This document shows, in pieces, positions 1 through 64,000 of a DNA stretch of 64,000 nucleotides. Origin of the DNA: Labilibacter sediminis (lineage in GTDB: Bacteria > Bacteroidota > Bacteroidia > Bacteroidales > Marinilabiliaceae); assembly GCF_005877885.1 (NCBI RefSeq), contig NZ_VCHY01000002.1, positions 62,001-126,000 of the forward strand. The letters are read 5' to 3'. The notes beneath the pieces are model-generated. The model was given only the letters and a program-made list of their open reading frames with translations. It was not told where the DNA came from and ran no database searches. A program made the translations under genes and the position numbers. The first letter of the stretch is position 1; every line of letters begins with the position of its first letter.

Positions 1-3000
1 AGAGCTACCTGTTCCAGAATCGTATGTTCCACCTGTAAAGTTTAAATCACCTTTAATACTCAAATTCCTGTCATGCTCATTAATTGCATCAACTCCGTTA
101 AAAGTAATATTGCCCAAAATTGTTAAATCCAGATTCGGAAATCTTCTTTCCCCAGAACCACTTAATACTAAATTATTCAGACTATTTATATCACTTAAAA
201 AATCATAATTTGTTGATCCTGCATACTCAAGAGTTCCTCCTGAAGATGCAAAGAAAGAATCAAACACACCTGCCGGTAAACTTCCCTGATCTGATAACTT
301 TAAAGTTCCGGAGCCACTTACATCCCCAATTCTATGACCGAATGTTGATCCAATATTTAATGTTCCTCCTGAATTAATTGTAGTACGATATACTGATAAG
401 AAATTAGATGGCACATCCACATTATGGGAAATATACACCAACGATCCGCGAGGACCGCCGGCAGGAACAGTTCCTCCAGATGTAGGATAGGTATCCCAAA
501 TATTTTCATTTGTCCAATCTCCATCTGCAATTGTAATATAACCCGGTACCTGATCCGGTATGGCAGCATCAAGCCCTGCTGTGTATGCTCCGCTAATACC
601 TGCATCATTTGTACCTAAAAAGTCAAACACTAATTCATTACTTGCCTCATCAATAACATCAGTACCGGAAAATTTATTCCAGTCACCTGTACCATCAGAT
701 AATAATCGCGCTGTATAATAATCTGTAATGTCGCTAGGTGATTCAACGTAAACATCTGCTTCATCATATTTAAATCTCATTTCCGATACAAATCCTGATA
801 TGCCTGACGCACCCAATTCCCAGTGATACTGTAACACATTGTTTTCATCTTCAACACTTGGGTGATACTCATTTGCAGGCTTAACAGTTAAACTACCTGT
901 GTTATTATCATTATTGGTAATAGCAACGGTAACCGGTGTATATTTACCTCCAGATCCCATTGGGTATGTAAAGTTATAAACCGGATCAGATCCGCTGGTA
1001 ACCTGAGGAAACACTTTCTTAACGCCATTATCCGTAAAGGATATATTATTTTGGATCATGTTAGTGCTTGAGAAGTCATCCGTTCCATGTTCAATGATAC
1101 ATGTTTCCGTAAGTGACAACAGATTTTTATCGATATTAAAGATACCAGCCTCAAGCCTTAGTTTGTTATTTATAGTAAACTCGTTACCCAACGGGACATC
1201 AACTCCTGCTGAATTACTAATAGTTAGCATACCAAGTGTTCCTGCTCCTGAGAACTTCTGATTTGAAGTACCGTTTAAAACAAGACCTTTACCTGATCCT
1301 CCATAAACATGTGTTCCTGCAAAAGTACAATACCCCTGAACATTAACATTATTACTATTATCATTTAATGTTCCTGATTGGAAGTCAAATATATTCTCAA
1401 TATTAATTTCTGAATCGCCTGCGTTTAGAGATAAGTCTGCCGCTCCTGTTTTAGTTAAATTATAAAATACAGCATTTCCCTGTATTGTTTGTGCAGTACT
1501 ACCAGTAAAGGTTGTTGTATTGTTACCGTGAGTAAAAGATCCTCCCATAGTAAAATCACCTCCAATAGACAAATTCTGACCATTGGCGTTAAATGTTGCA
1601 TTACTTTCAACTTCAAAATTCTCCTCAACAGTTAATGGAACAATCCATTGTTTCACTATAAGGTTCGCATCATTTTTAAGCAATATATTTTTAAGAGGTA
1701 TCGAAGAATATAAGCCTATTTCATTTATTCCTGAAGACTGAACAGGATCAAAAGTTATAGTTGTTCCATCTCCTAAATTATTGGTTTCAGGGTTTAAATA
1801 CAATGATGCCACAGAAGCATTACTTTGTCCGTTAGCTATTTGTAACGTACCACCAGTATGCTCAAAATGGCTTCCTGTTCCAAGTACCTCCAAAACACCT
1901 CTCGAACTTTCTGGAGCACTATATTGTCCAACGATCACTGTTCCTCCAGATTGCTTATAAGATAAAATACCTTCATCTGTGGATGTGGCTCTTCTAATTT
2001 GAGAACCAACTGTGAGTGATCCGGAAGTAACTTCAATTTCGGCACTTCCCGATGCTGAATATTCAATGGCATTATCACCTCCAGACATATCAACAGTACC
2101 ACCTGAAACCAATAGTTTACCATCTAATGAAATGCCTGAACTTCCCGATGCTATTACTGTCCCTTGCGCAATTTCTAAAGCTGCTGGTGAAGGTATAGAG
2201 AAATCATCATTGCCAGTTGTTAAATCTAATGATATGGCAGAATTATTAAGCACAAATTTACCATTTTGTAATTCCAGTGCTTTAGCTACTCCTGCTCCGG
2301 AAGTTGGACCGCTTAATAAAAAATCTTCATTAATAGTAAAGGATGAACTCTGATCTGCTCCTTTGTTCATCACAACTCGATATAATTCTATATTGGTTTG
2401 TGCCGCAGTAAAAGCGCTATTTATTGCATTGGTTCCTTCTCCTTGTAATTCCAGAATTACATTATTCTCGGTAGCAGAGTTATACAAATCAATATCCACA
2501 TTGTCGCTACCATTGGCACTTGACCAATACTCCAAATCAATATCTCCCTTAACAATTAGCTTATGCTCAACACCATTAGCATTACCACTTTCAACATCAA
2601 GTGTGTACAATTCAGCTTCAGATCCCTTTCCTGTTCTTGTTAAGAAATCTTTAGTTGTAAAAGTATATGATGTAGTTCCATTAGGGAATTGAATACGTCC
2701 ATAATAGGTATATCCTAATCTTGTTAAGTTCTCAACAGAATAGTTCCCTCCAACATAAAGTGTTGCACGCCCATCTACAATTATATTTTTACAATTAATA
2801 TCATAATTAAAACTAACTATTCTATTGGTATTTCCCTGACCGTAAATTCTTAAAGTTGGGACCTCAGTAAAAAAATCAAGCTCGCCTACATCATAAGTAC
2901 CATTTTCTGTAGTATAAAACTCAACGACACTTGTATCGTTAGATGCAAAATCTCCAATATCAGCATTTACAGTTGCTGAGTTTGATAAACTATGTTGTAA

Positions 3001-6000
3001 ATATAGATCTCCAACTCCTGATATATGATCAGCAGTTAATACATCTGTAGTTCTAACTCTTAGTCTTGGTAAACTTTCAATATCGGTATAATTTCCTTCA
3101 CGTATGAAAACAATTTCTGCGCATGCCCTATTCCCGTCAACAGTTATATTATCGGTATAATAATCGCCTCTAATTACTACCACATCACCCGCTACAGGGA
3201 TCTTATTTGCGGCATTTGTTTCGTCAGCATCCATAAACCAGGATGCTTTATCTCCCCATGAGCCCTGATTATTTCTTTTATTATAGAATATTTCCACATC
3301 TCCTGTAAAGCGATTGGTTTTACCTGCTGTATAATTTGCTACATCTAAAGTAAATCTTCCACCACTTCCATCATCATAAGTGATAATATTGTTAATTTCA
3401 TCTACTCTTCCTTTATCATTGATATAGGCTCTTGTATAAGGACTAACTCCCATTACCCTTCCCGGGTAGTAATTATTATCATCATTACTACCTGCAACAT
3501 TCGATTCATCGTAAGTAAACTCAAACTTAACCTCAGGTTCTGCTGAAAAACTATCGTAACGAACTCTCCAATAATAACTCAATACATCCCCGCCATTCTG
3601 ATCTGTGGTTTGCAATTCTCCTTCAACAGGATTAATTTGAATATATCCACCTCCTGCCGGCACATTAGCTACATTAACTTTTACAGGTGTATATTTTCCT
3701 GAAACACCCAGAGGGAAAGCAAAGTCTGTATTATCAGCCGTACCTTCAGGAATAAAATAACGCAAACCTCCATCGGAAGAGCTACCATCTGTATAAAACA
3801 TTTCTGTTGCCTCATTCCCGTCCGATATCAAATAATTCGTCGTAGAATTCGGACGGTGCAGATAATCTAATGTTAAAACATTATTCCCTAAATCAATACG
3901 ACCTGAATGGTAAACAATCCTGCTAATCTTTACATCACTAGTAAAAGTTATAATTTCAGTATTAGGCCAGGGATCCATCTTAATATTCCCTAACTCTGCA
4001 CCATCTTCTGTTACTATATTAATATTCTCATCCTTAAGCATCAGAAGTGCATTAATATGCGTAGTACCATGTTCATACACTCCTAATTTCCCGGAAGAGG
4101 CAATATTAATTGGTCCAAATAAACGAAGAGTTTGATTTCCTTGATTTAAAATCCCACTATTTACAGTTAGAGAATCATTTACATTAATAATTCTGGAATT
4201 TATATTACTTGTAACATTTGCCGCTTCCTTTTCAAAGTCTGACTGCACCAATATGCTTTTTCCGTCCGACTTATCTACAACTATCTTTTCTAAGTACAAT
4301 TCCCAATTATCATCAAATGGGTGACCAATATAAAAAACGCCATCCTCGGCTCCATTAAACGTTGTTGTATTCGGAAGAGCTGCATCATAAAGATATCCGT
4401 AATTGTTATCTCCACTATCTGCCTTACCTGCATCGGCATCAATCGTAAAATTTCTACCTATAGAAACATCATTTCCATTGTGATCCAGAAAAGTATTTGC
4501 ATTAATAGTTAAATCATTTAATACAACCAATTCACTCTGTAAATCAACTGTAGTTGTCCCACTGCCATTTAACCTGCTAATTTCAAAATCAAAAATAGGA
4601 GCTGTTGTATTAACAATTGGGGATGCTCCTCCACTTTGATTAATTTTTACGGTTCCTCCTGTTACATTATAATTTCCATCCTGTGCCCCAACATAGAAGT
4701 TACCAGTTTGCATCTCAATTTCACCTCCTGACATTTGGAATACGGCATCCGTATTGCTAAGGTCAAAATCACCACTTCCAACTTTAGTTAACTTACCTCC
4801 TGTTTGTTTATAAGTTACTGTACCTGATCCTACTTGATATAGTTTTTCAACAATAACAGAACCTCCATTAATTTCAGCAGTTGGATTAGCTGAATCCCAA
4901 AATACAAAACCAAAACTATTATCCGTATCAAAAAGACCGTTATCAATCTGAAATCCTCCGTATAAAGACAATGCACTATGGCTTCCACTCGAACTTACTC
5001 CAACAGCAGTATGCGTATCAGAGCTGGTAAATCCTGGAATGTCATCAGCATTTCCGGCAGAAGTATATACCTTAACATCAGCACCTGCGATCCAAAGCTT
5101 GGCATTGTAACCAATAGCATAATCACCATTACCACCACCAGCAGATCCCTCTGATAAAGTAGGAATATAAATACTTCCTGTTAGTTTTAACGTACCATTG
5201 TACACCCAAAGTGCTTTTCTTACTTCCGGATCAGAAGAACTAAATGGTGAACTTTCATTTCTACCATAATTATTGGCACCAAATAATCGGAAATAGCTTG
5301 AGTCATCTGCATAAAGCTCTAAGTTATAAGTTCTATCCACACCTTTATCCACAACTAAATTGTATAAATCAGTTGTATTGTAGCAAAAGAATGTATTATC
5401 AGAAGCTCCAGTAAACTTAAGAGTAACACCTCCATCACTAGCAAACTGGTTATATACAGGAGCATTAAGGTTAGTTAGCTTTACAGTTCCATTGTTTGTA
5501 AAGTTACCTCCTACTGTAAGCTGGTGATATATATTATGATAGTCACCACTTGCCGGAATTGTTCCCGGAATTGAGTGTGATCCAATGGTGTTTCCTGTAC
5601 CAACTATGATACTACTATTGGTCTGCACATCAACACTCCCATCTACATCCAGATTTAATATAGTTGTTGCAGCATCATCATTAATCTTTAATACCCCTTT
5701 TTGTAAGGTTAAATTACCATTAATAGATAAGTCATTTAATAAAGTAATGGTACTTAAGGATGTATTTTGATTAATTTCTACATCATAAAATTCTCTGCTA
5801 CTTGTAAGACTATAATTGCCACCATTAAACTCTACTGTCCCTTCTCCCTGACCTTTAGTTATAAAGTGTGTTGCATCACCAGTAGGAAAATTATCTGCCT
5901 CCATGATAATACGTCCATCTCCTTTTATACTAAGGAAGCTATGTCCACTGGTAGTGCCTAAATCTAATCGACCTTCAACAGTTAAGCTGGTACAACTTAA

Positions 6001-7425
6001 ATTATTTAAGTCAACTGTTACCGTTTTCCCATTTTTCACTACTATATTATCACTTGATAGATTAGGGTATGCTGATGATGGGTTGTTAGGCAAAGCACCC
6101 GATGGATCTAATGTCCAGATATCTGTATTGGTCCAATTACCTGAAGCAAGCGTATACCATGTTAAACCCGGTTTTCCTTCCACCGGACTATCATTTGCGT
6201 CAGTTGTTCCTAAAGTATAATAACCATTTATTAAATCAGCATCTGCAACTGCAAAGGAAACCTGATCATTATCTCCATAACTAACTGTTGCCGAAACTGT
6301 GCTATAATTACCTGACGTTCCTGACCGATATAAAAGAACGTAATTGGCAATCTCTGTAGGATAATCCCCCTCAATTCCTTCCGGCAAATCAAAGGTCAAC
6401 TTAGCATCTAAACCTCCAGTTTTTTCAACATACCAATCTCTACTCCATCTCTCTTCTACTCCTCCTGGCAAATCAGATGTTGATGGCGAATCATTTGTCA
6501 CTCCGTCATGAGCAAAGAAGATAAAGTCTCCATTAGCCAGCCCCCCATTCTCAGATATATAAAAACCTGCACTAGATGATGAAGTTTTGGCCTCTCCTGT
6601 TACTTGCCCAATCCCTTTAATGTCATTTTGATAATTACTATTGGCATACAAATTTCCACCCGACAGCGAAATATTATACTTTAAAGCCAGGTAATTTGAT
6701 ACAATGGTTCGTTCTGCAGCATTAAGTCTTTCTTTATAAAGAATAAATTCTGCTATATCTCCTGAAAAACTTTGCCCCAAAGCAAATTGATGTGATGCAT
6801 GAGATGAGTATGTATTAACACCAGCAACATTATTTATTTGATTGTTATCGAGAAACAATGTTTTACCTGTAGAACTATTTGCCGTATAAGCCCAGATATT
6901 AAACGTACCTGCGCTTGAAAAACCATCAGATATTCTTGATGTACCATCGCAACAAGTTCCGATATCAAAATAATAACTACCAGACCAAGGCAAATGCGCC
7001 GATAACCTTTGCGTTTCTAATGGATACGTACCATAAGTAGTACTATTCTGAGAGTTATTATCCGCATTAAAAACAATAAAAGTAGTTACTTCATTGGTAG
7101 GAAAATTATCTGTAGTTAAATTAACAGCAGTAGTTAATCTATTTGATCCTGTAAAGCTTATGGTTGGCTTACTATTAAGTTCGGATGCTACATAATCAGG
7201 CATCAAACTTCCTGATGCAAAAATATCTAAATCAGCAACATTAACTGCATTAATCCATTCTGACACCTTATTTGATCCATCGTATGTAACTCCGGAATCT
7301 GCCTTATACCATGCTTTTAGAGTTCCTTCTCCATTAACATTCCCAATACCTCCGGGTCCCGATTGCGCCCATATTGCTACACTAACTAACGTTAAAACTA
7401 TTGATAGAAAGTAAGTCTTTTTCAT
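1..7425 (-). CDS. Giant secreted surface protein, N-terminal 2475 residues (3' end off window)
   Basis: An uninterrupted minus-strand frame opens at ATG 7425 and is still open at base 1. It starts with a signal peptide (residues 1 to about 20, ending ...SVAIWAQ). Residues about 35-225 look like a concanavalin A/LamG-type domain (AWYKADSG; YFDIGTCCDGTSR; ERLNAAERTIVSNYLALKYNI), the lectin-like module common in Bacteroidota adhesins. The rest is low-complexity, Gly/Asn/Thr-rich beta sequence, rich in GGxF and NNG-type turns, as in right-handed beta-helix proteins. A module beginning with a GxW...W pattern followed by a V.V.......V strand recurs near residues 425, 1385 and 2300. No cytoplasmic or membrane segment is seen after the signal. 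It is probably exported by the type IX system, but the C-terminal sorting domain that would prove it lies outside the window. Function is not recognised beyond surface adhesin or sugar binding. It is divergent from the glucanase at 8092. Confidence 0.85.
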   Translation of the reverse strand, partial: MKKTYFLSIVLTLVSVAIWAQSGPGGIGNVNGEGTLKAWYKADSGVTYDGSNKVSEWINAVNVADLDIFASGSLMPDYVASELNSKPTISFTGSNRLTTAVNLTTDNFPTNEVTTFIVFNADNNSQNSTTYGTYPLETQRLSAHLPWSGSYYFDIGTCCDGTSRISDGFSSAGTFNIWAYTANSSTGKTLFLDNNQINNVAGVNTYSSHASHQFALGQSFSGDIAEFILYKERLNAAERTIVSNYLALKYNISLSGGNLYANSNYQNDIKGIGQVTGEAKTSSSSAGFYISENGGLANGDFIFFAHDGVTNDSPSTSDLPGGVEERWSRDWYVEKTGGLDAKLTFDLPEGIEGDYPTEIANYVLLYRSGTSGNYSTVSATVSYGDNDQVSFAVADADLINGYYTLGTTDANDSPVEGKPGLTWYTLASGNWTNTDIWTLDPSGALPNNPSSAYPNLSSDNIVVKNGKTVTVDLNNLSCTSLTVEGRLDLGTTSGHSFLSIKGDGRIIMEADNFPTGDATHFITKGQGEGTVEFNGGNYSLTSSREFYDVEINQNTSLSTITLLNDLSINGNLTLQKGVLKINDDAATTILNLDVDGSVDVQTNSSIIVGTGNTIGSHSIPGTIPASGDYHNIYHQLTVGGNFTNNGTVKLTNLNAPVYNQFASDGGVTLKFTGASDNTFFCYNTTDLYNLVVDKGVDRTYNLELYADDSSYFRLFGANNYGRNESSPFSSSDPEVRKALWVYNGTLKLTGSIYIPTLSEGSAGGGNGDYAIGYNAKLWIAGADVKVYTSAGNADDIPGFTSSDTHTAVGVSSSGSHSALSLYGGFQIDNGLFDTDNSFGFVFWDSANPTAEINGGSVIVEKLYQVGSGTVTYKQTGGKLTKVGSGDFDLSNTDAVFQMSGGEIEMQTGNFYVGAQDGNYNVTGGTVKINQSGGASPIVNTTAPIFDFEISRLNGSGTTTVDLQSELVVLNDLTINANTFLDHNGNDVSIGRNFTIDADAGKADSGDNNYGYLYDAALPNTTTFNGAEDGVFYIGHPFDDNWELYLEKIVVDKSDGKSILVQSDFEKEAANVTSNINSRIINVNDSLTVNSGILNQGNQTLRLFGPINIASSGKLGVYEHGTTHINALLMLKDENINIVTEDGAELGNIKMDPWPNTEIITFTSDVKISRIVYHSGRIDLGNNVLTLDYLHRPNSTTNYLISDGNEATEMFYTDGSSSDGGLRYFIPEGTADNTDFAFPLGVSGKYTPVKVNVANVPAGGGYIQINPVEGELQTTDQNGGDVLSYYWRVRYDSFSAEPEVKFEFTYDESNVAGSNDDNNYYPGRVMGVSPYTRAYINDKGRVDEINNIITYDDGSGGRFTLDVANYTAGKTNRFTGDVEIFYNKRNNQGSWGDKASWFMDADETNAANKIPVAGDVVVIRGDYYTDNITVDGNRACAEIVFIREGNYTDIESLPRLRVRTTDVLTADHISGVGDLYLQHSLSNSATVNADIGDFASNDTSVVEFYTTENGTYDVGELDFFTEVPTLRIYGQGNTNRIVSFNYDINCKNIIVDGRATLYVGGNYSVENLTRLGYTYYGRIQFPNGTTSYTFTTKDFLTRTGKGSEAELYTLDVESGNANGVEHKLIVKGDIDLEYWSSANGSDNVDIDLYNSATENNVILELQGEGTNAINSAFTAAQTNIELYRVVMNKGADQSSSFTINEDFLLSGPTSGAGVAKALELQNGKFVLNNSAISLDLTTGNDDFSIPSPAALEIAQGTVIASGSSGISLDGKLLVSGGTVDMSGGDNAIEYSASGSAEIEVTSGSLTVGSQIRRATSTDEGILSYKQSGGTVIVGQYSAPESSRGVLEVLGTGSHFEHTGGTLQIANGQSNASVASLYLNPETNNLGDGTTITFDPVQSSGINEIGLYSSIPLKNILLKNDANLIVKQWIVPLTVEENFEVESNATFNANGQNLSIGGDFTMGGSFTHGNNTTTFTGSTAQTIQGNAVFYNLTKTGAADLSLNAGDSEINIENIFDFQSGTLNDNSNNVNVQGYCTFAGTHVYGGSGKGLVLNGTSNQKFSGAGTLGMLTISNSAGVDVPLGNEFTINNKLRLEAGIFNIDKNLLSLTETCIIEHGTDDFSSTNMIQNNISFTDNGVKKVFPQVTSGSDPVYNFTYPMGSGGKYTPVTVAITNNDNNTGSLTVKPANEYHPSVEDENNVLQYHWELGASGISGFVSEMRFKYDEADVYVESPSDITDYYTARLLSDGTGDWNKFSGTDVIDEASNELVFDFLGTNDAGISGAYTAGLDAAIPDQVPGYITIADGDWTNENIWDTYPTSGGTVPAGGPRGSLVYISHNVDVPSNFLSVYRTTINSGGTLNIGSTFGHRIGDVSGSGTLKLSDQGSLPAGVFDSFFASSGGTLEYAGSTNYDFLSDINSLNNLVLSGSGERRFPNLDLTILGNITFNGVDAINEHDRNLSIKGDLNFTGGTYDSGTGSS

Positions 7426-7509
7426 AATCCTAGGTTATCTTATACTCTTATATTATTATCCTGATTTTTAGAACTATAAAATTATAGCCTTAAAAAGTCA
7501 AAAATCAGG

Positions 7510-7517
7510 CAAATGTA
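7510..7517 (-). promoter_or_regulatory. Candidate -7 box for the giant surface-protein gene
   Basis: On the minus strand this reads TACATTTG, matching the Bacteroidota -7 consensus TAnnTTTG. It lies 85-92 bases upstream of the ATG at 7425. No convincing TTTG at -33 with 19-21 spacing is seen, so this is a weak call. Confidence 0.3.
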
Positions 7518-7940
7518 ATACATTATAGGCAACTCCTTAAATTTGTTTACATAAACATTTACAAACGAAGGTAATTAGTGACGAATTCACTTTCTTTAAT
7601 GACGAATAACTTAAATCGACAACAATTAAATTCAAAAAATCAGCTTTTACTTTAATATCTACCCGTTAAATTATGGAAAACAAAAGGAGAAGAAATAACC
7701 GTAACACTTTATACTTACCTATATTTTACTGACTCTAACAATTACATCATCTATCTATTCCCTCAAAGTTAAATGCAAAGCACCAACAGCATAATACACT
7801 TTTTATGTTGTAGCAAAACAAAGAGGTAAAAAACTGAACCTCAAAAAACTAAAAACAACTTACCTCCTCCTATGCTGTAGTAAAGTAAAGTTTTCTCAAC
7901 CTCAGAAGTTCTTTTGTACTGTTTTTATTGTGGTTCCTTT

Positions 7941-7972
7941 TTTGTTTGACATAGAAAGAAAGATTACGTTCG
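7941..7972 (+). promoter_or_regulatory. Candidate promoter for the GH144-like gene
   Basis: TTTG at 7941-7944, a 20-base spacer, then TACGTTCG at 7965-7972. This is close to the Bacteroidota -33/-7 arrangement TTTG-N19-21-TAnnTTTG, with one mismatch in the -7 box. It would give a 5' leader of about 110 nt before ATG 8092. Confidence 0.35.
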
Positions 7973-8091
7973 CCTTATCACGTGATACAACATTTTGAAA
8001 CGCGACTTTTGTCTTCTTTAAGACAACTTCTCAACTAGGAAATACCCAATTTCTTTTTTTTATTTTATTGTTAAATGTTACCTATTGAATA

Positions 8092-10923
8092 ATGAAAAAA
8101 AACTCTACAAGCAGGTTCCCTATCTTAAAAAAACCTGTTCAAAAAACCATTATTATTATCATTAACCTTCTTTTAATAAGCCAATTAAATCATTCACAAA
8201 CACCTGACCCTACAATTACAAAACTATTTGAAGATGCCTATCATACCTTTGAACTAATGCGTAATGACAAAGGTATGTACCGGGATTCCAAATTATTAAA
8301 TGGAAACAGTGATTATCATCCCGCTTCTATAGCGAATGTTGGAACAGGGCTCATAACTCTCTGCATTGCTGACGCAATGGGTTGGGAATCCAATGCAAGC
8401 CAACTAGTTATCACTACGCTCAATAGTGTGAATGGAAACACACCAGGATTTACTCCGGACAGGAATACCAATGGATATTTCAGACATTTTATAAATATGG
8501 ATACCGGGGTAAACGAATGGTCATCTGAGTACAGCACTATAGATACTGACCTATTAGTTATGGGTGCATTATTTTGTAAAAATTATTTCTCCTCCAATAC
8601 TACAATTGCTGATTTAGTTGATGAATTATGGAATTCCATAGATTACACTGCGGCTATCGCAGATGCAACAAATGGAAAAATTTACCTTGTAATGAACGCT
8701 GATGGTACGGGGGCTACAGCTCCTTTAACAGCTGCATATAATGAATACATGATTGTTGCTTATCTGGCTGCAAATGACCCTAACAATAATACAACTGATG
8801 CAGAACTTTTGTGGAATACCTATTTTGCAAATCCAACTATAAATCTGCCGGAAGTAAGTTATGGTGGATACACGACCATTTCGGATCATCCTTCTCATTA
8901 TTTACCTAATTTTACGCATCAGTTTAATTACTACCTATGTCCATACTTTAAAGAATCCACTGCTTATATGGCTTATCTTGAAGAAGCAATGAACATGGAT
9001 AAGGTTTGGTTTCAAGACAATGGCGGATCTGCCTATGAATGGGGATGCGGTGCAGGGATTGCTCCCGCTGGCTACGAAGCTAATGGTGTAACCCATAACA
9101 ATTCAAAAGTAGTATCTCCACATATTATCGCCGGTTTTTTACCAATAAATCCGTCATCGAAAAACGATTTACTTGATTTATATAATAACAACAAAGGTGT
9201 TTTTGGTTTGCCTGATGATGCTTCAAAGGAGATCCTTTGGAGATATAGCTTAACTGATCCGGCATGGGTAGCGCCATCTATTCAGGGCATTGACTTCTCA
9301 ACATTTCTTTATGGCTTGGCCAGTTTACCTGAATACCTTGGTCCTGATTTTTTTAGCAACTACAATCAATTACCTGCGATTGCTAAAACCGATGTAAATA
9401 TAGCTCTAGGAAAGCCTGTGACCTCAGTTAATCCATATAACAATAATACATCTCTTAACGCAAATGTCAACGATGGAGAAATTAATACTCGCTGGTCAAG
9501 TGAATGGGCCAATAATCAATATCTCTACATCGATCTTCAGGAAGAGTATGATGTAGATAGTGTGGTAATAAATTGGGAGGACGCTTATGCTTCCGAATAT
9601 AAAATTCAGATATCAAATGATGCCACAAATTGGACCGATGTATTTTACACCAACACCGGCGATGGTGGAATTGATATTATATCATTTCCAACCAACAGAG
9701 CCAGGTATGTTAAGATGCTTGGAATTTCTGCTGCTTCCTCTTATGGTTTTTCCATATGGGAAATGAAAATTTTTGGCTTAGAGCATATCAATCAAATCCC
9801 TATGGCCAATGCTGATGATGATAAAACCATTACATTACCCGCTAACAATGTTGTACTAATAGGTTCCGGTTCAGATTCGGACGGAAGCATAACCTCGTAC
9901 CTCTGGTCTCAAATTAGTGGTCCTGCCTCTGCTGTTTTAAATAATGATAACACCAACTCTTTGACCGCTTCGAACCTGATTGAAGGAACTTATGTATTTG
10001 AACTTGTTGTTACCGATAACGACGGTTCTACAGGTAGCGATCAGGTTAATGTTTTTGTTGAGCCAGAACCTGCAACTCCTCTTGACCAATACTTCTTTTC
10101 AGATGGAACAGATAATACCTTTTACGATCAGGGAATCTGTACGATATCAGGTTCAAGCATATTAGAAATGACATCGCCTCCTTGTTGTCCCCAATATAAC
10201 GATAAGGTGCCCTGTTCTACTGTAGCCTATGCCGGACAAAGCTCTATGAAAATCCATTATAAGTCAGCAAGTAATGGAAATTGGTCTGTTAAAATTCATG
10301 CTGCGGATTGGAGTGAAAAAGATATTACAGCATCATCCACCCTTAGTATGTTTGTAAATCCGAGCGTTAAACTCAGAAGTTCTCAATTACCTGACATCTC
10401 TTTTTTGTGTTATAAATTTGATGGCAGTCAGGTTGAAACAAAAAATTATGATATTTCATCATACAATACAACTATTAATGCAGGTCAGTGGGCCGAACTA
10501 CAGTTCCCATTGGAGACATTATTCAACGATCCGGACAATACTCAGTTTGATTTTTCAAGAGTAAAAGCAGTCATTTTATCACAAGGCGAAACTAACAACA
10601 AAGACAGAACTCTTTATGTTGATGAGATAAAGACAACCAATACACTTAAAAGTTTGAATCTTGGAAAAATTTCAGAAACATATAATCATGTGTTTAGTTG
10701 TTATCCTAATCCATTCAGCGATAAACTTACCATCTCTTTAAATAATGAAGCCAATCATACAGCTATTATGCTATATGATATTACCGGCACATTGGTATGG
10801 AACACAAAACGCCAGTCGTTTCTTTCCGAAACCATTAATTTATCCAGCCTAAGCAATGGAGTGTATTTACTGATAATTAAAACCGAATCAGCAACTGAAA
10901 AAAGAAAAATATTTAAAAACTAA
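8092..10923 (+). CDS. T9SS-exported GH144-like beta-glucanase with discoidin and PKD domains
   Basis: A 943-residue secreted multidomain protein. Residues 1-36 form an N-terminal signal with a basic stretch and a run of Ile. Residues about 37-430 match the glycoamylase/GH144 fold (PF10091): GYFRHFINMDTG and the signature STIDTDLLVMGAL align with the family's FYHFLDM and STIDTALL motifs. GH144 enzymes are endo-beta-1,2-glucanases, so that is the best functional guess. Residues about 433-560 form an F5/8 type C (discoidin, CBM32-like) domain. About 565-660 is a PKD-type Ig domain (SDSDGSITSYLW, VTDNDGSTG). About 664-860 is a beta-sandwich possibly binding carbohydrate. The last ~75 residues (YPNPFSDKLTI ... 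NGVYLLIIK) are a type A T9SS sorting domain, so the product is predicted to be cell-surface attached or released. The exact substrate is not established by sequence. Confidence 0.85.
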   Translation: MKKNSTSRFPILKKPVQKTIIIIINLLLISQLNHSQTPDPTITKLFEDAYHTFELMRNDKGMYRDSKLLNGNSDYHPASIANVGTGLITLCIADAMGWESNASQLVITTLNSVNGNTPGFTPDRNTNGYFRHFINMDTGVNEWSSEYSTIDTDLLVMGALFCKNYFSSNTTIADLVDELWNSIDYTAAIADATNGKIYLVMNADGTGATAPLTAAYNEYMIVAYLAANDPNNNTTDAELLWNTYFANPTINLPEVSYGGYTTISDHPSHYLPNFTHQFNYYLCPYFKESTAYMAYLEEAMNMDKVWFQDNGGSAYEWGCGAGIAPAGYEANGVTHNNSKVVSPHIIAGFLPINPSSKNDLLDLYNNNKGVFGLPDDASKEILWRYSLTDPAWVAPSIQGIDFSTFLYGLASLPEYLGPDFFSNYNQLPAIAKTDVNIALGKPVTSVNPYNNNTSLNANVNDGEINTRWSSEWANNQYLYIDLQEEYDVDSVVINWEDAYASEYKIQISNDATNWTDVFYTNTGDGGIDIISFPTNRARYVKMLGISAASSYGFSIWEMKIFGLEHINQIPMANADDDKTITLPANNVVLIGSGSDSDGSITSYLWSQISGPASAVLNNDNTNSLTASNLIEGTYVFELVVTDNDGSTGSDQVNVFVEPEPATPLDQYFFSDGTDNTFYDQGICTISGSSILEMTSPPCCPQYNDKVPCSTVAYAGQSSMKIHYKSASNGNWSVKIHAADWSEKDITASSTLSMFVNPSVKLRSSQLPDISFLCYKFDGSQVETKNYDISSYNTTINAGQWAELQFPLETLFNDPDNTQFDFSRVKAVILSQGETNNKDRTLYVDEIKTTNTLKSLNLGKISETYNHVFSCYPNPFSDKLTISLNNEANHTAIMLYDITGTLVWNTKRQSFLSETINLSSLSNGVYLLIIKTESATEKRKIFKN

Positions 10924-10944
10924 ATCAGTTATTTATAAACTTAA

Positions 10945-10975
10945 GGAGGATCTCATTACAGGGATCCTCATTTAG
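10945..10975 (+). terminator. Hairpin downstream of the GH144-like gene
   Basis: GAGGATC (10946-10952) pairs with GATCCTC (10963-10969), 22 bases after the stop codon. Only a short T-rich stretch follows, so it is a moderate terminator candidate. Nothing else is seen between here and the helicase start except its -7 box. Confidence 0.45.
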
Positions 10976-11197
10976 TTTGACCAAAAATATCTCATCCTGA
11001 TATTTTTTTTGATCCATATAATGATTGAATAGTGCTGTATTTAGCGACTGGATATAGTATACAAATCTAGTTGAAAAAATACAGATCAAAACAATAGAAC
11101 CTCCCCTAGGCATATTATGTTGGTTAAATACGCAATTGAAACTTATAGAATTTTTAAGCTACATACATTAAGATACTCAATTTGCAAATATCATTCT

Positions 11198-11205
11198 TAT
11201 CTTTG
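11198..11205 (+). promoter_or_regulatory. -7 box for the DEAD-box helicase gene
   Basis: TATCTTTG matches the Bacteroidota -7 consensus TAnnTTTG exactly and lies 24 bases before the TTG start at 11229, a normal short-leader arrangement. A TTTG sits at 11181-11184, but the 13-base spacing is too short for a canonical -33. Confidence 0.45.
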
Positions 11206-11228
11206 CAAAAATTTAAATAGATAAAGCC

Positions 11229-12560
11229 TTGAAGTTTACTGATTTTAATTTAAACACCCCATTACTAAATGGCCTAGATGACATGGGGTTAAGCGAAGCT
11301 ACACCTATTCAGGAAGAATTATTCCCGGTAGCTATGTCAGGAAGAGATGTTGTAGGTATTGCACAAACGGGAACAGGTAAAACCTTATCATATATTTTAC
11401 CTTTACTTAGAAATCTAAAATTCAGTAAACAGCGCCATCCTAGAGTTTTAGTATTGGTTCCGACCAGAGAATTGGTAGAACAAGTTGCTAATGAATTCAA
11501 GAAACTCACAGAGTACATGAATATTAGGATAGGCGGAGTATATGGCGGTACAAATATTAACACACAGAAACAATTAATATACGACGGGCTGGATGTGTTA
11601 GTGGCAACACCAGGGCGTTTAGTTGACTTGACACTAACTGGTACACTACGCCTTAAGACAATCCAGAAACTGGTGATTGATGAGGTTGACGAGATGCTTA
11701 ACCTAGGATTTAAGCCTCAATTACAACGAATCATTGATTTACTTCCTGAAAAAAGGCAAAACCTAATGTTTTCAGCAACCTTAACCTTTGATGTTGAAGA
11801 AATTATTAATTTATTTTTCTACAATCCAATAAAAATAGAAGTTGCAAAATCAGGAACGCCTGTTGAAAAGATATTCCAATCAGCTTATCAGGTTCCTAAT
11901 TTTTATACCAAAATAAACCTTCTTCTGTATTTGCTGGATGTTAACAGCGACATGAATAAAGTTTTGATTTTTGTAAAGAGCCGTCAAATGGCCGATTTAC
12001 TTTATTCAAATCTAGAAGAGATATTTGAAGAAGAGGTGGGCGTAATCCATTCTAATAAATCACAAAATTATAGATTTAGAATGGTAAAGGAGTTTACAGA
12101 AGGGAGCCAACGCATACTTATAGCAACAGACCTTATTGCCAGAGGCCTTGACATATCTAATGTAAGCCACGTTATTAATTACGATATGCCTGATGAAGCA
12201 GAGGCATATATGCATAGAATTGGGCGTACCGGTAGGGCTGAAGCAGAAGGTAGTGCCATCGCTTTTGTGACTGAAGAAGATAATAACGTTTGGTTAAAGA
12301 TTCAGAAGCTAATGAGTACCTCCATCAAATTTGATCAAATGCCTGCTGATGTTGAAATATCAAACTTAGAAATTGGGGAAGAAATTAAAGAAATAGCAGG
12401 GAAGCAACTGATTAAAACACCTAAGATAGATGCAACCAGAGGAGCTGCTTTCCATGAAAAGAAAGAGAAAAATAAAAAAGAAAATCAAGGCGGTTCATAT
12501 AGAAGGAAATTAGCTGCTAAATACAAAAAGCCTAAAACACGTGGACAAAAAAGAAAGTAA
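11229..12560 (+). CDS. DEAD-box family ATP-dependent RNA helicase (DEVD variant, TTG start)
   Basis: A 443-residue RNA-unwinding ATPase of the RhlE/DeaD type, probably acting in ribosome assembly or RNA turnover. The start is TTG at 11229. A stop (TAA) lies in frame at 11214-11216 and the first in-frame ATG is codon 19, inside the Q-motif region (Phe3, ATPIQ at 24-28), so TTG is needed for a complete Q motif. Walker A is AQTGTGKT (45-52). Motif II reads DEVD (151-154) rather than DEAD. SAT is at 182-184 and HRIGRTGR is near the end of the RecA2 domain. The last ~60 residues are a basic Lys/Arg-rich tail, typical of RNA-binding extensions in this family. It is monocistronic, with its own -7 box upstream and a strong terminator downstream. 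Confidence 0.9.
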   Translation: MKFTDFNLNTPLLNGLDDMGLSEATPIQEELFPVAMSGRDVVGIAQTGTGKTLSYILPLLRNLKFSKQRHPRVLVLVPTRELVEQVANEFKKLTEYMNIRIGGVYGGTNINTQKQLIYDGLDVLVATPGRLVDLTLTGTLRLKTIQKLVIDEVDEMLNLGFKPQLQRIIDLLPEKRQNLMFSATLTFDVEEIINLFFYNPIKIEVAKSGTPVEKIFQSAYQVPNFYTKINLLLYLLDVNSDMNKVLIFVKSRQMADLLYSNLEEIFEEEVGVIHSNKSQNYRFRMVKEFTEGSQRILIATDLIARGLDISNVSHVINYDMPDEAEAYMHRIGRTGRAEAEGSAIAFVTEEDNNVWLKIQKLMSTSIKFDQMPADVEISNLEIGEEIKEIAGKQLIKTPKIDATRGAAFHEKKEKNKKENQGGSYRRKLAAKYKKPKTRGQKRK

Positions 12561-12896
12561 AATATTTTGTATTATTTACTTCCTGCAGAACTAAGCTTAA
12601 AAATTAATTAACAATCGCAAGCATCTATCAAATATAAAATTTGATTAAATGCATTGCGATTTTTTTTGCCTTATTACAAAAGTAAACTCACCTGAATTTA
12701 AACTTACCCCTTCACACCAATCCTTCTATGTATCAAACACATAAGAAGCCACACCTCTCTTTCACCCACATACACTCACTAAACTAAAACGTAACAAACT
12801 ACAGTAAATATGTTATACAACATATACATAAGGTCTATATTTATAGATACAACACACTACTTTAGTATAACCAAACCACTTAAAAAACCTAATCTA
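12561..12896. other. Intergenic region after the helicase gene
   Basis: It holds the terminator at 12613-12667. The remainder (12670-12896) is AT-rich with no RNA gene or repeat that I can see. A frame upstream of 12897 extends to 12810 but has no features of a real N-terminus. Confidence 0.4.
12613..12667 (+). terminator. Rho-independent terminator of the helicase gene
   Basis: AATCGCAAGCAT (12613-12624) pairs with ATGCATTGCGATT (12649-12661, one bulged base), followed by a run of T to 12667. The loop contains a second small inverted repeat (ATCAAAT/ATTTGAT). It starts about 50 bases after the helicase stop codon. Confidence 0.8.
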
Positions 12897-13439
12897 ATGA
12901 AAAAAAGTAAAATCACTTTATTATTGATTTTAGTTGTCGTTGTAGCTGAAATGCTAATTATATCAAGATCTAAAACCTACAACATCTTCAATATAAAAAA
13001 ACAACTAGAGTCATCGATATCTCATTCAAATCAAGAATCACTTAGCCAGAAACTCACGTCTTTTGATACATTGTTTGTTAATGATTTAAATAACAAACTT
13101 ATCTATTTTGTTCCCCCGAATTATGATCCAACAAAAATATTAAATGAATTAAACAGTATACATAACAGTCAATCTTTTAAAGAGATACAAAATAATGCAT
13201 GGATTGTTTCAAACCAGATTATCAAAGATAATTTTATTCATTACTTATCTCATGTATACCAAATTAAATACATTAACCTTCCAGACTTTAAGCCAAACAA
13301 CAACACAATAAAAGATCAGGCCTTTTTAATAACGATAAGTTCCGATTTACTTCCCGACAAACCATCCGATATTTCAAAGATGACAGAAGAAGAAATTGAA
13401 TCATACCTGCGTCACTTTGTACAATTGAATAAAATATAG
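12897..13439 (+). CDS. Small membrane-anchored or secreted protein of unknown function
   Basis: About 180 residues from ATG 12897. The frame extends upstream to 12810, but the sequence from 12897 (MKKSKITLLLILVVVVAEML) is a textbook basic N-region plus hydrophobic helix, so I prefer that start. After the helix the protein is hydrophilic, Asn/Ser/Lys-rich and presumably periplasmic. It contains an FVPPNYDPTKILNELN segment and ends in an acidic MTEEEIESYL stretch. I recognise no family. It is flanked by a terminator upstream and by the glucosidase gene downstream, with a 173-bp gap, so there is no clear operon partner. Confidence 0.6.
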   Translation: MKKSKITLLLILVVVVAEMLIISRSKTYNIFNIKKQLESSISHSNQESLSQKLTSFDTLFVNDLNNKLIYFVPPNYDPTKILNELNSIHNSQSFKEIQNNAWIVSNQIIKDNFIHYLSHVYQIKYINLPDFKPNNNTIKDQAFLITISSDLLPDKPSDISKMTEEEIESYLRHFVQLNKI

Positions 13440-13612
13440 ACGAAGCTTATTTCTACAATAGCAATTATTATTTTAATTCATTCTCTTTCAATACTCAAGA
13501 TTAACAATTAAAAAAATGTTAATCTGCTTAATTTGCTTTATACATCTTAAAATAATGTTGTAATTTTCGCAAAAAACCTGAGCTATTATAAATTCTGAAG
13601 AGGACAAAGAGA

Positions 13613-16291
13613 ATGAATAACGAAAAAAAACGGTTAAACGATTGCTCAACTAAAGATCCTAAATGGAAAAAATGGGGACCTTACCTAAGCGAACGCCAAT
13701 GGGGAACGGTTAGAGAAGATGACGGCTCTCATGAAAATCCATGGATTTCATTTTCTCATGACCAATCTCGCTCTCGCGCATACAGGTATGGTGAGGATGG
13801 AATTGCGGGAATAAGTGACGACAAACAAAACCTGTGCTTTTCCCTGGCTCTGTGGAATAAAAAAGACCGTATATTAAAGGAACGATTATTCGGACTTTCC
13901 GGTCCCAAAGGTAATCATGGTGAAGACGTGAAGGAGTATTACTTCTATTTAGATTCAACGCCCACTCACTCATACATGAAGTACTTGTACAAGTATCCAA
14001 TAAATGAGTTTCCATACCAAGAACTGGTTGATATAAACGGAGTTCGCACGAAGGCTGATTTTGAATATGAACTACTGGATACCAATGTTTTTGACAACAA
14101 TGAATACCTGGATATTTTTATTGAATATGCTAAAAAAGACGAAGAAAACATATTGATAAAAATAACCGCCCATAACAGAAGTAACAAAGATGCTAATATT
14201 ATTTTGTTACCTACTTTATGGTTTCGTAATACCTGGTGGAACTATAAAACAACCGAACCCACCATCAGATTACTCGACGACAATTCAATTATTGCCGAAA
14301 GCGACGCTTTAGGCAGTTATGTGCTAAGTTCCGAACTGCCTCCGCTATGGCTATTTACCAACAACGAAACCAATCAAGAGCGTTTACATAACGAAAAAAA
14401 CACCACTCCATATGTGAAAGATGCTTTTAACGAATTTATCGTAGAACATAAACATGATGCAGTAAACCCGAACCATACCGGTACAAAAGCGGGCGGTATG
14501 TTCGATGTACATATCCCGGCTGGAGACAAAATAGAATTAAAAATGTCTCTAAAATCAGCCAACACACCAAAATATACATTTAAGAGCTTTGATAAAAACT
14601 TGGCAACCCGCATTGAGGAAGCTGATCAGTTTTACGAAGATATTTATCCTCCAAACACAAATGAGGATGAAAAAAGAGTTATCCGACAAGCTTTAGCAGG
14701 TATGCTATGGACCAAGCAATATTACGAGTTTGATGTTTCAGAATGGTTAAATGAGTACAAAGGAGGTCCACGAAGTTCCCTTAGAAATCACGAATGGGAA
14801 CATCTTAAAAACAGCGACATCATTAGTATGCCCGACAAATGGGAGTATCCATGGTATGCAGTTTGGGATTCAGCTTTCCATACCATTCCGTTAACTATGG
14901 TTGATCCATGTTTTGCCAAACAACAACTTTTGCTGTTCCTACAAAAGAACTATCAGCACCCTAACGGCCAAATTCCGGCCTACGAGTGGAGTTTTAATGA
15001 TGTTAACCCTCCTGTTCATGCATTTGCTGTAATTACTTTATATAAGAATTACCGACAGATGTATAATAACATCGACAAAGATTTTTTAAAAACATGCTTT
15101 GAAGGCTTAGATCGGAATTTTCATTGGTGGATTAGCCACAAAGATCCAACAGCTACAAAAGCGTTTCAAGGAGGTTTTTTAGGACTCGATAACATTGGAG
15201 TATTTGACAGAAGTCAATCCTTACCAACAGGAGGACACATAGAGCAGTCAGATGGTAATGCATGGATGGCGCTATACGCGCAAAACATGTTAGAAATATG
15301 CCTTGAACTAGTGCATTTAGGTTGCGATGAATATAAAGAAAAAGTGGTAGATTACTACAATCACTTTTTAGAGATTGCCTCGGCAATGGACAAAATTGGT
15401 GCCAACGAAGATGAAATGTGGGATGAAGAGGACCAGTTTTTCTACGATGTATTAAGATTTCCTGATGGCACAGCAACAAGATTAAAAGTACGCTCGCTGG
15501 TTGGTCTTTTGCCGCTTTGTGCAGCAACCGTATTAGAACCAGAACACCTCAGCATATTACCTTCAATCGCTAAGGAGTATCAGTTTATGGTAACCCGTAC
15601 CAAACGATTATCTAAAAACATAGCAAGCCCGCTAATTAAAGGAAAAAACAACCGACGATTACTGGGTATTTTAAATGAAGATAAACTGAAGAGTGTACTT
15701 AAGGTTATGCTGGATGAAAATGAGTTTTTAAGTGATTATGGTATTCGATCCTTATCTAAATATCACGAAGAAAATCCCTATGTATTTAAATGGCACGACG
15801 AGGAATTTACTGTAAAATATATTCCTGGAGAGTCGGACAGCTTAATGTTTGGCGGCAACTCCAATTGGAGAGGCCCCATCTGGTTCCCCGCAAACACGGT
15901 TATCATAAGGTCATTGTACCAGCAATATGCTTTTTACGGCGATGATCTAAAGGTAGAATGCCCAACCGGATCAGGAAATATGATGACCTTAATTGAGGTA
16001 GCTCAGGAAATAACCAGTCGTCTGGAAAAAATATTTTTAAAAGACGAAAAAGGATATAGACCCGTATATGGCTGGTACAAAGATTTTCAGGAAAATGAAC
16101 ATTGGGAAAATAACCTCTTGTTTTATGAATATTTCCATGGAGATAATGGTGCTGGTATTGGTGCCAGCCACCAAACAGGATGGACAGGTATGATTGCCTA
16201 TCTGATGGTGATGTTCAGAACTTACAATTTCAACAAACTAATGAACAATCCACATTGGGATAAAGAAACGCAGATAAAAAATAACGATTAA
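13613..16291 (+). CDS. GH63/MGH1-like glucosidase
   Basis: An 892-residue (alpha/alpha)6-barrel glycosidase of the GH63 / MGH1-like group found widely in bacteria as a cytosolic 'glucosidase'. There is no signal peptide (MNNEKKRLNDCSTKDPKWKKWG), so it should act in the cytoplasm. Recognisable stretches are WGTVREDDGSHENPW near the N-terminus, YAVWDSAFH in the barrel region that carries the general acid in the family, GGHIEQSDGNAWMALYAQ, SDYGIRSLSKYHEENPYVF, and FGGNSNWRGPIWFPAN near the C-terminus. Members act on alpha-glucosides or on small compatible-solute glycosides such as mannosylglycerate. The actual substrate cannot be read from the sequence. It is monocistronic with a strong terminator after it. 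Confidence 0.85.
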   Translation: MNNEKKRLNDCSTKDPKWKKWGPYLSERQWGTVREDDGSHENPWISFSHDQSRSRAYRYGEDGIAGISDDKQNLCFSLALWNKKDRILKERLFGLSGPKGNHGEDVKEYYFYLDSTPTHSYMKYLYKYPINEFPYQELVDINGVRTKADFEYELLDTNVFDNNEYLDIFIEYAKKDEENILIKITAHNRSNKDANIILLPTLWFRNTWWNYKTTEPTIRLLDDNSIIAESDALGSYVLSSELPPLWLFTNNETNQERLHNEKNTTPYVKDAFNEFIVEHKHDAVNPNHTGTKAGGMFDVHIPAGDKIELKMSLKSANTPKYTFKSFDKNLATRIEEADQFYEDIYPPNTNEDEKRVIRQALAGMLWTKQYYEFDVSEWLNEYKGGPRSSLRNHEWEHLKNSDIISMPDKWEYPWYAVWDSAFHTIPLTMVDPCFAKQQLLLFLQKNYQHPNGQIPAYEWSFNDVNPPVHAFAVITLYKNYRQMYNNIDKDFLKTCFEGLDRNFHWWISHKDPTATKAFQGGFLGLDNIGVFDRSQSLPTGGHIEQSDGNAWMALYAQNMLEICLELVHLGCDEYKEKVVDYYNHFLEIASAMDKIGANEDEMWDEEDQFFYDVLRFPDGTATRLKVRSLVGLLPLCAATVLEPEHLSILPSIAKEYQFMVTRTKRLSKNIASPLIKGKNNRRLLGILNEDKLKSVLKVMLDENEFLSDYGIRSLSKYHEENPYVFKWHDEEFTVKYIPGESDSLMFGGNSNWRGPIWFPANTVIIRSLYQQYAFYGDDLKVECPTGSGNMMTLIEVAQEITSRLEKIFLKDEKGYRPVYGWYKDFQENEHWENNLLFYEYFHGDNGAGIGASHQTGWTGMIAYLMVMFRTYNFNKLMNNPHWDKETQIKNND

Positions 16292-16315
16292 AAATAGAGT
16301 TCTATATATCTAACA

Positions 16316-16350
16316 AACAGCTCCATTGGTTTTATCAATGGAGCTGTTTT
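16316..16350. terminator. Terminator of the glucosidase gene
   Basis: AACAGCTCCATTG (16316-16328) pairs perfectly with CAATGGAGCTGTT (16336-16348) around a 7-base loop, then TTTT. It lies between convergent genes. The hairpin has an A-tract on its other side, so it may serve both strands. Confidence 0.85.
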
Positions 16351-16367
16351 AATTTACCATTAACTTA

Positions 16368-16536
16368 AACCCGGATTATGTGTTAGAACATCGCAATGAG
16401 GAATGAAAGTGCAAACAATCAAGGACTTGTTGAGACGACTCATAGCACCGCTATGGTGAGTTGAAACAAGTTAGTTTACGGTTTGATTGGCAGTAGTTTC
16501 ATTACGTAATAGGTTTTCTAACGCATATTGCGGGTT
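16368..16536. repeat. ~170-nt imperfect palindrome, copy 1 of a dispersed hairpin element
   Basis: The ends AACCCG...CGGGTT and the next ~14 bases (ATTATGTGTTAGAA against TTCTAACGCATAT) pair. Further nested arms pair inside: AATGAAA 16402-16408 with TTTCATT 16497-16503; CAATCAA 16416-16422 with TTGATTG 16483-16489; ACTTGTT 16425-16431 with AACAAGT 16465-16471. The apical part, 16441-16465, begins CATAGCACCG and ends GTGAGTTGAA. A second copy lies at 51992-52161 with 22 of 25 identical apical bases. It ends 7 bases before the stop codon of the M81 gene, between convergent genes. No coding potential is seen. Confidence 0.8.
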
Positions 16537-16542
16537 AAAACA

Positions 16543-18099
16543 TTACTCATTAGACAAAGGGATCAACCTTACACTCAAATCAGGTTCTTTCATATCCTTA
16601 TCCAAAGGAAACATTGGGCGCATGATACGTTTATAACCTAAACGCTCCAAATCCTGATCTACCCCTCCTGGTGTTAATGCCATAACCCAATCTGCCCTCA
16701 TCTCATATAACTCAGGAACCAAATAACCAATTTTAACCACCAAAATATCAGATTCTCGCGGTAACAATCCCAAATTGGTAAAATCCTTTACATGGTGATA
16801 AGGCTTACGCTTTTTTGTCACTATTACAAATGCACTCCCCGTTTTAACCACCACTTCAACTTCAGCATGTTTATCACCAAACTCAATAGATTCAATATTT
16901 CCGGATAAACTAACCGGTGGAGAAAAGCGACTATCCACATTAGCTCCTGCCAGAGCTTTAATTTTTCCTCCAACACCTATTTCAATTGCTTTCTCAACAA
17001 AATCCGGATCAGGAATAGAAGCATAAATTAATGTTGGGCCGTTTTCTGACTTAAACTCTTTTCGCTTTAAAATTTCCTGTAAAGTCCAGGTAACATCACC
17101 TGCTCCTCCTGCAGTAGGATTATCTCCCGTATCACTAATCACAAAAGGCTTCACCTTACTTTCTACCGCCTTATCCAAAGCCTCATCTAGTGAAGCCACT
17201 GGTGCCACAAATTCAAATTGATGACGAACATCCCAAAAACTCTGCGCAAGCTCCTCTGCTGCTTTCTTTACATTATTTTCATCATCACCAACAGCCATTA
17301 CAACAGCTTGATTTCTTGGCTCATCAGCCCAGGCATAGCCTACCCAAATAGCTGCATCTATTACACCTTGCATAGCTGCAACAGGCTCAACCTTTGCATA
17401 CAAACTCTTTCCCGGCTCAATTCGAGTACTTGTTTTTTCTCCAGGCAGTAAAATTGGAACCGGAATCCACGCCTTATATGCTGGCTTTCCTTTACCACTT
17501 TCCAAACGTTCCAACAAATTATCCACTGCTCTTTTCTTCGATATCATATAATCTTCGTGTGGAGCCATACGATAACATGTCATCAAATCGGTATGCTTTG
17601 CTAAAATCGGTGTAACATTTCCATGAAGATCCATACATGTTGATATCATGGTTTCTGTTCCAACAACTTTTCTAATTCTGGATATCATGTCTCCCTCAGC
17701 ATCATCCAATCCAACTACACTCATTGCTCCATGAATATCTAAAAACAGACCGTCATAAGGCAGGTTTTCTTCCAACATATCAAGCATTTTACCCAGCATA
17801 GACTCATAGGCTTCACGCGTCACAATACCTCCGGGAATAGCTTTCCCTCTAAAAGTAGGAAACCACTCTGCTCTTTTTCGATTTAAAGAGTCCGGCGACA
17901 AAAAAGGATAGTAATTATAAATCGCATCCCCTACTAAGGAATGAAACGCCTCTTCTTGGGTTTGAGCTGGAGAAAAGGTACTCGACTCAATAGCTATACC
18001 GGCAATGGCAATGCGCGGTAATGGTTTATTGTGAGAACTCTGACAAGATGCCAGAACCAACAACAAACCTACAACAATACTAACAAGCTTATTATTCAT
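16543..18099 (-). CDS. M81 family (MlrC-like) metallopeptidase lipoprotein
   Basis: A 518-residue protein of the MlrC/M81 family, named for the Zn enzyme that degrades linearised microcystin. Most family members have unknown substrates. The N-terminus has a lipoprotein signal with lipobox LASC (Cys19), so it should be anchored on the periplasmic or outer-membrane side. The N-terminal domain shows IAGIAIESSTFSP, DGLFLDIHGAM and CMDLHGN, which carry the family's metal-binding Asp/His residues. The C-terminal domain starts around ISDTGDNPTAGGAGD, the conserved MlrC_C signature. The length is normal. The lipoprotein form is less usual than the cytosolic form. No operon partner is evident: the next gene upstream is 127 bases away. 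Confidence 0.85.
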   Translation of the reverse strand: MNNKLVSIVVGLLLVLASCQSSHNKPLPRIAIAGIAIESSTFSPAQTQEEAFHSLVGDAIYNYYPFLSPDSLNRKRAEWFPTFRGKAIPGGIVTREAYESMLGKMLDMLEENLPYDGLFLDIHGAMSVVGLDDAEGDMISRIRKVVGTETMISTCMDLHGNVTPILAKHTDLMTCYRMAPHEDYMISKKRAVDNLLERLESGKGKPAYKAWIPVPILLPGEKTSTRIEPGKSLYAKVEPVAAMQGVIDAAIWVGYAWADEPRNQAVVMAVGDDENNVKKAAEELAQSFWDVRHQFEFVAPVASLDEALDKAVESKVKPFVISDTGDNPTAGGAGDVTWTLQEILKRKEFKSENGPTLIYASIPDPDFVEKAIEIGVGGKIKALAGANVDSRFSPPVSLSGNIESIEFGDKHAEVEVVVKTGSAFVIVTKKRKPYHHVKDFTNLGLLPRESDILVVKIGYLVPELYEMRADWVMALTPGGVDQDLERLGYKRIMRPMFPLDKDMKEPDLSVRLIPLSNE

Positions 18100-18225
18100 G
18101 ATGATTGCATTTTAATAATTGCGCAATTTTATCAAAACAAAATCAAAACTACCAGCCAATGCCGCTCAAACGCATTAAATCCCTTTAATAGAGATATACA
18201 TTTTTATTAAACCTAAAATCCAAAC

Positions 18226-18612
18226 CTATTCGGTTATTTCTATATGGTTTCCTTCAGGATCAGAGATCACACTTTCGTAATAACCATCTCCTGTATACCT
18301 TGGCTCACCAATAATCTCATACCCCATACTTCGTATTAATTCGGTGAGTTCATCTACTCTTTGCTTGCTTCCAACACTAATGGCCAAATGTGTAAATCCC
18401 AGCAAAACACTTTGATCAACCTTAGTTTGATGATCCGTTTTATGCATTATTTCTATACGGTCTCCCTCCTTAAAAGACAAAAAGTAAGAAGTAAAACCTT
18501 TAGCCGAATTTTCATACCTTTCTCCACAACTCATACCAAAAAACTCCTGATAAAAGGCTCTCATCTTTTCTAAATCCCTAACCCAAAAAGCTACATGATC
18601 TATTCGCATCAT
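18226..18612 (-). CDS. VOC (glyoxalase/bleomycin-resistance) family protein
   Basis: A 128-residue single-domain VOC metalloprotein made of two beta-alpha-beta-beta-beta modules. Likely metal ligands are His6 (DHVAFW), Glu54 (RIEIMHK), His75 (THLAIS) and Glu125 (HIEITE), the same four positions used by glyoxalase I-type enzymes. The pattern FYQEFFGM and SDPEGNHIEI is typical of lactoylglutathione-lyase-like proteins. Its reaction cannot be fixed from sequence alone. It starts 19 bases after the transglutaminase-fold gene ends on the same strand, so the two are probably co-transcribed. Confidence 0.8.
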   Translation of the reverse strand: MMRIDHVAFWVRDLEKMRAFYQEFFGMSCGERYENSAKGFTSYFLSFKEGDRIEIMHKTDHQTKVDQSVLLGFTHLAISVGSKQRVDELTELIRSMGYEIIGEPRYTGDGYYESVISDPEGNHIEITE

Positions 18613-18631
18613 ATTTTAATTCATTAAACTA

Positions 18632-21280
18632 TCACTTAACGATTTCAGCTATATTCACATCCTTTTTGGTATGGTCATCATCATAATCAAAAACCATTGA
18701 GCCATTATGTTTTAGCAACACCGAGTTCAAGTCGTACCATACAATTGCTTTTCCGACGCTTACTCCATTTAAAAAATTTAGCGTATACATATCAGCTGAA
18801 TTTTTCACTATTTGCATATTGCTGTTATTTTCAATGCGCATAGAAAACAGCGATACTTTTTTCCCTTTGTATGTTTCTACTTTTACCACACCTCCTTTAT
18901 TAGCCACAAATTGCATGCGCAACAGACCTTCGTATACCTTAGGGTTTGTCTTAGGAAATTCGGGATTATTTTTACGAATTAAATTCCGAACTGTTAATCC
19001 GGAGAAACTACCTCCATTCTGAGACAAAAGCTTGATAGTGGCAAAAACAGGAATCATATGCCTGCTTATTCCCTGCGATTGAAAATCACTCATGTACGAT
19101 TCAATTTGTCCTTCTGCACTAAAAGTACTGCTCGATAAATTTATGGGCACCTCTTTGGTTAATCCTTCAATCTCACCAACAATACCCCTAACCACTACTT
19201 CGTTATTGGAGTCTACTGTAATCTTTGAATCAAATCGCACTTTATCGGTAGGAAATGATAGTAAATCAACTTTGGTTCCATCGGAACGATACTTACCATA
19301 AAAGGCTAACTTTTTTCCTTCGGGTACTTCAAAATCAATATTTTCAGACAATATAGATTGTGCTTTATTAGAGATTCCCAAAATTAAATGCGCCGGATTA
19401 TCACTTCTGCACAATTCCCTGCCATTGATATTTACTGATCCTGCATAATTAACCAGAGCATATACGTTAGCTTTTTTACCCACATTAAAAGCCTGAACAA
19501 AACCATAGTTAGAACATTTAACAGGTAAAAACCATTCCATAGCCCCCTGATTATTGAAGGTAGCAAACCATAAATCACGCGTTCCGTTTGATGCGTAGTA
19601 ACTTTTATTGCCAATTACAACCTCATCATTAAACCATCCCGAAACAATATACTTCCCATTTTCGGCTATCATCCGATCGCCAATAAAAATATTTCCTTCA
19701 TTATTTTGCTCAACACTTTTAGCTATCATCTGCCAAACATTATTGAGCTGACTGTTATTATTAATCCTGATGGCAATGGGTGTATAACCTTCATAATCGG
19801 GCATAACCGAACCGATGGGTGCATTAATATATGTAGGATCGGTAATGGTATATTGTTTTCCGGCCACTAAAAAACTATAACCTTCAACCTCATCATTAAA
19901 CGCAACTGCTGCTGCCATATGACTAAAGTAAGTTAGTGCCACCACATCCAGTCCGAGCAGATCATTGACCATACGGGTAAAGAGAACCGTTCTATCCTCA
20001 CAATCGGAATAAGGGTAATAGAATATCTCGTCAGGAAAAAACATTTTTTCTTTACCGAACTGGTCTCTATCTGTCTTATATTCGAATGAATTATGCAAAT
20101 AATTAAGCAGATACGTTACCGCTTCTGTTTCTGATTTACCCTGAATATGTGGCTTTACATGAGCATACAACTCATCCTTAACCTTACCCGACATAGCTGC
20201 ATTTAAATAAACCGAATTATCTGTTTGCGGATAACTGGCCAAAAATGCCATGGTGGTTTTATCTAAACTTAATACCAAAGGCTTCTCTTCACCGGGTAAA
20301 AGTGTTTTCTTTAAAACAATATTATCCTTCTCATTAAAATTCAAGGCATAAGGCAAATGCAGATCCACTTTTTTAATGGCTCCTCCAAAATCTTTCTCAT
20401 AGGTATAAATACTTTTACCCTTTAACTTATCGCTCATCAGGTAGTAGTTATAACCGCCTATTTGGTAGTAAGGTTTTTCATAAACCTCCTGCATAAACGG
20501 AAGCATCAGGCTTACCTTATTTGCATTATAACCAATCTTTGCCTGGTACCCTGCCTGATTGAGCATAGCCCATTTCCAAAGTTCCTGATCATTTACCGAG
20601 GTATAAATCCCTTTGGCTGTTTTATCAATCAATTGATAAATACCCCAGTCATTTAAATTTTTCTCAGATGCATATTGAACTACCGATTCGATATAAACCT
20701 GGTAGTATGTTTTGGTAAAACTGCCCCAATAGCCGGCAAAAGCCTCGGGAGATACCTCTTTTAAACTTAAAGCATTCATACGAGAATCAAGAGACAACCG
20801 AACTGTTGTTCCAAAAAAATCAATACCAATAACCTGCCTGTATTTTTCAATCCCGTCTGGTGTTTTTAAAATTGGAGCAATGGAATATGCAGGTGCATCT
20901 GTTAATTCAATCTTTGGCGCTACCGGCTCCGGAATATCAGCCAACTCTTTTGAGGGTTCATCAACCTCCATTGGAATATATTTTGGTTGATCGATGGGCT
21001 TTGGCACCTCCACCACTTTTTCTACTTCTTCTTGCTGTTCAACTTCAGTAAATCCCCCTTTTAAATAATTTTTAAAAGCATCATTCATTTTTTTTAAACG
21101 AGCATCATACTCCCTTTGCATACGTTTTGTATTCTGCTCATAGTCACGATTCATACGCTGCATAGTGGCCTCGTATTTTTTATTCATCTTTTCAAAAGGA
21201 TCTTTTTCATCCACCTGGGCGTGAATCGAAACAAAGAACAAAGACACAATAAAAGCAAGGAATAATTTCTTCGTAGTCAT
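18632..21280 (-). CDS. Secreted transglutaminase-fold protein with N-terminal coiled coil
   Basis: 882 residues with a signal peptide (MTTKKLFLAFIVSLFFVSIHAQ). Residues about 25-75 are a Met/Arg/Lys/Glu-rich coiled coil with repeated KMNKKYEATMQRMNRDYEQ-type spacing. A Pro/Glu-rich linker follows. The central region carries a transglutaminase-like (papain-fold) triad: Cys427 in YSDCEDR, His454 in YFSHMAAAV and Asp481 in ITDPTY. Such domains in Bacteroidota act as cysteine peptidases or amide-forming/breaking enzymes on the cell envelope. The C-terminal ~330 residues are beta-rich with no family I can name (IVSGWFNDEVVIGNKSYYA looks like repeated beta-propeller or NHL-like strands). It lies downstream of the 21-bp GGAGGA array and ahead of the VOC gene. 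Confidence 0.7.
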   Translation of the reverse strand: MTTKKLFLAFIVSLFFVSIHAQVDEKDPFEKMNKKYEATMQRMNRDYEQNTKRMQREYDARLKKMNDAFKNYLKGGFTEVEQQEEVEKVVEVPKPIDQPKYIPMEVDEPSKELADIPEPVAPKIELTDAPAYSIAPILKTPDGIEKYRQVIGIDFFGTTVRLSLDSRMNALSLKEVSPEAFAGYWGSFTKTYYQVYIESVVQYASEKNLNDWGIYQLIDKTAKGIYTSVNDQELWKWAMLNQAGYQAKIGYNANKVSLMLPFMQEVYEKPYYQIGGYNYYLMSDKLKGKSIYTYEKDFGGAIKKVDLHLPYALNFNEKDNIVLKKTLLPGEEKPLVLSLDKTTMAFLASYPQTDNSVYLNAAMSGKVKDELYAHVKPHIQGKSETEAVTYLLNYLHNSFEYKTDRDQFGKEKMFFPDEIFYYPYSDCEDRTVLFTRMVNDLLGLDVVALTYFSHMAAAVAFNDEVEGYSFLVAGKQYTITDPTYINAPIGSVMPDYEGYTPIAIRINNNSQLNNVWQMIAKSVEQNNEGNIFIGDRMIAENGKYIVSGWFNDEVVIGNKSYYASNGTRDLWFATFNNQGAMEWFLPVKCSNYGFVQAFNVGKKANVYALVNYAGSVNINGRELCRSDNPAHLILGISNKAQSILSENIDFEVPEGKKLAFYGKYRSDGTKVDLLSFPTDKVRFDSKITVDSNNEVVVRGIVGEIEGLTKEVPINLSSSTFSAEGQIESYMSDFQSQGISRHMIPVFATIKLLSQNGGSFSGLTVRNLIRKNNPEFPKTNPKVYEGLLRMQFVANKGGVVKVETYKGKKVSLFSMRIENNSNMQIVKNSADMYTLNFLNGVSVGKAIVWYDLNSVLLKHNGSMVFDYDDDHTKKDVNIAEIVK

Positions 21281-21368
21281 ATAAATGATTTATGGGATGA
21301 ATTATCTAACTGTAAAGATATTGTTGATTTAGATACCATCAAAGATAATTTCATAATGAAGCTCCCTG

Positions 21369-21540
21369 GGAGGACGGCGTAAAGAAACCGGAGGACAGCT
21401 CCAATTTCAGGGAGGACCACCCTAAAAACAGGGAAAACAAGACCTGGTATAAGGAGGATGAGGTCAGAATTCAGGAGGATGTAGTTAAACTTCAGGAGGA
21501 CGGCTTCAATAAAGGGAGCTCGTCGAGAATTTAAGGAGGC
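21369..21540. repeat. 21-bp-period array of GGAGGA cores
   Basis: GGAGGA or a near variant starts at 21369, 21390, 21411, 21432 (GGAAAA), 21453, 21474, 21495, 21515 (GGAGCT) and 21535 (GGAGGC). The period is exactly 21 bp through 21495 and 20 bp afterwards. Only the first 6-7 bases of each unit (GGAGGAy) are conserved; the other 14 vary. It fills the gap between ctaB (ends 21571) and the transglutaminase-fold gene (starts 21280). On the transcribed minus strand it reads as TCCTCC repeats. One plus-strand frame is open across it (21349-21531) with Glu-Asp every 7 codons, but it has no start codon. It is not CRISPR: the repeats are far too short and there are no uniform spacers. Confidence 0.8.
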
Positions 21541-21570
21541 TAAATAGAAAGTGATGTAGAGATAAATTAA

Positions 21571-22431
21571 CTACACTTTATCGATATAAAGCAATATCAT
21601 GATTAACAGGTAAAACGAGTTGAAATAAATAAACATTTTCCGTAGTTGCGGAGAATGTTCTTCTTTACTGGCTATCATTGTGGCACGCAACGACCATACC
21701 ATCATATATACACTTGATAGCGTTAATATCCAAACCACGGCCAATTGATCTACCAATTCAAATACTGGTAAAAACAGTGCAGAAATATAAGTAGCCAGAA
21801 ACCAAATCAGATTAATTCTAATGACCTGCTTTTTTGACAACACATCAGTAATTACCGGAAATCCGGCTTTTTTATATTGGTCTTTATATTTTAAAACCAG
21901 CAACCAAAAATGAGGCATCTGACCTAAAAAAAAGAAAAATGCCAGAAAGTGAATTCGTGGATCGAGAATAGAACCACCTGCTGCCACCCATCCTGCTACA
22001 GGAGGGATAGCACCCACAACAGCACCCGGAAAAACAGAAAAAGCACTTCGTGTTTTCATGGGCGTATAAACTAAATTATACCAAAACAACCCAATCCATC
22101 CCCATGCAACTGCTGCCCAGCCAAAAAACCATAAACAAACTGATCCCGTGATTAAAAACAATGCTACAATCAACATGGCCATTTTCATAGTCATTGATCC
22201 CGAAGGTAAGGGACGATTAACCGTGCGGGGCATCAAGGCATCCAACCTTATTTCCTGTAACTGGTTGATTGCAGATGCTCCTGCAGATAAAAAAAATATA
22301 CCCAGTGATGCCAGCACCCCTTCCCATGAAAGCCTTTCATCAAATAATACAAAACCCGCATAAGCCGTTAATCCTATGGGAAAGGATATGGAGAATTTCC
22401 CGAATGTTTTTATTTGTTTATATGACAGCAT
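21571..22431 (-). CDS. ctaB: Protoheme IX farnesyltransferase (heme O synthase)
   Basis: A 286-residue polytopic UbiA-family prenyltransferase that adds farnesyl to heme b, supplying heme O/A for the adjacent cytochrome oxidase. The prenyl-diphosphate/Mg site is N56-QLQ-E60-IRL-D64, followed by the family signature MPRTVNRPL. The usual first Asp of the NxxxD motif is Glu here, an unusual substitution. The second loop motif (DQYKKAGFPVITDV, about residues 185-198) is present. There are about eight hydrophobic segments. It is the last gene of the oxidase operon, 83 bases after ctaC. No ctaA (heme A synthase) is seen in the window. Confidence 0.9.
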   Translation of the reverse strand: MLSYKQIKTFGKFSISFPIGLTAYAGFVLFDERLSWEGVLASLGIFFLSAGASAINQLQEIRLDALMPRTVNRPLPSGSMTMKMAMLIVALFLITGSVCLWFFGWAAVAWGWIGLFWYNLVYTPMKTRSAFSVFPGAVVGAIPPVAGWVAAGGSILDPRIHFLAFFFFLGQMPHFWLLVLKYKDQYKKAGFPVITDVLSKKQVIRINLIWFLATYISALFLPVFELVDQLAVVWILTLSSVYMMVWSLRATMIASKEEHSPQLRKMFIYFNSFYLLIMILLYIDKV

Positions 22432-22514
22432 ATTTTTTGTTATTGGCTGATAGTTATTGGTTATACAAATAAACTATAGAAACGCGACTAATTCACTTCA
22501 AAAGAACCTCTTTA

Positions 22515-23468
22515 TCAATTCTCTGAAAGCGATTGAAAATATTCCATCAATTGCTGCAATTCTTCTTCTGTTACCTGATCTTTGTACGAAAGCATTAAAC
22601 CTTTATCATATCCCTTTACAATTTCATAATTAGGATCGTATATAGAGCGTCGAATATATTCTATATCAGCCTCTACCTCATACTCCTGACCATCTTTAAC
22701 GACAGTACGTTTATTACTTAAAATATTTCTATAGGAAGGTCCTACCAACTTGGTTCCATCAGCAGTATGACAAGCGTTACAACCATACTTCCGCAAAACA
22801 CCTTTACCTGCCAATCGCTTATTAACTTCTTCATTTCCGGTATCCATAGCCACAGAGTTCAGTTTATACCAAGCTTCAAATTCATCTTGAGGTAATACTT
22901 TCACCACCGATTTCATATACGAATGGCGCAAGCCACAATACTCAGCACAAAATATTTCATATTCTCCTATCTTGCCCGACTCAAACCAAATATTGGCATC
23001 CTTGCCCGGCACCATATCCTGCTTAACCCTAAAAGCCGGAATATACATACTATGCAAAACATCTTGTGCTATTAAGTCAAGACTTATTGCTTTATCAATG
23101 GGTACAAAAAGTGTATCAGTAACCAGCCCGTTTTCGTATTGGAAAGAAAAACTCCACATACGCGCAATACTCTTTATTGGCATCGCATCGTCCGGAACAT
23201 CTTTCTGCATTTTCCAGCCTGACCAGCCATAGTAAAACATTAACAACACTAATATAGTAGGTATCACGGTCCATACAACCTCCAAGGTATTGTTCCCCTC
23301 AATATGTGTTGCTTCGGGATTTCTGCTTTTTCTATACCTAATAATGTAATACACCATAACAATGGTAATGGCAAAGAGAAAGAACAATGAAATTCCAAAG
23401 ATAAAAACGAAAGCTCCATCTACTTGATCAACAAAATTCGAAGCATTTTTTGTAGTTTCTTCAATCAT
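22515..23468 (-). CDS. ctaC: Cytochrome c oxidase subunit II with fused cytochrome c (caa3 type)
   Basis: 317 residues. Two N-terminal transmembrane helices (about 18-43 and 64-81) precede a CuA cupredoxin domain. Its copper ligands are His139, Cys174, Cys178, His182 and Met185, within CAEYCGLRHSYM. A C-terminal cytochrome c domain carries CNACH (Cys230, Cys233, His234) with a likely axial Met further on (GLMLSYKDQV). The fusion defines a caa3-type oxidase. There is no cleavable signal or lipobox at the N-terminus. It lies 2 bases after the subunit IV gene in a tight operon. Confidence 0.95.
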   Translation of the reverse strand: MIEETTKNASNFVDQVDGAFVFIFGISLFFLFAITIVMVYYIIRYRKSRNPEATHIEGNNTLEVVWTVIPTILVLLMFYYGWSGWKMQKDVPDDAMPIKSIARMWSFSFQYENGLVTDTLFVPIDKAISLDLIAQDVLHSMYIPAFRVKQDMVPGKDANIWFESGKIGEYEIFCAEYCGLRHSYMKSVVKVLPQDEFEAWYKLNSVAMDTGNEEVNKRLAGKGVLRKYGCNACHTADGTKLVGPSYRNILSNKRTVVKDGQEYEVEADIEYIRRSIYDPNYEIVKGYDKGLMLSYKDQVTEEELQQLMEYFQSLSEN

Positions 23469-23470
23469 AT

Positions 23471-23758
23471 CTAGCGGTAATTATAGTCGAGAAATGTGAT
23501 AAAAATAACCAGTGCCACCAATATAAAAATAGCTGTCACAAATATTTGCAATACCTTATTATCGAACTTTAAATGCATAAAATAAACCAGCACCAAACTC
23601 GATTTTACAGAAGCCAGAAGTATGGCAGCAAAGACACTTAACTCTCCAAATTCGATATGCGTAATAGCCACGGAAAGTAAGGTTAACACAATCAGTCCTG
23701 CTAAAATGAGCAGGTACGTTTTATAAGGTACTATATGCGATTTAGAATGATCTTCCAT
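23471..23758 (-). CDS. Cytochrome c oxidase subunit IV-like protein
   Basis: A 95-residue protein with three hydrophobic helices and the motif VYFMHLKFDNK, characteristic of bacterial COX4/CtaF-type subunits that pack on the edge of the oxidase. It sits between subunit III and subunit II, separated from its neighbours by 12 and 2 bases. This position supports the assignment even though the sequence is short. Confidence 0.85.
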   Translation of the reverse strand: MEDHSKSHIVPYKTYLLILAGLIVLTLLSVAITHIEFGELSVFAAILLASVKSSLVLVYFMHLKFDNKVLQIFVTAIFILVALVIFITFLDYNYR

Positions 23759-23770
23759 AATTTTTAAAGT

Positions 23771-24388
23771 TTAGGTGATTAGATAAAATAATGGAAACAG
23801 GAATATCCAGATAAGATCAACAAGGTGCCAGTACAAACCCGAATTATCCAGTAATACAGGATTATCATCGTTTAGCGAATTATTGTTTACCCGAACCAAC
23901 ACAATGGTAATTAAAACTATACCCACAAGAATATGTAAGGCATGTAAGCCTGTCATAAAAAAGTAAAGACCATAAAACAAAGTATCGCCATTACCCATGC
24001 TTTTCAGTATATCGCTGCTCGGGAACAAGCCATGCTCAAACTTACCCATCCATTCGAAATATTTATTTACCATAAATATGACGGCCATTGCCAGGGTAAT
24101 ACCTAACAGTATGATGGTAAACTTTTTATTTTTTAATCGAATGGCTGAAGTTGCCATTGCAATCGTTGCACTACTAATTAAAAGGATAACAGTGTTAATC
24201 GTTCCTACAGTAACACTTAACTGTTCTGCGGCCAGACTAAATGCAACAGCATTTTGATAACGATAAACACTATACACAATAAACAATCCTGCAAAAAGAA
24301 GGAGCTCTGTAAATATAAACAGCCACATTCCGAGTTTGGAAGCTTCATCATCGCGATGAATATGCTGTATTGCTGACTCTGTATTCAT
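23771..24388 (-). CDS. ctaE: Cytochrome c oxidase subunit III
   Basis: 205 residues with five transmembrane helices, the short form of COX3 found in caa3 oxidases. Diagnostic stretches are SKLGMWLFIFTELLLF at the N-terminus, FYFLTGLHALHV-like FFMTGLHALHILVG in the middle, and YWHLVDLIWIFLFPLFYL at the C-terminus. It supports the stability of the oxygen site and has no redox centre. It follows ctaD by 10 bases. Confidence 0.95.
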   Translation of the reverse strand: MNTESAIQHIHRDDEASKLGMWLFIFTELLLFAGLFIVYSVYRYQNAVAFSLAAEQLSVTVGTINTVILLISSATIAMATSAIRLKNKKFTIILLGITLAMAVIFMVNKYFEWMGKFEHGLFPSSDILKSMGNGDTLFYGLYFFMTGLHALHILVGIVLITIVLVRVNNNSLNDDNPVLLDNSGLYWHLVDLIWIFLFPLFYLIT

Positions 24389-24398
24389 AATTTAAGGT

Positions 24399-26009
24399 TT
24401 ATCTGTAATCGTAAGGTCCTTTTTCAACAACAGGTATCTCTTCAAAATTCTCCAGAGTAGGAGGTGAATCAACCGTCCACTCCAGCGTTTTTCCTCCCCA
24501 TGGATCTTTTGTTGCTATTTCTCCTTTTTTCGCTGACCTGATCAGGTTAATGATAATAACTGCCAAACCGACAAACAACACCCACGATCCCATGGTAGAT
24601 ATAATATTAGGCCCGTGAAAACGATCTACATAATCGTAATACCTGCGAGGCATACCTTGTATTCCCAACAAAAACATGGGAAGATATAAGATACAGAAAC
24701 CTATAAAAAACATCATCCAACCTGTGGTGGCAATTTTTGTATTATACATTCTTCCCCATATTTTCGGAAACCAATAATGAATGGCACCCATAAAGGCAAA
24801 ACCAACACCACCGAATACAATGAAGTGGAAGTGTGCTACAACAAAAGCTGTATCATGCAAATGTACATTGGTTGTTAGCACACCTAGCGCAATCCCGGAC
24901 AATCCACCTATCATAAAGACAAACAAGAAAGATGCGGCCCAAAAAAACGGAGGTTCTAATTGAATAGATGCCTTATGCATGGTGCTTACCCAGTTAAAAA
25001 CCTTGATGGCACTTGGTATAGCTACCAACATGGTTAATAACGAAAAGGTATACAGTGCTGTGCCGCTCATACCGGAAGTAAACATATGATGTCCCCAAAC
25101 AAAATATCCTACAAAAGCAATAGCCAAGGTAGAGATAACCACGGCTTTATATCCAAAAATAGATTTATTGGCAAAGGTTGGAATGATCTCAGATATGGCT
25201 CCCATGGCAGGCAAAATCATAATATAAACAGCAGGATGGGAATATATCCAGAATAAATGTTGATAAAGAATCGGATCTCCGCCCAAAGCAGGATCAAAGA
25301 ATCCAATATTAAATAACCTTTCTCCAACAATCATTAACAATGTGATACCTACAATTGGAGTAGCTAAAATTTGTATCCAGCCAGTTCCATATAAAGTCCA
25401 GGGAAACAACGGCATCTTTAACCAATTCATACCCGGAGCACGCAAACGATGTATAGTTACCACAAAGTTTATACCGGTTAGGATAGATGAAAATCCTAAA
25501 ATAAAAGCACCTAAAACCGCAGGCAACATATTGGTATTTGTTTTAAAACTATAAGGCGCATAAAAAGTCCAGCCCGTATCCGGCGGACCACCAGCCATAA
25601 ATAACGACGAAAGCGCAACTAAAGCCCCTAAAACATAAACCCACCAACTAAGCAGGTTTAACCTAGGAAAGGCAACATCTTTAGCCCCAATCATAATAGG
25701 CAAAAAGAAATTACCAAAAACAGCCGGCAAACCAGGCACTACCACTAAAAATATCATGATAACACCATGCAAGGTAAATACCGCATTATAGGTTGCTGGA
25801 TCCATCACTGTTTTTCCCGGGGAGATTAATTCCAGCTTCATGGCAATTCCCAACAAAACTCCGGTAATAAAAAAAGTAATAATTGAATAAAGATAAAGTA
25901 GGCCTATCCTTTTGTGATCAGTTGAAAATATCCATGCAAATAAGCCCTTATAGCGCCCCTTATAATCTCTAAAGCTAACATGGGTTTGTGTAGATTCTTG
26001 TTGTGACAT
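24399..26009 (-). CDS. ctaD: Cytochrome c oxidase subunit I, A2-type
   Basis: 536 residues and 12 helices; the catalytic subunit that reduces O2 and pumps protons. Visible ligands are His81 (TLHGVIM, low-spin heme), His258 in YSHPAVY with the cross-linked Tyr262, His307-His308 (GHHMF, CuB) and the HFHFIVFGG heme ligands. Helix VI reads YSHPAVY (256-262) instead of GHPEVY. The Glu of A1 oxidases is missing and the Tyr-Ser pair is present, which marks the A2 subfamily typical of caa3 enzymes. It is the second gene of the operon, 12 bases after the SCO gene. Confidence 0.95.
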   Translation of the reverse strand: MSQQESTQTHVSFRDYKGRYKGLFAWIFSTDHKRIGLLYLYSIITFFITGVLLGIAMKLELISPGKTVMDPATYNAVFTLHGVIMIFLVVVPGLPAVFGNFFLPIMIGAKDVAFPRLNLLSWWVYVLGALVALSSLFMAGGPPDTGWTFYAPYSFKTNTNMLPAVLGAFILGFSSILTGINFVVTIHRLRAPGMNWLKMPLFPWTLYGTGWIQILATPIVGITLLMIVGERLFNIGFFDPALGGDPILYQHLFWIYSHPAVYIMILPAMGAISEIIPTFANKSIFGYKAVVISTLAIAFVGYFVWGHHMFTSGMSGTALYTFSLLTMLVAIPSAIKVFNWVSTMHKASIQLEPPFFWAASFLFVFMIGGLSGIALGVLTTNVHLHDTAFVVAHFHFIVFGGVGFAFMGAIHYWFPKIWGRMYNTKIATTGWMMFFIGFCILYLPMFLLGIQGMPRRYYDYVDRFHGPNIISTMGSWVLFVGLAVIIINLIRSAKKGEIATKDPWGGKTLEWTVDSPPTLENFEEIPVVEKGPYDYR

Positions 26010-26021
26010 ATATGGTATAAG

Positions 26022-26783
26022 TTAAATTTTTGCTTTTTTAGGTTTCACCGTCAACACAAATAACACCAACCCCGCAATCACCAAAATTAAAATACCGGCT
26101 ACCTTTGTAATGTTTAATACGTACGCCTGACCCACTGGATCATAACTATAACAGAACTGCAAAATACGATTCACCGTTGGCCCTGGAATTCCTTTGGAAG
26201 ATTCAATCACTGCTAACTTTAGCTCAAATGGCAGAAAATACGTTCCATTTAAATACCGCGTTATTTTACCATCCGGACTAAGAAGTATGAGTCCTGCAGT
26301 ATGAATAAAATCGTTGCCTGTTCGTTTATAAGTAAATCCGGTTGCCTGAGTCAAACGACTGACATTAGCACTATCGGATGTGAAAAATAACCAACCATCC
26401 TCAAAACCTTCTTTCTCAACAACCATTGAATAATTGTTTCTTTTCTTTTTGGCCAATTCATGCCCCTCATTATAATCAAAACTCACAGTTACAATCTGAT
26501 AATCTGAGCCCAAAGTCATATCCGACAGATTTACCACCTCCGTAATTCCATCCATTAAAGGTGTACATACTCCCGGACATCGATAATAAACAAAATTTAA
26601 AACTGTAGGTTTATCCTTTACTATAGAGCTTAACAAAACTGTATCTCCATCAATATTCACTAATTGAATATCTTTGGGCACATACTCATCAAGACGTTCT
26701 GTAACTCCTATCTTTTTTACTTCCTCAGCATGGCATATTAACACCGATAACAAAAGGGTAAATACTAAAGTAAGATGTTTCAT
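26022..26783 (-). CDS. SCO1/SenC family copper chaperone for cytochrome oxidase
   Basis: 253 residues. A signal peptide (ending ICHAE) is followed by a thioredoxin-fold domain with the copper motif CPGVC (Cys69, Cys73) and the matching His161 (FIHTAGLIL). A C-terminal transmembrane helix (about 225-245) is followed by KPKKAKI. SCO proteins deliver copper to the CuA centre, which fits its place as first gene of the oxidase operon. A second membrane anchor at the C-terminus is a common variant in Bacteroidota. Confidence 0.9.
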   Translation of the reverse strand: MKHLTLVFTLLLSVLICHAEEVKKIGVTERLDEYVPKDIQLVNIDGDTVLLSSIVKDKPTVLNFVYYRCPGVCTPLMDGITEVVNLSDMTLGSDYQIVTVSFDYNEGHELAKKKRNNYSMVVEKEGFEDGWLFFTSDSANVSRLTQATGFTYKRTGNDFIHTAGLILLSPDGKITRYLNGTYFLPFELKLAVIESSKGIPGPTVNRILQFCYSYDPVGQAYVLNITKVAGILILVIAGLVLFVLTVKPKKAKI

Positions 26784-27283
26784 AAAGAGTAATTTTTCGT
26801 TATTTATGGTTCATCACCTTTTGCAAAAACTAAACTTATAAGCATAAGTTAATGATATATGAACCATTAAACAATAACACATGTTTTTTTTAAAATCACT
26901 ATTTAGAACAATGAAATTGAAATAATGTTTAGAGTTCTTAAATATTGTTTAATGCTGTAACAAAATTAAAACCATACTAACAGAATGAATTTGTTAGTAT
27001 CTTAAATAAAGATAGCCCCCTGCTACTACTCTATCATCCAACAAAAAATATTGATTGATTACTTTTAGGTTTTCTCAAAAGTTAATTTATTGCCAAACCT
27101 GAACGATATTGCGCTAATTCTATAAAGCAAAACCTATTGAATTTTAATTCTTAACTCTCCTTGCATACTCAATGCATTACTTAGTTTAGAAAATATTTTT
27201 AGTTTTCGAACATCACTTTTTCATTTTAATTTGTGAGAAACGACATAAATCAAGTTCTACACTTTATTAAAAAAAATAAGTCA
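26784..27283. other. Divergent intergenic region upstream of the oxidase operon
   Basis: 500 bp, strongly AT-rich and without a gene. The only structure I see is the inverted repeat at 26974-27000: ATACTAACA, 9-base spacer, TGTTAGTAT, with perfect arms. It lies 191 bases upstream of the SCO start. It could be a regulator site for the oxidase operon or a terminator; there is no clear T-tract in either direction. Confidence 0.4.
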
Positions 27284-27600
27284 ATGATCTATCCATACAG
27301 TAAAAACACAGAGGTTTTAAAAACTGATAAAGCCAGAGGACTTCTGATAGCAGAACAGACAATAACGACATCGTACAATTAGAGATTCAGGAAGAAAGAA
27401 TGATTCCGACACACTCACTTCCTATCGACGCAACCTTTTATATCATATCGGGAGCTGGCAGCATCACTATTTCCAACGAAATTATAAACGCTTCAGAAGG
27501 AGATGTAATTGAAGTTAAAAAAGACCTGGACAGAACTTGGTATAACCCTAATCCTGAAACTTTAAAACTTTTGGTAATAAAGCAAAAGCCAACAAACTAA
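27284..27600 (+). pseudogene. Frameshifted cupin-domain gene
   Basis: Two overlapping frames together make one small cupin. The first runs from ATG 27284 and reads MIYPYSKNTEVLKTDKARG then LLIAEQ before going out of frame and stopping at TAG 27380-27382. The second, open from about 27350, reads TDNNDIVQLEIQEER then MIPTHSLPIDATFYIISG and continues through the cupin core (GSITISNEIINASEGDVIEV) to the stop at 27600. The natural join (LLIAE-DNNDIVQLEIQ) needs a shift of reading frame near 27350-27356. The ATG at 27400 alone would start inside the beta-barrel, without the N-terminal strands. So this is either a disrupted gene or a sequencing error. A terminator follows directly. Confidence 0.65.
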
Positions 27601-27602
27601 AT

Positions 27603-27640
27603 AGGCTGTCCATTTTACTTTTTTGGACAGCCTCATACTT
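27603..27640 (+). terminator. Terminator after the cupin gene
   Basis: AGGCTGTCCA (27603-27612) pairs with TGGACAGCCT (27624-27633) around an 11-base loop, followed by a T-rich stretch. It starts 3 bases after the cupin stop codon and also faces the end of the minus-strand small gene. Confidence 0.75.
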
Positions 27641-27656
27641 TTTCTTTAAACAAATA

Positions 27657-27812
27657 CTACTCAATGTTTTCAAGTAATGTTTTTTTGGTCCTTGGTTTTC
27701 TGGCATGATGCGTTACTTCGCGTTTGTTCTTCTTCTCATTACGCTTTTCTTTTAATGATTTCTGCGCATCCTTTTTTTTCTTGCCATCGTGAAGCGATCT
27801 TTCGTGTGACAT
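27657..27812 (-). CDS. Very small, highly basic protein of unknown function
   Basis: A 51-residue frame from ATG 27812 to TAG 27657, reading MSHERSLHDGKKKKDAQKSL... and ending ...RTKKTLLENIE. More than a third of its residues are Lys, Arg or His, with no hydrophobic core, so it may bind nucleic acid or be disordered. It is bracketed by the cupin terminator on one side and 155 AT-rich bases before hrpB on the other. Its composition and clean start support it as a real gene, but I do not recognise a family. Function is unknown. Confidence 0.55.
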   Translation of the reverse strand: MSHERSLHDGKKKKDAQKSLKEKRNEKKNKREVTHHARKPRTKKTLLENIE

Positions 27813-27967
27813 AATATGATTTTTAAATTACACAATAGGTACTAAGGTTTATTACAAATTTAGGATGGATGCCAGGTGATGTCAAGAAAACCTTTTTGTA
27901 CAGGGTTAACTGTTTTTTTATATTGAACCAAAATTACAAAAGCATTATAATACTAATGTCCTCCTGA

Positions 27968-30436
27968 TTATTTTCTATTCGGCAATGCATTTAAAGGATC
28001 ATCAGGCCACTTATGCTTAGGGTACTTTGATTTTAATTCCTTCTTAACTTCAAAATAAGCATTACCCCAAAAACTACTTAGATCAGATGTAATTTGAACA
28101 GGTTTAAAACCGGGGGATAAAAGATGCATGAGCAAACCAACTTTCCCACTATTAATTGTTGGGGTGTTTTGCCATCCGAAAATCTCCTGTAACCTCACAG
28201 GCAATACAGGCACATCGCCATTAGAACGATACTGAATTTTAATTTTAGATCCTGTTGGAACCTCAATTCGTTCAGGAGCCAGCTCATCAAGCAATTTCTG
28301 CTTTTCATAGCTAAGATGATGCTGAAGCACTGACTTCAAGTCAATTTTCTTTAAATCTTCAGGTTTCTTTATTTGTGATAAGTATGGCGATAACCAAGTA
28401 TCATTTTCCTCAAGCAAAGCTGAGGTACTTACATCCGGCCAAGCCTCTTCCGGATTCCACTCCCTTAAACTCAGAACTCTGTTTTGCCATTGCACAACAT
28501 CCTTATTCCAATCTAACAAATGACTACCATCTTTAACAATAGCATTAGAAATTGCTTTAATCTTCAGGCTCTCATCATACTCTGATAAAGGTTTTGATTG
28601 CAGTACAATATGACCAACACACAAATTACTTACCGCAGAAAATCCTCCTTTTCTGGTATCCCATTCCACCAGCTCCTTTTCCTTAACCATAGGTGCCAAA
28701 TCGCGAGGATTTAAAGGTGAGGCTAAAAATATTTTACCAATAGCATCTCTCATGTTTGCATGTGCAACAGCCAACCATGGTTCATAGGCCAAATCATCTT
28801 TATGTCCTGCAGCCGCAATAGCTCCATTGGCCATTTTAAACTGTGCATTATTTCCAGGCTTGGCATGAGCAATACGCTCAGGATAAGCATGTACCAAAAG
28901 CAATCCGGTTTCAAACGGATCTACTTCAGAATTATCAACAACAACATTTAACATTCTACGATATTGAGCCGCTACTTTTTCTATCCTTCCTAATACCTTA
29001 TTGCTCACCCCCCCCCTCCTACTCTTTCTTAAAGCTTCAATTCGCAAATTAATATCCACCCCTGCTTCTTTATCCAAAGGATCTCTTTCTTCAAGGATGG
29101 CAGCTACATCAGTAGCCAACTCAGTCAAACCTTCTTCCTGAGCCATAATAAGCATATGCGCAAGTCGTGGATGACATGGCAACTGATTAACAGCTTTGCC
29201 ATGAGGCGTAATTTTGCCATCTTCCAAAGCTTCAAGTTGATGTAACAAATCTGTGGCCTGGTTCACTGCACCTTTGGGAGGAGGTGTCAACCATACCATG
29301 TCTCCAGGCTTTGAAATGCCCCAGACTGCTAAATCAAGTACCAGAGAGGCCAGGTCAGCCTCTAAAATTTCGGGCGTTCGGTGATCCTTTAAATGTAATT
29401 GCGAAGCCTTGGTCCACATTCGATAACATACACCTGGCGCTAACCTGCCTGCGCGTCCGGCACGCTGATCGGCAGCATCTTTGGTAATTTCAATGGTTTC
29501 AAGTCTCGACAATGCACTCCTGGGATCAAACTGCATGGTTCTTCCAAAACCACTATCAATAACCACTTTAACGCCTTGAATAGTCAAGCTTGTTTCTGCA
29601 ATTGAAGTAGCTAACACTACCTTCCGTCTGCCATTTCTATCAGGCATTATGGCAGCCATTTGCTTTTGGGGTGGTAACTGACCATATAAAGGATGAATGG
29701 CTATATTCTTTAAACCCCTTTTTAAAATACCCTCACATTTTCTTATCTCTCCTTCACCGGGTAAAAACGCCAACACATCCCCCTCTTCCTTTTCAATAAC
29801 TTTTTTAACCAAACGCGCACTCAACTCCGGCAGCATCATTATATCTGCTTCTCCCGCATATTTTATGTCTACAGGATATTGACGTCCTTCACTAATAATC
29901 ACTTTCGATTTCAATAGCGCAGAAAGTTTTGGCATATCCAAAGTTGCTGACATAATCATGATCCTTAGATCGGGTCGTAACACCTGTTGCGATTCTCTTG
30001 ACAAAGCCAAAGCCACATCAGCAAATAAACTACGTTCATGAAACTCATCGAAAATAATCATCCCCACACCCTCCAGACTGTTATCGCTCTGCAGCATTCT
30101 GGTTAAAATACCTTCTGTAACCACCTCAATACGGGTCTTCTCAGAAACACAATTGTCAAATCGAATTCGATACCCAACTGATTCTCCAACTTTTTCCCCT
30201 AACAATTGAGCCATACGTAAAGCAATTGTTTTGGCTGCCAAACGACGCGGTTCGAGCATAACAATCTTATGGTCATTCAACCATTCTTCATTCATTAATA
30301 CAAGAGGCAACAACGTACTTTTTCCAGCTCCTGCAGGCGCATTAACTATTAAAGTATTTTCTCTGCTTAACTCTTCTTTTACCTCATCAATTATTTCAAC
30401 AACCGGCAAATCGGTTTTATAAGGATCCAAACTCAA
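27968..30436 (-). CDS. hrpB: ATP-dependent RNA helicase HrpB
   Basis: An 822-residue DEAH/RHA superfamily 2 helicase of the HrpB family. Walker A is NAPAGAGKSTLLPL (about residues 33-46). Motif II is DEFH in FDEFHERSLFADVALAL. SAT is in MIMSATLDMPKL, and the RecA2 motif is DQRAGRAGRLAPGVCYRMW. The helicase-associated HA2 domain and the C-terminal HrpB domain (LDWNKDVVQWQNRV ... FFVxYP-like GFKPVQITSDLSSFWGNAYFEVKKELKSKYPKHKWPDDP) are complete, so length and domains are normal. It is monocistronic. The cellular role of HrpB is poorly defined even in model bacteria. Confidence 0.95.
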   Translation of the reverse strand: MSLDPYKTDLPVVEIIDEVKEELSRENTLIVNAPAGAGKSTLLPLVLMNEEWLNDHKIVMLEPRRLAAKTIALRMAQLLGEKVGESVGYRIRFDNCVSEKTRIEVVTEGILTRMLQSDNSLEGVGMIIFDEFHERSLFADVALALSRESQQVLRPDLRIMIMSATLDMPKLSALLKSKVIISEGRQYPVDIKYAGEADIMMLPELSARLVKKVIEKEEGDVLAFLPGEGEIRKCEGILKRGLKNIAIHPLYGQLPPQKQMAAIMPDRNGRRKVVLATSIAETSLTIQGVKVVIDSGFGRTMQFDPRSALSRLETIEITKDAADQRAGRAGRLAPGVCYRMWTKASQLHLKDHRTPEILEADLASLVLDLAVWGISKPGDMVWLTPPPKGAVNQATDLLHQLEALEDGKITPHGKAVNQLPCHPRLAHMLIMAQEEGLTELATDVAAILEERDPLDKEAGVDINLRIEALRKSRRGGVSNKVLGRIEKVAAQYRRMLNVVVDNSEVDPFETGLLLVHAYPERIAHAKPGNNAQFKMANGAIAAAGHKDDLAYEPWLAVAHANMRDAIGKIFLASPLNPRDLAPMVKEKELVEWDTRKGGFSAVSNLCVGHIVLQSKPLSEYDESLKIKAISNAIVKDGSHLLDWNKDVVQWQNRVLSLREWNPEEAWPDVSTSALLEENDTWLSPYLSQIKKPEDLKKIDLKSVLQHHLSYEKQKLLDELAPERIEVPTGSKIKIQYRSNGDVPVLPVRLQEIFGWQNTPTINSGKVGLLMHLLSPGFKPVQITSDLSSFWGNAYFEVKKELKSKYPKHKWPDDPLNALPNRK

Positions 30437-30798
30437 ACCTAAACGATTAAAATGATTACTAATGCAAAAGTAGATAAAACAAGCAAGTAATTAACCATAA
30501 ACAAAACATACCGAAAGAACATAGTCCATATCATTTGCTCCATTTTTCAGATAATATCATCAAATCCATATTATGTGCTAACTATTTACTATTTTAGCCG
30601 CGTTTTTATAGTGAGTTATCTACGTGTTATTTTAAATTGAATTGTCTATATATCTGTAGCTGCAATTTATTACAAAATAAAGCATAAATTAAGCGCCCAT
30701 TATACTAACGTAGAGGATAAAAAATACATGACTTTTCATGGTGATTATTTCATTAATCCTCATTAATTTCGCTAAGAACAAAAAGGCATATTGAACGC
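30437..30798. other. Divergent intergenic region between hrpB and kdsA
   Basis: 362 bp, AT-rich. I find no RNA gene, strong hairpin or repeat. It must contain the promoters of hrpB and of the Kdo8N cluster, but no unambiguous TTTG/TAnnTTTG pair stands out. Confidence 0.35.
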
Positions 30799-31632
30799 AT
30801 GAAGAATATCAAAGTTGGCCAACAAGAGTTTGGCAAAGACAAGCTGTTTTTAATCGCTGGTCCTTGTGTGATTGAAGAAGAATCTATCATGATGGAAACA
30901 GCTGAAAAGCTAAAAAAAATGGCTGAAAAGCTTGACCTTCCTTTTATTTTCAAATCTTCTTACATAAAAGATAACAGAAGCTCGGTAGAATTTTACCCTG
31001 GCCCGGGATTAGAAGAGGGTCTTAAAATACTTGAAAAAGTTAAAAACACTTTTGATGTGCCTGTTATTTCAGATGTTCATATGGCATCTGAAGTTAAAGC
31101 CGCTGCCGAAGTACTGGACGTTATTCAAATACCAGCTTACCTGTGTATGCAAACCTCATTGGTAACCGAAGCTGCTAAAACACAAAAGGCCATCAATATT
31201 AAACATGGTCAGTTTTTAGCTCCGGAAAACATGATTAAGCCGGTACAAAAAATTGAACATTTCGGTAACAAAAACATCATGGTAACCGAACGTGGTTATG
31301 CCTTTGGATACAATGATTTAATTGTTGACCCTCGTAGTTTTTATGAACTGCGTCAAACCGGATATCCTGTAGTATTCGACATCACCCACTGTATTCGCAA
31401 ATATGGTATTCCAAGTTCTGATCCAAGCGGTGGAACTCGTCAGTACCTGGGACCTATTGCCCGAGCTGGAGTTGCAGCAGGTGTTGATGGTATTTTTATT
31501 GAAGCACACCCTGATTGTAAAAATGCACTTTGTGATGCTGCCAGTCAATATCCATTAGATCAATTAGAGGAATTCTTAAAACCTTTAATTGACATCCATA
31601 ACATAGAAAAACAAAATAGAACTGAAGTTTAA
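30799..31632 (+). CDS. kdsA: 3-deoxy-8-phosphooctulonate (Kdo-8-P) synthase
   Basis: A 277-residue TIM-barrel enzyme condensing phosphoenolpyruvate and D-arabinose 5-phosphate to Kdo-8-phosphate in the cytosol. Signatures are LFLIAGPCVIEEE (PEP site), FKSSYIKDNRSS, GPGLEEGLKIL, IQIPAYLCMQTSL, NIKHGQFLAPENM and IFIEAHPDC. Asn in KDNRSS and the lack of the usual Cys in the metal-ligand segment (FLIAGPCV has Cys) should be weighed if metal dependence matters. It is the first gene of the Kdo8N cluster, 25 bases before the transaldolase-CBS gene. Confidence 0.97.
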   Translation: MKNIKVGQQEFGKDKLFLIAGPCVIEEESIMMETAEKLKKMAEKLDLPFIFKSSYIKDNRSSVEFYPGPGLEEGLKILEKVKNTFDVPVISDVHMASEVKAAAEVLDVIQIPAYLCMQTSLVTEAAKTQKAINIKHGQFLAPENMIKPVQKIEHFGNKNIMVTERGYAFGYNDLIVDPRSFYELRQTGYPVVFDITHCIRKYGIPSSDPSGGTRQYLGPIARAGVAAGVDGIFIEAHPDCKNALCDAASQYPLDQLEEFLKPLIDIHNIEKQNRTEV

Positions 31633-31657
31633 TAACACCAAACAAAAATATTTTACC

Positions 31658-32680
31658 ATGGAATTATATCTTGATTCTGCTGACATTAATGAAATTGAAG
31701 AAGCATTTAAGTTAGGTTTTATTGATGGTTTAACTACCACACCAACTTTTATGCACAGACACGGCATTACCGACATTGATGGTGCAATTGTAAAGCTCTC
31801 AAAAATGGTGCCTGTACTAATGATTGAGGCACTTGGAGACACTGCTGATGAAATTGTAGCAGAGGCAAAAAGATTGTTGAGTCTTGGCTTAGACAAAAAG
31901 AAAACGGTTTTTAAAATTCCTGCTTCTTTAATAGCTGCTGAAGCCTGTAAAAAGCTTCGTAACGAAGGTATGATGGTCAACATTCATTTGGTATACAATA
32001 TTCAACAAGCATACATGGCTATGGCAGCCGGTGCTACATATGTTTGCGTATTGGTAGGACGTATGCAAGATCAAGGATACGATGCATTAAAATTAGTTGA
32101 TGATTGTGTGAAATTGGTAGATAAATACAACTATGACACAAAAATCATGTTCTCTTCGGTTCGTCACCCTGAGCACATTAAAAATGCCATCGAAATTGGT
32201 GCACAAAACATCACAATTCCTTGGAATATTATGAAAAATCTTAACAACAATAACTTTACCGAGATAGGTACACAACAGTTTGTGAATCACACTCGCCAAA
32301 TGACAATGCTTGTTGGAGAAGTTGTTGGAAGCAAAAACCCAACCATTGGTCTTGATGCAAAAGTTACTGATGCTACTGTTGAAATGACTAAATATGGTAC
32401 AGGTGCTGTTTCTGTAGTTGATGCCATCGGAAATTTGGTCGGAATTTTTACCGATGGTGATTTGCGTCGTCACATGAACATTGATGGTGAGAAAATATTA
32501 ACCATGAAAATGAGTGACTTTGAAATGAAAAAACCAATCACCGTAGACATTGATGACAAACTACATACTGCGGTAGGTATTTTTAAAGACAAGCAAATAG
32601 ACAACATTATTGCAGTAAGCAATGATAAACCAGCTGGTATGCTTGATGTTCAAGATCTTGTTAAATTAGAAATTCTTTAA
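31658..32680 (+). CDS. Transaldolase/fructose-6-phosphate aldolase-like domain fused to a CBS pair
   Basis: 340 residues. Residues 1-~215 align along their length with E. coli FsaA (MELYLDSADI, TTTPTF, KIPAS, SVRHPEH). Asp6, Thr26, the Schiff-base Lys (Lys86), Arg135 and Ser167 are kept. The residue at FsaA Asn28 is Thr28, Thr109 is His110, Ala129 is Cys130 and Tyr131 is Leu132, so the substrate pocket differs. Residues about 235-340 are two CBS domains with GTGAVSVVD, FTDGDLRRHM and ITVDIDDKLHTAV, the arrangement at the C-terminus of arabinose-5-phosphate isomerase KdsD, whose SIS domain is absent here. It sits between kdsA and kdnA, where an arabinose-5-phosphate source would be expected. 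FSA enzymes can join glycolaldehyde and glyceraldehyde-3-phosphate to arabinose-5-phosphate, which makes that role attractive, but this is inference. Confidence 0.85.
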   Translation: MELYLDSADINEIEEAFKLGFIDGLTTTPTFMHRHGITDIDGAIVKLSKMVPVLMIEALGDTADEIVAEAKRLLSLGLDKKKTVFKIPASLIAAEACKKLRNEGMMVNIHLVYNIQQAYMAMAAGATYVCVLVGRMQDQGYDALKLVDDCVKLVDKYNYDTKIMFSSVRHPEHIKNAIEIGAQNITIPWNIMKNLNNNNFTEIGTQQFVNHTRQMTMLVGEVVGSKNPTIGLDAKVTDATVEMTKYGTGAVSVVDAIGNLVGIFTDGDLRRHMNIDGEKILTMKMSDFEMKKPITVDIDDKLHTAVGIFKDKQIDNIIAVSNDKPAGMLDVQDLVKLEIL

Positions 32681-32740
32681 GTAATTAAAGATAAATCTAC
32701 TTTATCCCTTTAGTGGATAGGAAATTATATAAGCAACTAA

Positions 32741-32766
32741 AGGGGTGATTTTTACAAGTCACCCCT
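32741..32766. terminator. Hairpin between the transaldolase-CBS gene and kdnA
   Basis: AGGGGTGA (32741-32748) pairs perfectly with TCACCCCT (32759-32766). It is not followed by a T-run on the plus strand, so it may cause partial termination or stabilise the upstream mRNA rather than end transcription. Confidence 0.45.
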
Positions 32767-32801
32767 GTTGCATTTAAATAGACATAGAAAAAGCTTTACT
32801 T

Positions 32802-32836
32802 AAGTCTTTTATCTTTTGTCTTTTGTCTAATAGTCT
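32802..32836. repeat. 7-nt-period repeat upstream of kdnA
   Basis: Consecutive 7-mers TTTTATC, TTTTGTC, TTTTGTC, preceded by AAGTC and followed by TAATAGTC, lie 12 bases upstream of ATG 32849. The 19-base core starting at 32804 is identical to the repeat before pflA (39944-39962). Confidence 0.7.
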
Positions 32837-32848
32837 AAAAACAAAATT

Positions 32849-34030
32849 ATGCCGGGTACAGAATTATTTGGTAAAGAAGAAAAAGAACAAGTAATGGAAG
32901 TCCTTGAAACAGGAATTCTGTTTAGATATAACCACGACGAACAAAGAAAAGGAATTTGGAAAGCCAAGCAGTTTGAGCAAGAGTTTGCAGAATATCATGG
33001 TGCTAAACATTGCCATATGGTATCAAGTGGTACTGCTGCGGATTCCGTTTCATTAGCATCAGTTGGAGTTGGCGCCGGAGATGAAGTTATTGTTCCTCCA
33101 TTTACTTTTATTGCTCCGATTGAAGCAGTTATCAACTGTGGTGCAGTTCCGGTATTTGCAGAGATAGACGAAACGCTTTGTCTAACAGCAGCATCTATTG
33201 AGGCAGCCATCACACCAAAAACTAAAGCTGTAATGTTGGTTCACATGGTTGGAGCCATGGCTCAAATCGATGAAATTGTTGAAGTTTGTGAAAAGCACAA
33301 CATTATTTTAATTGAAGATACTGCGCAAGCTTTAGGTGGTTCTTACAAAGGAAAAATGTTGGGTACCTTTGGTAAGGTAGCTTGTTACTCATTCGACTTT
33401 TTTAAATTAATTACTGCCGGAGAAGGTGGTGCTGTTTTAACTAACGATGAGTGCGTTTATACTACCGCTCATACATGGTCTGATCATGGTCACAGCCATA
33501 TCGGTAACAACCGTGGTGCTGAAGATCACCCAATTTTAGGAACCAACTACCGTATCAGTGAGCTTCACGCAGCTGTAGGTTTGGCACAGTTCCGCAAAAT
33601 TGACTATATCCTTGAAAAACTTCGTGCGAACAAAAAAGTGTTGAAAGATTACCTAAAGAAATTCCCTCAGGTTGTGTTTCGCAATGTACCAGACGAAGAA
33701 GGAGATTCTGCTACAGTATTAAACTTCTTTTTACCAACTCAGGAAGAAGCGAAAAAAGCTTGTGCTGAATTAGGTGCAGAAGGCGTTGCTGCTGCTTATT
33801 GGTTTGATAACAATTATCACTTCATTAAAAACTGGGATCACTTAAAAGAGTGTAAAGTTGCAGGTCCTGTTGGAATGCAGTTTTTAGATAAACCTCAAGA
33901 CTATAACAACCTTGAATTGCCAAAATCATATGATTTAATAGGTCGTTTAGTATCTATTAACATGAATATTGAAATGTCTCCTGAGCAATTGGAAGCTATT
34001 TGTAAAACTTTCGATAAAGTTTTAGGATAA
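32849..34030 (+). CDS. kdnA: PLP aminotransferase, KdnA-like (Kdo8N synthesis)
   Basis: A 393-residue DegT/DnrJ/EryC1/StrS-type sugar aminotransferase. The catalytic lysine is Lys186 in SFDFFKLITAGEGG. Other fold-I marks are SSGTAADSVSLAS (phosphate binding), EVIVPPFTFIAPIEAV, LIEDTAQALGGSYKGK and NYRISELHAAVGLAQF. In Shewanella, KdnA converts the 8-aldehyde of Kdo to 8-amino-3,8-dideoxy-Kdo. The pairing here with an Fe-dependent alcohol dehydrogenase, between kdsA and kdsB, is the basis for the KdnA call. By sequence alone it could be a nucleotide-sugar aminotransferase. Confidence 0.8.
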   Translation: MPGTELFGKEEKEQVMEVLETGILFRYNHDEQRKGIWKAKQFEQEFAEYHGAKHCHMVSSGTAADSVSLASVGVGAGDEVIVPPFTFIAPIEAVINCGAVPVFAEIDETLCLTAASIEAAITPKTKAVMLVHMVGAMAQIDEIVEVCEKHNIILIEDTAQALGGSYKGKMLGTFGKVACYSFDFFKLITAGEGGAVLTNDECVYTTAHTWSDHGHSHIGNNRGAEDHPILGTNYRISELHAAVGLAQFRKIDYILEKLRANKKVLKDYLKKFPQVVFRNVPDEEGDSATVLNFFLPTQEEAKKACAELGAEGVAAAYWFDNNYHFIKNWDHLKECKVAGPVGMQFLDKPQDYNNLELPKSYDLIGRLVSINMNIEMSPEQLEAICKTFDKVLG

Positions 34031-34043
34031 TAATATCAAGTAT

Positions 34044-34086
34044 AGCCATAAGTTAGGTATTTTCTGCACCCAACTTGTGGCTTTTT
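34044..34086 (+). terminator. Hairpin between kdnA and kdnB
   Basis: AGCCATAAGTTAGG (34044-34057) pairs with CCCAACTTGTGGCT (34069-34082) with one mismatch and one wobble, followed by TTTT. It is a plausible terminator or processing site 13 bases after the kdnA stop. Confidence 0.6.
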
Positions 34087-34132
34087 ATTAATTAGTAGTT
34101 GATGGATGAAATTAGGTTTCTAAATCATGTAA

Positions 34133-34174
34133 ATCAACTTTTAACTTTCAACTTTTAACTTTCAACTAATTATC
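34133..34174. repeat. 7-nt-period repeat abutting the kdnB start codon
   Basis: Six contiguous heptamers: ATCAACT, TTTAACT, TTCAACT, TTTAACT, TTCAACT, AATTATC. The last base touches the ATG at 34175. The kdsB repeat (35341-35382) has the same length, the same phase to the ATG and a near-identical last unit (TATTATC). Confidence 0.75.
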
Positions 34175-35263
34175 ATGCTATACGACTTTAGAAGTTTTGT
34201 AAACCCTGGTCATTACGCTTTTGGTAAAGGAAACCTTAAGCACTTGGGTGAATTAATTGATAGAAGAAAAAATGAAACCAATGATTGGACTGTGTTTATG
34301 ATTGATCATTTTTTCCAGGATAAAAAAGAAACACTGGATCGACTTCCTATCGGAGAAAAAGACCTTGTGTTTTTTATCGATACCAAAGATGAACCTAAAA
34401 CTACCCTGGTAAACTCATATCGAGATCAGATTTTAGCTCACCAGTCTACTCTTCCTGCTGTTGTGGTTGGAATGGGTGGTGGTACTACCATGGACTACGC
34501 TAAGGCAACTGGTTTAATGGTAACAAACCCTGGCGACTCAAAGGATTATCAAGGATTAGATAAAATTAAAAACGAAGGTATTTATACCATCGTTATTCCT
34601 ACTGTTTCAGGAACCGGAGCAGAGGTTTCTATGACTGCAGTATTAAGCGGTCCGGAAAAGAAGTTAGGTATCAAGTGCGATTATACTATACCTAACGAGG
34701 TGCTTTTCGATCCTGAATTATTGGCTACAGTATCTGATGAAGATCGTTTCTTCACAGGAATGGATAACTATATTCACAACGTAGAGTCTTTAAACGGAAC
34801 GTGGATTACATCAATGGGTAAAGCATTTGCTGAAAAGTCAAATGAAATTTGTGTGGATGTTTTCATGAACAAATATCCTGATCGCCTTGAGGCTGATGAA
34901 AAAATGATGGTAGCTTCTTTAATGGGTGGAAATAGTATTACTTACGCTCAGGTAGGAGTATGTCATGCCATGTCGTACGGATTGGCAGTTATTTTAGGCA
35001 CTCATCACGGAGTTGCAAACTGTATCGCCTTTAATCAGTTAGAGAAATATTATCCTGAAGGATATAAGCAATTCAAAGAAATGCAGGCTTTTCAAGGTGT
35101 TGAAATACCTACTGGCATAACAGCAGAGTGTACCGAAGAGCAATTTGATCAAATGGTTGAAGTAGCCTGGGCAAATGAGCATATGTGGAACAATGCCTTT
35201 GGACCGGATTGGGAAAACCACATCTCAAAAGCTGAGTTAAAAGAAATTTATACGAGAATGTAA
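34175..35263 (+). CDS. kdnB: Iron-containing alcohol dehydrogenase, KdnB-like (Kdo8N synthesis)
   Basis: A 362-residue group III (Fe-dependent) alcohol dehydrogenase. The NAD(P) loop is GMGGGTTMDYAKA (99-111), the second nucleotide motif is PTVSGTGAEVS, and likely metal ligands are Asp197, His201, His264 and His278 (MDNYIHNVES, VCHAMSYGL, LGTHHGVAN). In Shewanella, KdnB oxidises the C8 hydroxyl of Kdo so that KdnA can aminate it. The position after the aminotransferase and before kdsB in a kds cluster supports this role. Other fermentative Fe-ADH roles cannot be excluded from the fold, but the context argues against them. Confidence 0.8.
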   Translation: MLYDFRSFVNPGHYAFGKGNLKHLGELIDRRKNETNDWTVFMIDHFFQDKKETLDRLPIGEKDLVFFIDTKDEPKTTLVNSYRDQILAHQSTLPAVVVGMGGGTTMDYAKATGLMVTNPGDSKDYQGLDKIKNEGIYTIVIPTVSGTGAEVSMTAVLSGPEKKLGIKCDYTIPNEVLFDPELLATVSDEDRFFTGMDNYIHNVESLNGTWITSMGKAFAEKSNEICVDVFMNKYPDRLEADEKMMVASLMGGNSITYAQVGVCHAMSYGLAVILGTHHGVANCIAFNQLEKYYPEGYKQFKEMQAFQGVEIPTGITAECTEEQFDQMVEVAWANEHMWNNAFGPDWENHISKAELKEIYTRM

Positions 35264-35268
35264 CTTTT

Positions 35269-35310
35269 AGTATAAAGTATCAAGATATAAGTATAAAGAC
35301 TTTATACTAA
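35269..35310. repeat. 7-nt-period repeat just after kdnB
   Basis: Six heptamers in register: AGTATAA, AGTATCA, AGATATA, AGTATAA, AGACTTT, ATACTAA. It begins 6 bases after the kdnB stop. The first five units closely match the repeat after pflB at 39822-39856. Confidence 0.75.
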
Positions 35311-35340
35311 CATTTAAAATCATAACAAAAAGATGAAAGA

Positions 35341-35382
35341 TTAATTCTTTTGTCTTTCATCTTTTGTCTTTTATCTATTATC
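35341..35382. repeat. 7-nt-period repeat abutting the kdsB start codon
   Basis: Six heptamers TTAATTC, TTTTGTC, TTTCATC, TTTTGTC, TTTTATC, TATTATC end directly before ATG 35383. Part of it also pairs with upstream sequence: AAAGATGAAAGA (35329-35340) is the exact reverse complement of 35353-35364, so a 12-bp hairpin can form just upstream of the start codon. Confidence 0.75.
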
Positions 35383-36138
35383 ATGAACATTGTAGGAATC
35401 ATACCTAGTAGATATAGTTCGAGCCGCTTACCAGGTAAACCTTTAGCTATGATTGGTGATAAACCAATGGTGCAGTGGGTTTACGAGAACTGTAAAAAGG
35501 GGCTTGAGCATGTTTTTGTTGCCACAGATGATGAGCGAATTGTAAAAGCCGTTGAAGCTTTTGGCGGAAAAGCTGTAATGACCAGTATTGATCATACCAG
35601 CGGAACTGATCGTTGTGCCGAAGCTGCTGAAAAAATTCAGGAGAAATACGGTATTTCTACCGATGTAGTCATCAACATCCAGGGCGACGAACCATTTTTC
35701 GAAGCAGAACAACTTAACGACATTAAAGCCTGCTTTGAAAATCCGGACACACAAATTGCAACCTTAATTCAGGAAGCCAAAGATCTGGATCAGGTATTAA
35801 GCCAAAGCGAAGTAAAAGTTGTTCTTAACAATTGGGGCGAAGGTATTTATTTTAGCCGTTCTCCTATCCCGTTTTTAAGAAATGTGGATCAAAAAGATTG
35901 GATGAAAACCCAAACTTTTTATCGTCACCTGGGAATATATGCCTACCGCATGGATATCTTAAAACAAATTGTTAAGCTGGAGCAATCATCACTCGAAAAA
36001 GCTGAATCGTTAGAGCAACTACGCTGGATTGAAAACGGATTTCCGGTTACCTGTGTTGTAACTGATTTAGAAGAAACCATGTGCGTAGATACTCCTGAAG
36101 ATTTAATCAAAGCCAATAAATTCATACAATCTTTATAA
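35383..36138 (+). CDS. kdsB: CMP-Kdo (3-deoxy-manno-octulosonate) cytidylyltransferase
   Basis: A 251-residue enzyme activating Kdo, or here probably Kdo8N, with CTP before transfer to lipid A. I choose ATG 35383 because MNIVGIIPSRYSSSRLPGKPL is the family N-terminus and the extra upstream codons (from 35350) fall within the heptad repeat. Signatures are the Rossmann/pyrophosphorylase loop PSRYSSSRLPGKPL, VINIQGDEPFFEAEQL, YFSRSPIPFLRN, RHLGIYAYR and ESLEQLRWIENGF. The end is 1 base from the start of the kdsC-like gene. Shewanella KdsB prefers Kdo8N; whether this one does cannot be read from the sequence. Confidence 0.93.
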   Translation: MNIVGIIPSRYSSSRLPGKPLAMIGDKPMVQWVYENCKKGLEHVFVATDDERIVKAVEAFGGKAVMTSIDHTSGTDRCAEAAEKIQEKYGISTDVVINIQGDEPFFEAEQLNDIKACFENPDTQIATLIQEAKDLDQVLSQSEVKVVLNNWGEGIYFSRSPIPFLRNVDQKDWMKTQTFYRHLGIYAYRMDILKQIVKLEQSSLEKAESLEQLRWIENGFPVTCVVTDLEETMCVDTPEDLIKANKFIQSL

Positions 36139-36139
36139 T

Positions 36140-36814
36140 ATGAATATACAAGAGCAATTTGAAAAAATTGGAGGAACCTTTATCACTCCTGAAATTGAGT
36201 TAAGGAAGAAGCTTTCTAAAATTAAAGCTTATATATTCGATTGGGATGGCGTTTTTAACAACGGATCAAAAATAGGCGATGAAGGCAGTAACTTTTCGGA
36301 ACCGGATGCTATGGGACTTAACATGCTAAAGCTCGATTACTGGTTACGTGAAGGCAAAGTTCCTTACACCTTTATTGTCACCGGAGAAGAAAATAAAAGC
36401 GCACAATTCTTGGCGCAACGCGAGCATATGAATGCCGCTTTTTATCGCTGTAAATTTAAGGTAAAAGCACTTGAGCGCATCTGTATTAACTATCAGCTAA
36501 CGCCTGATGAAATTGCTTTTGTTTTTGATGATATTTTAGATGTGGAACTGGCACGTTCTTGTGGTGTCAGCTTTCAGATTAGCCGAAATGCCAATCCAAT
36601 TTTTAATCAGTATCTCGAAGACAATAAGAGCTGTGATTACCGAACTGGTCATACCGGTGGTAATTTTGGAGTAAGAGAAGTTAGCGAACTAATTATTGGA
36701 CTAACCGGAAGCTTGCCAAATGCCATTGAAACACGCATTGAATTCACAGGCGATTACACAAAATATCTTAACGACAGAGATCTAATTAAAACAGTTTGCG
36801 AACCTGTTGTTTAA
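36140..36814 (+). CDS. HAD-family phosphatase, KdsC-like (Kdo-8-P phosphatase)
   Basis: 224 residues. Motif I is FDWDGVFNNG (nucleophile Asp34, acid/base Asp36). Motif II Thr is in FIVTGEEN, motif III Lys is in KFKVKALE, and motif IV is VFDDILDVELA. This is the compact C0 HAD plan of KdsC, which removes phosphate from Kdo-8-phosphate. It is about 40 residues longer than typical KdsC owing to an N-terminal extension and a C-terminal tail (ETRIEFTGDYTKYLNDRDLIKT). It follows kdsB by 1 base and is the last gene of the cluster, with a strong terminator after it. Confidence 0.85.
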   Translation: MNIQEQFEKIGGTFITPEIELRKKLSKIKAYIFDWDGVFNNGSKIGDEGSNFSEPDAMGLNMLKLDYWLREGKVPYTFIVTGEENKSAQFLAQREHMNAAFYRCKFKVKALERICINYQLTPDEIAFVFDDILDVELARSCGVSFQISRNANPIFNQYLEDNKSCDYRTGHTGGNFGVREVSELIIGLTGSLPNAIETRIEFTGDYTKYLNDRDLIKTVCEPVV

Positions 36815-36823
36815 AAATTTATT

Positions 36824-36865
36824 CAATTGTCAGTGAAAGATTAGTCTTTCCTGACAATTGTTTTC
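36824..36865 (+). terminator. Terminator of the Kdo8N cluster
   Basis: CAATTGTCAG (36824-36833) pairs with CTGACAATTG (36851-36860), with an inner AAAGA/TCTTT extension, followed by TTTT. It is 10 bases after the kdsC-like stop codon. Confidence 0.85.
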
Positions 36866-37033
36866 TCCTCCTTCCTTTCTCATCTTTTCTTATTAGCTGT
36901 GAGCCAAAACAACTATACTTAAATCCCCTATAATAGGGATTGCAAGCCTCCACTCTATCCGTTAATTTTGTTATCTGGAATCATTCTAAACAAAACACCA
37001 TGTCTCTAAACAATAAAAGGATGTAATCGTTAT

Positions 37034-37408
37034 ATGAATAAGATGAAAGAGATCGGTACAAAATCAGTTAACGGACATATGTTTACATGTAGCAAATGCG
37101 ATAAAATTCATTTTGAGTTTAATCAGATTGGCATTGACTTCTCTTCAATTGATATTTTAAGAGATTTTTATAATTATTTAGTAAAAATTGATGGCGTTGA
37201 GTTTGAAACTCTTAATAAAAAGACAACTTATCAACGGAAAATTCACATTCCATTTCCGAATACGGCCATCAAACTCTTATTATCGCTAAATGATCTTAAC
37301 GAACTGATAACTCTTATACATAAATTCATTCATAAATATAATTTAAAAGTACAGAAGAGAGTTTTTATGCGAAAGTTATCGAACATTTCGTCCAAACAGT
37401 TGAATTAA
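37034..37408 (+). CDS. Small conserved-looking protein of unknown function with a CxxC motif
   Basis: 124 residues. A single CxxC (FTCSKCDKIHFEFNQIGIDF) sits near the N-terminus, followed by a helical region with HIPFPNTAIKLLLSLNDLNELITLIHKFI. The style resembles short Bacteroidota-specific proteins in which a zinc-knuckle-like start precedes a helical body. I do not recognise a named family with confidence. The start may be Met1 or Met4. It is isolated, with a terminator upstream and 178 bases before pflB. Confidence 0.7.
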   Translation: MNKMKEIGTKSVNGHMFTCSKCDKIHFEFNQIGIDFSSIDILRDFYNYLVKIDGVEFETLNKKTTYQRKIHIPFPNTAIKLLLSLNDLNELITLIHKFIHKYNLKVQKRVFMRKLSNISSKQLN

Positions 37409-37441
37409 ATTATAAAAATCATTTTTAACAATTATTTACTT

Positions 37442-37461
37442 TTAGGTAATTCATTACCTAA
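37442..37461. promoter_or_regulatory. 20-bp perfect inverted repeat upstream of pflB
   Basis: TTAGGTAAT-TC-ATTACCTAA, 9-bp arms with a 2-base centre. The tiny loop and missing T-run argue against a terminator for the preceding gene. It looks like a homodimeric regulator operator, 126 bases ahead of the pflB start. Confidence 0.5.
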
Positions 37462-37522
37462 TTTACCTGATTAGTAAACTCATACAAGCTATCTTCCAAT
37501 TTAAATACTGAATTACAAGGAT

Positions 37523-37571
37523 AAAATCTTTACTTACAGATTTTATATCTAGATATTTAGCTATACTTTTG
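37523..37571 (+). promoter_or_regulatory. pflB promoter with overlapping palindromes
   Basis: The -7 box TACTTTTG (37564-37571) matches TAnnTTTG. A TTTT at 37541-37544 lies at the -33 position with a 19-base spacer. Two palindromes overlap it: AAAATCT...AGATTTT (37523-37529 and 37538-37544) and the perfect 12-mer ATATCTAGATAT (37545-37556) between the two boxes. A protein bound there would occlude RNA polymerase, so anaerobic control by a repressor is plausible (inference). Confidence 0.5.
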
Positions 37572-37586
37572 CAAAAAATTTAAAAA

Positions 37587-39815
37587 ATGGAAACAAAAGA
37601 TTTTGTAGCGGGAAATTGGTGTAATGCCATTGACGTTAGAGATTTTGTAAAGCAAAACATTTCTCCATATACCGGAGATTACTCATTTTTAGAAAAAGCC
37701 AGCCCTAAAACTAAAAAGCTTTGGGATGCTTGTCTTGCAGCTTTAAAGGAAGAGCGTGCAAACAACGGGTTAAGAAGCGTAGATACTGAAATTGTATCAA
37801 CAGTTAATTCTTTTCCTGCCGGATACATTGACAAGGATAACGAAGTAATCGTAGGATTACAAACAGATGAGTTGCTGAAGAGAGCTATGAAACCTTATGG
37901 TGGTTTTAAAGTCGTTCAAAAGGCGTTATCAGAGCATGGTCTTCGCCCTTCTGATATGGTAACTGAAGCCTTCGGCAAATATACAAAAACACACAACGAT
38001 GGTGTTTTTGATGCTTATACTGATGAAATTAGAAAGTTTCGCTCGCTTGGTTTTTTAACAGGTTTACCTGATAATTATGCCCGCGGACGTATTATTGGTG
38101 ATTACCGTCGTGTAGCTTTGTATGGTATTAACCGATTGATAGAAGCTAAAAAAGAAGACCTGAGAGGAATTACAGGTCCTATGAGTGATGCTACAATCCG
38201 ATTAAGAGAAGAGGTTAGCGAACAAATTAAATCGCTTAACGAGATGATTGAGATGGGTAAAAGATATGACCTTGATCTTTCTCGCCCTGCCGAAAACGGA
38301 AAAGAAGCAGTACAATGGACATACATGGCTTACCTGGCTGCTGTTAAGGAGCAGGACGGTGCAGCAATGTCGTTAGGTAGTGTATCTTCATTTTTAGATA
38401 TTTATATCAACAGAGATTTACAAGCGGGTATCATTTCTGAGCAAGATGCGCAGGAATATATTGACCAATTTGTAATGAAACTACGTATGGTTCGTCACCT
38501 TAGAATGGAAGCTTACGAGCAAATTTTTGCCGGAGATCCTACCTGGGTAACTGAGTCGATAGGTGGAATGTTAGTAGATGGAAGAAGTAAAGTAACCAAA
38601 ACTTCATTCCGTTTCTTAAATACATTGTACAACCTGGGGCCTTCACCAGAACCAAACATTACAATCCTTTGGTCGAACAGCTTACCACAAGGATTTAAAG
38701 ATTTTTGTGCGAAAGTATCCATCGATACATCATCTATCCAATACGAAAATGATGACTTAATGCGTTGTCATCGCGATAGTGATGATTATGGTATCGCTTG
38801 TTGTGTATCATTCCAGGAGCTGGGAAAACACATACAGTTTTTTGGTGCACGTACCAACCTGGCCAAAACATTATTGTTAGCACTTAACCAGGGAAGATGT
38901 GAAAACACAGGAACTCCTATGGTTGACGGCATTCCGTCAATGGCTAACGATGAGTACCTTGATTACGATAAAGTAATGGAGCACTTTAAAATATCCATGA
39001 AAGAAGTTGCTCGTGTATATAACGAATCAATGAATATTATTCATTATATGCACGACAAGTACTACTACGAGAAAGCTCAGATGTCATTAATCGATACCAA
39101 TCCAAAAATTAACTTAGCTTATGGTATCGCCGGCCTTTCAATTGTAGCTGACTCATTATCTGCCATTAAGCACGCCAAGGTAAAACCAATTAGAAACGAA
39201 GACGGATTAACAGTTGACTTCCAAATTGAAGGTGATTATCCTAAGTATGGTAACGATGACGACCGTGTTGATTTAATTGCACGTAGCTTGGTAAACCACT
39301 TCAGCGAAGAGCTTAAAAAACTGAATGTATATAAAGATGCAAATCCTACTTTATCAGTGCTAACCATTACTTCAAACGTTGTTTATGGTAAGAAAACAGG
39401 AGCTACTCCTGACGGTAGAGCTAAAGGTGTTGCTTTTGCTCCGGGAGCAAACCCAATGCACGGTAGAGATACTCACGGTGCTATTGCTTCTTTAAACTCT
39501 GTGGCAAAAATTGATTACCAGGATTCGCAAGATGGTATTTCTAATACTTTCTCAATTGTACCTAAATCACTTGGTTCAAACGAAGAAGAAAGAATTAGCA
39601 ACCTTGTAGCTGCCTTAGACGGATACTTTGGAAAGAATGCCCAACACTTAAATGTAAATGTGTTAAACCGTGAATTACTTCAGGATGCTATGGAAAATCC
39701 GGAAGAATATCCACAGTTAACCATTAGGGTATCTGGATATGCTGTAAACTTTATACGTTTATCGCGTGAGCAACAGCAAGAAGTATTATCTCGTTCGTTC
39801 CACGATTCTATGTAA
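37587..39815 (+). CDS. pflB: Pyruvate formate-lyase
   Basis: A 742-residue glycyl-radical enzyme converting pyruvate and CoA to acetyl-CoA and formate during anaerobic growth. The active-site pair Cys405-Cys406 is in GIACCVSF. The radical glycine is Gly717 in RVSGYAVNF near the C-terminus. The N-terminus ([20 protein letters not shown] ... [11 protein letters not shown]) and the length match PFL rather than glycerol or choline dehydratases. The activase gene and a formate channel follow, confirming the role. It has its own promoter and is O2-sensitive by family nature. Confidence 0.97.
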
Positions 39816-39821
39816 TCGAAT

Positions 39822-39856
39822 AGTATAAAGTATTAAGACGAAAGTATAAAGACTTT
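39822..39856. repeat. 7-nt-period repeat just after pflB
   Basis: Five heptamers in register: AGTATAA, AGTATTA, AGACGAA, AGTATAA, AGACTTT, beginning 7 bases after the stop. They are near-identical to the repeat after kdnB (35269-35310). Sixteen of 19 bases (39835-39853) can pair with the repeat before pflA (39944-39962). Confidence 0.75.
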
Positions 39857-39863
39857 TCTTATG

Positions 39864-39893
39864 TATTCCCGGTCTAATTAATTAGACTGGGAA
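39864..39893 (+). terminator. Hairpin between pflB and pflA
   Basis: ATTCCCGGTCTAATT pairs with AATTAGACTGGGAAT with one mismatch, making a nearly continuous palindrome. The following bases (CTTCGTTTAA) are weakly T-rich. It probably limits read-through so that pflB is made in excess over pflA. Confidence 0.6.
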
Positions 39894-39907
39894 TCTTCGT
39901 TTAATAC

Positions 39908-39915
39908 TATCTTTG
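39908..39915 (+). promoter_or_regulatory. Candidate -7 box for pflA
   Basis: TATCTTTG is an exact match to TAnnTTTG, 52 bases before the pflA ATG and after the hairpin. It is the same 8-mer as the helicase box at 11198. No clear -33 element is seen. Confidence 0.4.
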
Positions 39916-39943
39916 CATTTTCGTTTTTTATGATGTTAATATT

Positions 39944-39964
39944 GTCTTTTATCTTTTGTCTTAA
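39944..39964. repeat. 7-nt-period repeat upstream of pflA
   Basis: Heptamers GTCTTTT, ATCTTTT, GTCTTAA end 3 bases before ATG 39968. The first 19 bases are identical to 32804-32822 upstream of kdnA. Confidence 0.7.
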
Positions 39965-39967
39965 GTT

Positions 39968-40705
39968 ATGAATACACTAAAAGTACATTCTATTGAATCA
40001 TTTGGTACGCATGACGGGCCAGGCATCAGAATGGTTATTTTTTTACAGGGATGTAATTTAAAATGTCTGTATTGCCACAATCCGGATACCATTAAATTAC
40101 AAGGAGGTAGCGAGTACGAGATTGATGACTTGGTAAAACGAGCCATCAACATGAAACCTTACTTTGGCAAACTAGGCGGTGTAACTATTTCAGGAGGAGA
40201 ACCTTTATTGCAAAGCAAAGCATTGATCCCTCTTTTTAAAGCTCTAAAGGCTGAAGATATACATACTAACATCGACACCAATGGTTCTGTTTTTAATGCC
40301 TCTGCTCAGGAACTTATAGATCATCATGCAGACTTATTAATGATTGATGTTAAAAATACGGATGAAGCAGGTTATCATCAACTGACAGGCGGTATTGGTA
40401 TTGACAAAGTTTTAAAACTGGTTGAACATCGCGAAGCAACTCAAAAACCTTTTTGGTTGAGGTATGTACTTATACCAGGCCATACGGATTCGGATGAACA
40501 GTTAAATACCTTAATTGAAAGATATTCTAAATTTGAATATTGCGACAAAATTGAGATTCAACCTTATCATCACCTTGGCATTCACAAATGGGAAGCCTTA
40601 GGCGAAGAATACCAACTAAAGGATGTGAAAGAAAACACTCCTGAGCAAATAGAAAGAGTGAAGAATCTTCTTACACCTTACTTTAAAGAAGTAAAAATCA
40701 ACTAA
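39968..40705 (+). CDS. pflA: Pyruvate formate-lyase activating enzyme
   Basis: A 245-residue radical-SAM enzyme that abstracts hydrogen from the PFL glycine. The [4Fe-4S]/SAM motif CNLKCLYC is in FLQGCNLKCLYCHN, and the SAM-contacting GGE motif is in VTISGGEPLLQ. FGTHDGPGIRMVIF is the family N-terminus. The length and the position directly after pflB are typical. It is separated from pflB by its own hairpin and -7 box. Confidence 0.95.
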   Translation: MNTLKVHSIESFGTHDGPGIRMVIFLQGCNLKCLYCHNPDTIKLQGGSEYEIDDLVKRAINMKPYFGKLGGVTISGGEPLLQSKALIPLFKALKAEDIHTNIDTNGSVFNASAQELIDHHADLLMIDVKNTDEAGYHQLTGGIGIDKVLKLVEHREATQKPFWLRYVLIPGHTDSDEQLNTLIERYSKFEYCDKIEIQPYHHLGIHKWEALGEEYQLKDVKENTPEQIERVKNLLTPYFKEVKIN

Positions 40706-40752
40706 CTGTTAACAGTGATCAATTAGCACTGATCAGTTAACAGTTAAAAGTA
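40704..40752. repeat. 7-nt-period palindromic repeat at the pflA stop codon
   Basis: Heptamers AACTGTT, AACAGTG, ATCAATT, AGCACTG, ATCAGTT, AACAGTT, AAAAGTA overlap the pflA TAA. The block is also an inverted repeat (AACTGTTAAC with GTTAACAGTT, TGATCA with TGATCA), so it can form a long hairpin and may act as a transcript 3' end. Confidence 0.65.
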
Positions 40753-40945
40753 AATTCATAATTTACACCAATTTTATTATGAAGTGAGCTTTAAGAAATT
40801 TTAGAATTATTGCTTTAGTATAAGGGGAAAAATAGAGGTATAGCATATCTATGGCGATATTTTGTAACGATGCAGAAAAGCGATAAAATAGAATTATGAA
40901 GCTCAGTTCATGGTAATATTGGTATTAAAACTCACAATTAATAAG

Positions 40946-41731
40946 ATGAGCTTAAATTCTCCCAAAGAGATCATAAAAATAGCCGGTAATCTGGCTATTG
41001 AAAAAGATAATTACTCAGCAAAAAAAATATTAACACTAAGTTTCTTAGGTGGTGCTTATATTGCCATTGGAGGTTTACTTTCAATATTAATAGGAGGTGG
41101 TATTCCGGGTATTGCTGCCGAAAATCCAGGTATTGCCAAATTCTTATTTGGCGCGGCCTTTCCGGTTGGACTAATGATGGTAGTGATGGCTGGTGCCGAA
41201 CTTTTTACAGGTAACAATGCCTACTTTATGCCTAATGTTCTTAGCGGCCGGCAAAAGTGGACAGCTCCTTTACGCAACTGGGGATTGGTGTATGTTGGCA
41301 ATTTTATAGGTGCAATTTTTGTAGCATATATCCTCACTCACCTTACCGGTGTTCTTGCATCTGATCCATGGTCGGGTGTAGTTGAAAACATTGCCATTGG
41401 AAAAACATCTAATCCGTTTTTCAAAACACTGATTAAAGGAATTGGCGCTAACTGGCTGGTATGTCTGGCCCTTTGGATGGGAATGTCCGCTCAACATACC
41501 AGCGGAAAAATCATGGGTATTTGGTGGCCTGTTATGACCTTTGTTGCCTTAGGTTTTGAACACTCCATAGCCAACATGTTTTTTATACCGCTGGCAATTT
41601 TTGAAGGTGCTGATATTAGCTGGACTAGCTTTATAATAAACAACTTAATACCAGCAACCATTGGTAATATTATTGGAGGTGCTTTTTTTGTCGGTACTAT
41701 TTACTGGTATGCCTACGAGAAAAACAACTAA
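40946..41731 (+). CDS. focA: Formate/nitrite transporter family channel (FocA-like)
   Basis: A pentameric FNT channel, 261 residues from ATG 40946. I prefer this start to 40910 because MSLNSPKEIIKIAGNLAIEK is the usual amphipathic N-terminus. Six transmembrane helices are predicted. Family marks include GAAFPVGLMMVVMAGAELFTGNN, NFIGAIFVAYILTHLTG, GIGANWLVCLALWMG, FEHSIANMFFIPLAIF and GNIIGGAFFVGTIYWYAY. It should export formate made by the adjacent PFL and may re-import it when acid builds up. A strong terminator follows. Confidence 0.93.
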   Translation: MSLNSPKEIIKIAGNLAIEKDNYSAKKILTLSFLGGAYIAIGGLLSILIGGGIPGIAAENPGIAKFLFGAAFPVGLMMVVMAGAELFTGNNAYFMPNVLSGRQKWTAPLRNWGLVYVGNFIGAIFVAYILTHLTGVLASDPWSGVVENIAIGKTSNPFFKTLIKGIGANWLVCLALWMGMSAQHTSGKIMGIWWPVMTFVALGFEHSIANMFFIPLAIFEGADISWTSFIINNLIPATIGNIIGGAFFVGTIYWYAYEKNN

Positions 41732-41762
41732 GGTATACTTGAAAAATGATATACAGCCTTAT

Positions 41763-41792
41763 AAAAAGTGATCAATTCGATCACTTTTTTTT
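41763..41792 (+). terminator. Terminator of focA
   Basis: AAAGTGATC (41765-41773) pairs with GATCACTTT (41779-41787) around AATTC, followed by T to 41792. It is 32 bases after the focA stop. Confidence 0.85.
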
Positions 41793-41948
41793 ATATCCTA
41801 TAATCATCTCCTCACTAAAAAACAACATATCCTGATAACATTTTATATGCATTTTTTCTGAGTATCTGATAATAGTTTTTCTAAAGAAAACTATGTTTCA
41901 ATTAACTTGTTGTACTTTTACATAGCATATCAACAAAAACCTATAACC

Positions 41949-42518
41949 ATGAAAAACTTACTTCTACTTCTTATTTGTTTGTGTTGCATTATTGGAAATA
42001 CCCATGCTCAAACTACAAACAACGAAAACAACCAACAAGAATCAACAAAAAACAAAAGCTTTAAAGACAAACTTTATACGGGAGGTAGCTTTGGGTTATC
42101 TGGTAATTTTAGCGACTACCTGTCTTTAAGAGTTAGTCCAATTATTGGTGCCCGCATTTCACCTAAGTTTTATACCGGATTAGGCTTTGAATACATATAC
42201 ACCAAAGATACAAGATACTCCAAAGACATTTCTTCCAATGATTATGGAGGCCGATTTTTTGGACAGTACAACTTTGTACCACAGCTATTTGCTCATGCCG
42301 AATTTGCCGGCTACAGCTACGAATCATTTTTTATAACAGGTGATAAAGCCGGCCGAAACTTTGTTCCTTTTATTTGGCTGGGAGGAGGCTATCGGCAATA
42401 CATCGGCAAAAATAGCTTTATTTCAGCCCGTTTATTATTTGACGTACTTCAGGATAAAAACAGCCCGTATGATGCAGGCGAACCTGTATTTAGCATTGGA
42501 GTTGGCGTAGGACTATAA
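41949..42518 (+). CDS. Predicted secreted outer-membrane beta-barrel-like protein, unknown function
   Basis: A 189-residue frame from ATG 41949. The frame extends to 41907, but MKNLLLLLICLCCIIGNTHAQ is the clear signal peptide. A short Asn/Gln/Lys linker is followed by alternating aromatic-rich beta strands (GGSFGLSGNFSDYLSLRVSPIIGARI, GLGFEYIYTKDTRYS, GGRFFGQYNFV, FAHAEFAGYSYE, ISARLLFDVLQ, FSIGVGVGL). This is the pattern of an 8-stranded outer-membrane barrel like OmpA/OprF minus their periplasmic domain. No family is recognised. The next gene starts 27 bases later, so the two may be an operon. Confidence 0.7.
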   Translation: MKNLLLLLICLCCIIGNTHAQTTNNENNQQESTKNKSFKDKLYTGGSFGLSGNFSDYLSLRVSPIIGARISPKFYTGLGFEYIYTKDTRYSKDISSNDYGGRFFGQYNFVPQLFAHAEFAGYSYESFFITGDKAGRNFVPFIWLGGGYRQYIGKNSFISARLLFDVLQDKNSPYDAGEPVFSIGVGVGL

Positions 42519-42545
42519 GCTAACCCCATAATTCAACCTCTACTT

Positions 42546-43883
42546 ATGAAGAAATTACTGTTCATACTACCATTGATTATAAGCATTGCAGCAATTAATG
42601 CACAAGAATATACCGGAATACATACCAGCAATTATTTTCCTCTGCAAAACATTAGCAACAATCCTTCAGGCATTGTAACAGACTCGGCAAAATGGCACGT
42701 TAATATATTTTCCGGGCAAATCATTTTTGTTAACGATATCAATGCACAACAGGGGGATGATTACAAGAAATTGGCAAACATGGGTATACTCAGTCTTGAT
42801 AAATTATTAACATCAACCAATAATGCCACAGTAATTTCAGGCAATATTTTATTTCCTTCTGTATCTTATAAATGGAATCACAAAAATGCCATTTCCATGC
42901 ATCTTGATTTAAGAGCAAACGGAATCTTCAGATCATCGCATACTAATATTTCCGATTTATTTTCTGATGTAAAAACACCCGATAATTTGGAAGACCTGAA
43001 AGATGAAAATCTAAAAGGAGTAGTCAATACATGGACAGAATATAACATTACCTATTCGCGTTTATTAGTTGAAAACGAAAAACATATCCTTGCCGGTGGT
43101 ATTACACTTAAGTTTTTACAAGGCGGTGGTTCAGGTTACTTTGATATGGATGGCATCGATGTTAGTTATGATAAAGATAAAATTAAGCATCTGGAATTTG
43201 ATTTAACCTATGCCTTCAATGAAACCTTATGGGATATTACCGAAGATGGCAAAATTAAATTTGATGGCGATGAAGGGTTTGGTGCAAATATTGGTCTGTC
43301 CTACTTTTATAAGAGCACTAACCAACCGCATAAACCTTACTTATTTAAAGCAGGATTATCTGTTCGCGACATCGGCTATATAAGGCATAAAAGCGACCGA
43401 GGTAACAAAACATACCACGTTAGCATGGATGATGTTCCTTATAGCAGGTTTCAGGGAGTAGAAACCATTGAAGCATTTATTGATTCTGTTAGAAGCTCTG
43501 TTGATTTTAAGGAGATCAGAAACGGATCGTACAACCTTGGTTTACCAACTACATTTCTTTTAAATGTAGATTACTGCCATACGCCAAAACTATTTTTAAA
43601 TGCAACTCTAAACTATCAGCCAAGTGTATATAAAAATGTAGTTAAAAGCTTTAAAGCTAACTTTTTTAAGATGACACTTACACCTCGTTTCGAGAATCGA
43701 ACATGGGGATTTTACTTGCCTTTAGCTCACCAAAATTATTTAGGCTTTAGCGCTGGTTTAGCTGCCAGATGGAAGAGCATTTTTATGGGATCGACTACAC
43801 TTGTTAGCAATATATTTAAAGACGATCCGGATTTTAGTCAGTTTTATTTCGGATTTAATATACCTATTGGTAAGTCGAATTAA
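42546..43883 (+). CDS. Secreted outer-membrane-type protein (DUF5723-like), unknown function
   Basis: 445 residues with a signal peptide (MKKLLFILPLIISIAAINAQ). The sequence is beta-rich, with the N-terminal pattern of surface proteins I associate with DUF5723 (YFPLQNISNNPSGIVTDSAKWHVNIFS). Membrane-type strands continue along the length and it ends in FSQFYFGFNIPIGKSN. This is probably an outer-membrane barrel of the PorV/FadL-like size range, but its role is not known. It lies 27 bases after the preceding barrel-like gene. Confidence 0.65.
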   Translation: MKKLLFILPLIISIAAINAQEYTGIHTSNYFPLQNISNNPSGIVTDSAKWHVNIFSGQIIFVNDINAQQGDDYKKLANMGILSLDKLLTSTNNATVISGNILFPSVSYKWNHKNAISMHLDLRANGIFRSSHTNISDLFSDVKTPDNLEDLKDENLKGVVNTWTEYNITYSRLLVENEKHILAGGITLKFLQGGGSGYFDMDGIDVSYDKDKIKHLEFDLTYAFNETLWDITEDGKIKFDGDEGFGANIGLSYFYKSTNQPHKPYLFKAGLSVRDIGYIRHKSDRGNKTYHVSMDDVPYSRFQGVETIEAFIDSVRSSVDFKEIRNGSYNLGLPTTFLLNVDYCHTPKLFLNATLNYQPSVYKNVVKSFKANFFKMTLTPRFENRTWGFYLPLAHQNYLGFSAGLAARWKSIFMGSTTLVSNIFKDDPDFSQFYFGFNIPIGKSN

Positions 43884-43952
43884 AACTACTCCTCTAAAGT
43901 TAATTTATTTCCACAGAGAAGATACATATCTATAGCATATAACATTAAACCT

Positions 43953-43977
43953 TTTACTACTCCAAAGGAGTAGTAAA
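43953..43977. other. Perfect 11-bp inverted repeat
   Basis: TTTACTACTCC, AAA, GGAGTAGTAAA, located 70 bases after one gene and 102 bases before the next. There is no T-run after it, so it could be a regulator site for the lactate-dehydrogenase-like gene or a weak terminator. Confidence 0.45.
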
Positions 43978-44078
43978 CAACTAAAATTCCAGTACTCCGC
44001 TGCTACCTAATCATTTTAGAAGCTAATGAAGTCGGATTACTTTCATTTTTTCTATTTTTACGTGAAAATTAAATTTCT

Positions 44079-47006
44079 ATGGATAATTCGGCTCTTCAAT
44101 CAACCATCAACAAATTGTCTACTCTTTTAAAAGGAGAGGTATCGTATCGTAATATTGACAGAGCCCAACATGCCACAGATGCCTCTGCATTTCGCGAAAA
44201 GCCAATGGCTGTAGTTTGGCCAAGAGACCATTCAGACTTAAAACTCACCATTGAGTTTGCTCATAAAAACAAAATTCCAATTATACCACGCGGTGCAGGA
44301 ACCTCATTAGCGGGTCAGGTAGTGGGAGATGGTTTGGTAATTAACATGTCGAAATACATGAATAACATTATCGAACTTAATGAAGAAGAGAAGTGGGTAA
44401 TGGTTGAACCTGGTGTTGTACTGGATGAACTTAACAAATACCTAGAACCTTATGGTTTATTCTTTGGGCCGGAAACCTCTACTTCAAACCGATGCACTAT
44501 TGGCGGGATGACCGGAAATAACTCTTGCGGATCGCACTCATTAATATATGGTAGCACCAGAGATCATTTGCTGGAGGTACACGGATTCTTAGCCAATGCC
44601 CAACCCATTGTATTTAAGGAAATCCAACAGTGGGAGTTTGAAAAAAAATGTCAGCAGCAAAATCTGGAAGGTAGCATATACAGAGAAATTAATGAAATCT
44701 TATCGAAAGAAGAAAACAGAAAGGAAATAGATAAAGAATTTCCTAATAAAGAAATACACCGAAGAAACACAGGGTATGCTCTGGATTATCTGGCACAAAT
44801 GATTCCTTTTAAAGATGGTGGTGATAATTTCAACATGTGTAAACTTATTGCCGGATCAGAAGGTACCTTAATGACGGCGAGTAAAATTAAACTCAACCTT
44901 GTTGATACGCCACCAAAACATAAAGCTTTATTATGCGCCCATTTCAAAACATTAAAGGAATCTCTAAAAGCTAATCTTGTTGCCTTAAAACATAAACCAC
45001 GTGCTGTTGAATTAATTGATGATAAAATCATTGAGCTTGCCGGACAAAGTTCAGCGCAGGAAAGCAACCGTTTTTTTATAACTGGTGATCCTGAGGCTCT
45101 GTTAGTCATTGAATTTGCTGATGAAGATCCACAGATTGTTCAAAGTCAAATTCAAGATTTAATTGATGATTATAAAAAACAAGATTTGGGTTTTGCATTC
45201 CCCATCATTGAATCGTCAAATATTAAAAGAGTTTGGGATTTTCGTAAAGCAGGCTTAGGTGTTTTATCCAATATGAAAGGAGATAATTTACCTGTTGCCG
45301 TAATAGAAGACACTGCGCTTCGCCCTGAAGATTTACCAGCCTTTGCTGTAGATATTAAAGAAATGCTGGCAGCCTATGATAAAGACTGTATCTTTTATGC
45401 TCATGTAGGCTCAGGTGAACTTCATTTACGTCCTGTATTAAACTTAAAAGATCCACAAGATGTCATCTTATTTAGAAAGATTGCCAAAGAAACTGCGCAC
45501 ATCGTTAAAAAATACAATGGTTCATTAAGTGGAGAACATGGTGATGGAAGATTAAGAGGAGAGTTTATTCCTTTGATGATTGGTGATTTAAATTATAAAT
45601 TGCTTTTACGTATAAAAAAAGTTTTTGATCCGGAAGAACTTCTCAATCCCAATAAAATTGTCAATACCCCGCCAATGAATACCTCATTGAGGTATAGACA
45701 AGCCAATCCTTTAAAAAAAATAAATACCATTTTTAATTGGAGTGATACAGAAGGAATAGTCAGAGCAACAGAAAAATGCTCCGGAGCCGGTGACTGCCTT
45801 AAATCTGAAATCATCGGAGGTACTATGTGTCCAAGCTATATGGCTACCAGAGACGAGAAACACACCACAAGAGGAAGAGCTAATATTTTAAGAGAGTATT
45901 TCACAGGAAACTTAGAATCCGATAATTTATATTTAGAAGAAGTATATGAAGTATTAGGACTGTGTTTATCCTGCAAAGCATGTAAATCAGAATGCCCTTC
46001 AGGGGTAGATATTGCAAAACTTAAAGCTGAATTTTTACAACATTACTATACGCAAAAGGGTACTCCTTTAAGTGCGCTGGCTATAGGATACATGCCATTA
46101 ATAAACCGCTTATTTTCCGTTGCGCCCTGGATATATAATGGTATTTTATCAACCCCGGGAATAAATAAAATTGCACCTCGATTATTAGGATTTAGCACAA
46201 ACAGAAGGCTGCCTAAAATGAACAATAAAACCTTAAAAACCTGGGCCAAATGGCATAAGACTTCTGCAGCAAAACAAAAAACTGTATATTTCTTTGCTGA
46301 TGAATTTACCAATTATATGGATAGTGATGTTGGCATTAAAGCCATCTTACTATTGGAGAGACTTGGTTACAGAGTAGTTGTTCCACAACACACCAACAGT
46401 GGTAGAACATATATTTCTAAAGGACTCATAAAAAAAGCCAAAAGAATTGCTAACAGAAATATTGAATTGCTGGCACCAATGGTTTCGCCTTTAAGCCCCC
46501 TTATAGGGATAGAACCTTCTGCTGTATTAACCTTTAGAGATGAATATATTAACCTGGCTAACATAGACTTACAAGACGAAGCTGAAAAAATTAAAAAAAG
46601 TATTTTCACCATTGAAGAGTTTTTAGCCGACGAAATGCTTAAGGGAAGAATAAAACCTGATCAGTTTACACATGAAAAACGCAAAATCCGCTTTCATGGA
46701 CATTGCTACCAAAAGGCACTCTCAAACACTAAATACATTAAGCAGGTTCTTTCGTTTCCAACAAATTATGAGGCCGAAGAAATTGACTCAGGATGCTGTG
46801 GTATGGCCGGATCCTTTGGGTATGAAAAAGCATCCTATGCTGTCTCCGTTAAAATTGCGGAGATGAAACTACTCCCAGAAGTGAGAAAGACTCCTCAAGA
46901 TACATTTTTAGCCGCTTCAGGCACCTCCTGTAGGCATCAGATTAAAGATGGTACAGAAAAAAATGTAAGACATCCTGTGGAGATTCTATATGAAGCTTTA
47001 AAATAG
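44079..47006 (+). CDS. FAD-binding and Fe-S oxidoreductase, D-lactate-dehydrogenase/glycolate-oxidase-like
   Basis: A 975-residue fusion. Residues about 1-530 are an FAD-linked oxidase (PCMH type: IPRGAGTSLAGQVVGDGLVINMSKYM; C-terminal FAD domain with YAHVGSGELHLRPVLNL, GSLSGEHGDGRLRGEF). Residues about 560-660 carry two ferredoxin-like clusters, CSGAGDC...TMCPSY and CLSCKACKSECP. The C-terminus holds CCG domains (GHCYQKA, DSGCCGMAGSFGYE) that ligate an unusual Fe-S centre. Such fusions are soluble or peripheral respiratory or fermentative D-lactate or 2-hydroxyacid dehydrogenases. There is no signal peptide, so it is cytosolic. It is monocistronic. Confidence 0.88.
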   Translation: MDNSALQSTINKLSTLLKGEVSYRNIDRAQHATDASAFREKPMAVVWPRDHSDLKLTIEFAHKNKIPIIPRGAGTSLAGQVVGDGLVINMSKYMNNIIELNEEEKWVMVEPGVVLDELNKYLEPYGLFFGPETSTSNRCTIGGMTGNNSCGSHSLIYGSTRDHLLEVHGFLANAQPIVFKEIQQWEFEKKCQQQNLEGSIYREINEILSKEENRKEIDKEFPNKEIHRRNTGYALDYLAQMIPFKDGGDNFNMCKLIAGSEGTLMTASKIKLNLVDTPPKHKALLCAHFKTLKESLKANLVALKHKPRAVELIDDKIIELAGQSSAQESNRFFITGDPEALLVIEFADEDPQIVQSQIQDLIDDYKKQDLGFAFPIIESSNIKRVWDFRKAGLGVLSNMKGDNLPVAVIEDTALRPEDLPAFAVDIKEMLAAYDKDCIFYAHVGSGELHLRPVLNLKDPQDVILFRKIAKETAHIVKKYNGSLSGEHGDGRLRGEFIPLMIGDLNYKLLLRIKKVFDPEELLNPNKIVNTPPMNTSLRYRQANPLKKINTIFNWSDTEGIVRATEKCSGAGDCLKSEIIGGTMCPSYMATRDEKHTTRGRANILREYFTGNLESDNLYLEEVYEVLGLCLSCKACKSECPSGVDIAKLKAEFLQHYYTQKGTPLSALAIGYMPLINRLFSVAPWIYNGILSTPGINKIAPRLLGFSTNRRLPKMNNKTLKTWAKWHKTSAAKQKTVYFFADEFTNYMDSDVGIKAILLLERLGYRVVVPQHTNSGRTYISKGLIKKAKRIANRNIELLAPMVSPLSPLIGIEPSAVLTFRDEYINLANIDLQDEAEKIKKSIFTIEEFLADEMLKGRIKPDQFTHEKRKIRFHGHCYQKALSNTKYIKQVLSFPTNYEAEEIDSGCCGMAGSFGYEKASYAVSVKIAEMKLLPEVRKTPQDTFLAASGTSCRHQIKDGTEKNVRHPVEILYEALK

Positions 47007-47016
47007 CTTATGGATA

Positions 47017-50000
47017 TTATACCGGTTTAAATCCAATAACTATCATATCATCAACCTGCTCGTAATTATCCATCCATTCTTCTATCTTTTGATGAAGAAT
47101 GGCTTTTTGATCTTCTGCAGGTAACTTGTGGATATTTAACAACAGGTGTCTAAACCTACGATATTTAAATTTCTTACCTTCAGAACCTCCAAATTGATCG
47201 GCATATCCATCAGAGAAAATATAAAAAGTATCATTAGGTTCCATGCTAATCTCATGTTTCGAAAAACGAAGGCTGTCATCATATTGATAACCTACAGGAA
47301 ACCTATCTCCTTTGTAAACAAATATCTCATTATCCCTAACCAGATATAAAGGACTATATGCGCCTGAAAAAGTCATTTTTTGCGTCTTTTTATCAATAAT
47401 ACAAAGCGCAATGTCCATTCCATCATTCACAGTTAAGTCGTCTTGCTCACTTGCAGGAGTATTCTTCTTAAACGTGGCTATAACCTCCTTACTTAACCTA
47501 TCCAATATTTCAGCCGGATCCGCATTAGTGTCCGTTCCCACAATACTCTTAAGCATATCATAGGCAATAATGGACATAAAGGCTCCAGGAACACCATGAC
47601 CGGTACAATCCACTGCTGCAACAAAAATTTTATCATCAGCTTCGTGCAGCCAGTAAAAATCCCCACTCACCAAATCCTTAGGCCTGTAATAAATGAACGA
47701 CTCTGGTAAAACATTCTTTATTTTTTTCTCGGAAGGTAAAATCGACTCCTGTATTCTTTTTGCGTAATAAATGCTATCTGTTAAACTCTGATTAATCTTA
47801 GATAATAATTCCTTTTGCGCCTCTATTTTCTTTTTATCAATGGCCTTTTCCTGAAGCGACTTATAGGCAGATTTATAATGATGAACCCTATAATTAATAA
47901 TAGATTGCACCAGAAAAACCAATGCAATAAGATAAAATGCATAGGCGTAATTCGACATCCATATTGGTGAAATAATCGATATTCTCAATTCTATGGGTGA
48001 ATTGGTCCATACATAATCACTATTTGAGCCTTTTATATGCAATACATAATCCCCTACCGGCAAATCCGAAATATTAAGTTCGTTGTTAGAGGTAATTGGT
48101 CTCCAGTCATCATCAAAGCCTTCAAGATATACCTGAAATTTATTCTTCGTCGGCTCTGTGAAATCTAAGGCTGCAAAGGAAAACTTCAGCATCGAACTTT
48201 TCTTATACTTGATTGAAATTTCCTCTTCATCTCCTTTAAAACGTTCTACCAGTTTTCCTTTATGATAACGCTCTATTGACGTTAATACAACATCCGGTCG
48301 ATGCAGATTATATTTTATTGAATCAGGATTTAAATAAGCAACACCGGCAACCCCTCCAAAATAAATACTTCCTGAGGGCGACATCGCTGTAGCTCCTTTA
48401 CTGAACACATACCCTGGTAGTCCGTCTGATACGTCAAAGTTAAATATATCCCCATCCTTTTGAATAAGAGATACTCCTTTATTGGTGCTTAACCACACAC
48501 TGTTATCATCACAAACAACACTATAAATCATGTCATTTGCCAATCCATCCGCTTGTGTATAAAACCCAAAATCATCTTCTTTCTTATTATAATAAGTAAC
48601 GCCAGACCTGGTCCCAAACCATATTTTATCATCCTGGTCTTCACTAATAGATAAAATATGATTGTTACTTAAAACAAAAATAGAATCACTTAAATTTTTT
48701 AAATGACCAATTTCTTTGGAAGTATCATTTTTGGAATCTACAAAGTTAACTCCGTCACTTGTTCCAATCCATAAAATACCTTCCGTATCAAGATACAGTG
48801 CATTGATTTCATCATTACAAATACTATTCTTATTACCACTATCAGAAAAGTAATTGGTTATTTCATATCCATTATATTTATACAGACCAAACTGTGTCCC
48901 AAACCAAATATTCCCTTCGGTATCTTCTTCTATGGCATTAATCGTATTGTTTATAAGTAACGACTTAAAACCTTCGCTATTTGTATATGAAAACTCCCTT
49001 ATTGTTCCTCTTTCTAAGTAAAATATATAAATCCCCTGCCCTGTACCTATCCATATACGATTTTTAGAATCGTTACACATAGAAAGAATCACGTCTTCTC
49101 CCAGGTAATTTAAGGTTCGATTTACAGGATAACTATATACATCACCTTTTTCTGTATCTAATATTTTTAATCCTTTATCAGCAGTACCCAACCATAAACG
49201 CTCTTCTTCGTCAATATGTATACTCTTAATATCAAAACTTTTGAGACCCTGATATTTTTTAGAACCTTCTTGTATACTACTAAACTTTTTAGGTTTAAAA
49301 TTTACTTTAAGCAAGCCATCATATCGGGTACCCACCCAAAGCAAACCCGAATTATCTTCAAAGAAACAAGTAATTTCACTCGTACTAATTCTGTTTTCCG
49401 ATATATTAAAATAAGATTTTGGATCATAACCTAAGCTTTGCTTGTCAACATCATAATCCAACTTAAAAATTCCCTTTTTAGTACCAAGCCATATACTTCC
49501 ATCGAGATGCCTTAAACCCGTTTTTACAGCCCCTAATACTCCCCTTGGAAGATATACTTTTTCATCCTGTAAAACACCGTCTTCTGTTTGTTCTAATTGA
49601 TATATACCGGCAGAACCTCCCAATACAGTAGTTTCCGGATTAATTTTAATAATGAACGATACACTACCCAGTTTTGGTAATACATCACTTTCCTCGTTGA
49701 ACAAAATGCGTTCATACAATCTATCCTTTTTATTAAACTGGGAAATTCCATCATTTGTACCTACCCAAAGGTGAGATGAAGATTTATGAACAATAGGGAC
49801 ATTTAAACTTTCCTGATGCTTAAATATTGTACTATATAAACTATATGAGGATAATATGGATGATTTAATATTATAATTAAGCAGATAATTATCAGTTTTA
49901 ATCCATAATGAAGAATCCGGATCAAAAGAAAGAGCGTAAATATTCTCTTCAGGAAAATGTAAATGCTTATAGGTATGTTTATCTATTGTTACAAAACTAT

Positions 50001-50385
50001 CAGTTTCTCTAACCCATTTATTCAGACCGCTTCCGATAGTTCCCACCCAAAGATTTCCCTGATAATCCTCTGTAATAGACTGAATATAATTTCCTGATAT
50101 TGATGTATTATCTTCTAAGTTATGTCTGTAAATTTTAAAAGAGTAGCCATCGTATCTGTTAAGACCATCTTCTGTTCCAATCCATAACAAACCTTTACTA
50201 TCCTGAAAAACAGCAGTAATACCATTACCTGAAAGGCCATTATGAATTGTATATGTACTAACACTTATTCGTTGCTCCGTATCTAATGCGGCAACTTTTG
50301 CGCTCAGCACAATGGATAAAAACAGAAACAAGCACCCTATTTTTGCACTCTTTTGTGATATTAGATGAGATAAACGACATTCCAT
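47017..50385 (-). CDS. Beta-propeller sensor fused to a SpoIIE-type PP2C phosphatase
   Basis: 1122 residues. A signal peptide (about 1-34) precedes a periplasmic region of reg_prop beta-propeller blades (about 40-690, recurring LWIGTEDGLNRYDG, NLWVGTIGSGLNKW, IWFGTQFGLYKYNG). A Y_Y_Y-type Ig domain follows (about 725-795, YEGFDDDW-like VYLEGFDDDWRPI), then one membrane helix (about 805-826) and a coiled-coil linker. The C-terminal SpoIIE domain (about 898-1120) keeps the metal Asp motifs: VSGDFYWL, AAVDCTGHGVPGAFMS, FSDGYADQFGG and DDMIVIGF. In Bacteroidota this propeller front end usually carries a histidine kinase, so the phosphatase output suggests partner-switching or anti-sigma control. 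The sensed ligand is unknown. Monocistronic. Confidence 0.9.
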   Translation of the reverse strand: MECRLSHLISQKSAKIGCLFLFLSIVLSAKVAALDTEQRISVSTYTIHNGLSGNGITAVFQDSKGLLWIGTEDGLNRYDGYSFKIYRHNLEDNTSISGNYIQSITEDYQGNLWVGTIGSGLNKWVRETDSFVTIDKHTYKHLHFPEENIYALSFDPDSSLWIKTDNYLLNYNIKSSILSSYSLYSTIFKHQESLNVPIVHKSSSHLWVGTNDGISQFNKKDRLYERILFNEESDVLPKLGSVSFIIKINPETTVLGGSAGIYQLEQTEDGVLQDEKVYLPRGVLGAVKTGLRHLDGSIWLGTKKGIFKLDYDVDKQSLGYDPKSYFNISENRISTSEITCFFEDNSGLLWVGTRYDGLLKVNFKPKKFSSIQEGSKKYQGLKSFDIKSIHIDEEERLWLGTADKGLKILDTEKGDVYSYPVNRTLNYLGEDVILSMCNDSKNRIWIGTGQGIYIFYLERGTIREFSYTNSEGFKSLLINNTINAIEEDTEGNIWFGTQFGLYKYNGYEITNYFSDSGNKNSICNDEINALYLDTEGILWIGTSDGVNFVDSKNDTSKEIGHLKNLSDSIFVLSNNHILSISEDQDDKIWFGTRSGVTYYNKKEDDFGFYTQADGLANDMIYSVVCDDNSVWLSTNKGVSLIQKDGDIFNFDVSDGLPGYVFSKGATAMSPSGSIYFGGVAGVAYLNPDSIKYNLHRPDVVLTSIERYHKGKLVERFKGDEEEISIKYKKSSMLKFSFAALDFTEPTKNKFQVYLEGFDDDWRPITSNNELNISDLPVGDYVLHIKGSNSDYVWTNSPIELRISIISPIWMSNYAYAFYLIALVFLVQSIINYRVHHYKSAYKSLQEKAIDKKKIEAQKELLSKINQSLTDSIYYAKRIQESILPSEKKIKNVLPESFIYYRPKDLVSGDFYWLHEADDKIFVAAVDCTGHGVPGAFMSIIAYDMLKSIVGTDTNADPAEILDRLSKEVIATFKKNTPASEQDDLTVNDGMDIALCIIDKKTQKMTFSGAYSPLYLVRDNEIFVYKGDRFPVGYQYDDSLRFSKHEISMEPNDTFYIFSDGYADQFGGSEGKKFKYRRFRHLLLNIHKLPAEDQKAILHQKIEEWMDNYEQVDDMIVIGFKPV

Positions 50386-50551
50386 ATTGAGAACAAAATT
50401 AACAAAATGTCTTCATATTAATATTTCTTTCTGACAAAATTAAAAAAAACATTTATTTACCTCTCCATCAATACCTTTAGACAGGATTAAAGGATATATT
50501 TAAAAATATAAAAAAGACCATATCTTGATCTTTCTTATATTTTCTGGCATC

Positions 50552-51859
50552 TTATTCAGAAGCTTTATCTATGAAATATTGCAGATTTTGCGATTTAGGC
50601 CTTTCGATAGGAAGTCCGTACAATCTATCCCACACCAATTGCGTTAATACACCCAAAGCCCGAGAAACACCAAACAAAACGGTATAAATTGGAAACTCTG
50701 TAATGCCATAACTTGTCAGTAAGGAGCCTGATATCGCATCAACATTAGGCCAAGGATTTTTTACTTTACCTGTAGCTAATAACACATTCGGCACCACATT
50801 ATATATTTTATTTACTAATTTAATATATGGAGCATCAGGAATATACTTATTAGCAAATTCAAGTTGTACAGTGAAACGCGGATCTGTTTTACGTAATACT
50901 GCATGACCATAACCAGGTATCACACGCCCCTTCTTTAATGTTTCTTCAGCATATGCCTTAATTTGCTCTTCAGTTGGATCTTCACTTCCAATCTCTCTCT
51001 TCATCTTATTTAACCAGTGCATCACATCCTGATTTGCCATACCATGAAGTGGTCCGGCTAAACCATTCATGCCAGCAGAAAAGCTATAATAAGGATTTGA
51101 CAATGCAGAACCAACCAAGTGTGTTGCATGAGCTGAAACATTCCCTCCTTCATGGTCCGAATGAATCAACATATACAAACGCATAAGTCTTTTTACTTCT
51201 TCTGTATTATGCCCCATCATATGCGCCAGGTTTCCGGCCCAATCCAAACTTGGATCCGGTGCGATATGGTTACCATTATGAAATACTCTACGATATATAT
51301 AAGCTGCTATGATAGGCAATCTGGATATCAAGTCCATTACTCCTTCATAAGTTGGATCCCAATAATCCTTTTTATCCATACCCACCAAATAAGCTTTCCT
51401 AAACTGAGACTCCGTAGACATAGCGAGAATGGCCGTATTAAACTGAATCATAGGGTGAGCATCCTTAGGCAAGGCTTCTATAACATCATAAACATGAGAC
51501 GGGATTCCCTGAGCTCTCTGAGCCCATTGATTACTAATATATTTTACATCTTCATCATTCGGTAATTCACCCGTTAGCATCAAATAAAAAACCCCTTCAG
51601 GTAAAGGTTCACCACCCTCATGAAGACAAGGAAGCTTCTCCTTAAGTTCTGGTATAGAATATCCTCTAAAACGGATACCTTCTTCCGGATCTAGTTTTGA
51701 AGTACACGTAAGTAAACCAACAACACCTTTCATTCCGGTTAACACCTGAGACATAGTTATTTCCTGTATTACCTTGTCTCCATTCTTCTTAACAAGATTC
51801 CGAACAATTTCAGCCTTCGGTAAGGCAACGTCAATTAACTTTTGCTTTAAATAGTCCAT
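50552..51859 (-). CDS. gltA: Citrate synthase, mitochondrial/eukaryotic-like type
   Basis: A 435-residue citrate (Si)-synthase condensing oxaloacetate with acetyl-CoA. The active-site triad is in LIHSDHEGGNVSAH, PGYGHAVLRKTDPR and NPWPNVDAISG, equivalent to His274, His320 and Asp375 of the pig enzyme. The whole region from HSDHEGG through FGVSRALGVLTQLVWDR matches the mitochondrial protein more closely than the E. coli hexameric type, with no NADH-binding N-terminal domain. It is probably dimeric and not NADH-inhibited. It is minus-strand; a hairpin repeat lies between it and enolase, so it has its own promoter. Confidence 0.93.
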   Translation of the reverse strand: MDYLKQKLIDVALPKAEIVRNLVKKNGDKVIQEITMSQVLTGMKGVVGLLTCTSKLDPEEGIRFRGYSIPELKEKLPCLHEGGEPLPEGVFYLMLTGELPNDEDVKYISNQWAQRAQGIPSHVYDVIEALPKDAHPMIQFNTAILAMSTESQFRKAYLVGMDKKDYWDPTYEGVMDLISRLPIIAAYIYRRVFHNGNHIAPDPSLDWAGNLAHMMGHNTEEVKRLMRLYMLIHSDHEGGNVSAHATHLVGSALSNPYYSFSAGMNGLAGPLHGMANQDVMHWLNKMKREIGSEDPTEEQIKAYAEETLKKGRVIPGYGHAVLRKTDPRFTVQLEFANKYIPDAPYIKLVNKIYNVVPNVLLATGKVKNPWPNVDAISGSLLTSYGITEFPIYTVLFGVSRALGVLTQLVWDRLYGLPIERPKSQNLQYFIDKASE

Positions 51860-51991
51860 AGAATTATATTTGATGCTATTAAATATAGTAAAATAATGAT
51901 GAGGTTAATCATGTAGATGAATAAGATATTTTACCCAAAACAATTCATCCTATATCCTTTCATCATTTACATATACTGAATTGATTTTTTT

Positions 51992-52161
51992 AACCCGTAT
52001 TATCTATTAGAACTTCGTCATGAACATTGAAAGCACTATAAAACAAAGCTTTACTGAAACGAGGCATAGCATCGTTCTGGTGAGTTGAAGTGAAGCTACA
52101 AAGTGTTTTGTTTTGAAGTGATTTCAATGTGTAATAGATTTTCTAATGCATAAAGCGGGTT
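51992..52161. repeat. ~170-nt imperfect palindrome, copy 2 of the dispersed hairpin element
   Basis: The ends AACCCG...CGGGTT match copy 1 at 16368-16536. Nested arms: ACATTGAAA 52024-52032 with TTTCAATGT 52122-52130; CACT 52034-52037 with AGTG 52117-52120; AAAACAAA 52040-52047 with TTTGTTTT 52107-52114; AGCTTTACT 52047-52055 with AGTGAAGCT 52089-52097. The apical segment 52065-52089 is 22/25 identical to copy 1. The arms differ from copy 1 but stay complementary, including paired changes (GTT/AAC versus ACT/AGT). Confidence 0.8.
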
Positions 52162-52216
52162 TAAAACATAAGTCAAACACTAAATCGGCTTATTTGTTCG
52201 TCAGAATAAAACAAAA

Positions 52217-52243
52217 AAAGGGGTGCCCGCCGGACACCCCTTC
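52217..52243 (-). terminator. Terminator of eno
   Basis: On the minus strand GGGGTG pairs with CACCCC around a GC-rich loop, followed by a run of seven T. It lies 23 bases after the eno stop codon. Confidence 0.85.
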
Positions 52244-52265
52244 ATTAAAATTATGTGTTAAGCAA

Positions 52266-53576
<1,311 letters not shown>

Positions 53577-53606
53577 TTATTTAAAAATTGAGTATTGTTT
53601 TTATAA

Positions 53607-53640
53607 AAAAAGGATAATGGCACGAGGCAATTATCCTTTT
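53607..53640 (-). terminator. Terminator of the ribosomal operon after rplQ
   Basis: AAAAGGATAAT pairs with ATTATCCTTTT around a 10-base loop. On the minus strand a run of T follows. It lies 36 bases past the rplQ stop, before eno. Confidence 0.8.
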
Positions 53641-53676
53641 ATATTTTAAGAATGCAAATATGTACTTACAAGTTCA

Positions 53677-54219
53677 CTATTCTTTTGTACTTTCTTCATC
53701 TGTAGAAGCCTCTTTTGATTCTTCAGCAACTTTAGCTTCAGGAGCTTCAGTTGTACCTTCAGTTTCAACAACTGCAGTTTCAACTGCAGCAACAGAGCTC
53801 TTACGACGTCTACGACGTGTTTTCTTTTCTGCAGATGGCTTGCTAGAAGATAACATATTCTCGTTATAATCAACAAGCTCGATATAACACATCTCTGCGT
53901 TATCACCTAAACGGTTACCCAACTTTAAAATACGGGTATATCCACCAGGCCTGTCACCGATTTTCCCAGCTACTTCTCTGAATAACTCTGAAACGGCATA
54001 CTTATCATTTAAATATCCAAAAACAACCCTTCTTTGTGCAGTAGAATCCTCTTTAGATTTAGTAATAAGAGGCTCCACATACATACGTAATGCCTTTGCT
54101 TTAGCTACAGTTGTCTTAATTCTCTTATGCATGATAAGAGAAGAAGCCATATTGGCAAGCATCGCTTTACGGTGAGCGCTCTTTCTACCTAAATGATTAA
54201 ACTTTTTTCTATGTCTCAT
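53677..54219 (-). CDS. rplQ: 50S ribosomal protein L17
   Basis: 180 residues. The core ([34 protein letters not shown] through [28 protein letters not shown], to about residue 120) is standard L17. It then has a ~60-residue tail: a [10 protein letters not shown] patch followed by a Glu/Ala/Ser/Thr-rich acidic stretch. Such tails on L17 are common in Bacteroidota and absent from E. coli. It is the last gene of the alpha operon, 5 bases after rpoA. Confidence 0.97.
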
Positions 54220-54224
54220 CGCAA

Positions 54225-55217
54225 TTATTCCTTGTCTAATTTATACTTAGTAATATCCATCCCGAAGGTTAAGTTCATCACCTGTAACAAGTCATCAAGC
54301 TCAGTTAATGATTTTTTACCAAAGTTACGGAACTTTAATAAATCGTTACGGTTAAACTGTACTAATTCACCTAATGTTTCAACATCAGCCGCTTTTAAGC
54401 AGTTTAATGCACGAACAGAAAGGTCAAGGTCAACCAACTTCGTTTTTAATAATTGACGCATATGAAGCACTTCTTCGTCAAATTCCTCATTACCAAATTT
54501 CTCATCTGAATCAAGAGTAATTCTTTCATCAGAGAATAACATGAAATGGTAAATAAGAATTTTAGCCGCTTCTTTTAATGCATCTTTTGGATGGATAGAA
54601 CCGTCAGTTTCTATTTCTATAATTAATTTCTCGTAGTCAGTTTTTTGTTCTACACGATAATTTTCAATCGCGTATTTTACATTTCTGACCGGCGTATATA
54701 TAGAGTCAATCGCAATAACACCAAATTCAGCATCAACTGAACGATTTTCCTCTGCAGGAACGTATCCTCTACCCTTGTTAATAGAAATTTCTAATTTCAG
54801 ATTAACATCAGGATTCATTAAACAGATTGTTTGATCTGGATTCAAAACTTCAAAACCAGTCATGAAGTTATTCAACTCCCCGGCTTTTAATTCTTCCTTA
54901 CCCGACACATTAATAGTTACTTTTTCACTATCAACCTCTTCCACAATCTGCTTAAATCTGATTTGCTTAAGATTAAGAATAATGTCGGTTGTATCGTTAA
55001 TTACGCCAGGAATAGTTGAGAATTCATGATCAACTCCTTCTATCTTTACAGATGTAATTGCGAAACCTTCTAATGAGGATAACAAAATTCTTCTTAAGGC
55101 ATTTCCAACGGTAATACCATATCCTGGTTCTAGCGGACGAAATTCGAAGCGACCGAATTGTTTGTCCGCTTCAAGCATAATTACTTTGTCAGGTTTTTGG
55201 AATGCTAATATTGCCAT
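54225..55217 (-). CDS. rpoA: DNA-directed RNA polymerase subunit alpha
   Basis: 330 residues. The N-terminal assembly domain ([41 protein letters not shown]) and the C-terminal helix-hairpin-helix domain ([26 protein letters not shown]... [10 protein letters not shown]) are both complete. It nucleates polymerase assembly and contacts upstream elements and activators. It lies between rpsD and rplQ, separated by 9 and 5 bases, in the classical alpha operon order. Confidence 0.98.
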
Positions 55218-55226
55218 AAGAATTAA

Positions 55227-55832
55227 TTATTTAGAATACAATTCAACGATCAATTGTTCTTTAATATTTTCAGGAATATCTTCTCTTGTTGGTACATTAA
55301 GGAATTTACCAACCTTAGAGTCATTATCAAACTCTAACCATGAAAAGCTATGCACTGAAGATGCTGCCAAAGAATTAGTAATCGCTTCAAGTGATTTAGA
55401 CTTTTCGCGTACACCAATAATTTGATCTGCTTTTACTGAGTATGATGGAATATTTACAATTTTTCCATCCACAGTTATATGCTTATGAGATACAAGCTGA
55501 CGTGCGGCAGCTCTTGTAGGAGCGATACCTAAACGAAATACTACGTTATCTAAGCGAGACTCTAATAACCCAAGTAATACCTCACCAGTAATACCTTTAG
55601 CACGTGATGCCTTTTTAAACAGGTTACTAAATTGCTTTTCTAATACACCGTAAGTATATTTAGCTTTTTGCTTTTCTTTTAACTGAAGACCATATTCTGA
55701 GGTCTTTCTTCTACGATTGTTCCCGTGTTGTCCGGGAGGATAATTTTTTCTTTCGAAGCTTTTATCCGAACCATATATTGCCTCTCCGAATTTACGGGCA
55801 ATTTTAGTTTTTGGTCCAATGTATCTAGCCAT
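55227..55832 (-). CDS. rpsD: 30S ribosomal protein S4
   Basis: 201 residues; a primary 16S rRNA binder starting 30S assembly. [21 protein letters not shown], the basic [14 protein letters not shown] stretch and the S4 RNA-binding domain ([35 protein letters not shown]) are typical. There is no N-terminal zinc cluster, so it is the Zn-free form. A 141-bp gap to rpsK contains repeat-like sequence. Confidence 0.97.
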
Positions 55833-55973
55833 TCTTCTAAATTTTTGTTTTTAAATTTTTGTTTTCAAATTATGAATATGAAGGCCGCGTGATTATAGAG
55901 AGGAGGTTCTATATATAATCATTCATAATTCAAAATCCAAAAGCTCAATTTATGGTTAATAACTAGTAAATAA
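55833..55973. repeat. rpsD-rpsK spacer with inverted repeats
   Basis: The only long gap inside the ribosomal operon (141 bp). AAATTATGAAT (about 55867-55877) and its near-complement ATTCATAATT (55921-55930) bracket an inner perfect pair, TGATTATA and TATAATCA. A tandem 14-mer (TAAATTTTTGTTTT, twice) sits next to the rpsD start. The layout resembles the heptad-arm elements near kdnB and pflB and may be the same kind of insertion, or an S4 autoregulatory leader. Confidence 0.45.
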
Positions 55974-56363
55974 TTATACTCTACGTCTTTTGGGAGGACG
56001 ACATCCATTATGAGGCATTGGAGTAATATCTACAATTTCTGTTACTTCAATTCCACTAGAATGAAGTGAACGGATAGCAGACTCACGACCGTTACCTGGT
56101 CCTTTTACATATACTTTCACTTTTCTTAATCCAAGATCAAATGCTACTTTAGCACAATCACTTGCAGCAGTTTGAGCAGCATAAGGAGTATTCTTTTTAG
56201 AACCTCTAAAACCCATTTTACCTGCGCTTGACCATGAAATAACCTGACCATTTTTATTGGTCAAAGAGATAATGATATTATTGAAAGATGAGTGAATATG
56301 CGCTTCTCCCTGAGCCTCAACTTTTACGACTCTTTTCTTTTGACTAGCTGTCTTCTTTGCCAT
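55974..56363 (-). CDS. rpsK: 30S ribosomal protein S11
   Basis: 129 residues; an S11 platform protein binding the 16S 690 and 790 loops. Signatures are [44 protein letters not shown] and the C-terminal [17 protein letters not shown]. It is 10 bases after rpsM. Confidence 0.98.
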
Positions 56364-56373
56364 ATCTCAATTA

Positions 56374-56751
56374 TTATTTAGTCGCCTTTTTCTTGTTAGC
56401 AACAGTTTTCTTTTTACCCTTACGTGTACGAGCGTTGTTTTTCGTTTTTTGACCACGTAATGGTAAGCCAATACGATGACGAATCCCACGGTAACAACCG
56501 ATATCCATCAAACGCTTAATGTTTAGCTGAATTTCAGAACGAAGTTCTCCTTCGATTTTGAATTGTTCAGCAATTACTTCACGAACTTTAGATGTTTGTT
56601 CGTCAGTCCATTCGCTAACTTTTAAGTTAACATCAACCCCAGCATTACCAAGGATTTTCTGAGCACTGGTACGCCCAATTCCGTAAATATAAGTTAACGA
56701 TACCTCACCTCTCTTATTAGTAGGTATATCAACTCCAGCGATTCTTGCCAT
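56374..56751 (-). CDS. rpsM: 30S ribosomal protein S13
   Basis: 125 residues; the head protein contacting tRNA and L5. [34 protein letters not shown] and [37 protein letters not shown] are standard. It is 11 bases after rpmJ in the operon. Confidence 0.98.
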
Positions 56752-56762
56752 AATATTAATCT

Positions 56763-56879
56763 TTATCCTTGACGTTGTTTAAACTTGGGATTCTTCTTGT
56801 TAATCACGTATAAGCGCCCTTTGCGTTTTACAATTTTGCAGTCGGCACTTCTCTTCTTAACAGATGCTCTAACCTTCAT
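56763..56879 (-). CDS. rpmJ: 50S ribosomal protein L36
   Basis: A 38-residue frame from ATG 56879 to TAA 56763: [19 protein letters not shown] and on to ...NPKFKQRQG. The four zinc-ligand positions of L36 are partly changed: Cys14 is kept, but the second Cys position is Val and the third reads Asn, so this is likely a Zn-independent L36. It fits its usual place between infA and rpsM. Confidence 0.93.
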
Positions 56880-56891
56880 TTTATTATAGAA

Positions 56892-57113
56892 TTAATTTTT
56901 ATATCTATAAGAAATTCTACCTTTTGTAAGGTCATATGGAGACATCTCCACCTTTACCTTATCTCCTGGTAGGATCTTAATATAGTGCATTCTCATTTTA
57001 CCCGAGATATGCGCTGTAATAACATGCCCGTTTTCCAATTCCACTCTAAACATGGCATTAGAAAGGGCTTCTATTATCGTTCCGTCTTGTTCTATTGAGG
57101 CTTGTTTAGCCAT
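56892..57113 (-). CDS. infA: Translation initiation factor IF-1
   Basis: 73 residues; an OB-fold protein that occupies the A site during initiation. [70 protein letters not shown] is a complete IF-1. It lies between map and rpmJ. Confidence 0.98.
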
Positions 57114-57129
57114 ATCTTATATCTTTTTT

Positions 57130-57915
57130 TTAATTTTCAGACTGCAAAGGTAACACTTCTTCTACAAATTTAAAACTAGAAAGTATATCTGCTTCATTTT
57201 TTCTTATCGCAACAGAGTGCTCAAAGTGAGCAGATACCTTTTTATCGATGGTTCTAATGGTCCATCCATCACTTTCCTGAACAATGTTTCTTTTCCCTAA
57301 ATTAATCATTGGTTCAATGGCAAGTACCATTCCTGGCTTTAACAAAGTACCATTTCCTCTTCGACCATAATTAGGAACTTCGGGTGCCTCATGTAAGTTT
57401 TTACCAACTCCATGGCCAACCATTTCACGTACAACAGAATATCCTTTAGCCTCGCAATGATTTTGAATCGCAAAACCAATATCGCCTAACCTGTTACCTG
57501 CAACAGCTTTTTCAATGCCTTTATAAAGGGATTCTTTGGTTGTTTTTAACAAATCATTGATTTCTTGCGCAACCGCGCCCACACCGAATGTATAGGCTGA
57601 ATCTCCATGAAAGCCATTTAAAATAACTCCACAATCAACAGAAACAATATCACCATCCTGAAGAGGCTTATTGTTTGGAATTCCGTGAACTACCTGTTCA
57701 TTAACAGAAGTACATAGAGTATTGGGAAATCCCTGGTAATTTAAAAAACCAGGAATTCCTCCATTATCTCTAATATATTCTTCAGCGATTTTATCTAATT
57801 CTAAAGTAGTTACCCCCGGTTTGATTATTTTGGCAATCTCTCCAAGAGTTTTTGCTACTATAGTGTTACTTTCTCTAAGTAACTCAATCTCCTCGTCTGT
57901 TTTAAGATATATCAT
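57130..57915 (-). CDS. map: Methionine aminopeptidase, type I
   Basis: A 261-residue enzyme removing initiator Met. Metal ligands are Asp94 and Asp105 (SVDCGVILNGFHGDS), His in MVGHGVGKNLHEAP, and Glu in LAIEPMINLG and HFEHSVAI. The substrate His is in VVHGIPN. It follows secY by 21 bases, the usual order in this phylum. Confidence 0.97.
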   Translation of the reverse strand: MIYLKTDEEIELLRESNTIVAKTLGEIAKIIKPGVTTLELDKIAEEYIRDNGGIPGFLNYQGFPNTLCTSVNEQVVHGIPNNKPLQDGDIVSVDCGVILNGFHGDSAYTFGVGAVAQEINDLLKTTKESLYKGIEKAVAGNRLGDIGFAIQNHCEAKGYSVVREMVGHGVGKNLHEAPEVPNYGRRGNGTLLKPGMVLAIEPMINLGKRNIVQESDGWTIRTIDKKVSAHFEHSVAIRKNEADILSSFKFVEEVLPLQSEN

Positions 57916-57936
57916 TATTGCGAACGACTTCTCTTA

Positions 57937-59262
57937 TTAGTAAACTGCCGGTCCACCGCCAGTTCTGCCTTTAATTCTACCTGACTTCATTAATCCATCA
58001 TAGTGTCTCATCAACAGATGACTTTCTATTTGTTGAAGCGTATCTAATACAACTCCTACAAGGATTAAAAGCGATGTTCCACCATAAAACTGAGCAAACA
58101 TACGATCTACACCTGCTAACATGGCAAATGCCGGTAAAATAGCTACCAATGCTAAAAATACAGATCCCGGTAATGTAATTTTAGACATTACAGAATCCAA
58201 AAACTCAACAGTTTTTTTACCCGGCTTAATACCTGGAATAAATCCACCGTTACGCTTCATATCTTCAGCCATCTGCGTTGGATTAATAGTGATTGCAGTA
58301 TAAAAATACGTAAACGCAATAATTAATAAGGCAAAAACTAAATTATATACCCAACCTGTTATGTCGGCAAACATAGAAGCAATTCCTGTTGTTGTTTCGC
58401 TCTCTGCAAAACCTACCAAGGTAATTGGCACAAACATAATTGCCTGGGCAAAAATGATCGGCATAACTCCGGCAGCATTTACCTTTAACGGTATATACTG
58501 ACGAACTCCACCATATTGTTTGTTTCCTACAATACGCTTCGCATATTGAACAGGAATACGGCGAGTACCTTGAACCAATAATATTGTTCCTGCAAAAACA
58601 AAGAACAAAATAACGATCTCAATTAACAACATTACAGGACCACCAGACTCATTAAAACGTGATACACCTTCTGCAAATGCAGCAAATGGTAAACGGGCTA
58701 TAATACCAATCATAATGATTAGAGAAATTCCATTTCCGATACCCTTTTCTGTAATTCTTTCACCTAACCACATAACAAACATTGTACCTGCTGTTAAAAT
58801 GATGATCGATGTTAATTTAAACATAAATCCTGGTGAAGAAATAGCTACTTCAGGAAGGTTCGCTAAATAAGCTGGTGCTTGAAACAATAATATGATCACT
58901 GTAAGATATCTGGTAATCTGATTTATCTTACGTCTACCACTTTCGCCTTCACGCTGTAGTCTTTGAAAATAAGGAACAGCGATTCCTAAAAGTTGAATTA
59001 CAATAGATGCAGATATATAAGGCATAATACCAAGTCCAAAGACGGATGCATTAGAGAATGCACCTCCTGAGAACATATCTAACAGTCCCAAAACTCCATC
59101 AGAGGTTTGGCTTTTTAATGCACTTAATTGAGTAGGATCAATTCCCGGCAATACAATATATGAACCTAAACGGTAAATTAATACCAATCCAATAGTTGTA
59201 AGAATACGAGATTTAAGATCCTCAATCTTCCAGATGTTGCGAATTGTTTCGATCAGTTTCAT
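57937..59262 (-). CDS. secY: Preprotein translocase subunit SecY
   Basis: 441 residues and ten transmembrane helices; the protein-conducting channel of the Sec system. SALKSQTSDGVLGLLDMFSGGAFSNASVFGLGIMPYISASIVIQLL (plug/helix 2 region), GERITEKGIGNGISLIIMIGI, and a C-terminal cytosolic tail (SHLLMRHYDGLMKSGRIKGR) are typical. It lies 5 bases after rplO in the spc operon. Confidence 0.97.
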   Translation of the reverse strand: MKLIETIRNIWKIEDLKSRILTTIGLVLIYRLGSYIVLPGIDPTQLSALKSQTSDGVLGLLDMFSGGAFSNASVFGLGIMPYISASIVIQLLGIAVPYFQRLQREGESGRRKINQITRYLTVIILLFQAPAYLANLPEVAISSPGFMFKLTSIIILTAGTMFVMWLGERITEKGIGNGISLIIMIGIIARLPFAAFAEGVSRFNESGGPVMLLIEIVILFFVFAGTILLVQGTRRIPVQYAKRIVGNKQYGGVRQYIPLKVNAAGVMPIIFAQAIMFVPITLVGFAESETTTGIASMFADITGWVYNLVFALLIIAFTYFYTAITINPTQMAEDMKRNGGFIPGIKPGKKTVEFLDSVMSKITLPGSVFLALVAILPAFAMLAGVDRMFAQFYGGTSLLILVGVVLDTLQQIESHLLMRHYDGLMKSGRIKGRTGGGPAVY

Positions 59263-59267
59263 TGAGT

Positions 59268-59714
59268 TTACAGTTTTACAACAGTACCTTGAGCTGCTTC
59301 AATAGCACTCACTGCTGATTTAGAAAAGGCATGAGCTTTTACTTCAATTTTGGCAGTAATATTACCATTACCAAGTATTTTCACCCGGTCATTCTTACTT
59401 ATAAATCCAGCTTCGTATAATGTTTCAACATCAATTACAGTAAGGTTCTTTTTTTCGGCAAGCAATTGTAATACATCAATATTAATCGCCTTATACTCTA
59501 CACGATTAATATTTTTGAAACCGAACTTAGGAACACGTCTCTGTAATGGCATTTGACCACCTTCGAAACCAATTTTCTTAGAATAACCAGATCTGGACTT
59601 GGCTCCTTTGTGACCGCGAGTAGAAGTACCCCCACGACCGGATCCCTGTCCTCGACCAATTCTTTTTCTTGTTTTGGTCGAACCTTCTGCAGGTTTTAAA
59701 TTACTTAAGTCCAT
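59268..59714 (-). CDS. rplO: 50S ribosomal protein L15
   Basis: 148 residues. Basic glycine-rich N-terminus (RKRIGRGQGSGRGGTSTRGHKGAKSRSGY) followed by GFEGGQMPLQRRVPKFGF, the L15 hallmarks, and the C-terminal globular domain. A 27-base gap separates it from rpmD. Confidence 0.97.
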   Translation of the reverse strand: MDLSNLKPAEGSTKTRKRIGRGQGSGRGGTSTRGHKGAKSRSGYSKKIGFEGGQMPLQRRVPKFGFKNINRVEYKAINIDVLQLLAEKKNLTVIDVETLYEAGFISKNDRVKILGNGNITAKIEVKAHAFSKSAVSAIEAAQGTVVKL

Positions 59715-59741
59715 ATCTAATTTTACTTAATTCGTTAAAAA

Positions 59742-59918
59742 CTATTTTTCTACACTAACAAGGTGTTTCACCTTTTCAACCATACCAAGAATTTGAGGCG
59801 TAGCCTCAAATTCTTTAGTTGCATTTATTTTTGTTAGCCCAAGAGCTGCCAAAGTTTTCTTTTGACGTTCGGTGGAACCGATTTTGCTCTTTACTTGAGT
59901 TACTTTTATTTTAGCCAT
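59742..59918 (-). CDS. rpmD: 50S ribosomal protein L30
   Basis: A 58-residue frame from ATG 59918 to TAG 59742: MAKIKVTQVKSKIGSTERQK, then KTLAALGLTKINATKEFEA and on to VKHLVSVEK. It matches L30 (IGSTERQKKTLAALGL) and lies between rpsE and rplO, as expected. Confidence 0.95.
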   Translation of the reverse strand: MAKIKVTQVKSKIGSTERQKKTLAALGLTKINATKEFEATPQILGMVEKVKHLVSVEK

Positions 59919-59929
59919 TTTTGCTATAC

Positions 59930-60448
59930 TTATCCGTTAAATACTTTGTCTAACGTAACGCCTCTTTGTTGAGCTACTGTTTTAGCATCTCTTAATTCTT
60001 TAAGAGCCTCAATAGTAGCTTTCACAAGGTTGTGTGGGTTAGATGATCCTTTTGACTTAGCCAAAACGTCAGTTACACCAACACTCTCCAGTACAGCACG
60101 CATCGCACCACCGGCTTTAACCCCGGTACCATGTGAAGCTGGTTTCATGAAAACGCTAGCGCCACCAAATTTGCAATACTGCTCATGAGGAATTGTTCCG
60201 TTTAGTACAGGAACTTTTACTAGATTTTTCTTAGCTGCTTCAACACCTTTAGCAATTGCTGTAGTTACTTCGTTAGCTTTACCTAAACCCCAACCTACAA
60301 CGCCGTTCTCATTTCCAACAACAACTATAGCCGAAAAACTAAAAGTTCTACCACCCTTAGTAACCTTAGTTACACGGTTGATGGCAACTAACCTATCTTT
60401 TAAATCAAGGTCGTTATTACTTCTTACTTTTTGATTATCTCCTGCCAT
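59930..60448 (-). CDS. rpsE: 30S ribosomal protein S5
   Basis: 172 residues. Double-stranded RNA-binding N-terminal domain ([50 protein letters not shown]) and C-terminal domain ([43 protein letters not shown]). It lies near the mRNA entry tunnel. Confidence 0.98.
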
Positions 60449-60453
60449 TGTAA

Positions 60454-60810
60454 TTAAAATTTAAGGCCTGCTTCACGTGCAGCATCGGCTAATTGTTTAA
60501 CTCTACCATGATATAAATAACCATTACGGTCAAAAACCACAGTTTCTATACCAGCACTCTTTGCTTTTTCAGCAATTAAAGCACCTACTTTAGCAGCTTG
60601 CTCTCCTTTAGTTCCCTTAGCAGAGGCAATATCTTTCTCAAGAGAAGATGCAGCAATAAGCGTCTTTCCAGTGATGTCATCTACAACTTGAACAGCAATT
60701 TGTTTGTTGCTTCTAAAAACCGACATTCTGGGCTTCTCTGTAGTACCCGAAATCTTACCTCGGATATTTCTCTTTATTCTTTGTCTTCTTTCTAATTTAG
60801 AAAAAGCCAT
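60454..60810 (-). CDS. rplR: 50S ribosomal protein L18
   Basis: 118 residues; binds 5S rRNA with L5 and L25. [41 protein letters not shown] and [26 protein letters not shown] are standard. It lies 5 bases after rplF... rpsE junction spacing is 5 bases. Confidence 0.97.
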
Positions 60811-60829
60811 AATTTAATTTTTAATCAGA

Positions 60830-61381
60830 TTAAACTTTTGCAGATTTACCAGCTTTACGTCTGATTTGTTCTCCAACAAACTTAACACCTTTACCTTTAT
60901 ATGGCTCAGGCTTACGAAGTGAGCGGATCTTAGCACAAACCTGACCTAGCAATTGTTTGTCTGCAGATTCTAACGTAATAATCGGATTACTCTTTCTGTC
61001 GGTTACAGCGTCAACTTTAATTTCTGCCGGTAACTGTATATGTATTGGGTGAGAGTATCCTAATGCTAATTCAAGAATTTGACCTTGGTTAGTAGCTCTA
61101 TAACCTACACCTACTAACTCAAGTTTCTTAACATAGCCTTTAGAAACTCCTTCAACCATATTATTGATTAATGAACGATATAAACCGTGCTGAGAGCGGT
61201 GTTCTTTTGACTCTGAAGGTCTTTTAACCTCAACTATAGAGCCATTCACCTCAACAATCATTTCAGGATTTACTTCTTGCGTAAGTTCTCCTTTTGCGCC
61301 TTTAACGGTAACTACACTGTCTTTAACTGTTACGGTAACGCCGGCTGGTATTGTGATGGGTTGTTTTCCTATCCTAGACAT
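60830..61381 (-). CDS. rplF: 50S ribosomal protein L6
   Basis: 183 residues, two L6 repeats. MSRIGKQPITIPAGVTVTVKDSVVTVKGAKGELT opens it and PEPYKGKGVKFVGEQIRRKAGKS closes it. It sits near the L7/L12 stalk base. Confidence 0.98.
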   Translation of the reverse strand: MSRIGKQPITIPAGVTVTVKDSVVTVKGAKGELTQEVNPEMIVEVNGSIVEVKRPSESKEHRSQHGLYRSLINNMVEGVSKGYVKKLELVGVGYRATNQGQILELALGYSHPIHIQLPAEIKVDAVTDRKSNPIITLESADKQLLGQVCAKIRSLRKPEPYKGKGVKFVGEQIRRKAGKSAKV

Positions 61382-61396
61382 AATACTTTTCCTTTA

Positions 61397-61792
61397 TTAA
61401 TATACGTAACATAAAACTTCACCACCTACTTGCGCTTGTTTAGCTTCCTTATCGGTCATAACACCTTTAGAAGTAGACATGATGGCGATTCCTAAACCGT
61501 TTAATACTCTTGGAATACCCTTGTGTCCCGCATATTTACGAAGACCTGGTGTACTTACACGTTGAAGCTTTTTAATTGCAGCAACTTTAGTTTCTGCATC
61601 GTACTTTAACGCAATTTTGATAATTCCTTGCTTGTTGTCATCAATAAACTTAAAGTTAAGAATATAACCTTTGTCATAAAGAACCTTGGTCATTTCCTTT
61701 TTTAAGTTCGATGCAGGAATTTCCACAACTTTGTGTTTTGCCATAATGGCATTTCTGATTCTAGTCAGAAAATCTGCTATTGGATCTGTCAT
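61397..61792 (-). CDS. rpsH: 30S ribosomal protein S8
   Basis: 131 residues; a central-domain assembly protein. MTDPIADFLTRIRNAIMAKHKVVEIPASNLKKEM, and LRKYAGHKGIPRVLNGLGIAIMSTSKGVMTDKEAKQAQVGGEVLCYVY, are complete. In E. coli, S8 represses the spc operon; that control may or may not apply here. Confidence 0.98.
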   Translation of the reverse strand: MTDPIADFLTRIRNAIMAKHKVVEIPASNLKKEMTKVLYDKGYILNFKFIDDNKQGIIKIALKYDAETKVAAIKKLQRVSTPGLRKYAGHKGIPRVLNGLGIAIMSTSKGVMTDKEAKQAQVGGEVLCYVY

Positions 61793-61855
61793 TTTAAAAT
61801 AAGTTTAAATTAATCCCGAAATCGAGACAATATTTATACTTGAAACCTAATTTTT

Positions 61856-62125
61856 CTACCAACTGGCTTTTTTTACTCCAGGGATTAAACCTGCAGCAGC
61901 CATTTCGCGGAATTGAATTCTACTAAGACCAAACTGTCTCATGTAACCTTTTGGGCGACCTGTAATTTTACAACGGTTGTGCATACGTACAGGAGAAGCA
62001 TTTTTAGGCAATTTCTGCAATGCTTCATAATCTCCAGCTTCTTTCAATGCCGCTCTTTTTTCAGCGTATTTGGCAACAAGCTTGGCTCGTTTTACTTCAC
62101 GAGCCTTCATTGATTCCTTGGCCAT
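61856..62125 (-). CDS. rpsN: 30S ribosomal protein S14 (zinc-free form)
   Basis: 89 residues. [69 protein letters not shown] matches the longer C-minus S14 that lacks the zinc ribbon. It is placed 2 bases after rplE. Confidence 0.97.
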
Positions 62126-62127
62126 AT

Positions 62128-62685
62128 CTAACTCTTTTTTGTGTTTTTAAATGGTAAACCAAAAGCTTTTAATAAAGCAAAAGCTTCCTCATCGGTATTT
62201 CCAGAGGTCACAAAGGTAATATTCATACCCAAAATCTTACTAACTTCGTCAATATTTATTTCAGGAAAAATAATTTGCTCCTCAATACCCAGGGTATAGT
62301 TCCCACGTCCATCAAGCTTGCTGTTGATTCCTTTAAAGTCGCGAATCCTTGGTAAAGAAACACGAATTAATCTTTCAAGGAACTCAAACATGTTGTCTTT
62401 TCTTAAAGTTACTCTAACTCCAATAGGCATTTTTTTACGCAACTTGAAGTTAGAAACATCCTTTTTAGATAAAGTGGCAACAGCTTTTTGACCTGTGATA
62501 GCGGTAAGCTCTTTGATTGCAATATCAACCATTTTTTTATCGGCCACAGCTTGACCGATACCTTGGTTAATAACAATTTTCTCTAATTTAGGAACTTGCA
62601 TTACAGTTTTGTATTCAAATTCCTTCATCAATGCAGGAACTACTTGTTCCTTGTACATTGTTTTTAAACTAGGTGTATAGCTCAT
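62128..62685 (-). CDS. rplE: 50S ribosomal protein L5
   Basis: 185 residues; binds 5S rRNA and the P-site t[50 protein letters not shown] and [33 protein letters not shown] are standard. The start overlaps the rplX stop by 1 base. Confidence 0.98.
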
Positions 62686-63005
62686 TACTTGATCTCCTCC
62701 CCTGATTTTTTAGCAAACCTTACCAATTTACCTTCATCATTAGCTTGTCTACCGATACGGGTAGACACACCTGTTGAAGGATCTTTAAGGTTTAAGTTAG
62801 AGATGTGGATAGGAGCCTCTTGCTTAACAATTCCCCCTTGCGGGTTATCAGCGTTTGGCTTAGCATGCTTTGAAACCATGTTAATTCCTTCCACGATAGC
62901 TCTATTCTTACTTTTAAGAATTTCAAGAACTTTACCTTCTTGTCCTTTATATTCACCGGCATTTACAATTACTGTATCGCCTTTTTTAATATGTAATTTT
63001 CCCAT
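62685..63005 (-). CDS. rplX: 50S ribosomal protein L24
   Basis: 106 residues; an assembly initiator. [27 protein letters not shown] is the KOW motif at the N-terminus, then [15 protein letters not shown] and [19 protein letters not shown]. Overlaps rplE by 1 base; 19 bases after rplN. Confidence 0.97.
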
Positions 63006-63024
63006 TGCTATCTTTTATTAAAAT

Positions 63025-63390
63025 TTATAGCACCTCAGGAGCCAATGAAACTACTTTCATGTAACCATCACGTAACTCTCTGGCAACAGGGCCAAAGATA
63101 CGAGTACCACGCATTTCACCTGCTTGGTTTAACAGCACACATGCATTTTCATCGAAACGGATGTAAGAACCGTCAGCTCTTCTGATCTCTTTTTTTGTAC
63201 GAACAACTACTGCTGTGGTAACGGTTCCTTTCTTCATATCAGTAGAAGGAAGGGAACTTTTCACAGTTACAACGATACGGTCACCAATGGTGGCGTATCT
63301 CTTTTTAGTACCACCAAGTACTCTGATGCAGAGTACTTCTTTGGCACCACTATTATCGGCTACAGCCAATCTGGATTCTTGTTGTATCAT
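63025..63390 (-). CDS. rplN: 50S ribosomal protein L14
   Basis: 121 residues. [44 protein letters not shown] and [28 protein letters not shown] are standard L14. Forms the 30S bridge and silencing-factor (RsfS) site. It is 2 bases after rpsQ. Confidence 0.98.
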
Positions 63391-63392
63391 GT

Positions 63393-63650
63393 TTACTTAG
63401 CTCTTTCGATAATTTCTACAAATCTCCAACGTTTCGTTTTACTCAACGGACGAGTTTCCATAATTTTTACGGTATCCCCTGCGTTGCAAGTGTTGTCTTC
63501 GTCATGTGCGTGAAACTTTTTAGTTTTCTTCACGAACTTTCCGTAGATAGGGTGCTTTTCACGGATTTCTACTGCTACAACAATAGACTTGTCCATTTTA
63601 TCGCTTGCCACAACACCGATACGTTCTTTTCTTAAGTTTCTTTTTTCCAT
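63393..63650 (-). CDS. rpsQ: 30S ribosomal protein S17
   Basis: 85 residues. [73 protein letters not shown] is a complete S17 OB fold. It follows rpmC by 7 bases. Confidence 0.98.
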
Positions 63651-63657
63651 TACTTAA

Positions 63658-63855
63658 CTATTTTTCGGTTAATTGCTTTTGACGCAAAATAGTTTGCAAT
63701 CTGGCAACATTTCTACGTAAGTCTCTTATCTGCAAAGGATTTTCCAATGGAGATATGCTATGATTGAGTTCTAAACGAACAAGTTCAGCACTTTCGGTCT
63801 CAATCTTCTCGATGATCTCATTGATCGCCATTTCTTTAATTTCCGAAGTCTTCAT
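63658..63855 (-). CDS. rpmC: 50S ribosomal protein L29
   Basis: 65 residues, a two-helix protein near the tunnel exit. MKTSEIKEMAINEIIEKIETESAELVRLELNHSISPLENPLQIRDLRRNVARLQTILRQKQ matches L29. It starts 2 bases after the rplP stop. Confidence 0.97.
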   Translation of the reverse strand: MKTSEIKEMAINEIIEKIETESAELVRLELNHSISPLENPLQIRDLRRNVARLQTILRQKQLTEK

Positions 63856-63857
63856 CC

Positions 63858-64000
63858 TTATACATTTTGAGATTCAACATAGTCGCGTCTTACAACGAAT
63901 TTAGTAGTAACAGGCAATTTTTGAGCCGCTAAGCGCAAAGCTTCTTTTGCTGTTTCATATGGTACTCCATCACACTCAATAATGATTCTTCCTGGAGTAA
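63858..64000 (-). CDS. rplP: 50S ribosomal protein L16, C-terminal part (start off window)
   Basis: The last 46 codons of L16: [20 protein letters not shown], then [20 protein letters not shown], with the stop at 63858-63860. The remainder lies beyond base 64000. The LPVTTKFV sequence is the standard L16 C-terminal signature, and the place next to rpmC confirms it. Confidence 0.95.

Follow-up and report, generated by a model that had tools for sequence, protein, structure and literature searches.

The window analysed here, a stretch of 64,000 nucleotides from contig NZ_VCHY01000002.1 of Labilibacter sediminis, contains a run of forward-strand genes related to Kdo, an outer-membrane building block that is part of most lipopolysaccharides. 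Kdo-8-phosphate synthase is encoded by kdsA (positions 30799 to 31632; 338.8 bits with TIGR01362, cut-off 314), which by its position in the tree described below belongs to a clade found with the gene that follows. This next gene starts 25 bases after the end of kdsA, spans positions 31658 to 32680 on the forward strand and joins a transaldolase/FSA-type barrel to a CBS pair; we refer to it and its product as TAL-CBS. Downstream, all on the same strand, lie homologues of kdnA and kdnB, kdsB and a gene for a KdsC-like phosphatase. The kdnA homologue (8-amino-Kdo transaminase; 32849 to 34030) has PDB entry 5k8b as its best hit (E 4e-139). The kdnB homologue (Kdo 8-oxidase, of the Fe-ADH type; 34175 to 35263) matches 5k8c (E 4.1e-98) and, slightly better, 3rf7 (1.3e-102), which is named only as an iron-containing alcohol dehydrogenase. 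Close matches to solved KdnA and KdnB, our criterion for a Kdo8N pathway, are thus present; the roles of both proteins are taken from the PDB names and from PMC5125639. The CMP-Kdo synthetase gene kdsB (35383 to 36138; TIGR00466, 216.7 bits, cut-off 155.2) was read from its ATG, the listed open reading frame beginning at a TTG at 35350. The HAD phosphatase encoded at 36140 to 36814 has no Pfam match and remains below the cut-off in all four NCBIfam models that matched, with E-values of about 1e-11 for the KdsC and KDN-9-P phosphatase models; it is a divergent phosphatase of the KdsC type that often lies near TAL-CBS. The genome also encodes a protein with PF04413, the N-terminal domain of Kdo transferases. 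A small open reading frame with a DUF6686 match (37034 to 37408) separates the Kdo genes from a pyruvate formate-lyase-like pair, the latter named by eye, and the order is the same in three relatives.

TAL-CBS is a single open frame of 340 codons, encoding 340 amino acids. Residues 3-202 (31664 to 32263) match PF00923 (TAL_FSA) with an E-value of 2.2e-34 and 119.6 bits, against a Pfam cut-off of 27, while PF00571 (CBS) matches two stretches in the last ~120 residues (whole-protein E 3.9e-14, the better stretch being 219-273). The CBS pair extends over about residues 217-335 (32306 to 32662) and includes the motif FTDGDLRRHM at residues 264-273. An AlphaFold2 model built from 58 sequences (mean pLDDT 92.1) retrieved small transaldolases as top Foldseek matches, the nearest fold being the Thermoplasma acidophilum transaldolase 3s0c (E 4.4e-20, TMt 0.92). 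With the Pfam cut-off passed and a barrel fold, TAL-CBS is a member of the TAL_FSA superfamily. Membership of the FSA family by score is not met, as the FSA equivalog model TIGR00875 gives 156.5 bits, under its cut-off of 245.95. Likewise, the N-terminal SIS domain that defines KdsD is lacking, TAL_FSA and CBS being the only domains given by Pfam for this protein, and among six proteins of the cluster scanned with Pfam, not one carries a SIS domain. Two features of the original prediction, namely one frame combining an FsaA-like domain with a CBS pair carrying FTDGDLRRHM, and a cluster without SIS domain or kdsD gene, are hereby confirmed, the latter for the six proteins scanned. The joining of the two domains is not due to chance, because it recurs in all 80 loci retained from the genome scan (the best 80 of 491 relatives; 59-93% identity, residues 1 to at least 333 matched) and in 7 of 392 genomes of the phylum. 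On plasmids, no full-length TAL-CBS was found, none of the 76 matching records covering 80% of the query.

The CBS pair resembles most closely those of the arabinose-5-phosphate isomerases. The best NCBIfam models for this part were KpsF (TIGR00393, part match; 4.3e-15), GutQ (6.3e-12) and KdsD (2.9e-11), followed by PrdR (3.4e-8), and a PDB sequence search returned two arabinose-5-phosphate isomerases, 4o9k (7.7e-14) and 3k2v (3.1e-9), ahead of 2yzq (3.8e-8). When the CBS part was modelled by itself (pLDDT 89.2), a fold search ranked the same isomerases first (4o9k, 1.3e-12; 3k2v, 2.2e-12), the first non-isomerase being 3fhm (6.3e-11). As CBS folds are all alike, more weight was given to the sequence ranking than to the fold ranking. 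The KdsD/KpsF criterion of a C-terminal CBS pair of the arabinose-5-phosphate isomerase kind is met, in agreement with the predicted likeness to the pair behind the SIS domain of KdsD. A separate alignment, A3, comprises the window sequence and 37 of the 80 loci. The CBS pairs of KdsD bind CMP-Kdo, and by inference the pair in TAL-CBS would probably allow a late product, for instance CMP-Kdo, to control the enzyme by feedback.

To describe the active site, an alignment of 58 members (A2; the window sequence and 57 of the 80 loci) was compared with 24 plain FSA/transaldolase sequences (L005 and L014-L036), which are not a random sample but the best-scoring ones in the phylum search, including the window genome's own. 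D6, E57, K86, R135, S167 and R169 are invariant in all 58 TAL-CBS sequences and are matched by the plain sequences, apart from one Q at position 57 and one K at position 169. Lys86 (31913 to 31915, forward strand), aligned to 3s0c, is the expected Schiff-base lysine. T28, H110, L132, F165 and S166 are equally invariant in TAL-CBS (58/58), whereas the 24 plain sequences have N (24) at position 28, T (24) at 110, F (23) or Y (1) at 132, A (19) or V (5) at 165 and A (24) at 166; at position 130, 53 TAL-CBS sequences have C and five have T, versus S in 23 and A in one of the plain ones. His110, encoded at 31985 to 31987 on the forward strand, thus takes the place of a Thr found in FSA and transaldolases. 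The earlier residue assignments made by eye (D6, K86 and S167 kept; T at 28, H at 110, C at 130, L at 132) were correct throughout.

According to PMC13259622, FSA relies on Lys85 for covalent catalysis and on Tyr131 as proton shuttle, a water molecule is held by Gln59-Thr109-Tyr131, and dihydroxyacetone is stabilised by Asn28 and Ala129. The phosphoryl-binding residues of TalB are two Arg and one Ser (PMC3962226), and the role of the active-site Asp is based on PMC7092467. Measured against these features, TAL-CBS has the Schiff-base lysine (K86 in 58/58) and has neither the Tyr131 shuttle nor the water triad (L132, H110 and E57 in 58/58). The transaldolase set Glu60-Thr110-Phe132 (Thermoplasma numbers) is not met either, as the Glu is kept and the Thr and Phe are replaced by His and Leu, respectively. 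Judged from aligned residues, TAL-CBS retains the phosphate-binding end and the lysine for imine formation, while the donor pocket and proton shuttle are rebuilt with a new invariant His. This combination would fit an imine on an aldehyde carbon, as needed for D-arabinose 5-phosphate (A5P), and not on a ketone, although this is inferred from sequence alone.

The record titles of the 80 retained loci name Marinilabiliaceae, Cytophagales, Flammeovirgaceae, Chitinophagaceae and Desulfobacterales, among others. Near TAL-CBS in these loci (the best 80 of 491), KdsA is found in 62, the KdsC-like HAD phosphatase in 65, a KdnA-like protein in 30, and KdsB and a KdnB-like protein in 27 each. KdsA was not seen in 18 and the phosphatase not in 15 of the fetched stretches, some of which are short contigs. 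Among the genes sought, KdsA was the one lying up to 600 bases upstream of TAL-CBS in 50 of the 73 loci with room, and the phosphatase the one downstream in 53 of 79. Moreover, the distances among TAL-CBS sequences correlate with those among KdsA (r 0.90, 64 rows), KdsB (r 0.93, 29 rows) and phosphatase sequences (r 0.72, 69 rows), as do those of KdsA with those of the phosphatase (r 0.58, 56 rows); none of 500 permutations reached as high a value in any of the four comparisons. Together with the KdsA clade, this linkage indicates a cassette of a particular KdsA, TAL-CBS and a particular HAD phosphatase that does not depend on kdnA and kdnB. Because TAL-CBS is near kdsA and the phosphatase gene more often than near kdnA or kdnB in the 80 loci, it should act before Kdo. 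The presence of kdnA and kdnB homologues in the same gene run of the window could suggest instead that TAL-CBS acts late, in the formation of 8-amino-Kdo (Kdo8N) together with KdnA and KdnB; such relatives, however, occur near it in only 30 and 27 of the 80 loci, compared with 62 for KdsA, so that a Kdo8N-specific role was rejected and a late function is barely conceivable.

Two observations concern individual loci or subsets. Roughly one in three of the 80 TAL-CBS loci has homologues of kdnA and kdnB, suggesting that 8-amino-Kdo may be common in such Bacteroidota; with an identity of just 26%, the KdnA-like match in L055 is probably no relative. In Labilibacter marinus, a second TAL-CBS copy (L047:9962-11023), 82% identical to that of the window, is preceded by a plain FSA and a transketolase and followed by a phosphohexomutase and an FBPase, a context that fits a pentose-phosphate substrate and perhaps a catabolic role; a record of the same strain (L043) has the Kdo-cluster copy.

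This additional copy beside transketolase and FSA, as well as the transaldolase fold and Schiff-base lysine, would be expected if TAL-CBS were an ordinary transaldolase or FSA under CBS control and another enzyme stood in for the lost KdsD. We consider this improbable, given that the residues for donor binding and proton shuttling (roles according to PMC13259622) are replaced, that the gene is linked to kdsA and that its presence is opposite to that of KdsD. The window genome, furthermore, has two other matches to the transaldolase part elsewhere, on account of which we also rejected TAL-CBS as its only transaldolase.

The first step towards Kdo is taken to depend on the SIS isomerase KdsD. 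A SIS search of the whole window genome (completeness 100, contamination 2.47) yielded only a 614-amino-acid frame with two SIS domains, which by its shape is GlmS (no family search names it), and a GmhA that scores above the equivalog cut-off of PRK00414, and the KpsF model had no match at 1e-30. A kdsD hidden in this genome was rejected on the basis of the SIS search. The first of the two findings that together would have spoken against the prediction, a normal kdsD elsewhere in the same genome, was thus looked for with both searches and not encountered.

In a sample of 392 genomes of the phylum, TAL-CBS was detected in 7 (all at E 1.3e-118 or better, well ahead of the plain FSA that follows at 4.5e-40), KdsA in 283 and KpsF/KdsD in 275. 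At most 5-6 candidates per genome were scored in these searches, and the three lists were compared by reading, with totals that agree. All seven carriers are KdsA-positive. Among KdsA-positive genomes, KdsD is found in 0 of 7 carriers versus 272 of 276 non-carriers (Fisher 1.2e-11). The seven carriers bear five family labels (f1, f5, f11, f13, f18), of which f5, f11, f13 and f18 also include KdsD-positive genomes. In the class of a Desulfobacterales carrier (147 genomes, completeness not stated), TAL-CBS was detected in 6, KdsA in 139 and KpsF in 129; here KdsD is present in 1 of 6 KdsA-positive carriers (G438) versus 126 of 133 others (Fisher 1.1e-5). Exclusion between KdsD and TAL-CBS has a p-value of 3e-16 when the phylum and this class are pooled, with the proviso that the Fisher values count related genomes as independent.

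All candidate SIS matches in the seven phylum carriers were scored. They are frames of 157-692 amino acids, GlmS-like, of GmhA length or other, and no KpsF match was obtained at 1e-30, on which ground a hidden SIS-type KdsD lacking the CBS pair was rejected. The strongest odd one, a frame of 282 amino acids in G366, was judged by eye to be an HTH-SIS regulator of the RpiR type; the remaining frames were judged on length only. A KdsD without CBS pair is known from Bacteroides fragilis, and in the window's order, G230 has a KpsF match of 2.0e-44 with a SIS frame of only 204 amino acids, that is a KdsD lacking the CBS pair.

Absence of KdsD has other causes too, since 11 KdsA-positive genomes have neither KdsD nor TAL-CBS at the thresholds used, four in the phylum (G023, G200, G268, G284) and seven in the Desulfobacterales-carrier class (G478, G497, G525, G548, G560, G564, G573). 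These may reflect assembly gaps or yet another A5P route. Three further phylum genomes (G114, G348, G354) have KdsD without a KdsA match.

A set of 50 carrier genomes was composed of L120 and 49 loci taken by rank (L043-L092, leaving out L047, which shares its record set with L043); four of them (G411, G423, G430, G438) are also in the Desulfobacterales-carrier class. No KpsF/KdsD above cut-off was found in 48 of the 50, the exceptions being G438 and G441 (Chryseolinea serpens). KpsF matches at 1e-15 occur in 44 of the 50, and in all but these two genomes only at CBS positions of the model (about 149-267). KdsA was found in 48 of the 50 (45 above cut-off) and not in G409 and G410, in which TAL-CBS lies on short contigs, L061 (G409) having a KdsA piece at the contig edge. 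Where the TAL-CBS locus itself is without KdsA, as in G402, G404, G405 and G436, KdsA can be located elsewhere in the genome. In addition to TAL-CBS and KdsD, G441 has a second KdsA which falls in the KdsD-type clade, so that this organism may run two Kdo routes. G438, with TAL-CBS, a full KdsD and a single KdsA, is a real exception to the exclusion. The expected anticorrelation between TAL-CBS and SIS-type kdsD therefore holds in the phylum sample, the Desulfobacterales-carrier class and the 50 carrier genomes, with two carriers that hold KdsD.

The KdsA proteins of carriers were compared with 20 KdsA of the KdsD kind, taken from 18 genomes chosen from the KpsF-positive list and supplemented with second copies from G441 and G440. 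Matches weaker than 1e-40 or shorter than 220 query residues were dropped, L135 and L136 were omitted as repeats of L086 and L085, and L038 and L119 are identical rows. In the resulting tree, the 64 carrier KdsA lie on one side of a branch with a support of 100/100, a split that holds even where a KdsD-kind sequence shares its family label or its genome with a carrier sequence. Position 117 is M in 64 of 64 carrier sequences versus Arg in 20 of 20 of the KdsD kind; further differences (carrier/KdsD kind) are H136/K, R200/Q, Y202/P and D58/A, as well as an altered loop after the THC/THS motif. K57, N59, R60, D246 and H197, which we take to be part of the substrate-binding set, are common to both groups. 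G440 (L134) and G441 (L133) possess two KdsA each, one per clade, G440 without KdsD above cut-off. The KdsA of L049, from a record titled Chlorobiota bacterium, nests inside the Marinilabiliaceae, for which reason this is likely a misnamed or misbinned contig.

The altered KdsA of carriers, which departs from other KdsA at positions that are otherwise fixed, may point to another substrate, as far as can be read from sequence. TAL-CBS would then make a different aldose phosphate, from which the cassette KdsA would form a Kdo-like but different 3-deoxy sugar acid; the separate, fully supported branch with its substitutions and loop change and a phosphatase that is likewise divergent would agree with this. 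On the other hand, KdsA and KdsB score above their equivalog cut-offs, relatives of KdnA and KdnB as well as a Kdo-transferase-type gene are present in the genome, and the presumed KdsA substrate residues are common to both groups. We regard a different product as unlikely: A5P remains the most likely one, because K57, N59, R60 and D246, which are among the A5P-binding residues of KdsA, are shared.

Architecture, linkage, near mutual exclusion with KdsD and a conserved, altered active site are all observed. The enzymatic activity is inferred, and on balance we consider it probable that TAL-CBS is a non-homologous replacement for KdsD, making an aldose phosphate, most likely A5P, for the adjoining KdsA, which would join it to PEP. 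The original prediction of a non-homologous, CBS-regulated substitute for KdsD, or of an aldolase making a related aldose phosphate, is supported by the exclusion tests, but not without reservation, as two of 50 carriers hold KdsD.

As a mechanism, we propose that Lys86 would form an imine at C1, the aldehyde carbon, of an aldopentose 5-phosphate whose phosphate group would be bound by Arg135, Ser167 and Arg169. The ketone-donor positions Asn28 and Ala129 are replaced, and His110 would act in proton transfer in place of the lost Tyr/Phe-Thr-water system; these assignments are likewise inferred. Through the same enamine, A5P could arise either by an aldol addition with glycolaldehyde as donor and glyceraldehyde 3-phosphate (G3P) as acceptor or by C2-epimerisation of ribose 5-phosphate, each of which we advance only tentatively. 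The aldol reaction would be of the type catalysed by deoxyribose-phosphate aldolase, a class I aldolase of a different family with an aldehyde donor and G3P as acceptor. Cells are not obviously rich in free glycolaldehyde, which is why the C2-epimerase and an enediol isomerase were weighed too, and no source of it is visible in the cluster, a point that counts against the proposed replacement of KdsD. A transaldolase fold can make A5P, since FsaA has been used as an A5P aldolase with glycolaldehyde and G3P (PMC9947464).

As a third route to A5P within the replacement of KdsD, an enediol isomerase using His110 and Glu57 without a Schiff base could convert ribulose 5-phosphate. This is the substrate of KdsD, and the new invariant His replaces a Thr involved in holding the catalytic water (PMC13259622); yet the invariance of Lys86 and Asp6 (58/58) is hard to explain without imine chemistry, leaving this route rather doubtful.

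In its most specific form, which is no more than one possibility, the replacement of KdsD by TAL-CBS would involve a Schiff-base aldose-phosphate 2-epimerase that converts ribose 5-phosphate to A5P by way of a Lys86 C1-imine and enamine, with His110 as acid-base and a CBS sensor of the kind found in the displaced KdsD. Together with a KdsA clade and a phosphatase of its own, it would constitute a second Kdo precursor cassette in Bacteroidota and Desulfobacterales, probably moved laterally between the two groups. We know of no such 2-epimerase reaction in the transaldolase family.

Compared with known systems, TAL-CBS shares with KdsD/GutQ/KpsF (TIGR00393) the kind of CBS pair, the expected product A5P and a complementary presence and absence, but it is without SIS and has another catalytic fold with a conserved Schiff-base lysine. 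With FsaA and TalC-MipB (TIGR00875) it has in common the barrel fold, Lys85/86, Asp6 and the phosphate Arg/Ser, whereas Asn28, Thr109, Ala129 and Tyr131 of FsaA are all replaced and a C-terminal CBS pair is added. The small transaldolases of Thermoplasma and Thermotoga (3s0c, 1vpx) are the best matches in fold and sequence and agree in the Glu at the Glu60 position and in Arg169; they differ in that TAL-CBS has His for Thr110, Cys (or Thr) for Ser130, Leu for Phe132 and Thr for Asn28, is fused to CBS and sits in Kdo clusters. The Kdo8N genes kdnA and kdnB, known from Shewanella, have homologues in the window at 32849-35263, but most of the 80 TAL-CBS loci lack them nearby. TAL-CBS, which fails the defining tests of KdsD, FSA and transaldolase, is accordingly best described as a putative new enzyme type for a known job, the KdsD step, because SIS is absent, the NCBIfam cut-offs are missed and catalytic residues are replaced. 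No published description of such a protein was found, going by titles and the start of abstracts among the matches listed, nor any paper combining arabinose-5-phosphate, transaldolase and CBS domain; most subscription papers were outside the scope of both searches.

These bacteria seem to have exchanged KdsD for an unrelated, re-tooled transaldolase with a KdsD-like control domain, and the genomes of several Bacteroidota families and of Desulfobacterales point to a second, unrelated enzyme that is used for the KdsD step. If this is true, a gap in the Kdo pathway of the carrier genomes would be filled, one control domain would have been paired with two unrelated catalytic domains, and a natural enzyme for the synthesis of A5P-type sugars would be at hand.
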